Of a DNA stretch of 64,000 nucleotides, positions 1 to 64,000 are shown in pieces; positions within the stretch are counted from its first letter, which is position 1; each line of letters begins with the position of its first letter. The notes below the pieces were generated by a model that was given only the letters and a program-made list of their open reading frames with translations, searched no databases and was not told where the DNA came from. This DNA comes from Hwanghaeella grinnelliae (GTDB taxonomy: Bacteria > Pseudomonadota > Alphaproteobacteria > UBA8366 > Aestuariispiraceae): positions 1,116,001-1,180,000 of the forward strand of contig NZ_SADE01000001.1 in assembly GCF_004005845.1 (NCBI RefSeq), read 5' to 3'. Made by a program: the position numbers and the translations under genes.

Positions 1-2
1 GC

Positions 3-596
3 TTCGCGCTGGAAGCTTTAGAAGCGGTCCGAACTGTTGGAGAGTTGTTTGAACACCTGGAAGATCGTCGGCCCAAGAATATTGATGCCGGGGGGCGTTG
101 TGCTACCGCGATGTGCTTCTACAGACTGCGAAAAGCACTCCAGCCCTATGCAGCGGTGCAACTAAGGCCCGACACTCCTATCGAAGAATTGCGAGGAATT
201 TCGGGCCGAAAGCTTCGGCAATTGATTTCGTCCGAAGATGGCCTGCAGCCTCCTATGTTTCACCTATCCAGAATTTCATGGGCCGCTTTGTTCTCCGCTA
301 TTGCGTTCGGGCTTCTTGCTCTGTTTGCTCATTGGCCTTGGTACATAGCTTGTTTGAGCATGATTTTGTTTTGCTTCCTGTGCTACATGGCGCCAATTCG
401 ACTGCCGGAGGACGTGAGGACTCTAGGAGACCTGGCGAAAATGCTAACAACAACATCGATTGGTAGCCTAGTTGAGCGAGGCGCACGATTGGGACGGGAT
501 GAAGCTTGGGACATCTACCTTGAACTGCTTGCTCGTCACACCGGTATTCCTAAGCAACTGATCATGCGTGATACTTACCTAATTGATGCTAGCTAG
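3..596 (+). CDS. membrane protein with acyl-carrier-like segments, 5'-truncated by window edge
   Basis: The reading frame is open to the left edge, so the true start probably lies outside the window. A TTG at 45 is the first possible internal start but has no clear ribosome binding site. The first residues (TVGELFEHL) look like the end of an acyl-carrier-type domain. Next come a CFYRLRKAL segment and a basic linker, two close hydrophobic helices around residues 80-120 counted from position 45, a second TLGDLAK motif, and a C-terminal segment (LLARHTGIPKQLI then DTYLID) like the first half of another carrier domain. No DSL-type phosphopantetheine serine is visible in the part present. Base composition is closer to 50% GC than its neighbours. 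The function is unknown and the carrier relationship is inferred from pattern only. Confidence 0.5.
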   Translation, partial: FALEALEAVRTVGELFEHLEDRRPKNIDAGGRCATAMCFYRLRKALQPYAAVQLRPDTPIEELRGISGRKLRQLISSEDGLQPPMFHLSRISWAALFSAIAFGLLALFAHWPWYIACLSMILFCFLCYMAPIRLPEDVRTLGDLAKMLTTTSIGSLVERGARLGRDEAWDIYLELLARHTGIPKQLIMRDTYLIDAS

Positions 597-632
597 CTGC
601 ATCCGCGCTGGCGGAGGAACCGTTGGTGTGTG

Positions 633-1820
633 TTAAACCACCGCTTCTTCCAAAAACTTCTCGCCCGCCGCGATGCGATCGAAGCGGAAGGCGGATAGGT
701 CCAGGGTTTCGAATTTTCCGGTTACGATGAGTTCGGAAAGGGCGCGGCCCACCGCCGGGCTTTGCTGAATGCCGTGGCCGCTGAAGCCGTTCGCGAAGAA
801 GAGGTTGGTGATTTCGGGGTGCGGGCCGATGACCGCGTTGTGGTCGAACAGGTTCATGTCATACATGCCGGCCCAGAAGTTCACGACTTTCAGCGCTTCG
901 AATTTGGAACAGCGTTCCGCCATAACGGGCCAAATCTCGTTTTCGAACCAGGCATGGTCGACCTCGAAATCGTCGTCTTCGACCTCCGGGTCGTTGTCTT
1001 CGTCCGGTGATTTTCCGCAAACGAAGTATTGTCCCTCCGGCCGCCAATAGACGCCGGTATGGTCGATCAGCAGGGGATGGCCCGGGATCTGTTCCTTGAT
1101 GTCGACGACAAAGACGCTGCGCTTGCGCGGACGCACCGGCAGGTCGGCCCCGGCCATCGCCGCGACCTTGCCGCCGCGATACCCCGCCGCGTTGACGACG
1201 ATTCCCGCCGACAGGGTTTCGCCGCCCTTTAGATGGACCGCCGTCACTTTGTTGCCGTCGCGGTCGATGCCCACTGCCTCGTCGTCGAAATAGGTCGCGC
1301 CCAAGGCGCGCGCCTTGCGCCGAAAAGCCTGTAAAAGGGCGAAGGGATCGATCCAGCCTTCATTCGCGGTGCCAAAGGAACCGAGCGAAATGCCTTCCAG
1401 GTTCAGCCAGGGAAATTTCACGGCCATTGCATCGGCATCGAGCAGCGTGACAGGCGCGTTCTCACGGTTCTGGATATCGTGGATTCGGCGCATACCGTCT
1501 TCCATCCCCGGCGTGCCCAGGAACAGATATCCCTGTTTCTTGAAGCCCACATCCGGGCGGTCGCCGTCGACTTCCAACAGATCGCCGATCTCGGCCAGGA
1601 ACTCCGCGGTATATTGGGAGATCTTGATGTTTTCCGGCGTGGTGAACTGTTGCCTGACACCGCCCAGCGAGCGGGGCGCGGAGGCGTATTCATAGGTCTG
1701 GTCGCGCTCGATCACCGCGATACTGCCGGTGAAATCGGGCCGGTTGGACAGGAAATAGGCGATGGCGCTGCCGATCACCCCGCCGCCGATGACGACGACA
1801 TCGAATGCCTTGCTGGTCAT
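633..1820 (-). CDS. FAD-dependent oxidoreductase, DAO family (glycine/sarcosine/D-amino acid oxidase-like)
   Basis: The 395-residue protein opens with a Rossmann dinucleotide-binding motif (GGGVIG, G12/G14/G17) after a hydrophobic strand, as in the DAO/SoxB flavoprotein family. Near the C-terminus the NGFSGHGIQQSPAVGRALSELI segment fits the family's FAD-binding end (the GxSGHG pattern). Enzymes of this family oxidise secondary or primary amines to imines with FAD. The exact substrate cannot be read from the sequence; sarcosine, glycine or dimethylglycine types are all possible. It stands alone and ends convergently with the left-edge gene. A PuuB-like relative is encoded at 15076-16353. Confidence 0.85.
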   Translation of the reverse strand: MTSKAFDVVVIGGGVIGSAIAYFLSNRPDFTGSIAVIERDQTYEYASAPRSLGGVRQQFTTPENIKISQYTAEFLAEIGDLLEVDGDRPDVGFKKQGYLFLGTPGMEDGMRRIHDIQNRENAPVTLLDADAMAVKFPWLNLEGISLGSFGTANEGWIDPFALLQAFRRKARALGATYFDDEAVGIDRDGNKVTAVHLKGGETLSAGIVVNAAGYRGGKVAAMAGADLPVRPRKRSVFVVDIKEQIPGHPLLIDHTGVYWRPEGQYFVCGKSPDEDNDPEVEDDDFEVDHAWFENEIWPVMAERCSKFEALKVVNFWAGMYDMNLFDHNAVIGPHPEITNLFFANGFSGHGIQQSPAVGRALSELIVTGKFETLDLSAFRFDRIAAGEKFLEEAVV

Positions 1821-2011
1821 GAAAACGGATCACCATAAGAACGCGTGAATATTGGCTGCGGCGGGGCCGCCCTTGCCCACTCTAGGCGCGGTTTGGGGGA
1901 CTTTTCCAGTCCTGTGACACCGGGGAAGCACATAAGTTTCCCTTCAGGGTTTCACCGGGACTTGATGTAGCATGAGGATTGCATTCTAGTACGCGTCGAG
2001 GAGCTTGTTTC

Positions 2012-2437
2012 ATGTTCGAAAAACTTCGGGACGCAATACAGGAAGCCGTCGAACGGCACCGGCACCGCCCCTTTCTGGAAGCGGCGATGGCGGCCTGTGC
2101 GTATGTTGCCATGGCCGATGGCAGTATCAGTATCGGTGAGCGCGGCCGGGTGGACGACATCATGGAACATCTGGACCAGTTGCGAATTTTTGACCCTCAC
2201 GAAGGGGTTGATTTGATGAATGAGTTCGCGGATGGTCTGCGCGACGACCCGAAGAAGGGCAAGAAAGCGGTGATGAAAGCTGTGGCGGAAATGGCCGACG
2301 ATCCCGAAGCCGCTTATCTGGTCGCTCGCATGTGCATCGCCATCAGCAATGCCGATGCAGATTTCAGCCAGGTGGAACGGGAAGCGGTGATCGAGATCAT
2401 CGACGTCCTGAAAGCGTCCGACAGGGTGACGATCTAA
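2012..2437 (+). CDS. TerB-like tellurite-resistance-fold protein
   Basis: The 141-residue, mostly helical protein carries two related acidic helix-turn segments, ADGSISIGERGRVDDIME and SNADADFSQVEREAVIE, which are the hallmark of the TerB fold that chelates metal. The start at 2012 is chosen because a GGAG-type ribosome binding site (about 1998-2002) sits at proper distance; a longer in-frame extension to 1979 lacks one. TerB proteins are linked to stress and metal-sensing membrane complexes, but no other ter gene lies nearby, so the role is open. Its stop codon is one base from the stop of the convergent methyltransferase gene. Confidence 0.75.
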   Translation: MFEKLRDAIQEAVERHRHRPFLEAAMAACAYVAMADGSISIGERGRVDDIMEHLDQLRIFDPHEGVDLMNEFADGLRDDPKKGKKAVMKAVAEMADDPEAAYLVARMCIAISNADADFSQVEREAVIEIIDVLKASDRVTI

Positions 2438-2438
2438 G

Positions 2439-3524
2439 TCAGGCCGCTTTTGGCGCCCACAATTTTGGGACGCCACGCAGGATCGGTCCTGTTTCCGACG
2501 GCGATACATCGTCGAAATAACGCGACAAGATATCCGGAACGTTCAAGCCGCCCCTGCGGCGATCGTCGAAGTTTTGTTCGAACAACAAACCGTCTGGCGG
2601 TAGGAGCCTTGCCAGGCCCTGGCCATATCCGTCGACCTGCGCTTCGGTCATTTCAGCGAAGGAAAGCGTGTTGAGGCCAAGATCCGCATGTTGCAGGCAT
2701 TCGACGATGTCGGACCAGGCATAGTGGGGAACGAAAAGAAAGTCGTCGTTCTTGTCCAGATTTGCCTCAGACCGACCGTCGAAGAACGCAATGCGGGCGT
2801 CCGGCCGTGTCGCGGACAAATAGGCGGCTGAAAATGCCAAACTTGAGGGAAGGTCGACGATAACATAATGAAGGTTTGGCAAGGCGCGTTTGAGAATATA
2901 GGCGATACCGCCGAACCCGCCGCCGATTTCCACCACCACATGCCGGCGCGTTTGTTCCATGATGTGTTGGATCGCGCCGAAATTCGCCATCATCGCAATG
3001 CGTTCCGAAAAAGCGATGGTATCCAAATTCACCACGCCATGCGGACCTAGCCATCCCACTTCGCCCATCTGTTGGGGCAGGGTGATTGGGAGGAGTGCCG
3101 AGAACTGCTCCGCCGCGTCCAACGCATGGGACATTTCCAGATCCAGGCCGCGCGCCTCGATCGAGGCGAGCGAAGCATCGGGATCCGAATAGTCGGTCGG
3201 TCCGCCAATCACTTCCGGACTGGTGGCCATGTGAAGCAGCGAAATACCGGAAAACGGCCAGGAGAGAAAACGGAGGCGCTCCAAAGCCGCCTGCTCACCG
3301 GCTACAAGGTCAGCGGCATAGTCGGTAACGCCGGTCCAGAGCGGGGAGGTTTCCGTGAAACCATCCCCGTCCAGCGTCTTCTGAGTCTCCATGAACGACC
3401 TGACGATATCCAGTGCATTTCGTGCGCGGGCCAGTTGTTGGTCACTCAGCGGGATTTGGTCCCGGAAGTAACAGAACCGCGCCCGGTCTGCGGCTGGTTT
3501 TGTCAGGTCGTCCGATGGCGTCAT
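2439..3524 (-). CDS. putative sugar O-methyltransferase
   Basis: The 361-residue protein has a SAM-binding motif I (VVEIGGGFGGIAYIL) followed by the post-I strand YVIVDLPSSLAFSAAYLS. This is the layout of the putative sugar O-methyltransferase family (NanM type) found with surface-glycan genes. The start at 3524 overlaps the stop of the upstream aminotransferase by four bases (ATGA), indicating translational coupling. No glycosyltransferase or other glycan gene is near, so the methylated sugar is unknown. The pairing with an amine-type aminotransferase is odd. Confidence 0.7.
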   Translation of the reverse strand: MTPSDDLTKPAADRARFCYFRDQIPLSDQQLARARNALDIVRSFMETQKTLDGDGFTETSPLWTGVTDYAADLVAGEQAALERLRFLSWPFSGISLLHMATSPEVIGGPTDYSDPDASLASIEARGLDLEMSHALDAAEQFSALLPITLPQQMGEVGWLGPHGVVNLDTIAFSERIAMMANFGAIQHIMEQTRRHVVVEIGGGFGGIAYILKRALPNLHYVIVDLPSSLAFSAAYLSATRPDARIAFFDGRSEANLDKNDDFLFVPHYAWSDIVECLQHADLGLNTLSFAEMTEAQVDGYGQGLARLLPPDGLLFEQNFDDRRRGGLNVPDILSRYFDDVSPSETGPILRGVPKLWAPKAA

Positions 3525-4927
3525 AGACCGAGTTTTTCGACATCCGCAGCGGTTGCGTCGAGAGCCTGGCGCAGGGCGGCGACCAAATCGTCGATCTGCT
3601 CCTTCTCGATGATCAGCGGCGGGGAGACGACCATGGTGTCGCCGCATGCCCGGGAAACCGTGTTCAGTTTCATGATATGGTCGCGGCACATGGTGCCGAC
3701 CTTGCCCACATCGGCAAAGCGTTGACGGGTCTTCTTGTCCTTGCAGATTTCGACCGCACCCAACAGGCCTAGTGTGCGAACCTCGCCCACCAGGGGGTGA
3801 TCTGCCAGCGTGGCGAGTTTTTCGGCCAGATAGGGGCCGGTTTCATCCCGAACTTTCTCGACCAGATGCTCGCGCTCCATGATCTCGATATTCTTCAGCG
3901 CCACGGCGCAGGCGGCCGGGTGACCGGAATAGGTATAGCCGTGGGTGAACTCGCCGCCCTTGTCGATCAGGACCTTGGTGATCTTGTCGGAAACGGCGAC
4001 AGCCGAAATGGGCAGATAGCCCGACGACATGCCCTTGGCCATCGGCACCAGATCGGGCTTGATTCCCAGTGTCTGATGACCGAACCAGGACCCCGTCCGG
4101 CCGAAACCGCAGATCACTTCGTCGGCAATCAGCAGCAGGTCGTACTTTTCACAGATGCGCTGAACTTCCGGCCAATACGTGCTGGGCGGAATGACCACGC
4201 CGCCGGCGCCTTGGATCGGCTCGCCGATGAAGGCGGCGATATTGTCGGGGCCCAGTTCCAGGATGCGCTGTTCGATGGCGTGTGCCGCGCGTTTGCCGAA
4301 ATCTTCCTTGGATTCGCCTTCTTCCGCATTGTCGAACCAATGCGGCTGCATCACGTGGGTGATTCCGGGGATCGGCAGGTCGGCCTGTTTATGCATGCCT
4401 TTCATGCCACCCAGGCTGGCGCTCGCGACGGTGGATCCGTGATAGGCGTTCCAGCGGCTGATGATCGTCTTTTTGTACGGCTTGCCCATCAGATTCCAAT
4501 ATTGGCGAACCAGACGGATGACCGTGTCATTCGCTTCCGACCCGGAATTGGAATAGAAAAGATGGTTGAACTCGTCGCCCATCAGCGAGGAGACCTTCGC
4601 CGACAATTCAATCACCGGCGGCGTCGCCGATTTGAAGAAGGTGTTGTAGTAGGGCAGTTCCAGCATCTGCCGATAGGCGGCCTCCGCCAGTTCCGCCCGG
4701 CCGTAGCCGACATTCACGCACCACAGGCCGGCCATCCCGTCCAGCATCTTGTTGCCGTCCCCGTCATAGAGGTAACAGCCTTCGGCGCGGGTAACGACGC
4801 GCGCGCCGCCTTCCTTGCCCAATGCCTTGGTATCGGTGAAGGGATGCAGGTGATGCGCCATATCCAGGCGCTTCAGCTCTTCGATGTCGTAGTTGCGAAC
4901 GGGTTGTGTATCGAGCGTCTCGGTCAT
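3521..4927 (-). CDS. class III aminotransferase, putrescine/omega-amino acid:pyruvate type
   Basis: This 468-residue PLP enzyme has the full class III layout: the substrate-side GLWCVNVGYGR segment, the cofactor phosphate region SNSGSEAND, the PLP-stacking WNAYHGST, the acidic IADEVICGFGRTG motif, and the lysine-bearing MAKGMSSGYLP that forms the Schiff base. Overall it resembles SpuC-type putrescine:pyruvate aminotransferases. The start at 4927 follows an AAGGA ribosome binding site; an extended in-frame start at 5005 lacks one. It is the first gene of a two-gene unit with the sugar O-methyltransferase. With the ligases and PuuB-like oxidase further right it could feed polyamine nitrogen into central metabolism. 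Substrate specificity is inferred. Confidence 0.85.
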   Translation of the reverse strand: MTETLDTQPVRNYDIEELKRLDMAHHLHPFTDTKALGKEGGARVVTRAEGCYLYDGDGNKMLDGMAGLWCVNVGYGRAELAEAAYRQMLELPYYNTFFKSATPPVIELSAKVSSLMGDEFNHLFYSNSGSEANDTVIRLVRQYWNLMGKPYKKTIISRWNAYHGSTVASASLGGMKGMHKQADLPIPGITHVMQPHWFDNAEEGESKEDFGKRAAHAIEQRILELGPDNIAAFIGEPIQGAGGVVIPPSTYWPEVQRICEKYDLLLIADEVICGFGRTGSWFGHQTLGIKPDLVPMAKGMSSGYLPISAVAVSDKITKVLIDKGGEFTHGYTYSGHPAACAVALKNIEIMEREHLVEKVRDETGPYLAEKLATLADHPLVGEVRTLGLLGAVEICKDKKTRQRFADVGKVGTMCRDHIMKLNTVSRACGDTMVVSPPLIIEKEQIDDLVAALRQALDATAADVEKLGL

Positions 4928-5146
4928 AACGCAGGTCCTTTTCGATTGAGTGTCATATAGGCGAAAGGAACCCGCCGGATCAGGGATTGTACCCGATCCG
5001 CGCACAGAGGATCATCAACTCCATCTTTTCGTTACGAGCGAACATGCCGGCAGTATAACAGGTCTTTCCCGAAGGGGTAGGGGGCCGGGACAAATTGCCC
5101 TTCTGAAAACTCCCTTTCCCGGCAAAAAATAATTCGGGATCGGACC

Positions 5147-7588
5147 CTAGACGGATTTAGGCGTCGGCTCAGTTATCGGTGCGGTCCGGGCCCCGCCCAA
5201 CGTCGCGACCAGTTGCGAAAGACGCGCGACGACGCGTTCCACCGTCGTGGACATGTCGAGCGTTCGTTCGGCGTATTTCCGGCTTTCCACTGCGGCCAGC
5301 TTCACCCTGTTCATTCCCTCAGCGGTCGCGTTGGACGATGCGCTGGCAACCGCGCCTTTTTCCGTTACACCGCGCGCGGCATCGGTGACCCCGGCGATCA
5401 TGTCGACGACGCTGTTCGTCTCCACCTTGGCAGACTTCATCTTCTCAGCGATTTCCGAGGCTGCGGCCGATTGCGTCGCGATGGCGTCGGTGATCGTTAG
5501 AACGGCATCGCCCATAGAGGTCGTCGTGTCGGCAATTCCCGCGATGATCCGGGCGGTGTCGTCGGATTCCAACTGCACTTTGCCGATGGTCGTGTTGATT
5601 TCGTCGACTGCGGCCGTTGTTTGGTTGGCGAGGCCTTTGACCTCATTGGCGACGACGGCAAACCCTTTCCCGGCTTCTCCCGCCCGGGCTGCTTCGATTG
5701 TCGCATTCAGGGCCAACAGATTCGTCTGGTCTGCGATATCTTTGATGAAATTCAAGATATTGCCGATCTCGCCGACCGCTTCGGACAAACGGGCAACGCT
5801 TGCCGATGCCTCCTCCGACCGTTCCTTGGCTTCGCTGACGACAGAGCGCGTCTGGCCGGTTGTCGCTTCGATCGACGCGATCGCATCGCGCACCGTGACC
5901 GTTCCCTGTTCCGCGGCATCGACGGCGTCACGCAGGGAAATGGAACTGTTTGAAATCGTCGAGGTTTCGGCGAGCAGGCTTTCAAGAGAGTTGGAAATGT
6001 CGTCAACGGTTCGCGCGGTTTCCCGGCTTTCCGTTTCCATTGTCTCTGTGCTGCTGAAAGTCTCCTCGCTCTGGCTGCGCAAGGTATGGGCAATCCCTGA
6101 CAGATCGCTTGCGGAGCTTTGCAGTTCCTGCGCATTGGCCGCGATGCCCGTCACCAGGCTATCGACATTTTCGATGATTCTGTTGAAGGCAAAACCGAGT
6201 TCTCCCGATTCATCCGCGCTGCTTTCTTCAAGCCGGCTCGTAAGATCCGCATCGCCGCGGGACAATTCGAGCATGCGGGCAAGGACGATTCCCGTTCCCA
6301 GGCTGGTTCCGTGCTCTGCCTCATTCAGGCCGATCAACTCATGCTCGCGCGATACCCGAAGGCCGCCCGACATGGATTTGTCCATCAGGAAAAAGGTCAG
6401 ATAGGCGACACCGAAGGCCCAGACGAAGCCGATGGCGACACCGGCGCATTGCACGCCGATCTGCGACAGGCGGCCCTCCGCCGGCAAAAGGTCGGCGGGC
6501 ATCAGGACGGCCAGAATGATCGTGCCCCAGGCACCGGCTACCCCATGTACCGCGACGGCCCCGACGGCGTCGTCGATTTTGAACCGGCGAAGCAGGATAT
6601 GGCCCGCCAGCAACTGCACAATGCCGCCGGATATGCCGACAAGAACCGCGGTTTGCGTCGAAAGCACATCACAGCCGGCAGTGATCGCGACAAGCCCACC
6701 CAAGACGCCGTTGATCGATCGGTCCGGTTTGAAATATCCATCCAGCACCCGCGCAGCCAGCATGCAGGCAAGACCGCCCGTCGCGCCGGCGACGACCGTA
6801 TTGGTGATGATATGGGCGAAGGCCGGGGTGCCGGCCGTCGTCGACCCGCCGTTGAACCCGATCCAGCCGATCCAAAGAATGATCGCCCCCACGGTCGCCA
6901 GCACAGGACTATGCCCGTGTATCGGCAGGGGGTTGCCGTCGCCGTCAAAGGCGCCCAGGCGCGGGCCGAGTACGATGCAGCCTGCCAGGGCCACCCAGCC
7001 GCCGACGGAATGCACGACCGTAGATCCGGCAAAGTCGATGAATCCCCAATCGGCCAGGAATGCCGGATTGTCCGCATGCAGCAGGTTGCCCCAGGCCCAA
7101 TTGCCGAAGAACGGATAGATGATCACGGAAATGATGACGGTGATGATCAGGTAGCCGGAAAATTTCATCCGCTCGGCAACGGCGCCAGACATGATGGTCG
7201 CCGCGGTGCCGCAAAACACCACTTGGAAAACGAAGAATGTGAAGGTCCAGTCTGCGACCTTGTCGAAGATGAACAGCTCCGCTTCCATTCCAACGATACC
7301 GTTCCAGCTTTTACCGAACATCAGCATGAAACCGACGGCGCCATAGGCCACGACAGCGATGACCATGTCGGCGATATTCTTCTGCGCCACGCTGATCGAG
7401 TTCTTCGACCGGACCATCCCCGCTTCCAGCAGAAGAAATCCGCCCTGCATGAAAAAGACCAGTGCCGCCGCGATCATCGTCCAGACATGGTCCAGGTTCG
7501 TCTGCACCTGCGCGGCATCGATCGACTGGGCGAAGGCGTTTGATGGTAAGCCCGCAACTGCGGCCAAAACGATCAGTAGAAGTTTCAT
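5147..7588 (-). CDS. ammonium transporter fused to methyl-accepting chemotaxis signalling domain
   Basis: The 813-residue protein has a signal peptide (about 1-20), then a complete Amt/MEP/Rh channel (about 30-405, roughly eleven membrane helices). The periplasmic-side aspartate of the DFAGSTVVH motif (D185), both pore histidines (H193, H348) and the conserved cytoplasmic tail GLNEAEHG, contacted by PII proteins in AmtB, are all present. A HAMP-like linker (about 436-480) leads into a long coiled coil. Its hairpin tip around 615-660 ([20 protein letters not shown], then [15 protein letters not shown]) is the CheA/CheW contact region of chemoreceptors. No separate ligand-binding domain exists, so the transporter itself is the likely sensor. 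It lies 15 bases downstream of a PilZ gene, probably in one operon. Transport and signalling are inferred from preserved residues. Confidence 0.93.
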
Positions 7589-7603
7589 GTCAGTACCTTC
7601 AGT

Positions 7604-7963
7604 CTAGGCCGATAGCGGCGTTTGATCTTGGCCGTCGTGCTTGCGCAGGACGAATTGCCGGATGCTCATCAGTGTCGTGTATTCCAGGCGGGTGAAGGCG
7701 CAACCGGCGCCGGCTGCGGTCGACCGAACGACCTTCAAATGCGTCGCCAAGACCCGCTGCCCCGTCGCGGTTGGCAGGATGAGGTCGACGGAAAGCACCG
7801 CATTCTTGGCCAGCCTGTCCTTGCCGCTCTGAATGAACAGACCGCCGAGTGAGATATCCCGAACCGGGTGCTGTACGCCGTTATGGGCAACGAAGCACCC
7901 ATGACAGAGATGCCGCGTGTCTTTACGCCGGTCTTTTTTCGATTTCCTGAACAAGCGAAGCAT
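7604..7963 (-). CDS. PilZ-domain c-di-GMP-binding protein
   Basis: The 119-residue protein is a single PilZ domain. It has the arginine-rich RRKDTR motif near residues 12-17 and the DISLGG motif around 38-43, the two halves of the c-di-GMP site. A basic KKDRRK tail at the start and a beta-rich core fit the family. An AGGACTGAGG-type ribosome binding site precedes the ATG at 7963. It is upstream of, and only 15 bases from, the transporter-chemoreceptor fusion, so the two are probably co-transcribed. It could couple second-messenger level to motility in the same response, which is inference. Confidence 0.85.
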   Translation of the reverse strand: MLRLFRKSKKDRRKDTRHLCHGCFVAHNGVQHPVRDISLGGLFIQSGKDRLAKNAVLSVDLILPTATGQRVLATHLKVVRSTAAGAGCAFTRLEYTTLMSIRQFVLRKHDGQDQTPLSA

Positions 7964-8415
7964 TTCAGCGCCTCAGTCCTAAGCCCTCGCATAAGGGGAA
8001 CTGCCTTGACGCAGGTTCCCTCCGCCAAGCTGATAACTTAACATAGGTCTAAATAATTAAAGGATTATTAGCACCAAAAGCGGCTTTCTATCCCTGCACC
8101 GGTTGTATAAAGCGGGTTACCGCAGGACCGTTGCCACGCTTAATACTATCTTGGGATGCGACGATGTCATTCTTTCTGGGGATAGACCGGGCATTCTGAG
8201 AATGCGGGGAGGACTGCGGAGGGATGCTCTAATTGGCATTGTGATCGTTACAATAAGTGCGGTACCTTGGTCCGGCATTGATCGCCTTGGAACGGGCGAG
8301 ATATGGGCGAGATATGGTCGAACGACGGGCAGGCAGTCATCACTGACGATGCCATGGCCAACCGTTCGTCATTCCCCAAGAAATAATCCGCCGAACCCCT
8401 TTCAGGAGACCGAGA
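7964..8415. other. intergenic region between divergent PilZ and hydrolase genes
   Basis: This 452-base gap separates the PilZ/transporter unit from the rightward hydrolase gene. An AT-rich patch at about 8035-8075 (TTAACATAGGTC then AAATAATTAAAGGATTATTAG) is the likely leftward promoter area. A tandem 11-base duplication (GGGCGAGATAT at 8294-8304 and 8305-8315) lies further right. The open frame running through 8103-8699 on the plus strand has no ribosome binding site and overlaps the hydrolase, so I do not call it. No tRNA or obvious structured RNA is visible. Confidence 0.5.
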
Positions 8416-10011
8416 ATGACGATTACATCGCCCTATTACCCGATCATCTACGTTCGGGGTTATGCGGCCACGATGGGAGAGATCGAGAACACGGTCGCCA
8501 CGCCCTATATGGGATTCAACCTGGGCTCGACGAAAATCCGCCAGGACTACGATGGCGATATTGTACCCTTCGTCTTCGAATCCCCCTTGATCCGTCTGAT
8601 GAAGGACGAGGGATATATCGACTCCTATCGGGATGGAAAATTCGTGCCGCGCGGGCAACGCGTTCCGGCGAAAAGCGTTTGGATTTTTCGGTACTATGAG
8701 CCCGTGTCTGAAGACCTGGGATCGGGCCAGCGGCAAACCATCCCGCGTTTTGCGCTGGAGCTTCGGAAGTTCATTCTGCGCATTCGCGACCATGTCTGCG
8801 GCGACGACCAGGATGCACGGGACAAGTTCAAAGTCTATCTGGTCGCCCATTCCATGGGGGGGCTGATCTGCCGGACCTATCTTCAAAACATCTGCCGGAA
8901 CGGGGTCCCGGAAGGGATATCACTTTCCGATATCACAAAAACACCGGGAGAGACGTTGGAACTGGACCAATTGCCGGCAGACCCGATGGTGGACAAGGTT
9001 TTCACCTATGCGACGCCGCATAACGGGATCGAGTTGAAAGGCATAAACGTGCCGGATGTCGGGACACTCGACCCGGTCCATGTGCGCAATTTCAATCGGT
9101 CCTATATGCGCGAATATTTGAGCTTGCCTGAGGGCGAGGGCGCGGTGAACAAGCTTGATGGGGCCTTCCCGTCGGAACGCTTCTTCTGTTTTGTCGGCAC
9201 CAACTACAAGGATTACGACGCCTTTTTCGGCCTGTCGAAAAAAGGCACCGGCGCGATGAGCGACGGGTTGGTGATGATCAAGAATGCCAGCGTCGACACG
9301 GCGCCACGCGCATTCGCCCATCGCAGCCATAGCGGCCACTACGGCATCGTGAATTCCGAAGAAGGCTACCAAAATCTGAAACGCTTCCTGTTCGGCGACC
9401 TGCGGGTCGACGTGAAGCTGCTGGTCGACGAAATCACCCTGCCCAAGGAAATCATGGAAGAGGTCGACGGGAACCTGTCACGGGTGAAGGCGGCTTATAA
9501 TATCGAAACCTCGGCCAAGATCCGGGGGTTGAACGTCGCCTTGAGCGAACGCATGGTCCGCCACGGATCGGCGATCCGTCTAACCTATGAGGAACTGGTT
9601 CACGCGGGTAAGCCAGCCTATCTGTTCAGCGGCTACCTTCAGCGAAAGGCGAAGATGTCGGGCGCCAAGGACACAGCGATGGCCTTTGCGGTAGAAATCG
9701 GCGTTCAGGTTCCGGTCTATGAAATCGACAACAGTTTTTGGTTCGATGAGCATTTCGAGGGCGGTCTTCTGTTCAAGGAAACCGTCATCTTCCATGTCCG
9801 GCGCACGGCGCAGGGGGAGACGATCCGCTACGGGCTGGCGTCCGAAACCGGCATGATGGCCGCCAACCGCCCGATGCAGCCGAGCCAGGTTCACGGCAAG
9901 GGAGCCACCTTCGAATTGCCGCTGGGTTTCAAGGAAGGTGCTGCCCGGAAGCCCATGCCCGGCTTGCGCGGCCGTCTCGTTGTCGATGCGTCGCTTTGGA
10001 ACACGGAATGA
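8416..10011 (+). CDS. alpha/beta hydrolase-fold esterase/lipase-like protein with C-terminal extension
   Basis: The 531-residue protein begins with the strand PIIYVRGYA typical of lipase-like hydrolases and has a nucleophile elbow AHSMGG with the serine at about residue 146. A likely acid/base pair is formed by later residues, with a histidine candidate in RSHSGHYGIV. The last 200 residues form a separate, beta-rich domain I do not recognise. There is no signal peptide. The ribosome binding site CAGGAG lies upstream of the ATG. It stands alone, with its own terminator at 10020-10048. It could be a phospholipase or carboxylesterase; the substrate is unknown. Confidence 0.7.
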   Translation: MTITSPYYPIIYVRGYAATMGEIENTVATPYMGFNLGSTKIRQDYDGDIVPFVFESPLIRLMKDEGYIDSYRDGKFVPRGQRVPAKSVWIFRYYEPVSEDLGSGQRQTIPRFALELRKFILRIRDHVCGDDQDARDKFKVYLVAHSMGGLICRTYLQNICRNGVPEGISLSDITKTPGETLELDQLPADPMVDKVFTYATPHNGIELKGINVPDVGTLDPVHVRNFNRSYMREYLSLPEGEGAVNKLDGAFPSERFFCFVGTNYKDYDAFFGLSKKGTGAMSDGLVMIKNASVDTAPRAFAHRSHSGHYGIVNSEEGYQNLKRFLFGDLRVDVKLLVDEITLPKEIMEEVDGNLSRVKAAYNIETSAKIRGLNVALSERMVRHGSAIRLTYEELVHAGKPAYLFSGYLQRKAKMSGAKDTAMAFAVEIGVQVPVYEIDNSFWFDEHFEGGLLFKETVIFHVRRTAQGETIRYGLASETGMMAANRPMQPSQVHGKGATFELPLGFKEGAARKPMPGLRGRLVVDASLWNTE

Positions 10012-10019
10012 ACAGCAAA

Positions 10020-10048
10020 AAAACCCGGCGCATAACACGCCGGGTTTT
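10020..10048. terminator. bidirectional intrinsic terminator
   Basis: A perfect 11-base inverted repeat, AAAACCCGGCG / CGCCGGGTTTT with a 7-base loop, lies between two convergent genes whose stops are at 10011 and 10052. The A-run on one side and T-run on the other allow it to act in both directions. Confidence 0.85.
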
Positions 10049-10051
10049 CGG

Positions 10052-11425
10052 TCACACGTTCAGCAATAGGTTTTCGCGTTCCCAGCTTGAGATGACGCGC
10101 TGGTAGAGGTCGGACTCGTAGGTCTTCACTTCCGCCAGCAGCTTCACGAACTGTTCGCCCAGCATCAGCTTCAGCGGCCGGGCGTAATTTAGTTTGCTCA
10201 GCGAGTCTTCCAGGTGCCTTGGCAGGTTGAAGGCCAACCGATAGGCGTCGCCATCGATCGGTTTGGTCGGTTCGAGCTTGTCCTTCAAACCCAGCAAGCC
10301 GCAGGCCAGGGACCCGGCAAAGGCGAGGTAGGGGTTGGCGTCCGCGCCGGCGACGCGGTTTTCCACCCGGAAAGCATTCGGCGCCGAATCGGGAACCCGC
10401 AAGCCGACGGTTCTGTTGTCGATGCCCCAATGGGTGTTGATGGGCGCGTCGGAATACGGGGTGATGCGGCGATAGGAATTCACGTTCGGCGCAAAAAGCG
10501 GCATGGCGGCATTCACATATTTCTGCAATCCGCCGATATAATGATGCAGCTTCTTGGAATGTTTGCCCTTGTCCGTGGCGAAGATGTTCTTGCCGGTGCG
10601 CGTGTCCAATACTGATTGATGGATATGCATCGACGACCCCGGTTGATACTGATGGGGGCGGGCCATGAACGTGGCGTACATGTCGTGCTTCAAGGCCGCC
10701 TGCCGGACCGTGCGTTTGAACAGGAAGACCTGATCGGCAAGGTCCATCGGGTCGCCATGATTGAAATTGATTTCCATCTGCGCGGCGCCGGCCTCATGGG
10801 CCATTGTCTCGACATCGATGCCGCTGCCTTCGCAATAATCGTAGATGTCTTCGATCACCGGGTCGAATTCGTTCGCGGCTTCGATGCCATAGGCTTGGCG
10901 GCCGGTTTCCTGCCGGCCGGACAAACCGGCGGCCGGTTCCAGGGGATAGTCCGGATCCAGGTTCTTCTTGATCAGATAGAATTCCAATTCCGGTGCGACG
11001 ACCGGTTTCAGGTTCCGCTTCGCATATTGTTCCAACACGTTCCGCAAAACCGCGCGCGGCGCGAAGGGGACCGGCTTACCGTCCAGGAAACTGACGTCGC
11101 AGATGACCTGCGCCACCGGTTCCGGATACCAAGGCACCATGCGAATGCTGGAGGGATCGGGCTGCATGAAAATGTCGCGGTTGGATTCCCAAACCACCCC
11201 GGAAACACTGGCGACGAAATCGCCGGTCACCGTTTGCAGGAAGATCGCTTCCGGGATACGCAACCCTCGATCCGACAATCCGCCGATGAAGCGCTGTGTC
11301 GGGACGATCTTGCCGCGCGCAATGCCTGAAATATCGGCAACGAGGCATTCGACCTCGTCGATACGGTTTTCCCTCAACCAGTCGGACATTTCGCTTAAGG
11401 AGGGTTGGGTCACGTGTGATTCCAT
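10052..11425 (-). CDS. glutamine synthetase-family ligase (gamma-glutamylpolyamine synthetase-like)
   Basis: The 457-residue protein has the GS beta-grasp start with the VADISGIARGK segment, the metal-ligand motif PELEFYL, and the catalytic-domain motif PGSSMHIHQS. Its N-terminus and motif spacing are those of PuuA-type enzymes, which join glutamate to putrescine or other amines with ATP, rather than of true GlnA. It is divergently transcribed from a second GS-like gene at 11553, and the pair share a 127-base promoter interval. The amine substrate is inferred from the neighbouring PuuB-like oxidase and agmatinase. An alternative start is Met13. Confidence 0.82.
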   Translation of the reverse strand: MESHVTQPSLSEMSDWLRENRIDEVECLVADISGIARGKIVPTQRFIGGLSDRGLRIPEAIFLQTVTGDFVASVSGVVWESNRDIFMQPDPSSIRMVPWYPEPVAQVICDVSFLDGKPVPFAPRAVLRNVLEQYAKRNLKPVVAPELEFYLIKKNLDPDYPLEPAAGLSGRQETGRQAYGIEAANEFDPVIEDIYDYCEGSGIDVETMAHEAGAAQMEINFNHGDPMDLADQVFLFKRTVRQAALKHDMYATFMARPHQYQPGSSMHIHQSVLDTRTGKNIFATDKGKHSKKLHHYIGGLQKYVNAAMPLFAPNVNSYRRITPYSDAPINTHWGIDNRTVGLRVPDSAPNAFRVENRVAGADANPYLAFAGSLACGLLGLKDKLEPTKPIDGDAYRLAFNLPRHLEDSLSKLNYARPLKLMLGEQFVKLLAEVKTYESDLYQRVISSWERENLLLNV

Positions 11426-11552
11426 TCATGGTTATTGTCGATGGCGTCGAGAATATCCCTCAGGGCTTGACGCGGCAAATCCCACGGGCACCATTCTGCA
11501 AATGGTTGCGCTTTGCCGGATTTGTGCGGAACGCTCTTAACGTGGATTGCTC

Positions 11553-12941
11553 ATGACCCAGCTTTTAACACAAGAATCCGTCGATGCCTTTCTTTCCGAA
11601 CATCCCGATGTTGAGACGGTCGACGTCCTTCTGCCGGATACGAACGGAATCTTTCGCGGCAAGCGGTTGCAGATGTCGGCCCTCAGCAAGCTTACCAAGG
11701 AAGGTATGCGGATGCCGGGATCGACATATCTGTTGGATATCGAAGGGCAAAACTGCCTTACGACGCCGTATGGATCGACGGACGGGGACCCCGATTTGGC
11801 CGTTTTTGGGGTGGACGAAACCCTTTCCCTGATCCCGTGGGCCGAACGCCCCTCAGCGCAAATCATGGGAACGATGTTAAACGATGACGGCGCGCCGTTC
11901 TTCGGCGACCCGCGCCAAGTGCTGTTGTATGCAATGAAACCGCTGACGGATATGGGGCTGACCCCGGTCATCGCGATCGAGCTTGAGTTCTATTTGCTGG
12001 ATCCGAAGATGGGACGTGACGGTATGCCGCGCACGGCGATTGCCCCGGATCTGCGCCAAAGGCCCAAGACGGTTCAAGTCTATAGCATGGATGACTTGGG
12101 CGATTTCGATGCGGTGCTGACCGAAATCGAACGAAGCTGCGAGATACAGGGCGTGATGGCGGATGTGACCACGTCGGAATTCGCGCCGGGGCAGTTCGAA
12201 ATCAACCTGAACCATGTTGCCGATGCGGCGGCGGCCTGCGATCAGGCGGTCCTTTTCAAGCGGGTCGTTAAAAGCGTTGCGCGGAAGCACCGGATGATTG
12301 CCAGTTTTATGGCGAAACCATTCCCCGAACAGGCCGGAAACGGCATGCATGTGCATGTCAGTCTTGTCGACAAGGAGGGGCGGAACATCTTTTCCAGCGA
12401 GGCGGTCGATCCGGAAACCGGCTTGAACATGGATGCCAGCCTGAAACACGCGATTGCCGGTTTGCGGCAGACGATGGCGGATGGGATGGCGATCTATGCG
12501 CCGAACGCCAATTCATACCGGCGGTTCCGCACCGATAGTTACGCGCCGGTCAACCGGGCCTGGGGCGTGAACAATCGGTCTGTCGCTTTGCGCATCCCGC
12601 ATAGCGACGCTGCCGCCGTCCGTGTGGAACACCGCGCCGCGGGCGCGGATGCCAATCCCTATCTGGTCACCGCCGCAATTCTGGCGGGGATCCATCACGG
12701 CATTTCGGAGAGACTTGATCCGGGGCCGATGGAAAAGGGCAACGCCTATGACCGACCGCAAGGGGGCTTGCCGACACGGTGGGAACCGGCGCTCTTAAAG
12801 TTCCAGGGTAGCGACGTGATGCGGCGCTATTTGGGTGAGACGTATCACGAAACCTATTTGGGCATTCGCCGGTGGGAGGCCGACCAATATCATGACGTTA
12901 TTCCGCCGCGGGATTATGAACTTTATATGCGCAGTGTGTGA
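11553..12941 (+). CDS. glutamine synthetase-family ligase (second gamma-glutamylamine synthetase-like paralogue)
   Basis: This 462-residue paralogue of the divergent neighbour has LLPDTNGIFRGKR in the N-terminal domain, AIELEFYL for metal binding, and NGMHVHVSL and NANSYRR in the catalytic domain. The ATG at 11553 is preferred over an in-frame TTG six bases upstream. The two ligases are clearly different in sequence, so they probably accept different amines (for example putrescine versus another polyamine or ethanolamine). This is inferred. Together with PuuB-like and agmatinase genes nearby it suggests a gamma-glutamylation route for amine catabolism. Confidence 0.82.
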   Translation: MTQLLTQESVDAFLSEHPDVETVDVLLPDTNGIFRGKRLQMSALSKLTKEGMRMPGSTYLLDIEGQNCLTTPYGSTDGDPDLAVFGVDETLSLIPWAERPSAQIMGTMLNDDGAPFFGDPRQVLLYAMKPLTDMGLTPVIAIELEFYLLDPKMGRDGMPRTAIAPDLRQRPKTVQVYSMDDLGDFDAVLTEIERSCEIQGVMADVTTSEFAPGQFEINLNHVADAAAACDQAVLFKRVVKSVARKHRMIASFMAKPFPEQAGNGMHVHVSLVDKEGRNIFSSEAVDPETGLNMDASLKHAIAGLRQTMADGMAIYAPNANSYRRFRTDSYAPVNRAWGVNNRSVALRIPHSDAAAVRVEHRAAGADANPYLVTAAILAGIHHGISERLDPGPMEKGNAYDRPQGGLPTRWEPALLKFQGSDVMRRYLGETYHETYLGIRRWEADQYHDVIPPRDYELYMRSV

Positions 12942-13033
12942 TAAAGTGCCCGGGTTTGATTGGTGAGGCCTGAATTTCCATCTGATGAGTAGCTTTAGGG
13001 CGTTCGTAAACGGTAATTTGGCGGGTGTGACGC

Positions 13034-13504
13034 ATGGTTAGATCATTTTCGATGATTGTCCTTTTGCTGGCCTTGGCCTGTATGGTCGGTGTGCAGCGGC
13101 CTGCCTATGCGCAATCTGTTCTGAATTCGCCGATAGAAGGGCTGTGGATCGCGCGTTTCTTCGGGTCCGACAAGGATACGAGCGGCGCCGCGCAATCCTC
13201 CTTCTGCGGTGCCCGCCGGTCGCCCTTCAGGGATCTGTATTTCCAGTTTGGTCGCGTGAAAACCACGCTGGAGGATGAATACGGCTACCGGTTCGATCTG
13301 GCAGGGGCTTTCATTGGCCGCAACTTCATCGGCGAAGTACGCCTCACGGACGGGCAGGGGCTTGAACTGCTCGGACCGGCCAAGGGGGTCTTGACCGGCA
13401 GTGGCCAGGCGCGGATTTCTTTCAAGGCGAAAAACCTCAGCGGCGCGTCGGACTTGGTCTGCAATGCGGTGTTGCACCTGAAGAAGGGTGCCGGCGGCGA
13501 TTGA
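13034..13504 (+). CDS. small exported protein of unknown function
   Basis: The 156-residue protein has a clear Sec signal peptide with cleavage after AYA (about residue 26). The mature part is compact and beta-rich, with two cysteines (SSFCGAR and DLVCNAV) that could form a disulfide bond. I recognise no family. It is followed after 33 bases by a predicted lipoprotein gene on the same strand, and the two may form a small envelope operon. Confidence 0.6.
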   Translation: MVRSFSMIVLLLALACMVGVQRPAYAQSVLNSPIEGLWIARFFGSDKDTSGAAQSSFCGARRSPFRDLYFQFGRVKTTLEDEYGYRFDLAGAFIGRNFIGEVRLTDGQGLELLGPAKGVLTGSGQARISFKAKNLSGASDLVCNAVLHLKKGAGGD

Positions 13505-13537
13505 CCGGGTTGATAAACACACCCTAAGATACCGTTT

Positions 13538-14305
13538 ATGGGGTACTATTTTTCTCTTCTCGGCTGCGTTCCCGGTCATTCTTGTCAGGCTATCGTTTGC
13601 GCTTCTTTCAGGCGATGGGGATGCGCATTGCTCATGCTTGCCCTGGTTACGGCCTGCCAAACGACGGCGGGCGGTCCGCCGCGGGATGAATGGGTCAAAG
13701 TTCCGAAGGACCTTCTGCGGCTGCAAGTCGCTGATGACTTCTACGCCAAGCGGATCGATGCCCTGGGAAGCGAGGCGGAAGTCGCTTGGTTGACCGCCAA
13801 GGGAAACCAAAAATATTTTGAGCGCCTAACCTTCCGTGGGCCTTCTTATCTGATGAGCCTGCATCTCAGAATGTTGCCTACCGGTTGGTATTGGACCGTC
13901 CCCGAATCCGCCATTGGTCTGCAAGGCGACCTTGGAATTTTCTATGACTGGGCGTTGGGCGACGTTGACCTAGCGGGCATATCGGTTGTGCAGACAGGGT
14001 TTCCCCGTTCCTTCTATGCACGGTTTACGTCGAAGGGCCGCGATTGCGCCGGCGTGATGATCGCAAGCCGGGTCGCCGGGCTGTCCAACAGTTTTCAGAA
14101 TACGATCGTCGGCTTTCTTTGTGCGTCGGCGGGGAGTGCTTCGTCGCTTAGTGACGATACGATCCGGGCCATGATATTTGCCGTCAGCATCAACGATCCC
14201 TACTACAATGGCGACGGTTTCAGCGACGAGCAGATCGAGTATTTCAAGGGCCAGCAAAAAGGGATTGTCCTGTATCGACCGAACTTCGTGCCCGGGCAGG
14301 GCTGA
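13538..14305 (+). CDS. putative lipoprotein of unknown function
   Basis: The N-terminal region contains a hydrophobic stretch ending in a lipobox (LVTAC, the lipidated cysteine near residue 40), preceded by RRW, so it is probably an outer- or inner-membrane lipoprotein. The assigned ATG gives an unusually long, cysteine-rich leader; a TTG 11 codons before the cysteine is an alternative. The mature domain has no motif I recognise. It lies just downstream of another exported protein. The function is unknown. Confidence 0.55.
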   Translation: MGYYFSLLGCVPGHSCQAIVCASFRRWGCALLMLALVTACQTTAGGPPRDEWVKVPKDLLRLQVADDFYAKRIDALGSEAEVAWLTAKGNQKYFERLTFRGPSYLMSLHLRMLPTGWYWTVPESAIGLQGDLGIFYDWALGDVDLAGISVVQTGFPRSFYARFTSKGRDCAGVMIASRVAGLSNSFQNTIVGFLCASAGSASSLSDDTIRAMIFAVSINDPYYNGDGFSDEQIEYFKGQQKGIVLYRPNFVPGQG

Positions 14306-14536
14306 AGGTCCCGCGCACCCCGCGATAGCTGAAAATCCTGAACAAAACGCTTTTTGTGCAGTCGTCGCGGCCCCCATCTGTGGCTTTTTTGCCATAGTAT
14401 GAACAAGATATTGGATTAAAATTAGAGAAAGCTGAAGTTTTAGATAGCCACGGGATCATTTTTTACTAAACTAGCCCGGTACCACACATAATCAGCCCGG
14501 CATCAAGATCGGGAGGATAGAGAGTAGGGGGACGCC

Positions 14537-14926
14537 ATGTTTGCCCTTGTGGGAGTAGCCTTTTTCTTCGCCGCGTTGGTGCCGACCTATGTGTTGAGCC
14601 GGGTTCTGCTTGTCTTCTTCTGGCGGTCCGACAGCGGTCCATCCCTTATCGCAGGGTGCCATGTGGGCGCCTATCTGTTCTGCGCCTTGATAGGCGCTGT
14701 CGGTTTTGCCGCGGGTGACGCGGCCGCCGGGGCGCCTAAGGTCATGCTCGCCGTGCTCAGCTTCGCCTTGCCTCAATTCGCTTGGCTGGTGATGGACCTG
14801 TATCGGTTCGAGCAACGATACGGTGCGCGCCGTCGGGCCGAGACGCCTGTTCGCGATGTCAGGCCCGCGCCGAGCCCATTGATGCTGCCCCCGCCGGATC
14901 ATTTCAGCCGCAGTGGAATGCGCTGA
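14537..14926 (+). CDS. small multi-pass membrane protein of unknown function
   Basis: The 129-residue protein has three to four hydrophobic helices within residues 1-95, and a basic, proline-rich cytoplasmic tail (RRRAETPV onward). A GGGGG-type ribosome binding site precedes the ATG. No family is recognised and it has no obvious operon partner. Confidence 0.55.
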   Translation: MFALVGVAFFFAALVPTYVLSRVLLVFFWRSDSGPSLIAGCHVGAYLFCALIGAVGFAAGDAAAGAPKVMLAVLSFALPQFAWLVMDLYRFEQRYGARRRAETPVRDVRPAPSPLMLPPPDHFSRSGMR

Positions 14927-15075
14927 GCCTTCATTCGTGATGGATGCACCGCGCCCGACGTGCCGGGTTTGATTAGCATTTCCGCAACATTCCTACCCGC
15001 GTACAGGGCTTGTGGCCCCCCCACCGCGGGCGCTAGAACGGATGTGTTCTATTACTTATCGATGGACGAATTCCC

Positions 15076-16353
15076 ATGCATCCGACGAATGAACCTCTGT
15101 CCTATTACAGGGCCAGCGCCAACGACCATTCCGATCATCCTGCGTTGCAGGGGGACATGACGGTGGATGTCTGTGTCGTCGGCGCCGGATATACCGGCCT
15201 GTCTGCCGCGCTGGATCTGGCCACGGCAGGTTATTCGGTTGCCGTGCTGGAAGCCAAGGTGGTCGGCTATGGCGCGTCCGGGCGGAACGGTGGGCAGATA
15301 TGTTCGGGCTTTAACAGCAGCTTCGAACGCATGGCAGAACGGGTCGGCAACGACGATGCCGTGAAGGCCTGGAACGTGGCCGATGACGCGGTGAAACTGG
15401 TTGCGCAACGGGTGGCGGACCACAAGATCGACTGCGATATCAAATGGGGCTACATGCATGCTGCGATCAAGCAGCGTCAGGTCGATGAACTGGAGCATAT
15501 GGCGGAAGAATATACCCGTTTCGGGCATGACGATGTGCGCCTGTTGGACAAGGACGGGATTCGGGAAAAGATCGGTTCGGATGCCTATGTCGGTGGTTTG
15601 TGGGAAGAGCGGGCCGGTCATCTGCATCCGCTGAATTATTGCCTGGGATTGGCCAAAGCGGCTGTTGAGGCCGGGGCGCGGATATTCGAGAATTCGCCCG
15701 TTTTATCTGTCGAAACCGAAGGCAGCCCGAAGGCGCATACGGCGAACGGCACGGTTTCCGCAAAATTCATGGTATTGGCGGGGAACGCTTATCTGGGGGG
15801 CACGGTGCCGTATTTGTTCCGTCGCTTGATGCCGGTACAAAGCTATATCCTGGCGACGGAACCTTTGAGCGACAACCTGGCGCGGGACGTGTTGCCGGAA
15901 GATGACGCGATCGCGGATTGCAATTTCATCGTGAATTATTTCCGCCTCAGCGGCGACAAACGAATGCTGTTCGGTGGGCGGGCGAGCTATTCCACGGTGC
16001 AGCCCGGCGATTTGTTTTCCTTCATGAAGCCGCGCATGACGGCGATTTTTCCGCAGCTATCAGAGTCAAAACTCGATTATTGCTGGGGCGGTTACATCGG
16101 CATCACGGTGGATCGGATGCCGCATTTGGGCCGGATGGGCCAGTCGACCTATTTCGCACAGGGCTTTTCCGGGCACGGGCTTGCGCTCAGCGGCATGTCG
16201 GGGCGCTTGATGGCGGATGCGATCCGTGGACAAGCCGAACATTTCGACGCTGTTGCCAAGTTCAAGCACCCGATCTTCCCCGGCGGCCGTTTCCGCACCC
16301 CGGCCCTGGTGATGGCAATGATCTACTACCGTATGAAGGATTTACTGCCCTGA
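15076..16353 (+). CDS. puuB: FAD-dependent gamma-glutamylputrescine oxidase-like protein
   Basis: The 425-residue flavoprotein has the GAGYTGLSAALDLA dinucleotide motif and the family signature GASGRNGGQICSGF, as in PuuB/OrdL oxidoreductases. Near the C-terminus are GGYIGITVDRMPHLG and GFSGHGLALS. PuuB oxidises gamma-glutamylputrescine to the aldehyde. The two ligases that could make the substrate lie within 4 kb, and an agmatinase follows. No PuuC-type aldehyde dehydrogenase or PuuD hydrolase is in the window, so the pathway here is incomplete. The ATG at 15076 lacks a strong ribosome binding site. Confidence 0.82.
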   Translation: MHPTNEPLSYYRASANDHSDHPALQGDMTVDVCVVGAGYTGLSAALDLATAGYSVAVLEAKVVGYGASGRNGGQICSGFNSSFERMAERVGNDDAVKAWNVADDAVKLVAQRVADHKIDCDIKWGYMHAAIKQRQVDELEHMAEEYTRFGHDDVRLLDKDGIREKIGSDAYVGGLWEERAGHLHPLNYCLGLAKAAVEAGARIFENSPVLSVETEGSPKAHTANGTVSAKFMVLAGNAYLGGTVPYLFRRLMPVQSYILATEPLSDNLARDVLPEDDAIADCNFIVNYFRLSGDKRMLFGGRASYSTVQPGDLFSFMKPRMTAIFPQLSESKLDYCWGGYIGITVDRMPHLGRMGQSTYFAQGFSGHGLALSGMSGRLMADAIRGQAEHFDAVAKFKHPIFPGGRFRTPALVMAMIYYRMKDLLP

Positions 16354-16488
16354 TCCCACCGTCGTTGGCGTCAATAGGCTGATGGGCCGTTGCGCTGACG
16401 GTGTGACCGAAATCTCAAGACCGAAAACCGCTTCTTCGCCGGATAGCAAGTACCGGGTGTCGTGAGCGGCAGGACCGGCCCATGAAAG

Positions 16489-16511
16489 TTGCTTGTTCTT
16501 ACAACAAGCAA
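16489..16511. promoter_or_regulatory. inverted repeat overlapping the ribosome binding site of the DMT transporter gene
   Basis: A perfect 9-base inverted repeat, TTGCTTGTT / AACAAGCAA around CTTAC, ends where the AAGGAA ribosome binding site begins, 12 bases before the ATG at 16523. It could be a repressor operator, or an RNA hairpin limiting translation. The regulator is unknown. Confidence 0.5.
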
Positions 16512-16522
16512 GGAACGGTTCC

Positions 16523-17458
16523 ATGGGTGCGCGTCCAATGTCAGCCGGTGTATGGGGGTTGATTGTCCTTTTATCCCTGGTCTGGGGTGGCTCTTTTTTC
16601 CTTACCGAAATCATCCTCACCGGCATGGGGCCACTAACCCTGGTGACCGGGCGCGTCGGAATTGCGGCGGTGGGCCTTTGGGTCGTCATTGCTATTCGGG
16701 GTGAAAGCTTGCCCCGCTTCGGGTGGATCTGGCTCGGCCTGCTGGCGATGGGGGCGCTGAACAACGTAATCCCCTTCAGTCTGATCAGTTGGGGACAGAC
16801 ACGGATCGATAGCGGTGTCGCTTCCATTCTGAACGCCACGACCCCGCTTTTCGCCGTTCTTGTTGCGCATGTCTTCACGCAAGACGAAAAATTGACCGTG
16901 CCGCGTATGGTCGGTGTGTGTTGTGGTGTTGCCGGCGTGGCCGTTCTGATCGGGCCGAATGCCATCACGGGGCTTGGCGATTGGCGCGAAGGGGCTTTGC
17001 TGGGCCAATGTGCGGGCCTCGCCGGCGCGCTTTCCTATGCGCTGGCGGGCGTCTTCGGCCGCCGGTTGCGCGGATTGTCGCCCTTGGTCGCGGCCACGGG
17101 CATGTTGACCGGCAGCACGATCCTGATGGTGCCGATCTCCATGATCGTCGAACAGCCCCAGGCCGGGCCTTTTCCGGGGCTTGTTCCCTTGGCGGCAGTC
17201 ACGGCAATCGCGCTCGTCTGCACTGCCTTCGCCTATCTGCTCTATTTCCGAATTCTGGCGCGGGCCGGTGCCACCAATCTGTTATTGGTGACCTTGCTGA
17301 TTCCGGTGAGCGCACTCTTCCTTGGATCGGCCTTCCTGGGCGAGGCGATCACCCCGAACGCCCTTATCGGCATCGGGATGATCGGCGCGGGCCTGTTGGC
17401 CGTTGATGGCCGCCTAATGCTGCTGCTCTACAAGCCAAGCACTTCTTCAGGGGCGTGA
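16523..17458 (+). CDS. EamA-family (DMT) transporter
   Basis: The 311-residue protein has ten predicted membrane helices in two EamA repeats: the first opens with LSLVWGGSFFLTEI, and the second starts near the GALSYALAGVFGRR segment. This is the usual 10-helix drug/metabolite transporter plan, often exporting amino acids or small metabolites. The ATG at 16523 is chosen for its AAGGAA ribosome binding site; an in-frame TTG at 16493 would run through the inverted repeat. Its 3' end overlaps the convergent alanine dehydrogenase gene by 31 bases. Substrate unknown. Confidence 0.8.
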   Translation: MGARPMSAGVWGLIVLLSLVWGGSFFLTEIILTGMGPLTLVTGRVGIAAVGLWVVIAIRGESLPRFGWIWLGLLAMGALNNVIPFSLISWGQTRIDSGVASILNATTPLFAVLVAHVFTQDEKLTVPRMVGVCCGVAGVAVLIGPNAITGLGDWREGALLGQCAGLAGALSYALAGVFGRRLRGLSPLVAATGMLTGSTILMVPISMIVEQPQAGPFPGLVPLAAVTAIALVCTAFAYLLYFRILARAGATNLLLVTLLIPVSALFLGSAFLGEAITPNALIGIGMIGAGLLAVDGRLMLLLYKPSTSSGA

Positions 17459-18546
17459 TAGTCCATGCCGAATTCATCGGCGACCGCCCGGTAGGTGCAC
17501 TGTCCCTGGTGGATGTTCAGTCCGGCACGCAGATGCACATCCTTGCCAAGCGCCGCCCGGTATCCGTCATTCGCCAATTTTAAGGCGAAGGGTAGGGTGG
17601 CGTTGTTGAGCGCGAAGGTCGATGTCCGCGCCACCGCGCCCGGCATATTGGTGACACAGTAATGCACCACGTCATCGACGACATAGGTCGGGTCCGAATG
17701 GCTGGTCGGGCGTGAGGTTTCGAAACAGCCGCCCTGGTCGATGGCGATATCCACCATGACGGATCCCGGCCGCATCGCTTTCACCATGTCCTGCGTCACA
17801 AGTTTCGGCGCGGCCGCGCCCGGCACCAGAACGGCGCCGATCACGAGGTCCGCGTTGGTCACGTGATGTTCGATCGCATCGACGGTCGAATAAATAGTGT
17901 TCAGCGTCGGCCCGAAGATCGTATCCAATTCCATCAACCGGTCCAGCGACCGGTCGATGACGGTCACGCGCGCCTCCATTCCCATGGCCATGCGCGCCGC
18001 GTTGGTGCCGGAAACACCGCCGCCGATGACGACGACATCGGCCGCAGGCACGCCCGCGACACCGCCCAGCAGCACGCCGCGTCCGCCCTGTTCCTTTTCC
18101 AGATGGTGGGCGCCGACCTGCACGCTCATCCGGCCTGCCACTTCGCTCATCGGCGCCAGCAAGGGCAATCGACCGCGAGCGTCGGTGACGGTTTCATACG
18201 CGATGGCGATGCAGCCGCTGTCCATCAAACCCCTGGTCTGCGTTTCGTCCGCCGCCAGGTGCAGATAGGTGAAAAGTATCTGCCCGTCGCGCAGCATCTT
18301 GATTTCGGAAGGCTGCGGCTCCTTGACCTTGACGATCATATCCGCCTTTTCGAAGACCTGGGGCGCGTCCGGCAGGATTGTCGCGCCGGCCCTTTCATAG
18401 TCTTGGTCCCATACGCCGATGCCGGCGCCGGCCTCTGTTTCGACAAATACTTCGTGCCCGTGATGAACCAGTTCACGGACGCTGGAAGGCACAAGGCCGA
18501 CCCTGTATTCGTGAATTTTTATCTCTTTCGGAACACCCACTCGCAT
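17428..18546 (-). CDS. ald: alanine dehydrogenase
   Basis: The 372-residue protein matches the family from end to end. It has the [10 protein letters not shown] start, the pyruvate-binding KVKEPQ segment, the LHLAAD catalytic-histidine region and the NAD-binding [13 protein letters not shown]. It interconverts L-alanine with pyruvate and ammonium using NAD, which would recycle alanine made by the pyruvate-dependent aminotransferase at 3521-4927. A GGGAGTG ribosome binding site precedes the start. It is divergent from the agmatinase gene, with a 171-base shared promoter interval. Confidence 0.95.
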
Positions 18547-18717
18547 AATCGTTCACTCCCGCTTTTGCTTTTGATTTTCTCCGAGGATAACAGTTCCACG
18601 CTGTTTTCCAATTGGCAGTTGACCGTCGGGATACATGGTTGAAAGCTGTCGCCGGCGGCCGACTAGGTTTGGCGGCCTTTCGATTTCGCGGCGACGCATT
18701 TTTACGAGGGATGGGAT

Positions 18718-19680
18718 ATGACGGGATCAAGTGAGCAAAAGGGCGACCAGGGTTTTCGAAAGACGGACCCCTATGGCCGTTGGCGGGAATCCACCTATTC
18801 CGGCACGCTGTCCTTCTTGCGCCGTCCCTATACACGCGAGCTTGAGGGGATTGATGTCGCGGTAACGGGTATTCCGTTCGACCTAGCGACAACCTATCGG
18901 CCGGGCACACGCCTTGGCCCGCGCGGGGTGCGCGCCGGCAGCGTCCAATTGTCTGAACTGTTGGCTTTTCCGTTCAATTTCGACCCCTTCGACCATCTTG
19001 CCGTGGTCGACTATGGCGACTGCTTTCTTGAAGTCGGATATCCGGAAAAAATGCCGGCGATCATCACCGCCCACATCCGTGAGATCATGGACGGCGGCGC
19101 GAAGCCGCTTTCCATCGGCGGCGATCACTTCATCACCCTGCCCATTCTGGAAGCGATTGTTGAGAAACACGGTCCGATCGGCCTGGTCCATTTCGACGCG
19201 CATCCCGATACGTGGGACGACGACGGCAGCGAATTGAACCATGGCACGATGTTCACCCGTGCGGTAGCGAAAGGTTTGGTCGACCCGGCGCGGTCGGTTC
19301 AAATCGGCATTCGCACGATCACCGATGACGACCGGGGCATCACCATCCTGGATGCGCCTTTCGTACACAACAACGGGCCGGAAGCGGTGATCGAACGGAC
19401 GCTGGAAATCGTCGGGTCCGGGAAGGCTTACCTGACCTTTGACATCGACTGTCTCGATCCGGCCTCCGCGCCCGGCACAGGCACGCCGGTGGCCGGCGGC
19501 CTCAGCAGCGCGCAGGCGCTGGAGATCGTCCGCGGCCTGGGTTCAATTGATTGGACGGGGATGGACATCGTCGAGGTTGCGCCGCCTTACGATCACGCGG
19601 AAATCACGTCTATCGCCGCGGCGACCATCGCCCATGACTGGATTTGCCTGGAAGCGCTGCGAAAGAAAGCGGCGTCCTAG
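18718..19680 (+). CDS. speB: agmatinase (arginase/ureohydrolase family)
   Basis: The 320-residue enzyme shows the three manganese-binding motifs of ureohydrolases: GGDH (134-137), DAHPD (160-164) and DIDCLDP (242-248). The length and the N-terminal GIPFDLATTYRPGTR segment fit agmatinase, which splits agmatine into putrescine and urea. Other ureohydrolases such as guanidinobutyrase remain possible. With the GS-like ligases, the PuuB-like oxidase and the aminotransferase in the same 16 kb, a polyamine catabolic role is likely. Confidence 0.88.
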   Translation: MTGSSEQKGDQGFRKTDPYGRWRESTYSGTLSFLRRPYTRELEGIDVAVTGIPFDLATTYRPGTRLGPRGVRAGSVQLSELLAFPFNFDPFDHLAVVDYGDCFLEVGYPEKMPAIITAHIREIMDGGAKPLSIGGDHFITLPILEAIVEKHGPIGLVHFDAHPDTWDDDGSELNHGTMFTRAVAKGLVDPARSVQIGIRTITDDDRGITILDAPFVHNNGPEAVIERTLEIVGSGKAYLTFDIDCLDPASAPGTGTPVAGGLSSAQALEIVRGLGSIDWTGMDIVEVAPPYDHAEITSIAAATIAHDWICLEALRKKAAS

Positions 19681-19697
19681 TTAGGCTGACTGACCTT

Positions 19698-20267
19698 TCA
19701 GCCGGTCCATACGGATGTGAAGGCCTCATGGCTGGGGCGGTCCTTGACCGGGCCTGTCCCGTCCGGTGTGCCCATATAGATGAAGGTCACGATGGCGTCC
19801 TTGCGGCTAAGGCCGAGCGAACTTTTCACATGTTCGTCATACGCCGGCCAACCGCTGAGCATGATGGCCCCGTAGCCCTTGGCATGGGCGGCGGTAATGA
19901 CGTTCTGCGCGGCGCAGGCGGCGGCGACCACCTGCTCGACCGGCGGCACCTTGGGATGGTCCTCGGTGATTTCGGCACAGACCGCGACGATCAGCGGCGA
20001 GCGAAGCGGTTTGGAACGGATAGACTCCAGGGCGGCCTTGTCGGAATTCGGTTCACGCAGGATCAGGGCCTCGGCGAAGACGTCGCCAAGGCGTTGCCGC
20101 GCATCCCCTTCGATGATTTTGAAGCGCCAGGGCCGCAATGCGCCATGGTCCGGCGCGGTCATCCCGGCTTGCAGTATTTCCGCCAGGTCCTGGCCCTCGG
20201 GCACAGGTTCCTTCAGCGTCACGGCGCGTGCAGATTGGCGGGAAAGGATGGCTTCAATTGCTTGCAT
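19698..20267 (-). CDS. nitroreductase-family flavoprotein (YdjA-like)
   Basis: The 189-residue FMN protein has the short YdjA-type layout: an N-terminal RQSAR phosphate-contact motif, APDHGALRPWRF substrate/FMN segment, and AAQNVITAAHAKGYGAIMLSGW. Such enzymes reduce nitro compounds or quinones with NAD(P)H. It is convergent with the agmatinase gene, with no clear operon partner. Confidence 0.88.
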   Translation of the reverse strand: MQAIEAILSRQSARAVTLKEPVPEGQDLAEILQAGMTAPDHGALRPWRFKIIEGDARQRLGDVFAEALILREPNSDKAALESIRSKPLRSPLIVAVCAEITEDHPKVPPVEQVVAAACAAQNVITAAHAKGYGAIMLSGWPAYDEHVKSSLGLSRKDAIVTFIYMGTPDGTGPVKDRPSHEAFTSVWTG

Positions 20268-20387
20268 GGATCATCACCGTTCGAATGGCTTAAAGAATGA
20301 ACCGGCCCGAAACGCCGACCGGCTGACAAGGATATAAGGGCAAACCCCCGGCCGTGCCAGTTCCCCGGCCCGTCGCAGGCAGGAAGG

Positions 20388-21101
20388 TTAACGGGTTGGA
20401 AGCCGTTTCTCCAGCATGGGCATCAGGATAAAGCCCAGGATGAAGCCGCCGAGATGCGATTCCCAGGCAATGCGGCCTTCGACGCCGAACAAGGCGCCCG
20501 GTAGCACGCCAACCACCACGGTTAGGCCAATCCATACCATGATGAAGACTGCGGCGTTGCGCGGGTCGTTGAAGGGGCGGGGCGGCGGCAACCTGTCCGG
20601 ACGCGGCTTCAAGGCGACTGCCGCGACCGCGCCGACCATGCCGGAAACGGCGCCGGACGCGCCGATCACGATTGCGGTCGATTCCGAATTGAGGACCTGC
20701 AAGGTCAAAACGCCCGCAATCGCCGTCAGCGCATAGAGCAGCAGGAACTTCAATTCCCCCATGCGGCGCGCCACGACGCTTCCAAATGCCATGAAGAAGG
20801 ACATGTTCATGAACAGATGCATGAAGTCAGCGTGCAGAAGCGTGTAGCCGATGGGCGATATGATCGCCGCGACCGGGTCCGCCGCCAAAGCGCCTTCGCC
20901 CGTGTACCGCGCCGGCATGTAGGCGAAGGTTCTAAACAACCATTCCTGGGCGGGATAGGACAGGAACATGCGGCCGACATGGACCAATACATTGGCCGCG
21001 ACGACCCAAGTCACGATTGGGGGAAGATTGAAAATCGGCGGTTCAGCGCGCGGATTACCCCCTTGCGGCGGCGGCGTGTTGGGGGACGAAGGCTCGGTCA
21101 T
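20388..21101 (-). CDS. rhomboid-family intramembrane serine protease
   Basis: The 237-residue protein has a proline-rich cytoplasmic head, then about six membrane helices. It carries the rhomboid fingerprint: HLFMNMS in helix 2, catalytic serine S148 in GASGAVSG, and catalytic histidine H215 in WESHLGGF. It would cleave transmembrane substrates in the inner membrane. The ATG at 21101 avoids a long unlikely extension. The gene lies 22 bases downstream of the GNAT acetyltransferase and is probably co-transcribed with it. Confidence 0.92.
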   Translation of the reverse strand: MTEPSSPNTPPPQGGNPRAEPPIFNLPPIVTWVVAANVLVHVGRMFLSYPAQEWLFRTFAYMPARYTGEGALAADPVAAIISPIGYTLLHADFMHLFMNMSFFMAFGSVVARRMGELKFLLLYALTAIAGVLTLQVLNSESTAIVIGASGAVSGMVGAVAAVALKPRPDRLPPPRPFNDPRNAAVFIMVWIGLTVVVGVLPGALFGVEGRIAWESHLGGFILGFILMPMLEKRLPTR

Positions 21102-21123
21102 CTGTATCTTTCTTTTCCAGAGC

Positions 21124-21636
21124 CTACCATGTGGCTTCTGAGGCAAGCGCCTGCAAGGCCAGCCCGTCAAGTTCCAGGATGCGGGCCTCCTCGTCCCTGG
21201 CGCCAAGCGCGGTAAAAAAGGCCCGTGCGGGCAAATTGTCGCTCATCACGCCCCACCACAAAGATGGCAGGCCGGAGTTGACTGTTTCGGCGGCAACGGC
21301 GCTGAAAAGTTTGCGCCCGACACCGAAGCGGCGCTTGTCCGGCATGACGAACAGGTCGGTCAACCAGATGCCGCGCCGGGCAAGATCGGAATTGAACATC
21401 CAATGATACAGCGCATAGCCGGCCGGACGGCCGGTATGCTCGGCAATCAGGAAATGGCATATACGGTCTTCGGAAAAGGCCTCGTCATGGATCAACTCCG
21501 CGGTATAGAGGGTGGCCGGTTTGCCGTGCGCCAGGTTCAAGGCATTCGCCATATCGGCCAGCGCTTGGGTGTCCCGCGGTTCGGCGCGCCGCACGGCGAC
21601 GGCATCCTCATTGTTCTTTGGGGCGGGCCTGTTCAC
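21124..21636 (-). CDS. GNAT-family N-acetyltransferase
   Basis: The 170-residue protein starts with the AVRRAEPRDTQALADM strand-helix of GNATs. It has the central WLTDLFVMPDKRRFGVGRKLF, in which RRFGVG is the acetyl-CoA pyrophosphate loop, and ends with NLPARAFFTALGA, the usual C-terminal motif. The acceptor is unknown. It is upstream of the rhomboid gene, and the pair probably form one operon. Confidence 0.88.
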   Translation of the reverse strand: MNRPAPKNNEDAVAVRRAEPRDTQALADMANALNLAHGKPATLYTAELIHDEAFSEDRICHFLIAEHTGRPAGYALYHWMFNSDLARRGIWLTDLFVMPDKRRFGVGRKLFSAVAAETVNSGLPSLWWGVMSDNLPARAFFTALGARDEEARILELDGLALQALASEATW

Positions 21637-21820
21637 GGAAAACCTCGAAATGCAGTACGGCGGAGCATTCCGACTCTAGGCCCGGGGGCCGGCGGATGCC
21701 AAGTTGCCCCATTTGGCCGCACATCGAAACAAGCAGTGTTGCCGTTCGCGGCGTTGTCGCTGACTGAACCGCATGCCAATCTTTCGCCAACAAGTAATAA
21801 ATTTCGAGGAGGATTTAGGC

Positions 21821-22636
21821 ATGGCGGATCGCTTGGCGGGAAAGGTCGCCCTTATTGTCGGGGCGGGATCTTCGGGCCCGGGTTGGGGGAACGGCAAGGC
21901 GACGGCGGTGCTCTTCGCCCGCGAAGGGGCCAAGGTGATGTGCGTGGACCGAAATGGCGACGCGGCGGCGGAAACGGCCGCTGTCATCGAAGCCGAAGGC
22001 GGCGAGGCCAGGACGTTTCCGGCCGATGTCACTTCCCATGACGACATCAAGGCCATGGTGGATGCTACCATGAAGGCCTGGGGTCGGATCGATATTCTGG
22101 ACAATAATGTTGGGATTGCTGAGACCGGCGGCGTCGTCGAGACGACCGAAGAGCAGTGGGACTTCGTCCATGCGGTAAATTTGAAATCCGCGTTTCTATC
22201 GATGAAACATGTGATTCCCATCATGGCCGATCAGGGCGGCGGGTCGATCATCAATATCTCTTCCATCGCCGGGATCGCCTATACCGGCGTGCCCTATTGC
22301 ACATATTACTCGACCAAGGCAGCGATGAACCATCTGACGCGGACGACTGCCCGGCAATACGCGAAAGACCATGTGCGTGTGAACGCTGTCTTGCCCGGCC
22401 TGATGAAGACGCCGATGGTCGCCGCGGCCACGGGACTGGTGTCTCAATACGGTGAAGGCGATGTGGAAGCGACCTGGGCGGCGCGCGACGCGCAATGCCC
22501 CATGGGCCATATGGGGGATGCCTGGGATGTCGCCTATGCCGCGCTGTTTCTGGCCTCGGATGAATCGAAATACGTCACCGGGCTGGAAATGGTTGTCGAT
22601 GGCGGTATCACGCTTGGTTACACAAGTGGGCAGTAG
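21821..22636 (+). CDS. short-chain dehydrogenase/reductase
   Basis: The 271-residue protein has an SDR Rossmann fold with the NNVGIAE strand, catalytic serine in INISSIAG, and YYSTKAA as the YxxxK pair. It ends with the GLEMVVDGGITLG tail. The glycine-rich loop GAGSSGPGWGNGKA is longer than the classic TGxxxGIG loop. The start at 21821 follows a strong GAGGAGG ribosome binding site. An acyl-CoA ligase gene follows after 38 bases, so the substrate may be an acyl-CoA-linked alcohol or ketone. Confidence 0.88.
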   Translation: MADRLAGKVALIVGAGSSGPGWGNGKATAVLFAREGAKVMCVDRNGDAAAETAAVIEAEGGEARTFPADVTSHDDIKAMVDATMKAWGRIDILDNNVGIAETGGVVETTEEQWDFVHAVNLKSAFLSMKHVIPIMADQGGGSIINISSIAGIAYTGVPYCTYYSTKAAMNHLTRTTARQYAKDHVRVNAVLPGLMKTPMVAAATGLVSQYGEGDVEATWAARDAQCPMGHMGDAWDVAYAALFLASDESKYVTGLEMVVDGGITLGYTSGQ

Positions 22637-22674
22637 AGCGTTGCTGGGACGGATGGCTGTAGGAAACGGATAAG

Positions 22675-24189
22675 ATGAATCTCGCGACTTGGTTGGCGCG
22701 CGCGGCGCGTAGTTTTCCCGAAATTTGCGCGGTCGGGTTTGGCACCACCCCCTATCAGGACTACCGCACGCTGGCGAACCGGGCCGCGCGCCTCGCCGCG
22801 ACTTTGCGCCAGGACCTTGGTCTGAAACCGGGGGACCGGGTGGCACTGGCGATGAAGAACACGCCCGACTATATGGAAATCCTCTGGGGCTTGTGGTGGG
22901 CGAACATTTCCGCCGTACCGGTCAATGCCAAGCTGCATGGGAACGAGTTCAAATACATCCTGGAGAACTCCGGCTGCCGCGTGGTCTTCACCACGCCCGA
23001 CCTGACCGAAACGATCGAGCAATTCAAGCCGGCCTGCGTCGAACGTGTTTTCGAGGTGCGTACGGCGGAACACGAAGCGCTGTTCGGCGATGTGACGCTG
23101 GACCTGCAGGATGCCCATCCCGATGATATGGCGTGGCTGTTCTACACAAGCGGCACCACGGGGCGTCCCAAGGGCGCGCAGATCAGCCACCGGAACATTG
23201 CGGCGATGACCTTCGGCTATCTGTCCGATATCGAGCCGATCCATCCCGGTGAGCAATGCCTGCATGCCGCCCCGCTCAGTCATGGGTCGGGCATGTATAT
23301 GGTGCCGCATCTGTGCAAGGCCGGTGTCAATGTCATCCCCGAATCCGGTGGCTTCGACCCGGCGGAAATCGGCGAATTGGCGAACCATTGGGGCGCGGTT
23401 TCCATGTTCGCGGCGCCGACCATGGTGACACGGTTGACCGGTCATCCGGGCGATATCGACCCGAGTGGCATTCGGACCATCACCTATGGCGGCGCGCCGA
23501 TGTATGTAGACGATGCGATTCGTGCCATCGACCGGTTCGGCAACCGTTTCGCGCAACTTTTCGGTCAGGGGGAAAGCCCGATGACCGGCACTATTCTGTC
23601 GAAAGCGCAGATCGCAGACCGGAACCATCCGGATTGGCGGCACCGCCTCGGCTCCATCGGTATTGCCAATTCCACGGTTGAATGCACGATCGCCGATGAC
23701 GACGGCACTCTGCTGGGCCCGAATGAAATCGGCGAAGTGGTGATTCGCGGTGACGCCGTTTTCAAGGGCTATTGGAACAATCCGGAAGCGACGGCCAAGG
23801 CGCTGAAGCATGGCTGGCTCTATACCGGCGATGTGGGGGAAATCGACGCGGACGGTTTCATCACGCTGAAGGATCGTTCAAAGGACATGATCATCTCCGG
23901 CGGGTCGAACATCTATCCGCGTGAGATAGAGGAAGTGCTGCTCACCGACGACCGGGTTCAGGAAGTCTCCGTCATCGGGCGCCCCGACGCCGATTGGGGC
24001 GAAGTGGTCGTGGCCTATGTCGTCGGGGAGGGTGTCGGTCCCGCCGATTTGGACAAGCTGTGCCTGGATAATATCGCCCGGTTCAAACGCCCCAAGGAAT
24101 ACGTCTTCGTCGATGCGCTGCCGAAGAGCAATTACGGCAAGATCCTGAAAACCGAGCTGCGGGAAACGGACAAGGCACGGCAGGGATAG
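22675..24189 (+). CDS. AMP-forming acyl-CoA synthetase (ANL superfamily)
   Basis: The 504-residue enzyme has the P-loop YTSGTTGRPKG at about residues 157-167, the GGAPMYVDDAIRA segment, the YTGDVGEIDADGF hinge motif, and the catalytic C-terminal lysine in KSNYGKILKTEL. These define acyl-AMP-forming ligases that activate a carboxylic acid to its CoA thioester. The chain length or aromatic nature of the acid cannot be told. It follows the SDR gene closely on the same strand. Confidence 0.9.
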   Translation: MNLATWLARAARSFPEICAVGFGTTPYQDYRTLANRAARLAATLRQDLGLKPGDRVALAMKNTPDYMEILWGLWWANISAVPVNAKLHGNEFKYILENSGCRVVFTTPDLTETIEQFKPACVERVFEVRTAEHEALFGDVTLDLQDAHPDDMAWLFYTSGTTGRPKGAQISHRNIAAMTFGYLSDIEPIHPGEQCLHAAPLSHGSGMYMVPHLCKAGVNVIPESGGFDPAEIGELANHWGAVSMFAAPTMVTRLTGHPGDIDPSGIRTITYGGAPMYVDDAIRAIDRFGNRFAQLFGQGESPMTGTILSKAQIADRNHPDWRHRLGSIGIANSTVECTIADDDGTLLGPNEIGEVVIRGDAVFKGYWNNPEATAKALKHGWLYTGDVGEIDADGFITLKDRSKDMIISGGSNIYPREIEEVLLTDDRVQEVSVIGRPDADWGEVVVAYVVGEGVGPADLDKLCLDNIARFKRPKEYVFVDALPKSNYGKILKTELRETDKARQG

Positions 24190-24289
24190 GTATTGCGCGT
24201 CAATCAAAGACAGGCGTTGGAGCGGGGCAATCTTTGGTATAGTTTTTGACCGACACTGTCCCGGAGTTAGGCTGCGCCCTCGGCTTGTT

Positions 24290-25006
24290 ATGAAATCCGA
24301 CCGTTTTTCCCCTTTTGCAGCCACGCTGCTTTTCTCACTGTGTTTTCCGTTCCTCGCTTCCAACGGCTTGGCTCAAGGGGCGTCCGACCCTGGTGCCGTC
24401 GCCCGTGAGATCCTGTCGAACGGACCCTACCAGACCGAGTTGGACCTGGCGAAACCCCGCGAGAAGCAAGATCTGAATTGGGATTGGTCTTGGCTGAGCG
24501 ACTTGTTTTCCTTCAGCGAGTCGATGGCGCCCGCCATGCGGGCCGTTCTTTACGTCCTGCTCATTGCCGGGATTTGCCTAATCCTCTTCGCGGTTTTCCG
24601 AGGATTGTACGGCCGTTTCCGTCCAAAGATCGACACTGACGAAGAGATCGATGACGACGCCGGCGTTACGGTCCGAACACGACGGTTTGACGGTGTGGGC
24701 ACGTTGAACGACGCCGATGCGCTGGCCGAAGCGGGCCGGTATTCAGAAGCCGTGCGCGTGCTGATGTTTCGAAGCCTTGAGTTTCTTCGGTCTGGGATCG
24801 GGGATGCGCTTTTTCCCTTCCTGACCAGCCGGGAAATTCTGCTGGTGTCGGGCTTGGACGCGGATGAACGGGACGCCCTTCGGCGGATCGTCGCGGCGGA
24901 AGAAATTTCTCATTTCGGCGAGACCCTGTTGAACGCGGAAGCCTATCGAAGCTGCCGGCAGGATTTCATGGTGTTTTCCGGTCAATCCGGTGAGGGCACG
25001 GCATGA
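24290..25006 (+). CDS. DUF4129-type exported membrane protein, first gene of a MoxR operon
   Basis: The 238-residue protein has a signal peptide ending near SNGLAQ, a short periplasmic part, one membrane helix (about 85-105) and a cytoplasmic helical domain with LAEAGRYSEAVRVLMFRSLEFL, as in DUF4129 proteins. Its stop overlaps the next start by four bases (ATGA), so translation is coupled. The gene opens a six-gene unit around a MoxR ATPase. A possible promoter TATAGT lies at 24238-24243. The exact role is unknown. Confidence 0.75.
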   Translation: MKSDRFSPFAATLLFSLCFPFLASNGLAQGASDPGAVAREILSNGPYQTELDLAKPREKQDLNWDWSWLSDLFSFSESMAPAMRAVLYVLLIAGICLILFAVFRGLYGRFRPKIDTDEEIDDDAGVTVRTRRFDGVGTLNDADALAEAGRYSEAVRVLMFRSLEFLRSGIGDALFPFLTSREILLVSGLDADERDALRRIVAAEEISHFGETLLNAEAYRSCRQDFMVFSGQSGEGTA

Positions 25007-26241
25007 AATCGGGTGCCGTATTTGATACCCGTGTTGTGGCCGTACTGGTCTGCCTAGGCATTGCCGGATTCGTCGGGTCGTTGATCGTCGGATCGTTGGC
25101 CGGCGATCCGGAGGTCAGCAAACCTGTCGGGGCGAACGGATTTTCAACTTCGGCGGTCGGTCATCGGGCGTTCCGGGAATTGCTAACGGAATTGGGCCAT
25201 GACGTTCGGACCCATACAAGAAAGGAAGTCCCGCCGGCGGGTGACCTGTCAGCCTTGGTGCTGGCTGAACCTTTGACCGGCAAACGCGCCCATGTTCAGC
25301 GCATGGTGCAAGACTACCCGACCCTGGTTGTCTTACCGAAATGGTGGGTACGGCCTGCTTTCAACAACCCGCATTGGGCCGCCAGTGCGACATTGCTGAG
25401 TGACAATCACGTTGCCGCTATCCTGGATTGGGTCCTTGAAGACGCGGAACTGCAGCGGATCGAAAAGGCCCCTACGGAATGGAAAATGGCGTCCAGTAGC
25501 GACATGCCGACGATCGATGGGGTGGTTCAACTGGTTCGGTCGGACCGGCTTTTCCCGTTGATATCGACGGATCAAGGCATCTTGGTTGGGGCCGTCGCCG
25601 ATGGCGCTCAAACGACTATCATCGTCGCCGATCCGGATATGCTGGCGACCCATGGTCTGGGCAAGGGTGAAAACGCCGCCTTGATGGTGAAACTGATCGA
25701 GTCCTTCGGCGGGGCCGGGGCAATCGTTTTCGATGAGACAATCCACGGGTTCCAGATCCATCCCAGCGTGACCTCAGCGATTTTCGATATGCCCTTTGTC
25801 TGGATAACCGTTTTGGTGGGTATGGCGATCGGGGTCCTTGTCTGGGCTTCGTTCGGCCGGTTCGGGGCGCCCTTGGCTGTGCGCGACACCGTGAATACCG
25901 GCGGCGCCACCTTGGTCGAAAGCACGTCGGACCTGGTTGTGGAAGCCGGGAACCTCAGTGAATCTTTCAAACGCTATGTCGAGCAACTTCAGGCGCGGGT
26001 AGCCCAGCGACTGCATGCGCCGAAATCCCTTTCACGGGACGAATTGGTGGACTGGCTGGACAAGGTCGGCCGCAACCGCGGATCACAATTGGGGTATCGC
26101 GAATTGATGCGCCAAGTTTTGCTTCAACTAGACGGAAGCGGAACGTCGAATTCAAACGTATTGCGGCTGGCTCGTGCCTTGCGCCGCTGGGAAGAGGAGG
26201 TCACGCATGGCGATCGAAGCCGTCCGCAAAATGGCGGATAA
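25003..26241 (+). CDS. DUF4350-type membrane protein
   Basis: The 412-residue protein has an N-terminal membrane helix (about 10-35), a periplasmic domain (to about 255) with the [16 protein letters not shown] start typical of DUF4350, a second helix (about 258-285), and a cytoplasmic helical tail. It is the second gene of the MoxR operon, overlapping the DUF4129 gene by four bases and the MoxR gene by 35. It may anchor or receive the AAA+ ATPase at the membrane. Confidence 0.72.
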
Positions 26242-27163
26242 TCTGAAGGCTGAAGTCGGAAAGGTCGTCGTCGGCCAGGAAGATGCGGTGGAAATCCTGC
26301 TGGTCGCCCTGCTGTCCGAAGGCCATGTGCTGATGGAAGGGGTGCCGGGCACGGCCAAGACCTTGCTGGCGCAGACGTTTTCATCCGCCCTGTCTTTGGA
26401 TTTCGGACGCATTCAGTTTACGCCGGATCTGATGCCGGGCGATGTCATCGGGACCAATTTGTTCGATTTCGGGTCGAATTCCTTTTCCCTTGTGAAGGGG
26501 CCGATCTTCACCCAGTTCCTGCTGGCCGATGAAATCAACCGAACACCGCCGAAGACCCAGGCTTCCCTGCTGCAAGCGATGCAGGAAAGGGAAGTGACGA
26601 TCGACGGCAAGACGCATTCCCTGGGCGACGCCTTCATGGTGGTGGCGACCCAGAACCCGATTGAGCAACAGGGCACCTATCCCCTGCCGGAAGCGCAATT
26701 GGACAGGTTTCTGTTCAAACATGTTCTGACCTATCCAAGCCGCGATCAGGAACGGGATGTCGTCCGGCGGCATGGGGCGCGGACGGCGATGCCGTCGGTC
26801 AAGGAACATGGCGTTCGCCCGGTCGGCGATCTTGATGCATTGCGGGCCGCACGCGGCGTCGTGGCCGGCATCACCCTGTCCGATGACATGACGGATTATA
26901 TCGTCGATGTTATCCGCGCGACGCGGGAACATCCGGCGCTTGCGTTCGGCGCCTCGCCGCGTGCCGCGACCAATTTGTCGGCGGCGGCGCGGGCCTATGC
27001 CGTTCTGCAGGGCCGCGACTATGTCATTCCCGACGATGTGAAGGCATTGGCCAACCCATTGCTTCGGCATCGCGTCGTCCTCTCGGCCTCGGCCGAAATC
27101 GAAGGCACGGGTGAGGACCAGGTGATCGATCAGATCCTGCAGCAAATTCCCGTGCCGCGCTGA
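26207..27163 (+). CDS. MoxR-family AAA+ ATPase
   Basis: The 318-residue protein has the Walker A motif GVPGTAKT (45-52), Walker B DEIN (108-111), sensor-1 [24 protein letters not shown] region, and the winged C-terminal lid. MoxR ATPases act as chaperones with DUF58/vWA partners, remodelling metalloenzyme or membrane complexes. The start at 26207 has a GAGGAGG ribosome binding site inside the upstream gene. A single base joins its stop to the next start (TGATG). Confidence 0.93.
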
Positions 27164-28470
27164 TGAAACCGACGATCCGCGCCGTTCTGCTCTGTGCTGC
27201 CGGCATTCCGCCGGTGGGGGCGTTGATCGTGATGGACGCCGCCTATTGGCCGGCTTCCGTCTTCTATATGCTGTTCGTGATTCTGATCGGCGGTGCGGAC
27301 GCGGTGCTGTGTCCTTCAGCTCGATCCTTGACGGTCGCGATGGCGCCGCCGGGACAGCTATATGTTGGGCGGAACGGCGCGCTTGCGATGACATTGGCGT
27401 TCCACAGAACAGGGATGGCCGTTCCGGTCGACTGCCTGCTGGACGTCAACGAGGTGCTGCGGCGGCCTGCGCTGCGCCGCGTGACCGTTCCGGGCGAGGG
27501 TGAGGTGCAATTCGACATTCCCCTGCACGCCGACCGACGAGGCATGGCGGAGGTTGAGGCGCTTTGGCTGCGATGGCGCGGCCCGCTCGGTCTTTTTCAG
27601 CGCAGCCATGCGGTGGAAGGTGGCCGGATCCCGGTCGTCCCCGACGTCAATCTGGTTCGGGAAATGGAAATACGGTTCAACGCGCGCGACGCCATGCATG
27701 GCGTGAAGGTTCAGCGCCAAAAGGGCGAGGGGCAGGAATTCAATGCGCTTAAGGAATGGCGGGCGGGAATGGATACCCGCTCGATCGATTGGAAACAGTC
27801 GGCCCGCCACCGCGCCTTGATCTGCAAGGAATACGATGTCGAACGCAATCATCCGGTCGTGTTCGCCTTCGATACCGGCCATTTGATGGGCGAAGCGGTT
27901 CACGGACTGACGAAGCTGGACCACGCGATCAATGCCTCGCTGGTTCTGGGATGGACCTGTCTGCAAGGCGGCGATCGGGTCGGTGCCTATGGGTTCAATG
28001 CGCGGATGGGCGCCTATGCGGCGCCGGTCAGTGGGCGTTCCGGATTCTCGCGCCTGCAGGGCTTCGGCGCGGAACTGGCCTATTCCTTCGACGAAACGAA
28101 TTTCACGCTGGGGCTCGGCGGTCTGCTCGGCCGTTTGGACCGGCGCAGCCTGGTCATCGTCTTCAGCGATTTTGTCGATACGGTGACCGCGGACCTGATG
28201 ATCGACGGGCTGCGCCGCTTGGCCGGGCGGCACGTGGTTCTTTTCGTGACCTTCCGGAACGTCGAATTGGAAGACGTCGCCGAACGCATGCCGGCCGGTC
28301 CGAAGAACCTGGCCCAATCGGTCATCGCCGCGGACCTGATGCAGGAACGCAGGATCGTGACGCGCAGTTTGGAACAGATGGGGGTTCTGTGCTTGGAAAC
28401 GGTGCCGGGCGAAATGAGTGCGTCCTTGATCAATCGGTATACGGACATCAAACGGCAGGGGCTGATCTGA
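27163..28470 (+). CDS. DUF58 domain protein (MoxR partner)
   Basis: The 435-residue protein has two membrane helices at the N-terminus (about 5-45), a beta-rich domain, and then the DUF58 core SIDWKQSARHRALICKEY, followed by a von Willebrand A-like segment with the FDTGHLM metal-site pattern. DUF58 proteins are the usual partners of MoxR ATPases. Stop and start overlap with the MoxR gene (TGATG). Confidence 0.88.
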   Translation: MKPTIRAVLLCAAGIPPVGALIVMDAAYWPASVFYMLFVILIGGADAVLCPSARSLTVAMAPPGQLYVGRNGALAMTLAFHRTGMAVPVDCLLDVNEVLRRPALRRVTVPGEGEVQFDIPLHADRRGMAEVEALWLRWRGPLGLFQRSHAVEGGRIPVVPDVNLVREMEIRFNARDAMHGVKVQRQKGEGQEFNALKEWRAGMDTRSIDWKQSARHRALICKEYDVERNHPVVFAFDTGHLMGEAVHGLTKLDHAINASLVLGWTCLQGGDRVGAYGFNARMGAYAAPVSGRSGFSRLQGFGAELAYSFDETNFTLGLGGLLGRLDRRSLVIVFSDFVDTVTADLMIDGLRRLAGRHVVLFVTFRNVELEDVAERMPAGPKNLAQSVIAADLMQERRIVTRSLEQMGVLCLETVPGEMSASLINRYTDIKRQGLI

Positions 28471-28473
28471 TCC

Positions 28474-29478
28474 ATGAGTGAGATGATCCTGAAAAGCGCC
28501 GTCTTTCGCCAGGAACGGGAAAAGACCTGGCAGGAATTGGACGCGATCGTTACCCAGATCGAGAAAAAGGGCGTTCGGTCCCTGACGCCGGAACAATGCC
28601 ATCGTCTGCCGCTGTTATATCGCGCGACGCTGTCATCGCTTTCCGTCGCGCGCAGCATATCGCTGGACCGTAACGTCCTCGACTATTTGGAAACGCTGTC
28701 CACGCGCGCCTATTTCTGCGTTCACGGCGCGCGCGGATCGGTCCTGAAATATCTGCGTGCGTTTCTGTTCGTTGAGTTCCCCGAAGCGGTTCGAGCGGCC
28801 AAATGGCACCTATTGGTCGCCATCGTGCTGCTGCTGGGGGGATTGCTTGCCGGGCATTGGTTGGTGGTCGCCAATGTGGATTGGTATCACAGCATCGTCC
28901 CGGAAGGCATGGCCGGCGGCAGGACGCCCGAGGCAAGCGCGGAAGACCTGCGTGCCGTCCTTTACGCGCCACCGGAGGATGGCGAGGCCATGCTGCATGT
29001 CTTCGCGTCCTATCTGTTCACGCATAATGCGGGTATCGGCATTCTGTGTTTCGGGTTGGGCTTTGCCCTGGGCATCCCGGTTTTTCTGCTGATCTTCTAT
29101 AACGGGCTGATGATCGGGGCGATGACCGGTCTGCACGCAACGAAAGGATTGCTGCCGGATTTCGTCGGGTGGCTGTTCGTCCACGGCACGACCGAATTGC
29201 TGGCGGTGGTGCTATGCGCGGCAGCTGGTCTGATGCTCGGTTCCGCCGTTGCTCTGCCGGGCTCTTATTCACGGCTAGAGAATCTTCGGCGTCAAGGGCG
29301 GCTGGCGGCAAAGGTCGTTGTCGGGGCGGTGTTGATGTTCCTGGTTGCGGCCTTGCTGGAAGGTTTCGCCCGGCAATTGGTGACCGACATGACGACGCGG
29401 TATCTGATCGGCACCACCGCGGCGGTTCTATGGGCCGCATATTTCATTCTTGCCGGACGGGGGCGCCCGCATGGCTAG
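28474..29478 (+). CDS. SpoIIM-family membrane protein
   Basis: The 334-residue protein has a cytoplasmic helical head (1-105), then about six membrane helices with an internal FASYLFTHNAGIGILCFGLGFALGIP segment and FVGWLFVHGTTELLAVVL, the conserved SpoIIM pattern. Stage II sporulation protein M homologues outside spore formers are common neighbours of MoxR/DUF58 and RDD genes. It lies three bases after the DUF58 gene and overlaps the RDD gene by eight bases. Confidence 0.85.
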   Translation: MSEMILKSAVFRQEREKTWQELDAIVTQIEKKGVRSLTPEQCHRLPLLYRATLSSLSVARSISLDRNVLDYLETLSTRAYFCVHGARGSVLKYLRAFLFVEFPEAVRAAKWHLLVAIVLLLGGLLAGHWLVVANVDWYHSIVPEGMAGGRTPEASAEDLRAVLYAPPEDGEAMLHVFASYLFTHNAGIGILCFGLGFALGIPVFLLIFYNGLMIGAMTGLHATKGLLPDFVGWLFVHGTTELLAVVLCAAAGLMLGSAVALPGSYSRLENLRRQGRLAAKVVVGAVLMFLVAALLEGFARQLVTDMTTRYLIGTTAAVLWAAYFILAGRGRPHG

Positions 29479-30562
29479 TCCGGCCGCCACCACAGCCGAC
29501 GGCAAGAAACCGGCCGAAAGGAAACTATTGGGCGCGGTGCAAGAGAAAGCACGGCAGACGCGCCTGATTTCCACACCTGAAGGAGTCCAGGTCAGCGTTG
29601 CCCTGGCCGACCGCGGCGAACGCGCGGGGGCCGTTATTCTGGACCTGATCTTCATCGGGTTGGCGCTGACCGGTGTCATCCTGGCGCTGGGCGGCCTGCG
29701 GCTGAGCGGCCTTATGACCATGGACTGGGTGATCGCCTTAGGGTATCTGATGTTCTTTCTGATCCAGAACTTCTATTTCCTGTTCTTCGAACTTCGCTGG
29801 CAGGGCAGAACACCCGGCAAGAAAATCATGAACCTGCGGGTCATCGACCGGCGCGGCGGAACGCTTTCCGCCGATGCGGTATTCGCCCGCAACCTGATCC
29901 GGGAAGTGGAACTATTCATTCCGATGCTGCTGTTACTCTCAGGGGCCGGTAGCGGCTTGGGTGCCTGGGGGACGCTGTTTCAATGGTTGTGGATTGGCGT
30001 CTTTCTGTTTTTCCCGTTTTTCAACAGGGACCGGATGCGGGTCGGCGATTTGATCGCGGGAACCTGGGTTGTCGTTTCCCCCAAGGCGGCGCTGCTGTCC
30101 GACTTGTCGGAGGAGGACCGTTATTCACCGCAAACCTCGCCCGAAGCAAAACAGCGCGGGCGTTTGCAGACCGTGCCGGATGCGGAGTCCCAGACAGGTC
30201 CGCAGGCTGCTCCCCAGACGGTTGTCCAGACGGCTGCCCAGACGGCTGCCCAGGCACCGCCGGAGGAGCCCTCGAAACTGCGCTTCACCTTCACGGACAA
30301 GCAGTTGGATACCTATGGAATCTTCGAACTTCAGACGCTGGAGGACGTGCTGCGCCGATCCGGCCCGGAAGCGTATGCGGTCCGCGCCGCGGTCGCCAAC
30401 CGGATCCGCCAAAAGATCGGCCATGCCAGCGGCGCTGCGCCTGATGGAAGCCTGACCCCCGGTCAGGTCGCCCCCTTCCTGGACCAATTCTACAAGGCGC
30501 TGCGCCAACGGCTGGAAGCGCGAATGCTGCTGGGCGACCGCAAGGAAAGCAAATACGACTGA
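29471..30562 (+). CDS. RDD-family membrane protein with repeat-containing tail
   Basis: The 363-residue protein has the RDD domain. It has the ALADRGERAGAVILDLIFIG first helix, a second helix pair with WQGRTPGKKIMNLRVIDRRGG, and NRDRMRVGDLIAGTWVV. A Gln/Ala/Pro-rich linker around residues 240-265 is encoded by near-perfect 12-base repeats. A C-terminal helical domain (about 270-360) follows, which I do not recognise. It closes the MoxR operon. Confidence 0.85.
   Translation: MASPAATTADGKKPAERKLLGAVQEKARQTRLISTPEGVQVSVALADRGERAGAVILDLIFIGLALTGVILALGGLRLSGLMTMDWVIALGYLMFFLIQNFYFLFFELRWQGRTPGKKIMNLRVIDRRGGTLSADAVFARNLIREVELFIPMLLLLSGAGSGLGAWGTLFQWLWIGVFLFFPFFNRDRMRVGDLIAGTWVVVSPKAALLSDLSEEDRYSPQTSPEAKQRGRLQTVPDAESQTGPQAAPQTVVQTAAQTAAQAPPEEPSKLRFTFTDKQLDTYGIFELQTLEDVLRRSGPEAYAVRAAVANRIRQKIGHASGAAPDGSLTPGQVAPFLDQFYKALRQRLEARMLLGDRKESKYD
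30214..30261 (+). repeat. 12-base tandem repeats inside the RDD gene
   Basis: Three copies of CCAGACGGCTGC (30214-30225 with two changes, 30226-30237, 30238-30249) and a degenerate fourth (30250-30261) encode repeated QTAA-type tetrapeptides in the linker. Copy number could vary between strains without a frameshift. Confidence 0.85.
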
Positions 30563-30575
30563 TCCAATCGAAGGG

Positions 30576-31406
30576 TCAGTCGAAAACTGCCGCGACTTCG
30601 TCCTGCCGGCAGCCCTCTTTGGCGTTTCGTATTTCGTCGTATAACGCAGCAATGAAGATCACGGCAAACACGTACATCGGCGTGCCGATCGCATTTGTCA
30701 TTGGGATTTTCGAATTTGCTTCCGCGAAATTAACTATTTCTGCGTCGTGTATCAGATACATTAGTTGAAACGCAGAAAGCCCGACAAATTGTATGATGCT
30801 GTAAAAGATCGCTAGCACCAGCAAAGCGACGAGAATCTTCCAACGATACCCAATGACCAATGTCTTGCTTCTGAAAAACGCATCCTTGACGCCGAGACCT
30901 TCACGCACAATTGCGGGAGTGACTAGCGCGTAGGTCGCGATGAAGTAGAGGCCGGGTATCACAAGCAGAATCAACCCGAGCCCAAACCCAATATGGGTAA
31001 GGATTGTTCCGATATACACGGGGAGCATTCCGATCAGACCGTTGCCGAGCGATGTGAATAACTCTGGTTTGGCGCCAGCCAAGCGCTGCAAAGAGAATGT
31101 AGTAATTGCTCTGCTTGCCACACTGTAAATTGCCAATTGTCCAAGGAAAAAGATTACGCCAAGAATGCTCGCGATATCAGTAAGCCGGTATTCCGACAAC
31201 AGCGTGTCCGGAGTAACTGCTAGTATGGCTACAAAGGGTAGGACGCCGATAAGTCCGAAAACGATATTCTGCGGTAAGTACCGGAAGAATAACGAACAGC
31301 TTCGTCCAAACACTGAAAACACTGAAAACACTGAAATTGGCGGTGCCTTGCCGGTTTGAATCTGAATTTCTGCCGGACTGTCGGTCAAAATCCGCCTCAC
31401 AAACAT
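30576..31406 (-). CDS. multi-pass membrane protein, paralogue of next gene, atypical base composition
   Basis: The 276-residue protein has about six membrane helices and ends EIRNAKEGCRQDEVAAVFD, matching the end of the neighbour at 31467-32303 (QIRVAKEGSSAEEIASVFD). Both share the VIPGLYF/VIPGVIV segment and the GYRWKI/GYRWRI loop. The codon use is clearly more AT-rich than its neighbours, and a triplicated 9-base repeat lies near its 5' end. The ATG at 31406 is preferred over an upstream GTG. It converges on the MoxR operon. Function unknown. Confidence 0.68.
   Translation of the reverse strand: MFVRRILTDSPAEIQIQTGKAPPISVFSVFSVFGRSCSLFFRYLPQNIVFGLIGVLPFVAILAVTPDTLLSEYRLTDIASILGVIFFLGQLAIYSVASRAITTFSLQRLAGAKPELFTSLGNGLIGMLPVYIGTILTHIGFGLGLILLVIPGLYFIATYALVTPAIVREGLGVKDAFFRSKTLVIGYRWKILVALLVLAIFYSIIQFVGLSAFQLMYLIHDAEIVNFAEANSKIPMTNAIGTPMYVFAVIFIAALYDEIRNAKEGCRQDEVAAVFD
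31309..31335. repeat. three tandem 9-base repeats
   Basis: AACACTGAA occurs three times in a row. Read on the coding (minus) strand it gives the peptide SVFSVFSVF in the cytoplasmic head of the membrane protein. No counterpart is found in the paralogue, so it is probably a recent slippage expansion. Confidence 0.85.
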
Positions 31407-31466
31407 TATTGATCCCGGAACCACATTGGTCCGTCGTCATGCAATGTGGATATGTGCTTTTTGACC

Positions 31467-32303
31467 TCAGTCGAAGACGGATGCGATTTCTTCCGCGCTG
31501 GACCCTTCCTTGGCGACCCGGATCTGGTGATACAGAACCGATGCGAAGACCAGAATGAAGAGGTATTGAACCGCTTCGAAGAGCGAGCCAATAACGATTG
31601 CTGCGGTTCCGGGCGCCGTCTGGATCAATTCGCCTGACAAGGTGAAGGGGAACGTTCCCGCGGCGATGCCGAAAGCGACCCCGACGGCCAGCATCAACAG
31701 AAATGCAAGAATCCCTGCGCCGAAGATGCGCCATCGATACCCTTTGGTGAGGGCGGCGCTTCGGGAGAGAGCAGCGAAAGGACCTTTACGCTCCGCCACG
31801 GCGGCCGGAACGGCAATGAACAGCATGGTCATCACAATCACGCCCGGGATGACGAGGAAGACGAAGCCGACCATCATGGCCAAACCTTGGAGCACCATTA
31901 CAAAGAAAACAGGAATGCCGCGCTTCAACCCCTCAACCATGGAGGCAACGATTGAGACGTCACCGTTCGCCAGGAGGACACAGGCCATGTGCGTGATCGC
32001 ACCGTAGAGCCACGACACCAGGAGCCATGAGACAATCACATAAGCCGCGATGAATACGGGGCTTGCTGCGCCTGTCATCATATCGGCCTGGAAGGATGGT
32101 GCAATCAAGATGACCGCGAGGGTGGGGAGCCAGGTAACCGCGGCGAGCAGGAAGAAGCGGTGGAAATTCGTGAACAGGATGGAAAGGGTCACCGAGAAGA
32201 CCGTACCGATTGAAAGCGTCCCCGGCGCCATGGCCGGCGCGGACACGCCGGCTGCCCCGGAATCTGATGTACCGCTTGGAATTCCGCCATTCTGATCCGA
32301 CAT
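31467..32303 (-). CDS. multi-pass membrane protein (YciC/DUF975-like), paralogue of previous gene
   Basis: The 278-residue protein has a Ser/Gly/Ala-rich head, about six membrane helices, and the GYRWRIFGAGILAFLL loop shared with its paralogue. Its base composition is like the rest of the window, unlike the copy downstream. The two genes are 60 bases apart on the same strand. Relation to the YciC/DUF975 type of membrane protein is by general layout only. The C-terminal cytoplasmic tail VAKEGSSAEEIASVFD is the best-kept part of the pair and may be a docking site. Confidence 0.68.
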   Translation of the reverse strand: MSDQNGGIPSGTSDSGAAGVSAPAMAPGTLSIGTVFSVTLSILFTNFHRFFLLAAVTWLPTLAVILIAPSFQADMMTGAASPVFIAAYVIVSWLLVSWLYGAITHMACVLLANGDVSIVASMVEGLKRGIPVFFVMVLQGLAMMVGFVFLVIPGVIVMTMLFIAVPAAVAERKGPFAALSRSAALTKGYRWRIFGAGILAFLLMLAVGVAFGIAAGTFPFTLSGELIQTAPGTAAIVIGSLFEAVQYLFILVFASVLYHQIRVAKEGSSAEEIASVFD

Positions 32304-32421
32304 TGCTTTCCCCCTGTAAAGCTCAATCCCCGAGACGACTCGGTGCAGCTTTCAACCTTGATGGCTTTGTCAATAAGGGGCAACCAAAAATGAACGGCAT
32401 TTGTCCGGAGTCGAGCGTAGG

Positions 32422-32877
32422 TTAGGAGGCGACTTCCACAATGAGGGTGGAGCCTTCTACTTCGGTCACGCGGGCCTTGGCGCCCGCGATGAAATCCGAC
32501 CCATCGGTGCTGCGGGCGGACCAGGATGAGTCTTCAAGCTTTACCCGGCCCTGGCCGTTCACGAAGGCATCGAGGACGATGACGGTGCGGCCGATGTAAT
32601 GGGCGCCGCGGCGGTTGAGCATTTCATCGGAGGATTCGGTTGGATGGCGTTGCTGCCAATATCGGAACCCCGCGATGGAGACGACGCTGATCACCGCGAA
32701 GATCAGCATCTGATATTCCCAGTCGATGCCGGGATGGATCAGCAATAGCGCGCCGACGGCGGCGGACGCGACCGACATCCACATGAAGAAGGTCCCGGGG
32801 ACAACGATTTCAAGCGCCAGCAGCCCCAAGCCAAGGGCCCACCACCACCAGAATTCGATCTGGTCTAGCCACTCCAT
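32422..32877 (-). CDS. NfeD-family membrane protein
   Basis: The 151-residue protein has a tryptophan-rich start ([16 protein letters not shown]), two to three membrane helices, and a C-terminal OB-fold-like domain ([28 protein letters not shown]...), as in short NfeD proteins. NfeD partners SPFH/stomatin proteins in membrane microdomains. Its start overlaps the stomatin stop by 13 bases, so the pair is translationally coupled. Confidence 0.9.
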
Positions 32878-33881
32878 GGGCCGCTCCTCGGCGTCGTCGG
32901 GGAGTCGTCATCATCATCGCCCAGGTCCAACGCGCCGTCCCCGCCCTTGAAGTTCAGCGCTTCCTTGGCGAGGTCGGCGATCCCGGCGACCGAACCGATG
33001 ATCGAGGCAGCTTCCACCGGCATCATCAGAACCTTCTGGTTCGGGGATGAGGCCAGATGTTTCAGCGCGTCGGTATATTTCAAGGCGACGAAATAGTTGA
33101 TGGCCTGCACATTGCCGCCGGCAATCGCCTTGGAAACGATGGCCGTTGCCCGCGCTTCCGCCTGGGCTTCGCGTTCGCGGGCCTCGGCGTCGCGGAACGC
33201 TGCTTCCTTGCGGCCTTCGGCTTCCAGGATCGCGGCCTGTTTCTGGCCGTCCGCCTGAAGGATGGCGGATTGCTTGTCGCCTTCCGCTTCCAGGATGGTG
33301 GCGCGCTTCTCGCGTTCCGCTTTCATCTGGCGCGCCATGGCGTCCACCAGGTCGCGCGGGGGGGATATGTCCTTGATTTCAATACGCGTGACCTTCACGC
33401 CCCAGGGATTGGTCGCTTGATCCACCACGGTCAGCAATTTGGTGTTGATCGCGTCGCGTTCCGACAGCACTGCGTCCAAGTCCATGCCGCCCATCACGGT
33501 CCGAAGATTGGTTTTGGTCAGGTTCATGATGGCGCGTTCCAGGTTATTGACCTCATAGGCCGCCTTGGCAGCGCTGATGACCTGAAAGAAGACGACGCCG
33601 TCCGCCGTGACCTGGGCGTTGTCGCGGGTGATGACTTCCTGACTTTCGACGTCCATCACGGTTTCGCGCATATTGATCTTGGATCCGACGCGGTCGACGA
33701 TCGGCACAATCAGGTTAAGGCCCGGCGTCAGGGTCTTGGTATATTTTCCGAACCGTTCGACGGTGTATTCCATGCCCTGGGGAACCGATTTGATTCCCAT
33801 GAAGACAAGCACGATCGCCAGAATGACCGCCAGAATGACGAAAATGGCGAAACCTTCGATAGGGAAGGGCAATTGTTGCAT
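32865..33881 (-). CDS. qmcA: SPFH/stomatin-family protein (QmcA/band 7)
   Basis: The 338-residue protein has one N-terminal membrane helix (about 5-28), then an SPFH domain starting at [15 protein letters not shown], followed by a long alanine/glutamate-rich coiled coil with repeats of the type [31 protein letters not shown]. This is the QmcA/stomatin layout, usually forming membrane rings and paired with NfeD. The tail ends in an acidic LGDDDDD run. The start at 33881 has a GGAG ribosome binding site. Confidence 0.92.
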
Positions 33882-34000
33882 CGGCTTTCTCCAGCCTGTT
33901 CGACCCAAAAGGGACACGACGGAAAAAACCGCCTGTAGTCAAATAGATAGGGTGGATTAAGCTCTTTTCCAAGCACCCTAAGGTTGCAAATTGGTTGCTA

Positions 34001-35071
34001 TCATTCCTGCTTTTTAATCCCGGTCAGTTTGAAGAATTGCGGCGCGACAATGACCACATAGGCAATTCGCACCACGTGATGGGTCGCGACGAAGGCGACA
34101 TCGGCGCCAAGGGCGAGGGCCACCAGGGACATTTCGGCAAGTCCCCCCGGCGCATAGGCCAGGACCACCATCAATGGGTCCAGGTCGGTTATCCAGCCGA
34201 TGCCGACGGCGAACATGGCCGTTACCATCAGCATCAAAACGGTCGACCCGACCCCGATCCTGATAACACGCAGGATTTCCTTCGGCGGCACACCGACGAA
34301 ACGACAGCCGATGACCGTCCCAATGATCCATTGCGCGGTGTTGACGATTTCCAGGGGCGGCTGGGCTGAGGTGATGCCCGCCAAGTGGATCGCCGCGCTG
34401 GCGACCATGGGCCCGACCAGCATTTTCGCGGGCAGGTTCAGGATCTTGGCGATCGGGTAGCCGACCACCATGCAGGACCCCAGGATGGCGAGGTCTTTCA
34501 GCGGCACATCGACGATGGACACGCCGAACTGCGATCGGTCCGACATGTCCAGGCCCTCGACCAGCCGGAACCAGATCGGGATGATGAACACGGCAATCAA
34601 AATGCGGCTGGCATGGGTCAGGACGATTTTCTTTTCATCCCCGCCCATCACGGCGCCGACGATCATCATTTCGTTCAACCCGCCGGGCATGCCGGAGAAA
34701 TAGGCAGTCACGGGGTCGTATCCCGCGACTTTGCGGAAATAGGGATAGGCGACGAGGCCGATGACGCCGACATAAAGCGCCAGCATCGCGATACTGACAG
34801 ACCATTCGGCGACATGGTCCATCATCTCCGGCCGGAATCCGCTACCCAACATGACGCCGAGGATCATGATCATAGGCGGGCGCAAGCGGATCGGCCCCTT
34901 GACCGGCAGGTTGAACAGCGCCGCGATCAGGCAGAAGGTCATCGGCCCCAGCATCCAGGGCAGGGGCAACGTCGCCAGATTGGCCAGGAAGCCGCCGGCG
35001 GCGGCGATCGACAAGGCGAATGCAACCTGCATCAGGTCGGACTTGCTGGGCGCGTTGAAAGAAATAGCCAT
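34001..35071 (-). CDS. AbrB-family membrane protein (two-repeat transporter-like)
   Basis: The 356-residue protein has about ten helices in two AbrB repeats, with PWMLGPMTFCLI and YFSGMPGGLNEMMIVGA in the first, and LVGPMVASAAIHL and YAPGGLAEMSLVA in the second. Older annotations call this family 'ammonia monooxygenase' or AbrB regulator; neither activity is supported here, and it looks like a transporter. Its ATG overlaps the stop of the M14 gene (TAATG), so it is co-translated with it. Confidence 0.82.
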   Translation of the reverse strand: MAISFNAPSKSDLMQVAFALSIAAAGGFLANLATLPLPWMLGPMTFCLIAALFNLPVKGPIRLRPPMIMILGVMLGSGFRPEMMDHVAEWSVSIAMLALYVGVIGLVAYPYFRKVAGYDPVTAYFSGMPGGLNEMMIVGAVMGGDEKKIVLTHASRILIAVFIIPIWFRLVEGLDMSDRSQFGVSIVDVPLKDLAILGSCMVVGYPIAKILNLPAKMLVGPMVASAAIHLAGITSAQPPLEIVNTAQWIIGTVIGCRFVGVPPKEILRVIRIGVGSTVLMLMVTAMFAVGIGWITDLDPLMVVLAYAPGGLAEMSLVALALGADVAFVATHHVVRIAYVVIVAPQFFKLTGIKKQE

Positions 35072-36039
35072 TACGGCATCACCCGGCCGAGCCGAACCGC
35101 CGTCTGTCCCTTGCGGGCGGCGTGGCTCGGCATGACCAAGGCGCAATCGTCATAGGGGGTCGTGACATCAGCCGACCCATCCCGGCCGATCACGGTTCCG
35201 GCCTTCTCTATCCGCTCCATGCCCTGGAACGGTTTGGAAAAGGTGAAGCTGTCGGATGAAACGGTAACGACATCGGTGACGCGGACAACCTTTTGATCGG
35301 ATGGTGGCGCGCTGAACCCCTGGGCATCGAGGAATGCGCTGTCGGCGAGCTTGGTGGCATGCAGGAAGGCCAGCAAGACCGTCCAGGCCATGTCGCCGGT
35401 TTGCCGGTGCCAATGCTGTCCACACTCGACCAAAAGCGCGTTCCTTTTAGAACTCGGATCGCCGAAATCGCGATAGTCGCGCAGTCGAACCCCGGCGGCA
35501 TGGCCGGAATCGATGATGGTCGTTCCCGGATAACCGACGGCTTTCGCGAAATCGACGCCTTTGTTGAGCGGACCGGCGAGCATCATGGCCGGTGAATTAC
35601 CGGACATGGAATGGATGTCCAGCAACAGGTCCGTCTCGTCGATCAAGGGGCGGATCTTCCGGGCGCGCGTCAATTCAAGGCTCTGCCGCGGGCCGTCCAG
35701 CACGTCGGCCGACCACAGCCGGTTGAAGTCTTCGTCGACATATCGGGATTGGCCCGGGTTCATCGGATCGAAGTTTTCGTATGCAGCGATATTCGCGAAT
35801 CCAAGAAGCAGGCTGCCGCGGGCGGGCCGAAAACCGGATTTGAAAAGCCGGTCCAGTGCGATTGCGCCGCAGATCTCGTTGCCGTGGGTCAGGGCGTTCA
35901 CCATGACCGTTGGCCCGGCCTGACCGCTGTCGAAACGATGATAATAATCGACACCGGTATTGCCCTGCCGGTAGGGCGACAGATCGGGCGCTGTCAGGTC
36001 GACTTGGACTTCGCTTGAACCGGATTGTTTTGAGGACAT
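35071..36039 (-). CDS. succinylglutamate desuccinylase/aspartoacylase-family deacylase (M14)
   Basis: The 322-residue zinc hydrolase has the metal site H52/E55 (THGNE) and H143 (DIHSMSG), and the RYVDEDFNRLW motif of aspartoacylase/AstE-type enzymes. It removes an acyl group from an N-acylated amino acid or related compound. The C-terminal part is a beta domain typical of the subfamily. It is coupled to an AbrB-type transporter, suggesting uptake and deacylation of an acylated compound. The substrate is not known. Confidence 0.85.
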   Translation of the reverse strand: MSSKQSGSSEVQVDLTAPDLSPYRQGNTGVDYYHRFDSGQAGPTVMVNALTHGNEICGAIALDRLFKSGFRPARGSLLLGFANIAAYENFDPMNPGQSRYVDEDFNRLWSADVLDGPRQSLELTRARKIRPLIDETDLLLDIHSMSGNSPAMMLAGPLNKGVDFAKAVGYPGTTIIDSGHAAGVRLRDYRDFGDPSSKRNALLVECGQHWHRQTGDMAWTVLLAFLHATKLADSAFLDAQGFSAPPSDQKVVRVTDVVTVSSDSFTFSKPFQGMERIEKAGTVIGRDGSADVTTPYDDCALVMPSHAARKGQTAVRLGRVMP

Positions 36040-36132
36040 TGGCCTGGATGCGTTTTTATTGCAGGGGTGTTGGGATAGAAGTGCGGCTGTTTGGAAGGGA
36101 TCTCAATCCACTGGGGCTTGGATAGGGACAGA

Positions 36133-36528
36133 TCAACCCGATGTCTCCGCAGGCGGGGTGTGACAGACGGCTTGGATCTTGTTGCCGTCAGGGTCGCGGA
36201 TATAGGCGCCGTAATAGTTCGGATGATAGTGCGGGCGAAGGCCCGGCGCGCCGTCATCCGACCCGCCATGCGCCAGGGCGGCAGCGTGGAAGGCATCGAC
36301 CTGATCACGACTTTCCGCCAAGAAGGCGATATGCGTGCCGTTGCCGACTGTCGCGGGTTTTCCGTCGAAAGGTTTCATGACCCAAACCTGATCACTACGG
36401 GCATCGCCATAACCGGCATGGTCGTCTTGCAGATAGAAACGCTCGATCCCCAGACATGCGAAAACGGCGTCATAAAACGCCACAGCGCGGTGTATGTCGT
36501 TCGTGCCGATGGTTGCATGGCTGAACAT
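36133..36528 (-). CDS. VOC-family (glyoxalase/dioxygenase superfamily) protein
   Basis: The 131-residue protein has two beta-alpha-beta-beta-beta units, starting FSHATIGTNDIHRAVAFYDAVF and ending with YGAYIRDPDGNKIQAVCH, the usual ends of single-domain VOC proteins. Metal ligands would be the first histidine and the final strand residues. The function could be a lyase, a resistance binding protein or a dioxygenase. It is not clearly in an operon. Confidence 0.85.
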   Translation of the reverse strand: MFSHATIGTNDIHRAVAFYDAVFACLGIERFYLQDDHAGYGDARSDQVWVMKPFDGKPATVGNGTHIAFLAESRDQVDAFHAAALAHGGSDDGAPGLRPHYHPNYYGAYIRDPDGNKIQAVCHTPPAETSG

Positions 36529-36681
36529 GGCGTCTAGTTCCCGGACGTTTGCTCAAATCTCAGCAGAGTGAATTGCGGAGAGTATAAGCCGCGTCGCGGG
36601 TGACCGATACCTTCTTGGGCGGGCAGCTGTATTGCGGTTCCGGCATGGTTTGGGGACATACCCCGCCCGGGATGAGAAAAG

Positions 36682-36703
36682 GGCCCCGGCAAAAGCCGGG
36701 GCC
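36682..36703. terminator. strong GC hairpin downstream of nrdJ
   Basis: A perfect 9-base stem GGCCCCGGC / GCCGGGGCC with an AAAA loop lies 42 bases past the nrdJ stop. It lacks a T-run, so it may be a transcript-stabilising hairpin or an intergenic repeat unit rather than a classic terminator. Confidence 0.55.
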
Positions 36704-36744
36704 TAGTCACAGGGAGCACCGTGCCGGGATGAGGAACCCCGGCC

Positions 36745-39700
36745 CTACGAACACCCACTCGTCGCGCCACAGGTGACGCATTTCATGCAGGTGCCGTTCC
36801 TGACGAGGGTGAAGTTTCCGCATTCTCCGCAGGAATCGCCCTCGTAACCCTTGGCTCTCGCCATACGAACTTGATCTAATCGATCATCAACCGCGATTCG
36901 GGTTTCCTCGTCTACCTCTACGGACACGGTGGTTTCCGTCTTGACCACTTCGACCGTCGCTCCGCCATTTCCGCCGCCGTTATTGCCACTCACCGATACG
37001 GGATTGGAACTGCCTTGTGCGGTGGCCGGTTTGGAGGACGACTTTGCACTCGAAAAGCCCGACAGCGACGATTTACGCACGAAGCCGTGGGACGTGATCC
37101 GCTGGATGGCTTCCATCGCGGCACCGAATTCCGCGGGGGCCTCGCCTTCTTTTTCGCCCCGGCCCATGGAGTCGGGAAGCATGTCGCCCGGGGGTACATG
37201 CGCGAGATCTTCGCGCGCCAGATAGCTGATCGCCAGTTCGCGGAAGATATAGTCGAGGACGGAGGTCGCCATCTTGATCGCCTCGTTCCCTTCGACCATG
37301 CCCGAGGGCTCGAACCGGGTGAAGGTGTAGGCGTCGACAAACTCTTCCAGCGGCACGCCGTATTGCAGGCCGATGGAAACCGCGATGGCGAAATTGTTCA
37401 TCAACGACCGGAAGGCGGCGCCTTCCTTATGCATGTCGATGAAGATCTCGCCTATCGACCCGTCTTCGTATTCACCGGTGCGCAGATAGACCTTGTGCCC
37501 GCCGACGATGGCCTTCTGGGTATACCCCTTGCGGCGATGCGGCATCTTACGGCGTTCGGAAATGCGCTCGACGATCCGCTCCACGATCTTTTCCGCGATG
37601 ACCGGTGCGGCGGCTGCGGCCGGTGCGTCCAGCATCGCATCCAGTGCGTCTTCGTCATCGTCGAACAAGGCGGAGGACAGCGGCTGGCTGAGTTTCGAAC
37701 CGTCGCGATACAGCGCGTTCGCTTTCAGGCCCAGGCGCCAGCTCAATAGATAGGCGTCCTTGCATTCCTCGACCGTGGCTGCGTTCGGCATGTTGATGGT
37801 CTTGGAAATCGCACCGGAAATGAACGGCTGCGCCGCCGCCATCATCAGGATGTGGCTGTCGGTCGCCAGGAAGCGTTTACCGTTCCGGCCGCAAGGATTG
37901 GCGCAATCGAAGACCGGCAGATGCTCGTCCTTCAAATGCGGCGCGCCTTCCAGCGTCATGGCCCCGCAGCAGAAGATGTTGGCTTCGTCGATATCCTTCT
38001 TCTTGAAGCCCATCGCCGCCAGCATGTCGAAGCTGAAATCGTCCAACTGCGCTTTCGTGAAGCCCAGGCGGTCGATGCAAAGCTCTTCGCCCAAGGTCCA
38101 CTTGTTGAAGGCAAACTTGATATCGAAGGCGCTGGCCAGTCCCGCTTCCAGCTTCGCCAGGTCTTCCTCGTCAAAGCCGCGCTCACGAAGGGTGTTATGA
38201 TTGATCTTCGGGGCGTTCTTCAGCGTGCCGTTTCCGACCGCGTAGCGGATGATGTCGCTGGTTTCCTTTTCCGAGTAGCCCAGGTTGGCCAATGCCTCGG
38301 GAACGGTGCGGTTGATGATCTTGAAATAACCGCCACCGGCCAGCTTCTTGAACTTCACCAGGGCGAAGTCCGGCTCGATTCCGGTCGTATCGCAATCCAT
38401 CACCAGACCGATCGTGCCCGTCGGGGCGATCACGGTGGACTGGGCGTTGCGGTAGCCGTGCTCTTCGCCGAGGCGGACGGCGTTGACCCAGGCCCGGCCC
38501 GCCGCTTCGACAAGATCGGCCTGCGGGCAGTTTTTCGTATCCATCGGGACCGGCGGGATGGAAAGGCCTTCATAGCCGTCCTTGTTGCCCAGGGCCGCGT
38601 TCTTGTGATTGCGCATGACCCGCAGCATGGCGTCCGCGTTTTCCGCGTGACCGGGGAAGGGGCCAAGCTCGCCGGCCATCTCCGCGCTGGTCTGATAAGC
38701 GACGCCGGTCATTAGTGCAGTGATCGCGCCGCAAAGCGCGCGGCCTTCGACCGAATCGTAGCTGAGGCCCGAGGCCATCAACAGGCCGCCGATATTGGCA
38801 TAGCCCAGGCCCAGGGTACGGAACTTGTAGGACAGGTCGGCTATTTCCTTCGACGGGAACTGCGCCATCATGACCGAGATTTCCAGCGCGATCGTCCACA
38901 AGCGCACCGCATGCTCGAATTTCGGCACGTCGAAGGAACCGTCCTTCTTGCGGAAGGTCATCAGGTTGAGCGAGGCCAGGTTACAGGCCGTATCGTCCAG
39001 GAACATGTATTCGGAGCATGGGTTGGACGCGTTGATACGGCCCGAATTCGGGCAGGTGTGCCATTCGTTGATCGTTGTGTCGTATTGCGTGCCCGGATCG
39101 GCGCTGGCCCAGGCGGCGTGGGCGATCTTTTCCCATAGCTCGGCCGCCTTCAGCGTCTTGGTCACCTTGCCGTCGCGGCGTGAGGTCAGGTTCCAGTCGC
39201 TGTCTTTTTCGACCGCGTCCAGGAAGTCGTTGGTCAGGCGAACGGTGTTGTTCGCGTTCTGGCCGCTGACCGTCAGATAGGCTTCAGAATCCCAATCCGT
39301 GTCGTAGGAGGGGAAGTCGATTTCGGTATAACCCTGACGCGCGAACTCGATCACCCGCTGGACGTAGTTCTCCGGGATCAGCACTTTCCGGGCGGCGCGG
39401 ATTTCCTGTTTCAGGACCAGGTTTTCCTTCGGATCGAACGCGGCGTCGCCGGTGGCGCCTTCCGCATGGCAGGCGGCCATGATCGCGTTCAGATGCTTGG
39501 CGTGGAGTTTCGATCCGGTAACGATGGAGGCCACCTTCTGTTCTTCACGGACTTTCCAGTCGATGAAGCCCTCGACATCCGGGTGGTCGATATCGACCAC
39601 GACCATCTTGGCAGCCCGGCGAGTCGTGCCGCCGGATTTGATCGCGCCGGCGGCCCGGTCGCCGATTTTCAGGAAGGACATCAAACCCGACGACTTGCCG

Positions 39701-40443
39701 CCGCCGGAAAGACGCTCGCCTTCCCCGCGGATGGCGGAGAAGTTCGTGCCCGTGCCCGACCCGTATTTGAACAGGCGCGCCTCACGAACCCAAAGGTCCA
39801 TGATGCCGTTCTCGTTCACCAGATCGTCCTTCACAGACTGAATGAAGCAGGCATGCGGCTGGGGATGTTCGTAGGCGGATTTGGACTTGGTCAGTTTGCC
39901 GGTGCGGTAGTCCACATAGTAGTGGCCTTGGCCGGGACCATCGATGCCATAGGCCCAATGCAGGCCGGTATTGAACCATTGCGGGCTGTTGGGCGCGGAC
40001 ATCTGCTTGGCCAGCATGTAGCGCATTTCGTCGTAATAGGTGCGGGCGTCTTCCTCGGCATCGAAATAGCCGCCTTTCCAGCCCCAATACGTCCAAGCCC
40101 CGGCCAGGCGGTCGAACACCTGGGTGGCTGAGATTTCGGACCCGAAATGCTCCTCCTCGTCCAATTCTGCCATGGCGTCCGTATCCGGCACGCGCCGCCA
40201 CAGCCAGTTGGGGACTTCCTTCTCCTTGACCGGGCGGGATTTGGCCGGGACGCCGGCTTTGCGGAAATACTTCTGGGCCAGCACATCGGCGGCGACCTGA
40301 CTCCAGGACGCCGGCACTTCCACATTCTCAAGCTTGAAGACGACCGTCCCGTCGGGATTGCGAATCTCACTCGTCGTCAGTCGGAACTCGATACCTTCAT
40401 ATGGTGACTCGCCGACCTTGGTGAAACGCCGATCAATCCGCAT
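36745..40443 (-). CDS. nrdJ: adenosylcobalamin-dependent (class II) ribonucleoside-diphosphate reductase
   Basis: The 1232-residue protein is a long NrdJ. It has the N-terminal [15 protein letters not shown] segment, the [16 protein letters not shown] motif, the substrate-site [22 protein letters not shown], the [14 protein letters not shown] region, and a C-terminal zinc-ribbon-like CGECGNF...CMKCVTCG. It makes deoxyribonucleotides using coenzyme B12, so no oxygen is needed. The ATG at 40443 is preferred over an in-frame extension. An NrdR-box match lies about 200 bases upstream. Confidence 0.95.
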
Positions 40444-40958
40444 GCTAAAATTCTCCCAACTTTCCCCTGATTCCGCCCGCAAAGGGTGCCCGGTTCAGAC
40501 TGTCGTCGGTGACCCGCGAAACCGTCTTGAACCCTGCCCGAACCGCCCTGAAAACGGGCCGAGCGGAAATCTGTTAAACCTATCAATCACTTGTGCCGAA
40601 CCAGAGATTTTGGCGAACTTTTACGCTTTTGTTTCAAACGCGGTCGCTATATCTTGTGTTGGCTTGCCGGGAAGGATACATCATCTGGATAGGCGCGCAA
40701 CAATAAATCTTCCCATCCGAGGTACTTTTTTCTTGCGGTAGTCTTCACCGCCAAGGAATCCCTATGTCTTCGGCAAGTAATGACCAAGTAATGGGAAAGA
40801 GTAGCCGAATTAAAGGCGTTACGGAGTCTTAAATTAACCTATTGCAGGGCCTGGAATCGGGACATGATCTCCGATTTTCCGGGCGGGTGTGAGCCACTTG
40901 AAGCGGGCAAACCGAGCGGGCTATTTACGCGGTTGGGGCCGCGACTCGGTTGCGGAAG
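40444..40958. other. nrdJ upstream region with no gene
   Basis: This 515-base stretch between nrdJ and the serine hydrolase gene (both leftward) holds the NrdR-box match (40644-40659) and two AT-rich patches (about 40600-40640 and 40825-40850) that may be promoters. No credible gene or B12-riboswitch core is visible. The plus-strand frame across 40334-40741 is mostly antisense to nrdJ. Confidence 0.5.
40644..40659. promoter_or_regulatory. NrdR-box match upstream of nrdJ
   Basis: TCGCTATATCTTGTGT matches the palindromic NrdR consensus ACACWATATMTWGTGT at 14 of 16 positions. NrdR is the ATP/dATP-sensing repressor of ribonucleotide reductase genes. NrdR boxes usually come in pairs about 30 bases apart; I see no good second box, so the call is tentative. 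Confidence 0.6.
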
Positions 40959-42047
40959 TCAGGGCTGTTGACGTGACAGCAGCGCCTTCGCCGCCGGCGC
41001 CGCATAGTCCAGCGTCACCTTCAACGAGGTTTGCCAACTGAGCGGGTCGTTGTAGCGGCCGACAAAGGCGGCAACGACAAAGTCATGTTCCGGCTGAACG
41101 GTAAGCCGTTGTCCGCCATTCCCGACCGCGATCGCAAGCGGGGCCTTCGGTCGGCCGGCGATGTACCACAGATAACCGTACCGGGTTCCTTCGGTAACGT
41201 CGGCGCGCGGCGTCACCGATTCTTCGATCCAGGCTTTCGGAACAACCTGCTTGCCGTCATATCGGCCATCCTGCGCGACCAAATGTCCGATTTTAGCCAG
41301 GTCTGGCAGTGTCAGCCGCAGGCCGGACGCGGCGGAAGGCGTACCGTCGGCCCCGCGCACCCACTCGAAATGGGAAATGCCCAGTGGTTCAAAGAGCGTG
41401 TGCCGGGCGTAGGCGTCGAGTGACATGCCGGTGCCGATCTCAATCAATCTGCCCAACAGCGCCACCGCGCCGCCGCTGTAGATCCACGATTGGCCCGGTG
41501 CTTCCCGGATAGGCTGCTCCAGAACGTAGCGATACCGGTCCGAAGCGCGTTCCATGCCGATTTCGCTGTTTCGAGGGTCGCTATAGGGAAGGTCTTCATT
41601 CCATTCCAACCCCATCTGCATGGACAGGGCGTGAGCGACCAATATGCGATCGCGGCCGGGTTCCGCCATCAAATCGGGATAGTCCGGAAATTGTGCGTAT
41701 AGAGGTTCGCTCGGCGCGGGAACCTTCCCCTCGGCCAGGGCGATTCCATACAGAAGGCCGACCACGGATTTGGTGACCGAGCGTAAGTCATGCAGCGTGT
41801 CCGGGCCGTGCTGTCGTTCGCCAATGGGGGAGCCCCACCGTTCATCTTTCCCCGGGAAATAGATTTCCGCCAAGCGGCGCTTTCCAAGATCAATGACCGC
41901 GCCGTGCAAGCCGGGCAGTTCGCCATTCTTAAACCCGGCCCGCAGTTTCTGGTCCAGCGTATCCGCTAGGGCGCTGCCTGGGGCGTTGGTCAGCGCGGCG
42001 GTCATTAGTAGAGCTGCGGCAAGGGACAGGGCCGGTATGGCGCGCAT
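40959..42047 (-). CDS. exported serine hydrolase (class C beta-lactamase/DD-peptidase fold)
   Basis: The 362-residue protein has a signal peptide (cleavage near ALA-D, about residue 28). It has the nucleophile motif SVTK (SxxK) in LHDLRSVTKSVVGLLYG, a YSGG segment at the usual YxN site, and a C-terminal VGNGGQRL where HxG is usually found. It belongs to the beta-lactamase-like transpeptidase fold, and is more likely an esterase or peptidase than a resistance enzyme. Confidence 0.85.
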   Translation of the reverse strand: MRAIPALSLAAALLMTAALTNAPGSALADTLDQKLRAGFKNGELPGLHGAVIDLGKRRLAEIYFPGKDERWGSPIGERQHGPDTLHDLRSVTKSVVGLLYGIALAEGKVPAPSEPLYAQFPDYPDLMAEPGRDRILVAHALSMQMGLEWNEDLPYSDPRNSEIGMERASDRYRYVLEQPIREAPGQSWIYSGGAVALLGRLIEIGTGMSLDAYARHTLFEPLGISHFEWVRGADGTPSAASGLRLTLPDLAKIGHLVAQDGRYDGKQVVPKAWIEESVTPRADVTEGTRYGYLWYIAGRPKAPLAIAVGNGGQRLTVQPEHDFVVAAFVGRYNDPLSWQTSLKVTLDYAAPAAKALLSRQQP

Positions 42048-42258
42048 GGCAGTATCTCTTATAGGTGTCGTTAAGAGGGGCGATTAGCGTTCCTCAGATT
42101 GGATCTCCATTGGCCTGAAACAAGCGTAATTCCAGCGGTGGACATAGGACCTATCATGTCCTTGTCCTCGCTATCGAATTTCCCGCCGGTGTCTGGACAG
42201 AATAGGGTGCTTGGGCCATATTCGCCGCTCATTCGCGACAACGGCTTCGGATACATTC

Positions 42259-42621
42259 ATGGCGAACGCAATTACCCGCGTCATCACCTGGCTGAACGGC
42301 GAGCGTGTGGGCGAAGACCAATTCGGCAACGTCTATTACCAAACCCGCAAGACGCCGGCCACCGGTCGCCGTCGGCGGTGGGTCATCTATTCCAGCGGTG
42401 GGGACGAGGCGAGCAGGGTGCCGCCCGAATTCCACGCTTGGCTGCACTACACCAGCAACGATTTGCCGGCGAAGGATCACGCGAAGAAATATCCGTGGCT
42501 GCGCGACCATGCGCCGAATCTGACCGGGACTGCCGCGGCATACCGTCCGCCGGGCCACACATTGCAGGGCGGCAAGCGCGATCATGCCACCGGCGACTAC
42601 GAAGCCTGGACGCCAGAATAG
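42259..42621 (+). CDS. NDUFA12-family complex I accessory subunit
   Basis: The 120-residue protein shows the NDUFA12/B17.2 pattern: VGEDQFGNVYYQ, a basic RRRRWVIY strand, the PPEFHAWLHY motif and a C-terminal KKYPWLRDHAPNLTGT. Alphaproteobacteria have this supernumerary subunit of NADH:ubiquinone oxidoreductase (complex I), which helps peripheral arm assembly. It heads the conserved block that runs to aat. Confidence 0.92.
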   Translation: MANAITRVITWLNGERVGEDQFGNVYYQTRKTPATGRRRRWVIYSSGGDEASRVPPEFHAWLHYTSNDLPAKDHAKKYPWLRDHAPNLTGTAAAYRPPGHTLQGGKRDHATGDYEAWTPE

Positions 42622-42749
42622 GCCGATGAACAGGCTCAAAAGAAGCGTAGCGCATCGCCCGATGAAGTGCCCCGTGATCATCTTGGCGCTGGCAGGGGCG
42701 GGACCGATCCCGGCCCCTGCACTTTGCCCGGTTGGCGAATAGCGCATCG

Positions 42750-43238
42750 ATGCAGATCAAGTCAGACAAGTATAATATTTTGGTCGGGGCCTCGGTCATC
42801 GGGGTCATCCTGGCCTATATGATTTACGGCTATATGTCCGACCGCCCGGGAACGGAGGAGGACGGCTATCTCCTCACCGCGAAATTCCGATCGATCGACG
42901 GTATCGTCGAGGGCAGCAAGGTGCTTCTGGCCGGCCTGCCCGTGGGCGAAGTCACGAAGACGGATTTCGATCCCGAGACAAATAACGCAATCCTGACGCT
43001 GGCCGTCCACGACGATATCGAATTGCCGCTCGACTCGGTCGCCATGATCGTCAGCGAAGGCGTTTTCGGCAGCAAGTTCGTCAAGATCGCTCCGGGGGGC
43101 GATTTGGATATGCTGGAACCGGGCGATCAGTTCGAATATGTCCAGGATTCCGTGATCTTCGAAGAATTGCTTGAGAAAGTGATTCTAGCGGCGGAAACGA
43201 AGAGACGGGCTGCCAACGAAGAGAAGGCCGCGGATTAA
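42750..43238 (+). CDS. MlaD-family MCE-domain protein (first copy)
   Basis: The 162-residue protein has one N-terminal membrane helix and a single MCE domain with FRSIDGIVEGSKVLLAGLPVGEV, the hallmark opening, and a VSEGVFGSKFVKI strand. MlaD proteins form periplasmic hexamers moving phospholipids between membranes. The ATG at 42750 is chosen; an in-frame TTG lies upstream. No mlaE or mlaF gene is here, so it must work with components elsewhere or be a distinct complex. Confidence 0.85.
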   Translation: MQIKSDKYNILVGASVIGVILAYMIYGYMSDRPGTEEDGYLLTAKFRSIDGIVEGSKVLLAGLPVGEVTKTDFDPETNNAILTLAVHDDIELPLDSVAMIVSEGVFGSKFVKIAPGGDLDMLEPGDQFEYVQDSVIFEELLEKVILAAETKRRAANEEKAAD

Positions 43239-43275
43239 CGCGTCGGACCAAGCGCCGGACTTGAAAGGAATTTCG

Positions 43276-43734
43276 ATGAAACGCAGCGCCATAGAAACCG
43301 TTTTGGGGGCCGTCGTGCTTCTGGTGGCGGCCGTCTTCATGGTCCTTGCCTACAACACGACCGACCTGAAACCGAAGAGCGGTTACGAGTTGATCGGAAA
43401 GTTCTACGCGGTGGACGGTCTGACCGTTGGGTCGGATGTGCGGATCGGCGGTGTGAAGGTCGGCGCGGTCATCGATCAATATATCGACCCGGACCTTTAC
43501 CAGGCGGTCGTAAAAATCTCGGTACAGGACTCAATCAAGGTGCCGGAAGATTCGACAGCTTCGGTTTCCAGCAGTGGTTTGCTGGGCGGCAAATATCTGA
43601 AGATCGACCCGGGCAATTCCTCAACCCTGCTGACCGGCGGCGGCGAGATCAAGCGGACCAAGGATGTGGTTGCCCTTGAAGAATTGTTGGGCAAGGTCAT
43701 CTTTTTGGTGACGGATCAGGACATCGATCAATAA
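43276..43734 (+). CDS. mlaD: MlaD-family outer-membrane lipid asymmetry protein
   Basis: The 152-residue protein has one membrane helix (about 8-28) and an MCE domain: YAVDGLTVGSDVRIGGVKVG, then SSGLLGGKYLKIDPG. It is closer to canonical MlaD than the copy just upstream, from which it is 37 bases distant. A GAAAGGA ribosome binding site supports the start at 43276. Both copies end in a similar EELLEKVI/EELLGKVI tail, showing tandem duplication. Its partners are not in the window. Confidence 0.88.
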   Translation: MKRSAIETVLGAVVLLVAAVFMVLAYNTTDLKPKSGYELIGKFYAVDGLTVGSDVRIGGVKVGAVIDQYIDPDLYQAVVKISVQDSIKVPEDSTASVSSSGLLGGKYLKIDPGNSSTLLTGGGEIKRTKDVVALEELLGKVIFLVTDQDIDQ

Positions 43735-43778
43735 TCCGAGGCCGCGGATTTCGTGGCCCAAATCGGCGGGACACTGTG

Positions 43779-44552
43779 ATGGCGAGTGATGTGGGTCAGC
43801 GGGCGACCCAGAAATGGGACCCGTCACGATATCAAACCAATGCGGGATTCGTGCCGAAGCTTGGGCGCCCTGTGCTGGATATGGCGGCGCCCGTCGCCGG
43901 TGAGCGCGTTCTGGACCTTGGCTGCGGCGACGGTGTTTTGACCGAAGAGGTCGTGGCGCTGGGATGCACCGTCACCGGCGTCGATTTCAGCGCCGACCAG
44001 ATTGCCGCCGCACGGGACCGCGGGCTGGATGCCCATGTCATGGACGGCCAGAAACTGACTTTCGATACTGAATTCGACTTGGTCCTGTCCAATGCCGCCA
44101 TGCATTGGATGCCGGATCAGGCAGCGGTCATCGACGGTGTCTGGCGCGCCTTGAAGCCGGGCGGGCGGTTCGCCTCGGAAATGGGCGGCGGCGATAATGT
44201 TGGCAAGATCCGGCGTGCGGTGCGGACCGCGCTGTCCGCGCGCGGTATCAATGCGGAAGCCCTCGACCCCTGGACCTTCCCGGGGGTGGACGAACAGCGC
44301 GCCCGTCTGGAAGCCCGTGGCTTTACCGTCGAAAGCATAAAGCTGATCGACCGCCCGACGCCCTTGCCGGGCGATATTGAAGGCTGGCTGTGGACCTTCT
44401 GCGAGAGTTTCCTGATGGCCGCGCCGGAAGGTGAACGGGCCGCAATCGTCGACGAGGTTCGAACGGCCTTGGACCCCATCCTGCGCGACGAAAACGGCGT
44501 TTGGATCGCCGACTATGTCCGCCTTCGTTTCCTTGCGCACAAACCGGCTTGA
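43779..44552 (+). CDS. class I SAM-dependent methyltransferase
   Basis: The 257-residue protein has motif I VLDLGCGDGVLTEEV, the acidic post-I strand TGVDFSADQI, and LVLSNAAMHWMPDQ (motif II region), typical of trans-aconitate/ubiquinone-type small-molecule methyltransferases. It lies inside the mlaD-DUF2155 block on the same strand. Substrate unknown. Confidence 0.85.
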   Translation: MASDVGQRATQKWDPSRYQTNAGFVPKLGRPVLDMAAPVAGERVLDLGCGDGVLTEEVVALGCTVTGVDFSADQIAAARDRGLDAHVMDGQKLTFDTEFDLVLSNAAMHWMPDQAAVIDGVWRALKPGGRFASEMGGGDNVGKIRRAVRTALSARGINAEALDPWTFPGVDEQRARLEARGFTVESIKLIDRPTPLPGDIEGWLWTFCESFLMAAPEGERAAIVDEVRTALDPILRDENGVWIADYVRLRFLAHKPA

Positions 44553-44563
44553 ACGAACCAATC

Positions 44564-44986
44564 ATGCGATTTTTGAGATTTCTGACCAGTAGCGCGCTCG
44601 CTGTCGCATTCTGTGGGGCAATGACCGCAACGACCGCCGCCTTCGCTTTCCCCGGCGACAAGGTCATCATGCAGGGGCTCGACAAGGTGACGGCGCGGAT
44701 TTCAACTTTCGAAATCGGTTTGGAGGAGGAAGTCTCCTTCGGTACGTTGCGAATCCGGTTGCGCGCCTGCGACCGCACGCCGCCTGAAGAGCCGCCCGAA
44801 TCCGCCGCTTTCCTGGAGATCATCGAGATTCGTCCCGACGAGCGTCCCGAAACGCTCTTTACTGGTTGGATGTTTGCGTCTAGTCCGGCGTTATCGGCCC
44901 TGGAGCATCCCGTATACGATGTCTGGGTAAAAGAGTGTGTCGTTTCGGAACCGTTGGATACCGCGCCCGCGGCCCCGGCAGATTGA
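44564..44986 (+). CDS. DUF2155 periplasmic protein
   Basis: The 140-residue exported protein has a signal peptide, then a domain starting ITF-like 'VIMQGLDKVTARISTF' and ending PVYDVWVKECV, the DUF2155 signature. This family is confined largely to Alphaproteobacteria and sits near accB/accC/aat and mlaD, as here. It begins 11 bases after the methyltransferase. The biochemical role is unknown. Confidence 0.85.
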   Translation: MRFLRFLTSSALAVAFCGAMTATTAAFAFPGDKVIMQGLDKVTARISTFEIGLEEEVSFGTLRIRLRACDRTPPEEPPESAAFLEIIEIRPDERPETLFTGWMFASSPALSALEHPVYDVWVKECVVSEPLDTAPAAPAD

Positions 44987-45154
44987 TCGTATAGGCTGGT
45001 AATTCTTTAAGTTCTTATGCCCCGTCGGGCTCTATCCTGCTGATTTCAATAATTTTTCACGAGGCGTTTCGACTGCCGGGCAATCGTGTGCCGGGTTTTC
45101 CATCGACGATGGTACAGTCTGTGCGTGGGACGCAACCGGTCAAATACGGATACT

Positions 45155-45718
45155 ATGCGTATGAAGTTTTTCGGCAAAGCCGAACCAGCATCGGGAAGAG
45201 TCCGGCGTGCGCGCATCGCGGCTGTCGTTACTGCCTGTCTGGCGGGGGCGCTTTGGCTTGTGGCCGCACAGATCTGGCGCGCGCCGTTGGTTCCTGTCGA
45301 GGTAACTTGTCTTGCCGTCACGGCAGATGGCACCGATGGCGGATTCCGCACCCTTGATTTCGATCTGACGACGGACGAGTTCCGGGTGGCCTTGCGGCGG
45401 GAATTGGAAACCAGCGGTCAGACGGTAGAGGATATCGGGGGCCGGTTGCGTCTGTCGCTGGCGGGCACATCCACATCTTCGCTCTTCGGGGCCGATGGCC
45501 CGATCGATTCACCCGAGACTTTCGCACATTGGGTTTCCTATGGCGCGATGCTGCGCATGATACAGGCGCGTATCGATCTCGGCTTGATGAACCGGCAGAC
45601 CTTGGAGAGTTTTACAGTCACCAATCCGGCGACCGGTAATACGCGGGTTCTCGACCCGGGGAATTGCAAGGTGATGGAGCAGTTCGTGCTGGTCGGCGGC
45701 CGTTTCGCGGCTGAGTGA
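45155..45718 (+). CDS. single-pass membrane protein of unknown function
   Basis: The 187-residue protein has a basic head (RVRRARI), one membrane helix (about 18-40), and a soluble domain with LTTDEFRVALRRELETSG. I recognise no family. It lies between DUF2155 and aroQ on the same strand. The ATG at 45155 was chosen as the first with a plausible cytoplasmic head. Confidence 0.55.
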   Translation: MRMKFFGKAEPASGRVRRARIAAVVTACLAGALWLVAAQIWRAPLVPVEVTCLAVTADGTDGGFRTLDFDLTTDEFRVALRRELETSGQTVEDIGGRLRLSLAGTSTSSLFGADGPIDSPETFAHWVSYGAMLRMIQARIDLGLMNRQTLESFTVTNPATGNTRVLDPGNCKVMEQFVLVGGRFAAE

Positions 45719-45847
45719 GACTTCCGTCCCCGCGCCATTGTTTAGGGCGGGACTCTCCCCTAGAACTAGAAGCAGTGCATAACTGGGTTTTCCAGCCCGT
45801 TTGAGGGCGCGGAAATACCTGGACGAAAATATTGGTGGAGGGGCGCG

Positions 45848-46291
45848 ATGGCGCGGAAGTCGGTCCTGGTCTTGAACGGGCCCAATTTGAATATGCTCGG
45901 TCTGCGGCAGCCGGAAATCTACGGCACCATGTCGCTGAAGGACCTGGATCAAATCTGTGTCGACGCGGCCAAGGATGCCGGATGGACGGCGGATTGCCGC
46001 CAATCGAATATGGAAGGCGAGTTGGTCGGCTGGATTCACGAAGCACGCACCGATTTCGACGGAATTGTTATCAATGCGGGCGCCTACACACATACATCCG
46101 TGGCGCTACGCGATGCGATTTCGGCGGCGGAAACACCGACCATAGAGGTGCATTTGTCCAATATTCATAAGCGTGAGAGTTTTCGGCATCATTCCTACCT
46201 GACCCCGGTTGCGGTCGGAATGATCTGCGGGTTCGGCGCGCATGGATATGTCCTGGGCATACAGGCTTTGGCCCGGATGGCGGACGAATAG
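45848..46291 (+). CDS. aroQ: type II 3-dehydroquinate dehydratase
   Basis: The 147-residue protein has the type II hallmark opening LNGPNLNMLGLRQPEIYG, with the catalytic tyrosine loop, NAGAYTHTSVALRDAI for substrate binding, and EVHLSNIHKRESFRHHS with the catalytic histidine region. It dehydrates 3-dehydroquinate to 3-dehydroshikimate in aromatic amino acid synthesis. Placement just before accB-accC is typical. Confidence 0.97.
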   Translation: MARKSVLVLNGPNLNMLGLRQPEIYGTMSLKDLDQICVDAAKDAGWTADCRQSNMEGELVGWIHEARTDFDGIVINAGAYTHTSVALRDAISAAETPTIEVHLSNIHKRESFRHHSYLTPVAVGMICGFGAHGYVLGIQALARMADE

Positions 46292-46436
46292 GAACTGGAT
46301 CGGGCTATGCCCGGTTGTACCCGGTCGATGCCGGCCCAGTTCAGGTCCTGGCGGTGCCGCGGCACAAAACTTAGGATGGAAGTGGCGGTACGAAGCCGCT
46401 AGACAAGCTTCGAAACATTGGATTGAAAACACTGGA

Positions 46437-46898
46437 ATGAAAACGGGTTCCGACAAAATGGCGAAACTGACGGTTGATACGGATCTGGTCGATGTGCTGG
46501 CGGATCTGATGGAGAAAAAGGGCCTGACCGAGGTCGAGGTCACCGTGGGTGATCAGACGCTCAGGCTCTCCAAGGGTGGCACCGCGCCCGCGGTTACCCA
46601 TATGGCGGCACCGGTCGCGGCGGCGCCCGCACCGGCGGCGGCCCCGGCCGCACCCGCGGAGCATCCGGGCGCGATCAAGTCGCCGATGGTGGGGACGATC
46701 TATCTCAGCCCCCAGCCGGGCAATCCGGCCTTCATATCCGTCGGCGATACGGTGACCGAAGGGCAGACGCTGCTGATCGTCGAAGCGATGAAGGTCATGA
46801 ACCCGATCCCCGCCCCGCGCGCGGGCAAGGTGACCGCCATTCTGGTGGACGATGCGGAACCGGTCGAATTCGACCAGCCGCTGGTCGTTCTGGAATAG
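46437..46898 (+). CDS. accB: acetyl-CoA carboxylase biotin carboxyl carrier protein
   Basis: The 153-residue protein has an N-terminal helical part (LADLMEKKGLTEVEV), an Ala/Pro-rich linker, and the biotinyl domain with SPMVGTIYLSPQPGNPAF and the biotinylated lysine in EAMKVMN. It starts at 46437; a second ATG at 46458 is also possible. It is followed by accC, with which it forms the biotin carboxylase half of acetyl-CoA carboxylase. Confidence 0.96.
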   Translation: MKTGSDKMAKLTVDTDLVDVLADLMEKKGLTEVEVTVGDQTLRLSKGGTAPAVTHMAAPVAAAPAPAAAPAAPAEHPGAIKSPMVGTIYLSPQPGNPAFISVGDTVTEGQTLLIVEAMKVMNPIPAPRAGKVTAILVDDAEPVEFDQPLVVLE

Positions 46899-46947
46899 GT
46901 TGGGGCGGTTTACGAAACAGTGCACGGGACGATAAGCGGAGACGAGT

Positions 46948-48288
46948 GTGTTCGATAAGGTTCTGATCGCCAACCGGGGGGAAATCGCGCTGCGGATCCA
47001 CCGGGCTTGCAAGGAAATGGGCATCCAGACGGTGGCGATCCATTCGACCGCCGATAGCGATGCGATGCATGTGCGACTGGCGGATGAAGCCGTTTGCATC
47101 GGCCCGCCGGCGCCCAAGGACAGTTATCTCAACATGGCCGCGATCCTCTCGGCGGCGAATATCACCGGCGCGGATGCGGTTCATCCGGGCGTCGGGTTCC
47201 TGGCCGAAAACGCGGATTTCGCGGAAATGGTCGAAGAACATGGCCATGTGTTCATCGGGCCTACGCCCGAACATATCCGCATCATGGGCGATAAGATTGC
47301 CGCCAAGGAAAAAGCGCGGGAGATCGGCATTCCGGTCGTGCCCGGTTCCGACGGCGGGATCGAAACGGACGCGGAAGCGATTGCCGTCGCCAAGGAAGTC
47401 GGCTTCCCCCTGATCGTGAAGGCGGCCGCCGGTGGCGGTGGGCGCGGCATGAAGGTGGCCGAAAGCATGGACCGCCTGCCGGAAGCGCTGTCGCTGTGCC
47501 GGTCCGAGGCAAAGGCGGCCTTCGGGGACGACGCCGTCTATCTGGAACGGTATTTGGGGCATCCGCGCCATATCGAGGTTCAGATCCTGGCCGACGGGCA
47601 GGGGAACTGCATTCATTTGGGCGAACGCGATTGTTCCCTGCAGCGCCGGCACCAGAAGGTCGTGGAGGAAGCGCCGAGCCCCGCGCTAAACGAGGAAGAA
47701 CGGAACAGGATCGGCAAGACCGTCACCGACGCCTTGGCGAAAATGAACTACCGAAGCGCCGGAACCGTCGAGTTCCTGTACGAGGATGGCGAGTTCTTCT
47801 TCATCGAGATGAATACCCGCCTGCAGGTGGAACACCCGATCAGCGAGATGATTTGCGGCATCGATCTGGTGCGCGAGCAGATCCGCGTCGCGACCGGGGC
47901 AGCCCTGCCGATCACGCAGGAAGACATCAAATTCAATGGCCATGCCATCGAATGCCGCATCACTGCCGAGGATCCGGATACCTTCGCACCGTCACCGGGG
48001 CGGATCACGGACTACCATGCTCCGGGTGGGCTCGGCGTTCGCGTCGATTCCCACCTCTATTCGGGCTATTCCATCCCACCGTATTATGACAGCTTGGTTT
48101 CAAAACTGATCGTGCATGGGAATACGCGTAACGAATGCCTGATGCGGCTGCGGCGCGCGCTAGAAGAATACGTTATTGGGGGAATTAAGACGACGATCCC
48201 CTTGCATGAACGTATCATTATAGAGCAAGCTTTCATTAACGGCGACTACGACATCCACTGGCTGGAACGCTGGATGGGTCTCAAATAG
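46948..48288 (+). CDS. accC: acetyl-CoA carboxylase biotin carboxylase subunit
   Basis: The 446-residue enzyme starts with GTG and has the [16 protein letters not shown] opening, the ATP-grasp glycine loop [12 protein letters not shown], and the catalytic [14 protein letters not shown] segment, ending with [17 protein letters not shown]. It carboxylates biotin on AccB in the first step of fatty acid synthesis. It lies 49 bases after accB. Its length and motifs are standard. Confidence 0.97.
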
Positions 48289-48326
48289 GGGGCGTTCCGT
48301 TCTTCGGCATCGGGCCGGGGGAAGGA

Positions 48327-49013
48327 ATGACCGATAACTGTGGCGCCGATGAACAAAGGGACGCCATGGAACCGCTGGATCTAACACCGGATATGTTACT
48401 GCGTGCCTATGCCATTGGGGTATTCCCAATGGCCGAGGACCGAGACGATCCGGATCTGTTCTGGATCGATCCGCGGATGCGCGGCGTTATGCCATTCGAG
48501 CGGTTCCACGTGCCGCGGCGGTTGGCCAAGACCGTGCGGCAGGGGCGGTACCACGTCACCTTCGACCACGCCTTCGAGGAAGTCATGGAAGGCTGTGCGG
48601 AGATGACGTCACGCCGGCCGCGGACTTGGATCAACGACAAGATCTTGACCCTCTACACATCGCTCCATCGCATGGACCAAGCTCATTCGGTTGAGGTTTG
48701 GGAGAAGGGCGAATTGGTCGGCGGGCTGTATGGGGTGTCGCTCGGTGGCGCATTCTTCGGCGAAAGTATGTTCAGCCGTGCCCGCGACGCCAGCAAGGTG
48801 GGGCTCGTCCATCTGGTCGCGCGCCTGACCCGCGCCGGCTACACCTTGTTGGACAGTCAGTTCGTGACCCGGCATCTGGAAAATTTCGGCGCCATCGAAT
48901 TGCCGCGCGCCGAATACAGGACCCTGTTGTCCGAGGCGATCGTGCAGGACACTGACTTCCACAGCGATTATCGCGACGGGGAAGTGTTGGAATACCTCCG
49001 CAGTTTAACCTGA
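48327..49013 (+). CDS. aat: leucyl/phenylalanyl-tRNA-protein transferase
   Basis: The 228-residue protein has the family motifs [52 protein letters not shown] and [16 protein letters not shown]. It adds Leu or Phe to N-terminal Arg/Lys, marking proteins for ClpAP. A GGGGGAAGGA ribosome binding site supports the start. It ends the conserved block starting at NDUFA12. Confidence 0.96.
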
Positions 49014-49054
49014 AACCCCGTTTGGCTTCCCGTTCGGCTTCATTCGGGCCCGAC

Positions 49055-49687
49055 CTAGCGCTGTCCGCTATTCGCTGCCGCATTCGCGGTCAGGTCCGAA
49101 ACAGCTTTTGCGCTTCCGGCGACGGTGGAGGGCGGATCGTCGCGGCCGTGATCCTTTTTGAGCAGCGGAAGCCACTCATCCATGCGTTCCTTCAGCGTAT
49201 AGTTCTTCTTCTTGAAGACAGACCAGCCGACGCTGGAATGGACGGCACCGAAGATCAACTTCCGTTCCTTGACCTTTGACGTCGTCATTCCCGCCAGGAA
49301 CATGGTGTCCGCGAAGACCCAATCCTGCCGGCGCGCCTTTGTCCGAAAATCCGTCCACCCCATGTAGAGATAGTCGTGAAGGATGCTCGCTTCCAAATGC
49401 GGTCCGATGGGGCCGATCAGGGACCACAGCAGTTTCGGAACCGACGACAAGTCGGTGAACATTCCGCGGGGCGCCTTGATCGTAAGCGGATAGGGCGACC
49501 CGTTCACCGGATGGACCGTCATGCTGGCCCGAAAGTCGGCGGAGAGTTGCCAGAGGGAAGCCGGCGTCTTGTCGACATGTATGTTGGCATGCCTGATGAA
49601 CTTCAGTTCATCCAGATAGGTAAAGTCGGTGATCTCTTTGAAATCATCCGCAGGAAACGGGTCCGGACCCGGATTCCACCCTGCCAT
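49055..49687 (-). CDS. DUF1353-type protein
   Basis: The 210-residue protein has the DUF1353 core PRGMFTDLSSVPKLLWSLIGPIGPHLEASILHDYLY. In this family the core is found in phage-like and chromosomal settings, with unknown function. Here it is in a chromosomal context without other phage genes. It converges on aat. The ATG at 49687 follows a GGGGGAG ribosome binding site. Confidence 0.75.
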   Translation of the reverse strand: MAGWNPGPDPFPADDFKEITDFTYLDELKFIRHANIHVDKTPASLWQLSADFRASMTVHPVNGSPYPLTIKAPRGMFTDLSSVPKLLWSLIGPIGPHLEASILHDYLYMGWTDFRTKARRQDWVFADTMFLAGMTTSKVKERKLIFGAVHSSVGWSVFKKKNYTLKERMDEWLPLLKKDHGRDDPPSTVAGSAKAVSDLTANAAANSGQR

Positions 49688-49892
49688 GACGCTCCCCCTT
49701 TGCAATCATTGGCGCGGTTGTTCGCGTGTTTGGTCATCTATCCAAAACTAAATCATAGACTGTATTGCCGAGTCGATATCGACGAACGACCCCCGTCTCG
49801 GGTGCTCGGCGGCTGAGTTTGGATGGTAGATTAAGGGTTAACGATTAAGATATTGATTTTTAATTTAAAAATAACATACCTAAATTTTCGGT

Positions 49893-51017
49893 TCAGGCCT
49901 TGCCATGCCGATTTTGCAACACGCGGATGCGCCCCATCATATCTGTCCAATCCACATAGCAGCCGCGCAGGTGCCGAGCGCCGGTGTTGGGATCGAACTT
50001 GGTTCGGCCGTGAAGCGTCCGCCGATTGTTGAAGGCGAAGACATCGCCCGGGCGGCTTTTCAACTCGAACCGGTAATGCGGGTCATAGGTGAGGGCCAGG
50101 AAGGCGCGGTAGGCCCGGTAATAGGCAATGGACTCTTCCGGATCCATGTCGAACACATCCGTCAGATGCCGGTTCCAATTGACCTCCACAGGTTCGCCGC
50201 GGGCGTCTTCCGCCAGGACCGGGCGGCTGAAACGGATGTCCCAATCGTCATCGAAATAGCGGCTGGGGATTTTCACGTCTCGCAGCAGGCGATAGGCATC
50301 CGGGTTTCGGTCGCGCAGGTCCTCGGCCATGCGGATGCCGTCTGCGAAGATCGAAACGCCGCCTTCCGCCTCGTTCCGCAAAGTGTGCAGGAACTGGAAG
50401 CCCGGGGGCGTTTCCTGGTTCGATTGATCGGTATGAAGCGGCAGCGCGTCGGCCGTATAAGCTTGGTTCGTCGGATTGGGTTTTGAGAAAACTTCGAACA
50501 CGGTCCCGAAGTTGGTTTCCCGCAGATGGGCGATACGCCGGCACAGTGTTTCCAGGCTGCCGACAACCGGCGGGGTGTTCTCAACCACGGTCAGTCCCAG
50601 ACAGGTTATATCCTCCAACCAAGCCAACAGGGCGCGGTCGTCCTGCATGATCGCGTCGTGATCATGGCGCGGCAGGCGTTCGCCGAACCTGCCGTCCCAG
50701 CTTTCCGGCACGATCGGGGCGGCGGCGCGGCGGCCTTTCTCCAGAAACTGTTTGCGCAGGAAGTCGCTGTCGAAGCGTGTGACATGACCGTCTTCCCAGG
50801 TCAGCGTCACCGCCTGGCCGTCCTCGACAACGCTGCTGTCAACCAAATGCGGCTCTTCGGGAACGGACAGAAGGTCGAAGACCCGCTCGCCGGTTTCCGG
50901 GTGAAATCCCATTGGGTCGTGATCGCGCAGCCATATCAGGGCATGCCGGGACGGGGGCGCGTCGGCCCAGTCGACGGTCAGGAAAAGAGCATCATGATTC
51001 AAGGCGGATATGGACAC
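49893..51017 (-). CDS. gamma-butyrobetaine dioxygenase-type Fe(II)/2-oxoglutarate oxygenase
   Basis: The 374-residue protein has an N-terminal DUF971-like zinc-binding domain (LIWLRDHDPMGFHPETGER) and a C-terminal TauD/TfdA fold with HTD iron ligands (PLHTDQSN) and the distal histidine in FAFNNRRTLHGRTKF. This is the layout of gamma-butyrobetaine and trimethyllysine hydroxylases, so carnitine or quaternary amine metabolism is likely. The GTG start at 51017 follows GGGAGG at good spacing. AT-rich gaps flank the gene. Confidence 0.85.
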   Translation of the reverse strand: MSISALNHDALFLTVDWADAPPSRHALIWLRDHDPMGFHPETGERVFDLLSVPEEPHLVDSSVVEDGQAVTLTWEDGHVTRFDSDFLRKQFLEKGRRAAAPIVPESWDGRFGERLPRHDHDAIMQDDRALLAWLEDITCLGLTVVENTPPVVGSLETLCRRIAHLRETNFGTVFEVFSKPNPTNQAYTADALPLHTDQSNQETPPGFQFLHTLRNEAEGGVSIFADGIRMAEDLRDRNPDAYRLLRDVKIPSRYFDDDWDIRFSRPVLAEDARGEPVEVNWNRHLTDVFDMDPEESIAYYRAYRAFLALTYDPHYRFELKSRPGDVFAFNNRRTLHGRTKFDPNTGARHLRGCYVDWTDMMGRIRVLQNRHGKA

Positions 51018-51443
51018 GCACAGGCCTCCCAAGCAGCCGGCTGGTTGAGCGAATTCGACCGGGTCGCCCGGCCACTCAAGGGAGGATGTTGCGGCGCACC
51101 ATCAAATGCCATCGAAAAAAATGGACCCTGCCGGTGAACGAATTGAAACCTCGCTCTCAATGGAGGGAATTAATTTTTCAGGTTTGGATGACTATATAAG
51201 GCGCTGATTAATATATTAAATTTAATGAATTCGTGAGCGATGATGACGGCGATTTATGGCCCGCATGTCGGGTGATCGCGACTGTGGGGATATGCCGGTC
51301 GTCTCATTTTTCGAGAATTGATGGAATGCCGCTGCTGGGCCGGCTTGTTGAGGGATATTCGTTCGGCCGGACCAAGACGGTAACGCCCATACCGTCTTTG
51401 ACGGCGGGGGCGTTCCGTTTGGTCTCAACCTGCCAAAGCGGGA
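51018..51443. other. AT-rich gap with no supportable gene
   Basis: The 426-base gap includes an AT-rich patch at about 51165-51235 (TTAATATATTAAATTTAATG) that may be a promoter for the dioxygenase gene. A plus-strand frame from 51233 lacks a ribosome binding site and overlaps the small membrane protein. I see no RNA gene. Confidence 0.45.
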
Positions 51444-51794
51444 TCAGAACGTCGCTGAAATTTCTCGGACGCAGGCATTGGCGACGCTATTGCTGGCTTC
51501 GGTCGCACCCGGCATCGTCGCCCAACCGGCTTCGATCAGGATATCCCGGCGCTGATAGGTGCTTGCACCCTTCAGTTCGGCGATTGTCGTCCCGGAATTC
51601 GGATCGTGCTGGTATTGGTCGAGGCAGATCGGCACCAAGGCGGCAACGACTTCGAGCTGCGCTTGTTCGGATGCGAGTTTCTCGGCGGTGCTACCGGTGA
51701 CCCAGCCGCCCCAGGAAAATCCAACATAGGCAAGTACGGCGGCGCCAGCGGCGGCGCCCATCAGTCCAGGTTTCAGCCATTCAGGCAAATTCAT
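51444..51794 (-). CDS. small membrane-anchored protein of unknown function
   Basis: The 116-residue protein has one membrane helix (about 8-32) with the GWVTGSTAEKLA end and a soluble, cysteine-containing tail (VPICLDQY ... NACVREI). This pattern of a short anchored protein with two cysteines is common in Rhodospirillales and Rhizobiales. Its function is unknown. AT-rich DNA flanks its upstream side (about 51825-51905). Confidence 0.65.
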   Translation of the reverse strand: MNLPEWLKPGLMGAAAGAAVLAYVGFSWGGWVTGSTAEKLASEQAQLEVVAALVPICLDQYQHDPNSGTTIAELKGASTYQRRDILIEAGWATMPGATEASNSVANACVREISATF

Positions 51795-51994
51795 AAATCT
51801 CTCCCATAGGGGAAGAAGAATCTCTTCCCGCTCAATTATGGAGATTTAGCTGGAAGAAAACAAACTAAATTATTGATTTATTTATATTTTTTTATTTCAT
51901 AAATTATGATCCATCCGGAATCTGCGCATCGCGTTGTTTTCGTTGTTCAATATGCCCGATCCCAATCGCCGATCTGCGTACCGCGAAACAATCT

Positions 51995-52573
51995 TCAGTC
52001 CAATTGCCGGCGCATGATCGGGCGGGTTTCCGACCGGCGCGCGACTTCCTGGAAACCGGCATTCCGGAAGCTGCCGGCGAAACCGGTCCAGGCATAGGCC
52101 GTCGGGTAAGGCTTTTTCACCGGGTCTATGGGATAGCCCTCGACCATATTGCCGCCTTGCGACCGCACGAAATCGTCGGCCGCTTCCAACAGGCGTTGGG
52201 CCAGTCCGTCGCCGCGATAACACTTCTTGATGAAAAAGCAGGAGACGGACCAGACCGGTCGTTCATCGACGGGCGAAAGAACCTTTGAGGCGCCGAGGCG
52301 GATGAAGACATCGCGCGGCGCGATTGAACACCAGGCGACGGGGTCGGCACCGTCATAGGCGATCAAGCCGGGTGGTGGGCCTGTTTCAAAAGCTTTTCGA
52401 ATATCCGTCTTGGCCGTGTCGCCCTTGTTGGCTTTCATCTGTTTGGCGGTGTAGCGCCAAGCCATGCACCAACATCCGCCGACAGCACCCTTGGGGCCCA
52501 TCAGGCGTTCGAAATCCGGCCACCGGTCCGGCGTTGCCGGGTGTATTGCGATGGCGGAGTCGCTATGCCCCAT
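51995..52573 (-). CDS. GNAT-family acetyltransferase-like protein
   Basis: The 192-residue protein has a GNAT core: CWCMAWRYTAKQMKANKG near the start, WSVSCFFIKKCYRGDGLAQRLLEAA with RGDGLA as the acetyl-CoA loop, and the YAWTGFAGSFRNAGFQEVARR end. It starts four bases after the stop of the THI5-like gene upstream, so the two are probably co-transcribed. Acceptor unknown. Confidence 0.8.
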   Translation of the reverse strand: MGHSDSAIAIHPATPDRWPDFERLMGPKGAVGGCWCMAWRYTAKQMKANKGDTAKTDIRKAFETGPPPGLIAYDGADPVAWCSIAPRDVFIRLGASKVLSPVDERPVWSVSCFFIKKCYRGDGLAQRLLEAADDFVRSQGGNMVEGYPIDPVKKPYPTAYAWTGFAGSFRNAGFQEVARRSETRPIMRRQLD

Positions 52574-52577
52574 GCCT

Positions 52578-53465
52578 TCAAACCGCGGGCGGCAGGGCGC
52601 AGACCTGATCATAGGCGAAGCGCTCGGTGATCACACCATTATACGCGAAGATGTCCAAAGTGGCTTCATAGGCTTCCTTGGTGATCTCCACATGCGGGGT
52701 CCAGGTGCCGAGTTGTTGATAGGCCGCGATGCATTTGGCCAGCACATCTTCGTCGATCTTCGGGAAATAGGGTTTCTCCGCTTTGGCGATTTCCGCCGCC
52801 GGGGTGTCGTTCATATAGCGGCGCGTTTTGATGTAGGCGCGGGTGAAGGCCTTTGCCATATCGGTTTCCAGCCAGTCACGCGTGGTCGCCAGGCTGGAGA
52901 ACCCGCACGGGCCGATCTGCTTGCCGACCTGCGCGACCACATGACCGATGCCGTCGGCCTCCAACTGCTGCGGGAAGGGGCCCTGTTGCTGAACATAGGT
53001 GCCTTCGCCGGCCCGGAAGGCGGCGTCGATATCCGCCGCGTTGCCGGGATGGATCGCCTTGATCTTGTCGAAGTCGATACCGGCCTTGTGGCAGGCGTAT
53101 TTGAACATGGCCAGCGGTTGACCGCCGCCGAACAGAACGACTTCCGACCCTTCCAGCTTCTTCCAGGTGAAGTCCGGGTCGGGCTGCCGGCCGGTCAGGA
53201 AGAACCCATCCATTTCATTGACCTGGGCGAAATGGACCGCGGGCGGGGTCTCACCCTTGTTCAAGGGACCGAAGGCCTGGCTTAGGGCCGATTGAACCAC
53301 ATGCGCGCTGCCGTTCTTGAGGGATTCGATCGCCGTGACGCCGGGGGGCGAAACCGACCATTCCGGTTCCAGGCCCTCCGCCTCCAGAAAACCGCCGGAC
53401 ATGGTGGAAATCAGCGGCGAATAGAAAGCGGAAAAGAGTGTGAACTGAATGTTGATCTTGGCCAT
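52578..53465 (-). CDS. ABC-type SsuA/THI5 (NMT1)-like protein without signal peptide
   Basis: The 295-residue protein has the periplasmic-binding fold of SsuA/TauA/THI5: FTLFSAFYSPLISTMSGGFLEAEGLEPEW, then GSAHVVQSALSQAF and the hinge segment. No signal peptide is present from the start at 53465, and no permease or ATPase gene is adjacent. It could be a cytoplasmic enzyme or binding protein rather than an ABC receptor. Downstream is a GNAT gene. Confidence 0.7.
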   Translation of the reverse strand: MAKINIQFTLFSAFYSPLISTMSGGFLEAEGLEPEWSVSPPGVTAIESLKNGSAHVVQSALSQAFGPLNKGETPPAVHFAQVNEMDGFFLTGRQPDPDFTWKKLEGSEVVLFGGGQPLAMFKYACHKAGIDFDKIKAIHPGNAADIDAAFRAGEGTYVQQQGPFPQQLEADGIGHVVAQVGKQIGPCGFSSLATTRDWLETDMAKAFTRAYIKTRRYMNDTPAAEIAKAEKPYFPKIDEDVLAKCIAAYQQLGTWTPHVEITKEAYEATLDIFAYNGVITERFAYDQVCALPPAV

Positions 53466-53552
53466 CGATGATTCTCCCAGGGGCGCATGTGTTCTTGTTG
53501 ATCGCGATGGTAACACGCTACGCGGGGCTGGCGAGTGGCCTTGGCGGCAATG

Positions 53553-53604
53553 CTCTCTTTACGGGGGGCTCTCTTTACGGCGGGGGTTCTCTTTATGGAG
53601 GAGA
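53553..53604. repeat. three imperfect 16-18-base tandem repeats
   Basis: CTCTCTTTACGG(C)GGGG occurs twice and a divergent copy TTCTCTTTATGGAGG follows. The block lies in the gap between the THI5-like gene start and the LysE gene stop. It could be a slippage product or a regulator binding array. No obvious gene crosses it. Confidence 0.7.
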
Positions 53605-53617
53605 CATCCCCGCGACC

Positions 53618-54214
53618 TTATCCCAGAAGGGCGAGGACGACCGATCCAACAAGAAGAATCGCGAAGGTTATATTCGCAATCCGCCCTGCGGTCGGATGCC
53701 GCAACAGGCGCGCAAGCCCGGCGCCGAGGACGAGCCAGGTCGTGTTCACCGCCACGATCACGATCGACAGGACGATCAGTTTCACCGCCGCGTCCCGGAT
53801 CGGCGCGTCGGCAATGACGATGACACTGGTATAGACCGCCCCGATCGCCGCATAGGCTTTGGGATTGGCTATGGCCAGCAGATACCCGCCTGCGAAGGCC
53901 GGGGCGGGACGGTCACCCTTGTCTTCCGACAGGACCGGCGCGGTGGCGATCCGGTAGGCGAGATACAGGATATAGGCCGCCGCCGCGATGGTCAGCACGG
54001 GCATCAGGCCGGGGACAGTGAACAAGACACCGGTGACCCCGGTCGCGATGATCGCCAGGACCGTGGCGGTTCCCAGGCAAATACCGGTGAGATAGGGGAT
54101 GCCGCGGGCGATGCCATAGACCGACCCGGTGGCGGCGGCGCTTAGGGTGGCGGGGCCGGGACTGCCCATCAGGGGCAGGGCGGCAAGCAGCAGGACAAGG
54201 ATGTTTTCGGCCAT
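53618..54214 (-). CDS. LysE/RhtB-family exporter
   Basis: The 198-residue protein has six membrane helices, with the family opening PLMGSPGPATLSAAATGSVYG and ANPKAYAAIGAVY in the middle. LysE/RhtB proteins export amino acids or their analogues. It lies 85 bases downstream of the WYL-type regulator on the same strand, and may be its target. A second LysE gene lies at 59324-59962. Confidence 0.88.
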   Translation of the reverse strand: MAENILVLLLAALPLMGSPGPATLSAAATGSVYGIARGIPYLTGICLGTATVLAIIATGVTGVLFTVPGLMPVLTIAAAAYILYLAYRIATAPVLSEDKGDRPAPAFAGGYLLAIANPKAYAAIGAVYTSVIVIADAPIRDAAVKLIVLSIVIVAVNTTWLVLGAGLARLLRHPTAGRIANITFAILLVGSVVLALLG

Positions 54215-54299
54215 GAACCGGTCTCCGTGGATAGGGCGGCCAGTATGGCAATCCCCGGCGGGGAGCGTCTTGAACGATACTGCGTGACTTGGTGCCTAG

Positions 54300-54995
54300 T
54301 CACGTTGGCGCTTTTTCGGATTGGCGGGCCGCTTCCCAGTTCAGGCGCAATTGACGGGCGTCCGGTCCGAACCCCTCTTCAAGCACGTCCATGCTTTGTA
54401 TCCGGTCGATCCGGAAGTGACGGAAATCCTTCCGCAAACGGCACCAGGCGGCCAAGACCGCGACTTGCACGTAATACACCAGGGCGACCGGCAGGATTGT
54501 CCGTTCGGTGGCATCCCCGGCCTCGTCCAGATAGGCGATGCGCAGCGCCCGGTTTTCGCGCAGCGCCGTGCGCAGGGCGGCCATATCGATCAGGTCGGGG
54601 GGATCGGCGCCCCAGTCGGAAACATTCAGATGGCTGCCCTCGGCTTCCCCGCGGCGGCTTTCGGGCAGGACTTCGGCGATCTTTGCATTGGCCCGCCGGG
54701 CGGCGGTTTGCAGGCCGACATCGCCGGTGCGCGCCAACAAACTCAGGCCGACGACGATCGCCTCCATTTCCTCGACGTCGAACATCAGCGGCGCGAGATC
54801 ATAGCCCCGGCGCATCAGGTAACCGATACCGGCCGCGCCCTCGATCGGGACGCGCATGCCCTGCAGGGTGGCGATATCGCGGTAGACGGTGCGGATATTG
54901 ACTTCCAACTGCTCGGCAAGCGCGGCGGCGGTCATCGGGGCGCGGGCCTGCCGAAGCAATTGGATGATTTCGAATAAGCGATCGGCGCGCCGCAC
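54300..54995 (-). CDS. WYL-domain (YafY-type) transcriptional regulator
   Basis: The protein has an N-terminal winged helix (RRADRLFEIIQLLRQA...MTAAALAEQLEVNIRTVYRDIATL) and a C-terminal WYL domain with ALRIAYLDEAGDATERTILPVALVYY and AWCRLRKDFRHFRIDRI. The start is placed at the GTG at 54995 because GGGAGG lies five bases before it and family members start at RRADRL; an upstream ATG at 55043 is the alternative. A perfect palindrome lies 59 bases upstream, and divergent pyridoxamine-oxidase-type genes follow. It is probably autoregulated. Confidence 0.88.
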   Translation of the reverse strand: MRRADRLFEIIQLLRQARAPMTAAALAEQLEVNIRTVYRDIATLQGMRVPIEGAAGIGYLMRRGYDLAPLMFDVEEMEAIVVGLSLLARTGDVGLQTAARRANAKIAEVLPESRRGEAEGSHLNVSDWGADPPDLIDMAALRTALRENRALRIAYLDEAGDATERTILPVALVYYVQVAVLAAWCRLRKDFRHFRIDRIQSMDVLEEGFGPDARQLRLNWEAARQSEKAPT

Positions 54996-55053
54996 CCGGA
55001 CCTCCCTCTGTTCGTGCCAGGCCGTTGCTGACAGAAAACGCATAACACATCGC

Positions 55054-55075
55054 TACTGACAATAGGGTGTCAGTA
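55054..55075. promoter_or_regulatory. operator-like palindrome between the WYL regulator and PPOX gene
   Basis: TACTGACA-N6-TGTCAGTA is a perfect 8-base inverted repeat. A further CTGACAG half-site is at 55027-55033. The same CTGACA-N6-TGTCAG core recurs at 59242-59259. It is likely the binding site of the adjacent WYL regulator. Confidence 0.7.
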
Positions 55076-55117
55076 TCGGGCGATTATATCCCCCTCCACA
55101 CCAGCATGGAGGACATG

Positions 55118-55690
55118 ATGCCCAGCAGCGCCGACCGCCTTTCCGACGGACAAATTGCCCATATTCGTTCGCAACCGTTGTTTTTCGTCGCGACCGCCGC
55201 GCCGACCGGCAGGGTCAACCTGTCGCCGAAGGGGATGGATACGCTGCGCGTGTTGACGCCGAACCGGATCGTCTGGCTAAGCCTTTCGGGAAGCGGCAAC
55301 GAAACCGCGGCGCATTTGCTGGAAGACAGCCGGATGACGCTGATGTTCTGCGCCTTTGAAGGCAAGGCAGGCATCCTTCGCGCCTACGGCACCGCGCGGG
55401 CTGTCTATCCGGGTGGTCGGGATTGGCCGAACTTGTCCGGCCTATTTCCGGACATGGCGGGAACACGGCAGATCTTCGATCTCACCGTCGATCTCGTTCA
55501 GACCTCCTGTGGTACCGGGGTTCCCGTCATGCGGTTCGAGCGTCAGCGCGGTCCCGATGAACTTCTGCCGTTTTACGATGCGTTGGGGGCCGACGGTGTG
55601 CGGGCCTATTGGGGGCGGAAAAACGCGGTCAGCCTGGATGGACGTCCCACCGGGATTTCCACCAACCTCCGTTCGGATGAAAGGATATGA
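55118..55690 (+). CDS. pyridoxamine 5'-phosphate oxidase-family FMN protein
   Basis: The 190-residue protein has a split-barrel FMN-binding fold: FFVATAAPTGRVNLSPKGMDTL, then IVWLSLSGSGNETAAHL and FCAFEGKAGILRAYGTA. Such proteins are FMN or haem/F420 split-barrel oxidoreductases, and true PdxH activity is unlikely. The start at 55118 follows GGAGG; ATGs just upstream are possible. It overlaps the next gene by four bases (ATGA). Confidence 0.85.
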   Translation: MPSSADRLSDGQIAHIRSQPLFFVATAAPTGRVNLSPKGMDTLRVLTPNRIVWLSLSGSGNETAAHLLEDSRMTLMFCAFEGKAGILRAYGTARAVYPGGRDWPNLSGLFPDMAGTRQIFDLTVDLVQTSCGTGVPVMRFERQRGPDELLPFYDALGADGVRAYWGRKNAVSLDGRPTGISTNLRSDERI

Positions 55691-56589
55691 GCGCCGGCGC
55701 GGGCGCTGTCGAAGCCAGGTTCAAAGGCGCCTTTTTGGTCGTCGCCTCGGCGGTGTTGTTCGCATCCGCGGGGGTGTTCACAAAACTAATCCCGTCGGAT
55801 GCCTGGACCATCCTGTTCTGGCGCGGCCTTATCGCAGCCGTGTTCCTGGGGGCACTGATGGCGATGCGCGGCAGTTTGCGCGATCAAATCCTACGCATGG
55901 GGTGGAGCGGCTTCGCCGCGGCCTGCGTCTCCAGCCTGGGCAGCGTGGCCTTCATCCCGGCTTTCAAGGAAACGACGGTGGCGAATGTCACATTGATCTA
56001 CACGTCCGCACCTTTCCTGGCGGCCTTCGTCGCGTGGATTTGGATGCGGGAAAAGCCGTCCCGACGGTGTATGGCTGCTGCCGGGGCGGCCCTGGTCGGT
56101 GTGGCGGTGATTTTTGGGGCGCCGGCGCCCGGCGTCTCCGTGACCGGCGATTTGTTCGCCTTGTGGATGACGCTCTGCATGTCGGTGGCGATGGTGATTT
56201 ACCGGCGGTACCCGGCAACGCCGGCGGTCGGGCCGATGGTGCTGAGCAGTCTGATGCTGCTGCCGGTCGCGGTCTTGTTTTCCGACCCATTCGAGGTTCC
56301 GTTGGGTGAGGTCCCGATGCTGACGGCATTCGGCCTGTGTTTCGCGCTGGCCTCTGTGGCATTGCTGTCCGGCGCCAAACTGCTGCCGTCTTCGGAAACC
56401 GCTTTGCTTAGCATCATGGAAACACCCTTGGCGCCGCTTCTGGCCTGGTTGCTTCTGGCCGAAACACCGTCGCTGCGGTGTTTGGCGGGCGGCGTTCTGA
56501 TCATTGCCGCGTTGATCTGGTATTTGGGGAGAAGACCGGACAGAGGGACCGGGAGGGTTGCCGCTGGGGCTGATAATCATACAGTCTAA
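55687..56589 (+). CDS. EamA-family (DMT) transporter
   Basis: The 300-residue protein has ten helices in two EamA repeats. The first begins FLVVASAVLFASAGVFTKLI and the second contains ALSIMETPLAPLLAWLLL-type end segments. It is translationally coupled to the PPOX gene, so both probably answer to the WYL regulator. Substrate unknown. It is distinct from the DMT gene at 16523. Confidence 0.85.
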   Translation: MSAGAGAVEARFKGAFLVVASAVLFASAGVFTKLIPSDAWTILFWRGLIAAVFLGALMAMRGSLRDQILRMGWSGFAAACVSSLGSVAFIPAFKETTVANVTLIYTSAPFLAAFVAWIWMREKPSRRCMAAAGAALVGVAVIFGAPAPGVSVTGDLFALWMTLCMSVAMVIYRRYPATPAVGPMVLSSLMLLPVAVLFSDPFEVPLGEVPMLTAFGLCFALASVALLSGAKLLPSSETALLSIMETPLAPLLAWLLLAETPSLRCLAGGVLIIAALIWYLGRRPDRGTGRVAAGADNHTV

Positions 56590-56692
56590 TATAAATATCA
56601 TATGATTTTATGATGTTGATGTGTGATGGGATGCTATCTTTAGAGCGCTCTCACCGACCGTCTTTTTCGCCGCAATTCAACGCAAAGGCCTT

Positions 56693-58450
56693 ATGACCGG
56701 AACCGCCCCAACGATATCCTCGCGCCTCGGGGCATTCATCGTCGCATCCATGGTGTTCGTCGCCTTGTCCGGCGCCACGCATTACATAGTGACGGCGGAA
56801 AGTGACCGCCTTGAGCAAATTGAACGCTCGAAGGTTCAGCAGCGCCTTTCGACCTTGGTTTCGCGCATCGAAGCGGAGCTGAATGCCAATGTCTTTCTGG
56901 CCAATGGGCTTGTTGCCTATATTTCGGCCCTTGGGGACAATTATGGGAGCCGGATGCAAGCCGCCCTGAAAGCGGTCCACGATTTTGGCAGACATATCAA
57001 GAATATAGGCGCCGCGCCCGGCAACCGGCTCAGCTACATCTATCCGTTGGAAGGCAACGAGGCAGCGTTGGGCCTTTACTATCCCGATCTACCGCGACAA
57101 TGGCCCGCCGTTCTGGATGCGATTGCGAAGAGAGAAACCGTCCTGGCCGGCCCTGTGACTTTGCTGCAGGGCGGCGAGGCCTTTATCAGCCGGACCCCCG
57201 TTTTTTGGGAGGACGGAACGTATTGGGGCATTCTCAGCCTGGTTCTGGATAAGGAAAGTCTGTTCACCGCGGTCGGCTTGTCAGCGGAGGTCGACGGCAT
57301 CCGCTATGCCGTGCGCGGCAAGGACGCGCTGGGCGCCGAGGGCGACGTTTTCCATGGCGATTCTGCGCTTTTCGGAATGGATTCCGTTCAGGTTCGTTTA
57401 AGCGTTCCGGGCGGAGAGTGGGTGGCCGCGGCCATTCCGGAGGGGGGATGGCAATATGGGCAGGATTACCTTGTCCTGGCCGAAGCGGTCGGGATTTTAT
57501 CCGCCCTTATGATCGCGATCGGTGTTTTCAGCTATCAACGGATCCGGACTCAGACCTTTGAAAGCGAGAAACGCCTGCGCGCCTTCCAGGAAACGACGCG
57601 TGAAGGGGTGATTGTCGTCGACCAAAACGGCGTGATCGAGGAGTTCAATGCCGCTGCCGAAAATTTGTTCGGCTATACGTCGGAGGAGATCGCCGGCACG
57701 CGGGCGGACCGATTGCTGCCAGATTTGGACAAGGTGCGGGACAGCTTTCAAGCCGGCGAAGGCGAGAGCAAGAGTTTACAAGTGGTGCCGGGCGTACATC
57801 GATTAAAGGGGCAGCGGCGCGACGGCAGTTCCGTTCCGACAGAAGTTGCCATTGGCTTGGCTGAGATCGGAAACCGACGCTTCTATGTCGTCTTGGTCCG
57901 CGACATTACCTTACGAGAGGCGCATGAAAACAAGCTCGTCGAACTTGCGACCACCGATGGCCTGACCCATGTGCTGAACAGAAGGGCTTTTCTTGAAGCC
58001 GCGGAGGATGGCTTCAAGCTGATGCGCCGGTATGGGCGGCCGTTGAGCTTGATGATGATCGATGCGGATCACTTCAAACTCATCAATGACAATTTCGGCC
58101 ATCACACCGGCGACGACGTTCTTGTCCGTTTGGCGGAAATTTGCCGGGAAAGTTTGCGGGTCACCGACAAGCTCGCCCGTTTCGGCGGGGAGGAATTCAT
58201 CGCGTTGCTGCCCGAAACCGGGGTGACGCAGGCCGCTGAGGTGGCGGCCCGTCTGCAGGATAAAGCCCGGGCGTGCGACGTTGCCGCTGATAAGGACGGG
58301 ACCGTCCGTTTCACCGTCAGTATCGGCATAGCCGGAGCCGCCGGGTCGGACGAGACCATCGACGACGTGATTAAACGCGCCGATGCCGCGCTCTACGACG
58401 CCAAGGAACAAGGCCGCGATAGAACGGTCGTTGCATCGCCACCCGCCTGA
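56693..58450 (+). CDS. CHASE-PAS-GGDEF diguanylate cyclase
   Basis: The 585-residue protein has an N-terminal membrane helix (about 12-32), a periplasmic CHASE-type sensor (about 60-235, with LSYIYPLEGNEAALGLYY), a second helix (about 260-285), a PAS domain (about 300-420, GVIVVDQNGVIEEFNAAAENLFGY), and a GGDEF domain. The active site is GGEEF (498-502) and an I-site RVTD (489-492) lies five residues before it, so product inhibition is likely. It makes c-di-GMP, which the PilZ protein at 7604-7963 could bind. Confidence 0.93.
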   Translation: MTGTAPTISSRLGAFIVASMVFVALSGATHYIVTAESDRLEQIERSKVQQRLSTLVSRIEAELNANVFLANGLVAYISALGDNYGSRMQAALKAVHDFGRHIKNIGAAPGNRLSYIYPLEGNEAALGLYYPDLPRQWPAVLDAIAKRETVLAGPVTLLQGGEAFISRTPVFWEDGTYWGILSLVLDKESLFTAVGLSAEVDGIRYAVRGKDALGAEGDVFHGDSALFGMDSVQVRLSVPGGEWVAAAIPEGGWQYGQDYLVLAEAVGILSALMIAIGVFSYQRIRTQTFESEKRLRAFQETTREGVIVVDQNGVIEEFNAAAENLFGYTSEEIAGTRADRLLPDLDKVRDSFQAGEGESKSLQVVPGVHRLKGQRRDGSSVPTEVAIGLAEIGNRRFYVVLVRDITLREAHENKLVELATTDGLTHVLNRRAFLEAAEDGFKLMRRYGRPLSLMMIDADHFKLINDNFGHHTGDDVLVRLAEICRESLRVTDKLARFGGEEFIALLPETGVTQAAEVAARLQDKARACDVAADKDGTVRFTVSIGIAGAAGSDETIDDVIKRADAALYDAKEQGRDRTVVASPPA

Positions 58451-58465
58451 CCCAATCTGTATCGG

Positions 58466-58792
58466 ATGATGTTGGAAAAGCGAGACAGAACGCAACTGAA
58501 TGAAGCCAAGGCGCGGCGCGCCGGGCTGATCGCGGTCGTTCTGTTCTTTGCGGTGTGCGTGTATGCCGGCCAGATCCCCGCATCCGCCGAAACCCCGCGC
58601 GAAAAGAAGCAGGCCGAGCCGCAAGGCAGTCCGTCCCGTCCCGCGTTTCAACCGCGGTCATCGGGGACCAGCCAGCAACAGGAACGTCAGGACACTGCCC
58701 GCCCGGCGCCGGTCCGGAAGAAGGCAAAGCCGGGGGAAAGCCAGCAGGACGCCCGCAAACGCCGAAACAAGGAACGGGCCTTGGGGCAATAG
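58466..58792 (+). CDS. small basic membrane-anchored protein of unknown function
   Basis: The 108-residue protein has one membrane helix or signal anchor (about 20-40) and a low-complexity basic, Gln/Pro-rich tail (RKKAKPGESQQDARKRRNKERA). It starts 15 bases after the diguanylate cyclase on the same strand. No family is recognised. It could be a spurious frame, as its content is low complexity. Confidence 0.45.
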   Translation: MMLEKRDRTQLNEAKARRAGLIAVVLFFAVCVYAGQIPASAETPREKKQAEPQGSPSRPAFQPRSSGTSQQQERQDTARPAPVRKKAKPGESQQDARKRRNKERALGQ

Positions 58793-58818
58793 CCGATCGA
58801 TTCAGACAAGGGGCGCTG

Positions 58819-59112
58819 TTACGCGATCTCCCCCCGAACGATCAGCAAGTCTCGCTTTGCGGCCTTGTTGGCGAAGGTCTTGGCCGCCTGATAATCCGGG
58901 TCTTCATAACAGGCGACCGCGTCTTCATAGGTGGGGAACTCGACGATGATGACCCGTGCGGTGTCTCGGGCCTCCTTCAAGATCGGCGGCGTTTCGGTGG
59001 GGTTGATCTTCACCCCGTATTTTTCGGCGATGGGCGCCCATAGACGGTTGTATTCCGCATGGGCTGCCTGATCAGTGACTTCCGTGCCGAGAACAATCCA
59101 GTAGCCTTTCAT
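58819..59112 (-). CDS. DUF1330 family protein
   Basis: The 97-residue protein has the DUF1330 fold: the WIVLGTEVTDQAAHAEYNRLW opening, YGVKINPTE, and VIIVEFPTYEDAVACYEDPDYQAAKTF. These small ferredoxin-like dimeric proteins often occur alone. A GAAGGGG ribosome binding site precedes the ATG. A CTGACA palindrome lies between it and the divergent LysE gene. Confidence 0.88.
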   Translation of the reverse strand: MKGYWIVLGTEVTDQAAHAEYNRLWAPIAEKYGVKINPTETPPILKEARDTARVIIVEFPTYEDAVACYEDPDYQAAKTFANKAAKRDLLIVRGEIA

Positions 59113-59241
59113 CGCAAATCCCCTTCTTGCGGCCCCTCGTGCCGTCTTCGTGCCACCCGTCGTGACTGTCTGCTCAATCGCTACCTAGCATCATGGCGAC
59201 GGGGACGACAGAGATTTGGTGACGGGCGCGCGCCTTCCTTC

Positions 59242-59259
59242 CTGACAGTATGCTGTCAG
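59242..59259. promoter_or_regulatory. second CTGACA-N6-TGTCAG operator-like palindrome
   Basis: CTGACAG-TATG-CTGTCAG is a perfect 7-base inverted repeat. It has the same core and spacing as the site at 55054-55075. It lies between the divergent DUF1330 and LysE genes, 64 bases before the LysE start. It may extend the WYL regulator's targets. Confidence 0.65.
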
Positions 59260-59323
59260 CATGTACCGGGTAATTATTCCCAGGTTTGAATTGATCGAAA
59301 ACCCAGGAAGGATACGACCCGAC

Positions 59324-59962
59324 ATGGACGCGTGGACACTTTACCTACCCGGTATTCTCTTGGCGTTGGGGGCTTGTGGGCTGGGCCTGATGAGCCCGGG
59401 GCCAAACGTCATGGCGGTGATCGGAACCGCCATGTCTTCCGGGCGGTCGCAGGGAATGGCGCTTGCGGCCGGTGTTTCCACCGGTTCCGCCCTGTGGGCC
59501 TCGGCCACGGCGGCCGGCCTTTCCTCGCTGCTGGCGGCCTATGCCGGCGCGCTGACCATCATCAAGATCATCGGCGGTGTCTATTTGCTCTGGCTCGCGT
59601 TCAAATCCTTCCGTTCGGCAGCAAGCCCCGGCGATCTTGAGGGGCGCGTTCAGACCAGCGGGCACGGACTGTCCCGGCTTTTCCTGCGCGGTTTGACGGT
59701 CCAGATGAGCAACCCGAAGGCGGCGTTGACCTGGATTGCCATCATGTCCCTCGGTCTTGCGCCAAATGCGCCGATCTGGGTCGTGGCCGTGATCGTGATC
59801 GGTGCCGCCTCAATGTCGCTCGCCGCCCACAGTCTGTATGCGCTGGCCTTTTCAACCGGCGTGATGGTCCGGCTCTATAGCAAGGCGCGGCGCTGGATTC
59901 AGGGCGCTCTGGGGCTGTTCTTCACCTATGCGGGGATCAGGATGCTGGCCGCGCGGCTTTAG
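59324..59962 (+). CDS. LysE/RhtB-family exporter
   Basis: The 212-residue protein has six helices, with GLGLMSPGPNVMAVIGTAMSSGRSQG and QMSNPKAALTWIAIM, the family's two fingerprints. Exports amino acids or analogues. The start at 59324 follows AGGAAGGA at somewhat long spacing; an extended start at 59261 abuts the palindrome. Second LysE in the window. Confidence 0.88.
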   Translation: MDAWTLYLPGILLALGACGLGLMSPGPNVMAVIGTAMSSGRSQGMALAAGVSTGSALWASATAAGLSSLLAAYAGALTIIKIIGGVYLLWLAFKSFRSAASPGDLEGRVQTSGHGLSRLFLRGLTVQMSNPKAALTWIAIMSLGLAPNAPIWVVAVIVIGAASMSLAAHSLYALAFSTGVMVRLYSKARRWIQGALGLFFTYAGIRMLAARL

Positions 59963-59985
59963 GCGCAGACGAGCAGGTAGCGCGG

Positions 59986-60474
59986 TTAGGTCTCCAGACC
60001 CAACCGCGTGTGCCAAGCTTCCAGGGATTCTTCCGGATAACCGTCATAGGATTGGTCGTCCGGCCCGTGTTCCACGGAAACCCAGGCCGGTTTCGAGGCG
60101 AGCATCAGATGAACCAATTCCGGCGGTTTCGGCAGGGGCGTGTCGATCGCCCCCGCATGCGGGTGGATCAGGTCCGGCCAACGGTCGTCCCAAGCCCATA
60201 GGGCCGAGCCGCAGTGACTGCAGAAATGCCGGCGCAGCGGGCTTTGTCCAATTTCCTCGCCGGCGTCGTCACGGATCGCCGCCTGATAGACGGAAACGAA
60301 TTCCTGCCCCGTCACCTGCATCGTCTCGGCGATGCCGCCGATATTGATGGCGAAGCCGCCGCTACCGGCCGTTTTGCGGCAGATTTCGCAATAGCAGCGG
60401 TTGAAAGGAACCGGATGGGGGCTTTCCACCTCGAACCGTACTTTCCCGCAGTGACAAGATCCTTTGAGGTGCAT
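59986..60474 (-). CDS. GFA family zinc protein (glutathione-dependent formaldehyde-activating-like)
   Basis: The 162-residue protein has the Gfa/CENP-V pattern of cysteine pairs: CHCGKVRFEV, CYCEICRKTAGSGGF and HFCSHCGSALW, which bind zinc. The fold is known from glutathione-dependent formaldehyde-activating enzyme, though most members have unknown substrates. The ATG at 60474 follows GGGAGAAAG. It is divergent from the NIPSNAP gene. Confidence 0.88.
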   Translation of the reverse strand: MHLKGSCHCGKVRFEVESPHPVPFNRCYCEICRKTAGSGGFAINIGGIAETMQVTGQEFVSVYQAAIRDDAGEEIGQSPLRRHFCSHCGSALWAWDDRWPDLIHPHAGAIDTPLPKPPELVHLMLASKPAWVSVEHGPDDQSYDGYPEESLEAWHTRLGLET

Positions 60475-60550
60475 TCTCTTTCTCCCTTTCCCGGTTCGCT
60501 CTAGATTTCCTTCACCATAAACCGAATCCGAACAGGCGAGGGAGAGTGTC

Positions 60551-60877
60551 ATGCTGTTGGATGTGCGTACGTACAAAGTAAAGCCCGGTTACATGAAGGA
60601 ACATATGGCGCTGTATGAAAAATACGGAAAGCCCGCTCAGTTCCGTTGTTTGGGTGAGCCGCTGGTCTATATGACCACCGAAACCGGCGATCCGAACGAA
60701 TACGTCCATATTTGGGTCTACGAGAATGCCGGCGACCGCGAAAAGAAACGTACCGCCATGTGGAAAGACCCGGAATGGCTGGAATACACCATGAAAAGCC
60801 GCGAACTGGGCGCGCTCGTCGAACAGTCGAACAAGCTGATGGTGCCGACCGCTTTCAGCCCGCCGATAAAGCGGTAG
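60551..60877 (+). CDS. NIPSNAP family protein
   Basis: The 108-residue protein has the ferredoxin-like NIPSNAP core, DVRTYKVKPGYMKEHMALYEKYGKPAQF, with EYVHIWVYENAGDREKKRTAMWKDPEW. Small dimeric proteins of unknown function. It starts 76 bases from the divergent GFA gene. Confidence 0.88.
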   Translation: MLLDVRTYKVKPGYMKEHMALYEKYGKPAQFRCLGEPLVYMTTETGDPNEYVHIWVYENAGDREKKRTAMWKDPEWLEYTMKSRELGALVEQSNKLMVPTAFSPPIKR

Positions 60878-60935
60878 TTGCAGCAAAAGCCTGTCGCCGT
60901 CCCCATATCCTGTTTCTGACGATCAGGGGACGGCG

Positions 60936-61577
60936 ATGCGGTTTCTTGCCACAATCCTAGCCTTATTGTTACCGATCCTCGCCGGACCCGTTCTGGCGCA
61001 GGATGCCGGTGTGACCGTCTGGCGCGGCAAGCCGGGCCATTATGGCGACGCTAATCACGGCCGTGAAATGGCCGCCTGGATCCGCGAAGCGCAGGGCCAT
61101 CTTGGTGTCGGGGCGGCGGCGATTCCCAAGGACATACACAAACGCTTCCGAATTGCCTTTCCGGCGGGACTGTTCGATTGGGCGCGTTTTCGGGTCGGGG
61201 GGACGGACAGGTTCTGGCGGCAAGCCGCCCGGCGCGGATATGGCAACGGTTTGGTTCTGGTCCTGGGCGACGTGATCCTGTTCCGAACCGAGGATGCGGC
61301 GCGAAACCACACCCTGTGGTATGCGGGCTTGGAACAGGCGCAGAATTTTCGGCGCTTCGGGATCGAGAAAGCGTTGGAACGATCTGGTGCCGCGCAGCGA
61401 ACGGCGACGCCAACGCGACTCCTCGGCCGGAATCGCATCCACACCTATCCCTACCGGTTTCTTTATCCGCGATGGAAGACGCCGCGCGGAAAACCGCCGG
61501 ACGAAACGGCGCCGAAACCGATCACCGTGCCCGGAAAGATCATCGTGAAACCGGTGAACCCGTTCTTGAACGAATAG
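60936..61577 (+). CDS. exported protein, possibly degenerate DUF4157-like
   Basis: The 213-residue protein has a signal peptide (cleavage near VLAQ, about residue 21). A central segment resembles the DUF4157 metallopeptidase-like domain (FPAGLFDWARFRVG, then GLVLVLGDVILFR and LWYAGLEQAQNFRRFGI). The place where HExxH is expected reads YAGLE, so zinc binding is probably lost. The tail is basic and proline-rich. This family assignment is a pattern guess. Confidence 0.55.
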   Translation: MRFLATILALLLPILAGPVLAQDAGVTVWRGKPGHYGDANHGREMAAWIREAQGHLGVGAAAIPKDIHKRFRIAFPAGLFDWARFRVGGTDRFWRQAARRGYGNGLVLVLGDVILFRTEDAARNHTLWYAGLEQAQNFRRFGIEKALERSGAAQRTATPTRLLGRNRIHTYPYRFLYPRWKTPRGKPPDETAPKPITVPGKIIVKPVNPFLNE

Positions 61578-61802
61578 ACATTGTTCGACCCGAAGGTCGG
61601 GATGGTCTCTCCGGTGTTGCTGGGGGGCTCTGTTGACCTGCATCAACGACCAGAACCACGTTTTCTCCTAGACCAGCAGGTAACGAATTGCCCTGCCATG
61701 AAGGGCGGATGCGGTTCGCGTTCTCAACTCCAGGAGCGATGCAATGGGGCGGTGTGCGCTGTCCGAGTGTCGTATCTGGTTTTCGCAAAAGAAGGTCTAA
61801 GG

Positions 61803-62246
61803 ATGAAGATGAAAAACCAATTCATTATCGCTATTGCCGTCGCCATGGCTGTTATATTTGGCGCAGCTTCTCAATCGAGCGCCGCGGAAGACCCCAATGC
61901 CGGCCTGTTCGTCAATCTGACCAGCGGGGACACGGGCATGGCGGGACATGCGCTTGTTTTCGCCGGCAAGGCCCTGAAACGCGGACATCCCGTGGTTCTG
62001 TTCCTGAACCACAAGGCCGTCCTCATCGCGGCGGAGGGCGTTCCCCAAACATCCTATCAAGGCATGACGTTGACCGATCACCTGACCGCCCTCATCACGG
62101 ACGGGGCCAAGGTCATCGTCTGCCAGATGTGCATGAAGATGCACGGCATGACCGAAGCGCATCTCATCGACGGCGCGGTCCGCGGAGAGCCTGACTTGGT
62201 GCAGGGTTACTTCTTTGACCCGATCTACAAGGTGATGAGCTGGTAG
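61803..62246 (+). CDS. exported DsrE/DsrF-like protein
   Basis: The 147-residue protein has a signal peptide (cleavage near SSAAE, about residue 27) and a DsrE-type fold: LFVNLTSGDTGMAGHALVFAGKALKRGHPVVLFLN and the CQMCMKMHGM cysteine pair near residue 107. DsrE-like proteins carry sulfur on cysteine. Export is unusual for the family core but known in periplasmic DsrE variants. The start at 61803 follows AAGGTCTAAGG. Confidence 0.82.
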   Translation: MKMKNQFIIAIAVAMAVIFGAASQSSAAEDPNAGLFVNLTSGDTGMAGHALVFAGKALKRGHPVVLFLNHKAVLIAAEGVPQTSYQGMTLTDHLTALITDGAKVIVCQMCMKMHGMTEAHLIDGAVRGEPDLVQGYFFDPIYKVMSW

Positions 62247-62281
62247 AAACACCGCAAAGCTTGAGCCATCCAGGCAAAGCA

Positions 62282-62315
62282 AAGCGGCGCAAGTTTCGAT
62301 AGCCTTGCGCCGCTT
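62282..62315. terminator. bidirectional hairpin terminator
   Basis: A perfect 12-base stem AAGCGGCGCAAG / CTTGCGCCGCTT with a 10-base loop lies between the convergent DsrE-like and MetF-family stops. The leftward transcript runs into a T-rich stretch (TTTGCTTTGCC), consistent with termination of the MetF unit. Confidence 0.8.
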
Positions 62316-62342
62316 CCTTGTTCGGAACCTGGATTTCAGGCT

Positions 62343-63257
62343 TCACTCGATCGGGACGGTGACGTTGAAGCCGCCCTTGGTTTTCAGTTCGAACTTGCCG
62401 TCTTGCACGGCGCGGGTCCAGGCGGCGGTCTTCTTCAAGCCGCCCAAGGGATACATATGCGCCATGTCGATCCCGCAATTCGGGTCGGTGGCGTGATAGG
62501 CGGCCAGGTCGCGAACTAGGCGGTCGGGTGCGTTCACCGTCATCAGCTTGGTGACGTTCAGCGCCTGTTTCTTCAAGAAGTTCATGGAATTGCCGATGCC
62601 GCAGGCGACCGCGTGCTTCATCAATGTCTTGACCGTGGCCAGGCCGGGAACCCCGATATGGATCGGCAATTCGTTCCCCGCGTCGCGGATGGCCTTGTCC
62701 CATTCGATGATCGGCTTGGCTTCGAAACAGAACTGGGTCGTGATGTACATATCCGTCCCGGTTTCTTTCGCATAAACGTTCTTTTCCAGCAGGGCGGCGA
62801 TGATGTCGGCATCCTTGATGTCCGGCGACCCTTCCGGGTGCCCGGCGACACCCAGGCGGGTGATGCCGTATTTTTCCAGCAGGCCGGTGCGGATGACCTG
62901 GATCGTGGCGTCGAACTCACCGACCGGCGTGTCGACACCGCCGCCGATCAACAGTGCTTCGGAAACGGCGGCTTCGCCTTGAAGAACTTTCAGGTTCTCT
63001 TCCAGGAAGGCCTTGGACGGGATCGAGCGCGCGGCCAGATGCGGCACCGGGTTCATTCCTTCGGCGCTAAGCTTTTTCACTGTCTTTACGGTTTCGGCGA
63101 AATCCGAACCGGGCAGGAAGGTCACGAAGACGGTCGTTCCCGCAGCGAGCACTTCCCGAAAATCGTCGACCTTGGAGGCCTGGGTCGGCGTGACCTCGAA
63201 GGTGGCGTTGCTCAAGAAATCCCTGATCTGATCGGATTCGGTCCCGGTGTTGGTCAT
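62343..63257 (-). CDS. methylenetetrahydrofolate reductase-family protein
   Basis: The 304-residue protein has the MetF TIM barrel: FEVTPTQASKVDDF at the start, GGGVDTPVGEF, and the ITTQFCFEAKPIIEWDK strand with the folate/FAD-site region. A standalone short MetF next to an ASKHA corrinoid-activation gene is typical of demethylation loci, where it oxidises methyl-THF to methylene-THF. The start at 63257 is preferred; an ATG at 63305 is possible. Confidence 0.88.
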   Translation of the reverse strand: MTNTGTESDQIRDFLSNATFEVTPTQASKVDDFREVLAAGTTVFVTFLPGSDFAETVKTVKKLSAEGMNPVPHLAARSIPSKAFLEENLKVLQGEAAVSEALLIGGGVDTPVGEFDATIQVIRTGLLEKYGITRLGVAGHPEGSPDIKDADIIAALLEKNVYAKETGTDMYITTQFCFEAKPIIEWDKAIRDAGNELPIHIGVPGLATVKTLMKHAVACGIGNSMNFLKKQALNVTKLMTVNAPDRLVRDLAAYHATDPNCGIDMAHMYPLGGLKKTAAWTRAVQDGKFELKTKGGFNVTVPIE

Positions 63258-63350
63258 GGGCTGAGCCTCTTCAAGTCGAATTGCGGCGTTGGTCACTGTC
63301 TTCATCCCTTCGAAAAACGGCACCCTGGCCGGGCTGTTCGTTCGGTTCGT

Positions 63351-64000
63351 CTATTGGGCGCGCCGGCGGCGTCGGCGGCGGGAATCGTCGCCGCCATCGC
63401 CGTCGGTTGCCTGTTTCGGTTCCGGCAATTCGACTTCTTTCCGCAGATTCGGAAAAGGCGCCGTCTTGTTCGGTATCGCCATCGCGTCGACGAAATGTTC
63501 CTGAAAGCGCGGTTCGACCGCGGTTTCGATTTTCTCGATGCGGGTAATGACTTCGCGGATCTCGTCGCGCGACTTCACATTCAGCAGGGCAATGCGCGCG
63601 CCGGTTCCGGCCGCGTTGCCGACCGAGGCGACCATGTCCAGCGGGCAATCGGGAATCAGGCCCAGAATCATGGCGTATTTCGTGTCGATATGGCTGCCGA
63701 AGGCGCCAGCCAGGACCACCCGCTCCGGGGGCTTGCCGATTTTGTCGATCAGCAGTTGCGCGCCGGCATAGAGGGCCGCCTTGGCCAACTGAATCGCGCG
63801 CACATCTGCTTGGGTGACGCGGATTTCCGGTTCGCCCCGATGCAGGACGTAGGAGAAGGTTCGCCCTTCCGGCACAATGCGGTCCGTCTTGGCCGCCAGG
63901 GACCCGTCGATGATGCCGTCCCGCGTGATCACACCGGCAAGGTACAGTTCCGCCATGACCTCGATGATACCGGAACCGCAAATGCCAGTGACGCCGGTGC
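63351..64000 (-). CDS. ASKHA-domain corrinoid-activation protein (RACo/RamA-like), 5' end outside window
   Basis: The frame is open to the right edge, so only the C-terminal part (about 215 residues) is seen. It has GICGSGIIEVMAELYLAG, the phosphate-2 loop of ASKHA ATPases in the DUF4445/RACo family, AGAFGSHIDTKYAMILGLIPD (adenosine loop) and GNAAGTGARIALLN. These proteins use ATP to reduce Co(II) corrinoid to Co(I) in methyltransferases. It lies upstream of the MetF-family gene. The ferredoxin-type domain expected at the N-terminus is beyond the window. Confidence 0.85.
   Translation of the reverse strand, partial: TGVTGICGSGIIEVMAELYLAGVITRDGIIDGSLAAKTDRIVPEGRTFSYVLHRGEPEIRVTQADVRAIQLAKAALYAGAQLLIDKIGKPPERVVLAGAFGSHIDTKYAMILGLIPDCPLDMVASVGNAAGTGARIALLNVKSRDEIREVITRIEKIETAVEPRFQEHFVDAMAIPNKTAPFPNLRKEVELPEPKQATDGDGGDDSRRRRRRRAQ

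Follow-up and report, generated by a model that had tools for sequence, protein, structure and literature searches.

Gene organization of the WYL locus

The window (the whole 64-kb stretch of DNA analysed here) contains a gene for a 231-residue HTH_11-WYL regulator (positions 54300–54995, minus strand; Pfam HTH_11, 2.6e-16; WYL, 1.7e-17), the start of which we place at GTG 54995, rather than at ATG 55043, on the basis of an alignment of 28 homologues. A LysE gene (LysE-1; 53618–54214, minus strand; Pfam LysE, 4.2e-13) lies on the same strand 85 bases downstream and is possibly co-transcribed with it. Divergent from the WYL gene is the gene for a PNPOx-type flavoprotein (55115–55690, plus strand; Pfam PNPOx_N, 3.1e-09), a predicted target with a start, as read from its upstream sequence, that is likely to be 55115 or 55118. 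Its open reading frame (ORF) shares a 4-base overlap with that of an EamA transporter (55687–56589, plus strand; Pfam EamA, 3.3e-22), and the two genes are predicted to form one operon. The second predicted target is a further LysE exporter gene (LysE-2; 59324–59962, plus strand; Pfam LysE, 2e-32; start 59324 likewise read from the upstream sequence), next to a DUF1330 gene on the minus strand. Between the two predicted target units lies a gene for a CHASE-PAS-GGDEF diguanylate cyclase (56693–58450), which lacks an exact operator. In a scan for defence systems, PADLOC models matched the WYL protein and none of seven neighbours.

The WYL protein has an N-terminal helix–turn–helix (HTH) domain followed by a WYL domain, both above the Pfam cut-off and both present in its structure model (mean pLDDT 87.9). 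No WCX domain follows: in the 247-residue ORF, the WYL match extends to residue 219, and after the domain the model shows one helix, spanning residues 212–228 of the 231-residue form. These features place the protein in class B of the WYL factors (HTH-WYL without WCX), which an excerpt of PMC6789036 describes as mostly proteobacterial. Four arginine residues (R188, R192, R195 and R198) are invariant in the 28 homologues. By fold, the model most closely matches PafBC (E = 2.7e-11) and DriD (E = 6.0e-11), with a TM-score of about 0.5 because the domains are set differently, and the profile matches likewise rank these two activators best.

Two probable palindromic operators

Two copies of the palindrome CTGACA-N6-TGTCAG lie 4.2 kb apart. 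The first (CTGACAATAGGGTGTCAG) occupies positions 55056–55073, or 55054–55075 with its 8-bp arms TACTGACA and TGTCAGTA, and the second (CTGACAGTATGCTGTCAG) occupies positions 59242–59259. A sequence-only reading of this DNA had described the same palindrome at two promoters, and both copies are where it placed them, with the same core and spacing. On the extended 24-mer consensus derived below, operator 1 spans positions 55053–55076 between the divergent WYL and PNPOx genes (exact core, one mismatch to the 24-mer), and operator 2 spans positions 59239–59262 upstream of LysE-2, with the DUF1330 gene on its other side (exact core, two mismatches); neither operator is assigned to a strand. The alternative starts that would lengthen the adjoining ORFs (ATG 55043, GTG 55067 and ATG 59261) fall inside an operator or a predicted core promoter.

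The genome-wide scan for CTGACA-N6-TGTCAG that the same reading had called for found two exact copies in the 5.32-Mb genome, sites 1 and 2, versus none of the backwards pattern; summed over 59 genomes, the counts are 62 and 3. In the window, three matches have at most two mismatches (the two exact copies and one with two mismatches), against a mean of 1.35 in shuffled sequences. Five places in this genome are one mismatch from the core. At two mismatches, the genome-wide count (111) is below that of the backwards control (146), and there is thus no sign of a wider, weak regulon. The extended 24-mer with up to three mismatches matches seven places in the whole genome versus 15 in the control, and with fewer than three mismatches it matches sites 1 and 2 alone. 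As the relaxed genome searches never exceed their controls, the regulon in this genome probably consists of just the two operators 4.2 kb apart.

The earlier reading had also pointed to a half-site beside site 1. A CTGACA is indeed present at positions 55028–55033, but a functional role for it is unsupported: CTGACA or TGTCAG occurs 20 times in the 64-kb window, and we estimate that, by chance, a few per cent of sites would have a half-site no more than about 50 bp away, so that this one is compatible with chance.

Phasing of the sites to a predicted −10 element

When both flanks of 115 distinct sites were pooled, the half-site extended to TGTCAG-n-A-G (A, 0.88; G, 0.75) and a second element emerged further out, with T at +12 (0.48), A at +13 (0.55) and T at +17 (0.41), giving the layout TGTCAG-N11-TAnnnT, in which the distal part corresponds to a −10 element. 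The dinucleotide TA is found at +12 in 89 of the 230 flanks, as against at most 15 at any other offset from +2 to +40, and 38 at +1. The signal is directional. Among the 70 site-bearing loci of a 79-locus set centred on WYL homologues (described below), 46 have TA at +12 in the flank that points away from the WYL gene (the next most frequent offset, +14, has 19), and just 14 have it in the flank that faces the WYL gene, with 15 at +11. Under an automatic rule, TA at +12 is present in 67/156 ORF-facing flanks versus 5/42 flanks without an ORF. A hand-labelled count (69 of 112 target-facing flanks, as against 5 of 66 others) is inflated, because the side of ten proteins was chosen mostly by their −10 element, and its families were assigned from Pfam matches of representatives and blast clusters rather than from Pfam matches of each gene.

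Some operators have an N5 spacer (L014/L100 in genome G022, L161, L223 and L156), and of the seven N5-spaced sites, six carry TA at +12 in one of their flanks. In G022, one locus has three sites, all of this kind, suggesting that regulator and spacing change together.

A 17-bp spacer would put a −35 hexamer exactly on the central N6 of the operator. This hexamer has five or six mismatches to TTGACA in 92 of the 115 sites and never fewer than three; among the flanking hexamers, 65 of 230 have five or six mismatches.

In the window, TA is present at +12 at all three predicted promoters, including both directions of site 1. The predicted −10 element of the PNPOx–EamA promoter is TATATC (55085–55090, plus strand), 11 bases after operator 1, and that of the WYL promoter is TATGCG (55039–55044, minus strand), on the opposite side of operator 1 and again at a distance of 11 bases. 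The predicted −10 element of the LysE-2 promoter is TAATTA (59271–59276, plus strand), 11 bases after operator 2. Both TATGCG, which fits the consensus in its TA part only, and TAATTA are imperfect. The DUF1330 gene was considered as a further target; its side of site 2 has CGCGCC in place of a phased −10 element, and it is probably not one.

From the phased −10 element, the poor −35 region, the promoter layouts of DriD and PafBC, and the fold matches, we infer that the WYL protein would activate transcription in place of a −35 contact. The same protein could instead bind the same sites as a repressor, in the manner of BrxR and CapW, blocking the −35 region until a ligand releases it. BrxR (a repressor according to an excerpt of PMC10693628) and CapW are WYL proteins among the fold matches, binding over the −35 region could equally keep the polymerase out, and autoregulation is common for repressors. 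However, a repressed promoter needs a −35 element of its own, which is hard to reconcile with the divergence of the central N6 from TTGACA; moreover, the fixed distance to the −10 element fits polymerase contact, and it is the activators PafBC and DriD that the protein matches best by fold and by profile. We therefore consider repression unlikely and favour activation, a point on which the sequence-only reading was silent.

The adjacent WYL protein as the probable regulator

Comparative evidence makes the adjacent HTH_11-WYL protein the very probable regulator at both sites. In a set of 59 genomes, its own included, the motif is present in 27 of the 29 with a WYL homologue (E ≤1e-10) and in none of the 30 without. 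In a class-wide sample of 385 genomes, the motif is found in 66/95 genomes with a homologue versus 21/290 without, and the backwards motif in 5/95 versus 9/290. These co-occurrence counts were computed on hand-compiled genome lists and ignore phylogeny and genome size. Furthermore, within 700 bp upstream of the WYL gene, an exact copy is present at 37 of 52 WYL-centred loci, and a copy with at most one mismatch at 44, versus none for a control in which each half-site is written backwards; the misses include two loci, L028 and L030, with hardly any upstream DNA. In a second set of homologues, which overlaps the first in part and comprises 79 of 80 loci (L198, with too little upstream DNA, was left out), the corresponding figures are 45 and 70, and again none for the control. 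An exact upstream site is thus absent at 15/52 and 34/79 homologues.

In six of the 21 class genomes that have the motif without a WYL match, we inspected one site each. None of the six has TA at +12, and four lack the extended half-site on both sides; without a phased −10 element, the motif in these six genomes is likely to be there by chance. Two of 64 sites examined lie inside a called gene (L076 and L094), and neither has a phased −10 element.

A different regulator, for example the distant WYL paralogue G000:C2:1169580, might bind the sites, with the neighbouring WYL gene as one of its targets. The genome does encode this second WYL protein, which is 28% identical, and longer WYL proteins adjoin the motif in G223, G082 and G394 (loci L120, L188 and L186, respectively), but the presence of the motif tracks homologues of the protein encoded at 54300–54995, and the sites repeatedly adjoin the genes of those homologues, which makes a different regulator improbable. 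The operators at these three loci lie beside ORFs of 343–362 residues, and the motif is thus not confined to the short class of WYL proteins. In two other loci, L194 and L228, a WYL gene and its operator occur in records titled Terriglobia and Acidobacteriaceae, reflecting either gene transfer or mis-binned contigs.

The assignment to the adjacent WYL protein also agrees with a same-genus genome (G001), the one such genome examined. G001 has three sites, at its WYL/PNPOx, LysE and PEP-mutase-like genes, and thereby retains both sites of the window; the intergenic sequence outside the palindromes and −10 elements is just loosely alike. Site 2 fits the extended consensus less well (two mismatches) and has an imperfect −10 element, but its being a chance match or a functionless copy is very improbable, given that the backwards control yields three matches in 59 genomes, yet site 2 lies 4.2 kb from site 1, and that the LysE genes of G001 and G022 have an operator with TA at +12. 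The sequence-only reading had proposed one regulator, the WYL protein, for its own gene, the PNPOx–EamA unit and LysE-2. The co-occurrence across genomes, the recurrence of the site upstream of WYL homologues in both locus sets, the retention of both sites in G001, and the TA at +12 in each of the three predicted promoters support this proposal.

Predicted target genes in related genomes

Genes facing the sites were grouped by Pfam matches of representatives and by blast clusters, with ORF starts searched near the sites. Several families encode proteins of alkylation repair (TagI and AlkD-like) or excision repair: TA is present at +12 in four of seven 3-methyladenine glycosylase I (TagI) flanks (the other three lack it), in all four AlkD-like flanks and in both UvrA flanks. 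Other families have it in 11/12 flanks (glutathione transferases), 6/6 (PNPOx, window included), 3/4 (LysE, window included), 3/5 (EamA) and 2/3 (GFA), and two target groups without a family match have it in 7/8 and 3/3. The promoters of the glyoxalase family (TA at +12 in 7/23 flanks, A at +13 in 21/23) and of the WYL gene itself (TA at +12 in 11/25) fit the −10 element less well. Among the 70 site-bearing loci of the 79-locus set, 57 have a divergent ORF of at least 90 residues, and a scan of these 57 genes found GST_N_3 in 20, EamA in 10, Glyoxalase in 6 and PNPOx in 1.

An expanded form of the regulon is found in genome G004, of the same family, which has 11 exact operators (L065–L075). 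They face UvrA, AlkD-like, glutathione transferase (GST), GFA, EamA, PNPOx and LysE genes and two glyoxalase genes, as well as a cupin gene, a gene without a family and the WYL gene; the sites at the LysE and cupin genes lack TA at +12.

Two groups of proteins adjoin operators. One comprises proteins of 145–176 residues that face the operator, mostly encoded divergently from the WYL gene (L077:2203-2694, L083, L088, L091, L093, L095, L136 and L137), and the one member tested has no Pfam or NCBIfam match. The other, behind the operator, comprises proteins of about 100 residues (L079:1751-2053, L138 and L143), of which that of L079 has no Pfam or NCBIfam match.

The PNPOx, EamA and LysE genes of the window thus belong to families that recur in a larger regulon, which looks like a defence against alkylating or electrophilic damage; from the target families in relatives, a response to genotoxic or electrophile stress is the best reading of the system. 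Neither TagI gene of the present genome has a site near its start, and the second of them has one two-mismatch match, located within another ORF about 1.2 kb upstream. This genome apparently holds a pared-down response, made up of a flavoprotein and exporters. With its two exact sites, this genome agrees with the sequence-only reading, which had described a small regulon of export and flavoprotein genes.

Proposed mechanism and significance

Taken together, the palindromes are probably operators of the adjacent HTH-WYL protein, which would bind each of them as a dimer and act as a transcriptional activator. The bound operator would cover the −35 region, with its central N6 17 bp upstream of the −10 element. 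Because the N6 contains no −35 sequence, RNA polymerase would depend on the bound regulator, as is reported for DriD and PafBC. The WYL domain would sense the signal, which, by analogy, may be single-stranded or damaged nucleic acid; both this inducer and the physiological role proposed here are ones that we infer. On sensing its signal, the protein would switch on the divergent PNPOx–EamA operon, the WYL gene (perhaps together with LysE-1) and LysE-2.

On a broader scale, we are evenly divided on whether a response to damage or electrophiles, run by short HTH-WYL activators of class B, is widespread in Alphaproteobacteria. Such a response would use TGTCAG-N11-TAnnnT promoters, in which the CTGACA-N6-TGTCAG operator replaces the −35 element, and would control TagI, AlkD-like, UvrA, glutathione transferase, glyoxalase, PNPOx and exporter genes; the window would hold a pared-down form for a flavoprotein and exporters.

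That WYL proteins can act as activators of damage responses is already known. The apparent novelty lies in a class B form made of a single gene, with an operator that is palindromic and phased to the −10 element and with a regulon of detoxification and repair genes, in Alphaproteobacteria. Among the matches listed in a search of the open-licence literature, we found no published report on the motif or on this WYL group, and the excerpts of the WYL literature examined describe no member of class B for which both operator and regulon are known. Two apparent matches were set aside: the excerpt of PMC4344238 lists TGTC...GACA sites at photosynthesis genes, and Cada2 of Caulobacter, in the excerpt of PMC10957082, is a different, non-WYL regulator with a different motif. 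We found nothing on the motif in PMC11804915. WYL regulators are very common. With a motif from which target and direction can be predicted on sequence alone, such regulons can be read across many genomes.

Comparison with known WYL systems

The published systems are compared here as described in excerpts of the cited papers. BrxR and CapW resemble the present protein in being WYL proteins with palindromic operators, but they are repressors beside phage-defence operons, whereas none of the seven scanned neighbours here is a defence gene, and they are weaker fold matches.

SiwR of Mycobacterium smegmatis is a hydrogen peroxide-induced WYL activator that adjoins its targets (PMC10693628). Its 19-bp palindrome lies between the −35 and −10 elements, and in some Actinobacteria a glyoxalase-like gene adjoins siwR; against these similarities, SiwR has a WCX domain and DinB-type targets (PMC10693628).

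DriD, a WYL activator of Caulobacter crescentus, controls a damage response that is independent of SOS (PMC12340889, a preprint). Its site is centred on a poor −35 element at a constant distance from the −10 element, with sigma-4 between the two DNA-binding domains (PMC12340889). The two proteins share a winged HTH domain with a WYL domain, a pseudo-palindromic site with GAC/GTC half-sites, and the fold, and our computed promoters likewise have the operator on the −35 region, a fixed distance to the −10 element and a poor −35 element. In contrast, the DriD site is ATACGAC-N7-GTCGTAT, whereas that described here is CTGACA-N6-TGTCAG (GAC-N8-GTC). DriD is also longer, with chains of 331–347 residues, and, like PafBC and SiwR, it has the WCX domain that is absent here. 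Its targets in the excerpt of PMC12340889 are didA, bapE, recJ and dnaG, rather than GST, glyoxalase, TagI or LysE genes.

PafBC of mycobacteria is the best fold match, and is a WYL activator of a damage regulon with a TGTCRG half-site close to the −10 element (PMC6789036 and PMC5656591). Unlike the single WYL gene of the present locus, where there is no PafB–PafC pair, it is a two-protein complex, with WCX domains and a non-palindromic site. Its promoter is tTGTCRgtg-8 nt-TannnT (PMC5656591), and the PafBC/RecA-NDp layout TGTCRG-N10-TAnnnT is shorter by one base than the N11 layout found here, in which TA is at +12 in 89 and at +11 in 12 of the 230 flanks. If the activation proposed here is correct, WYL activators from mycobacteria to Alphaproteobacteria would have in common that they replace the −35 contact at a half-site of the TGTCRG type.
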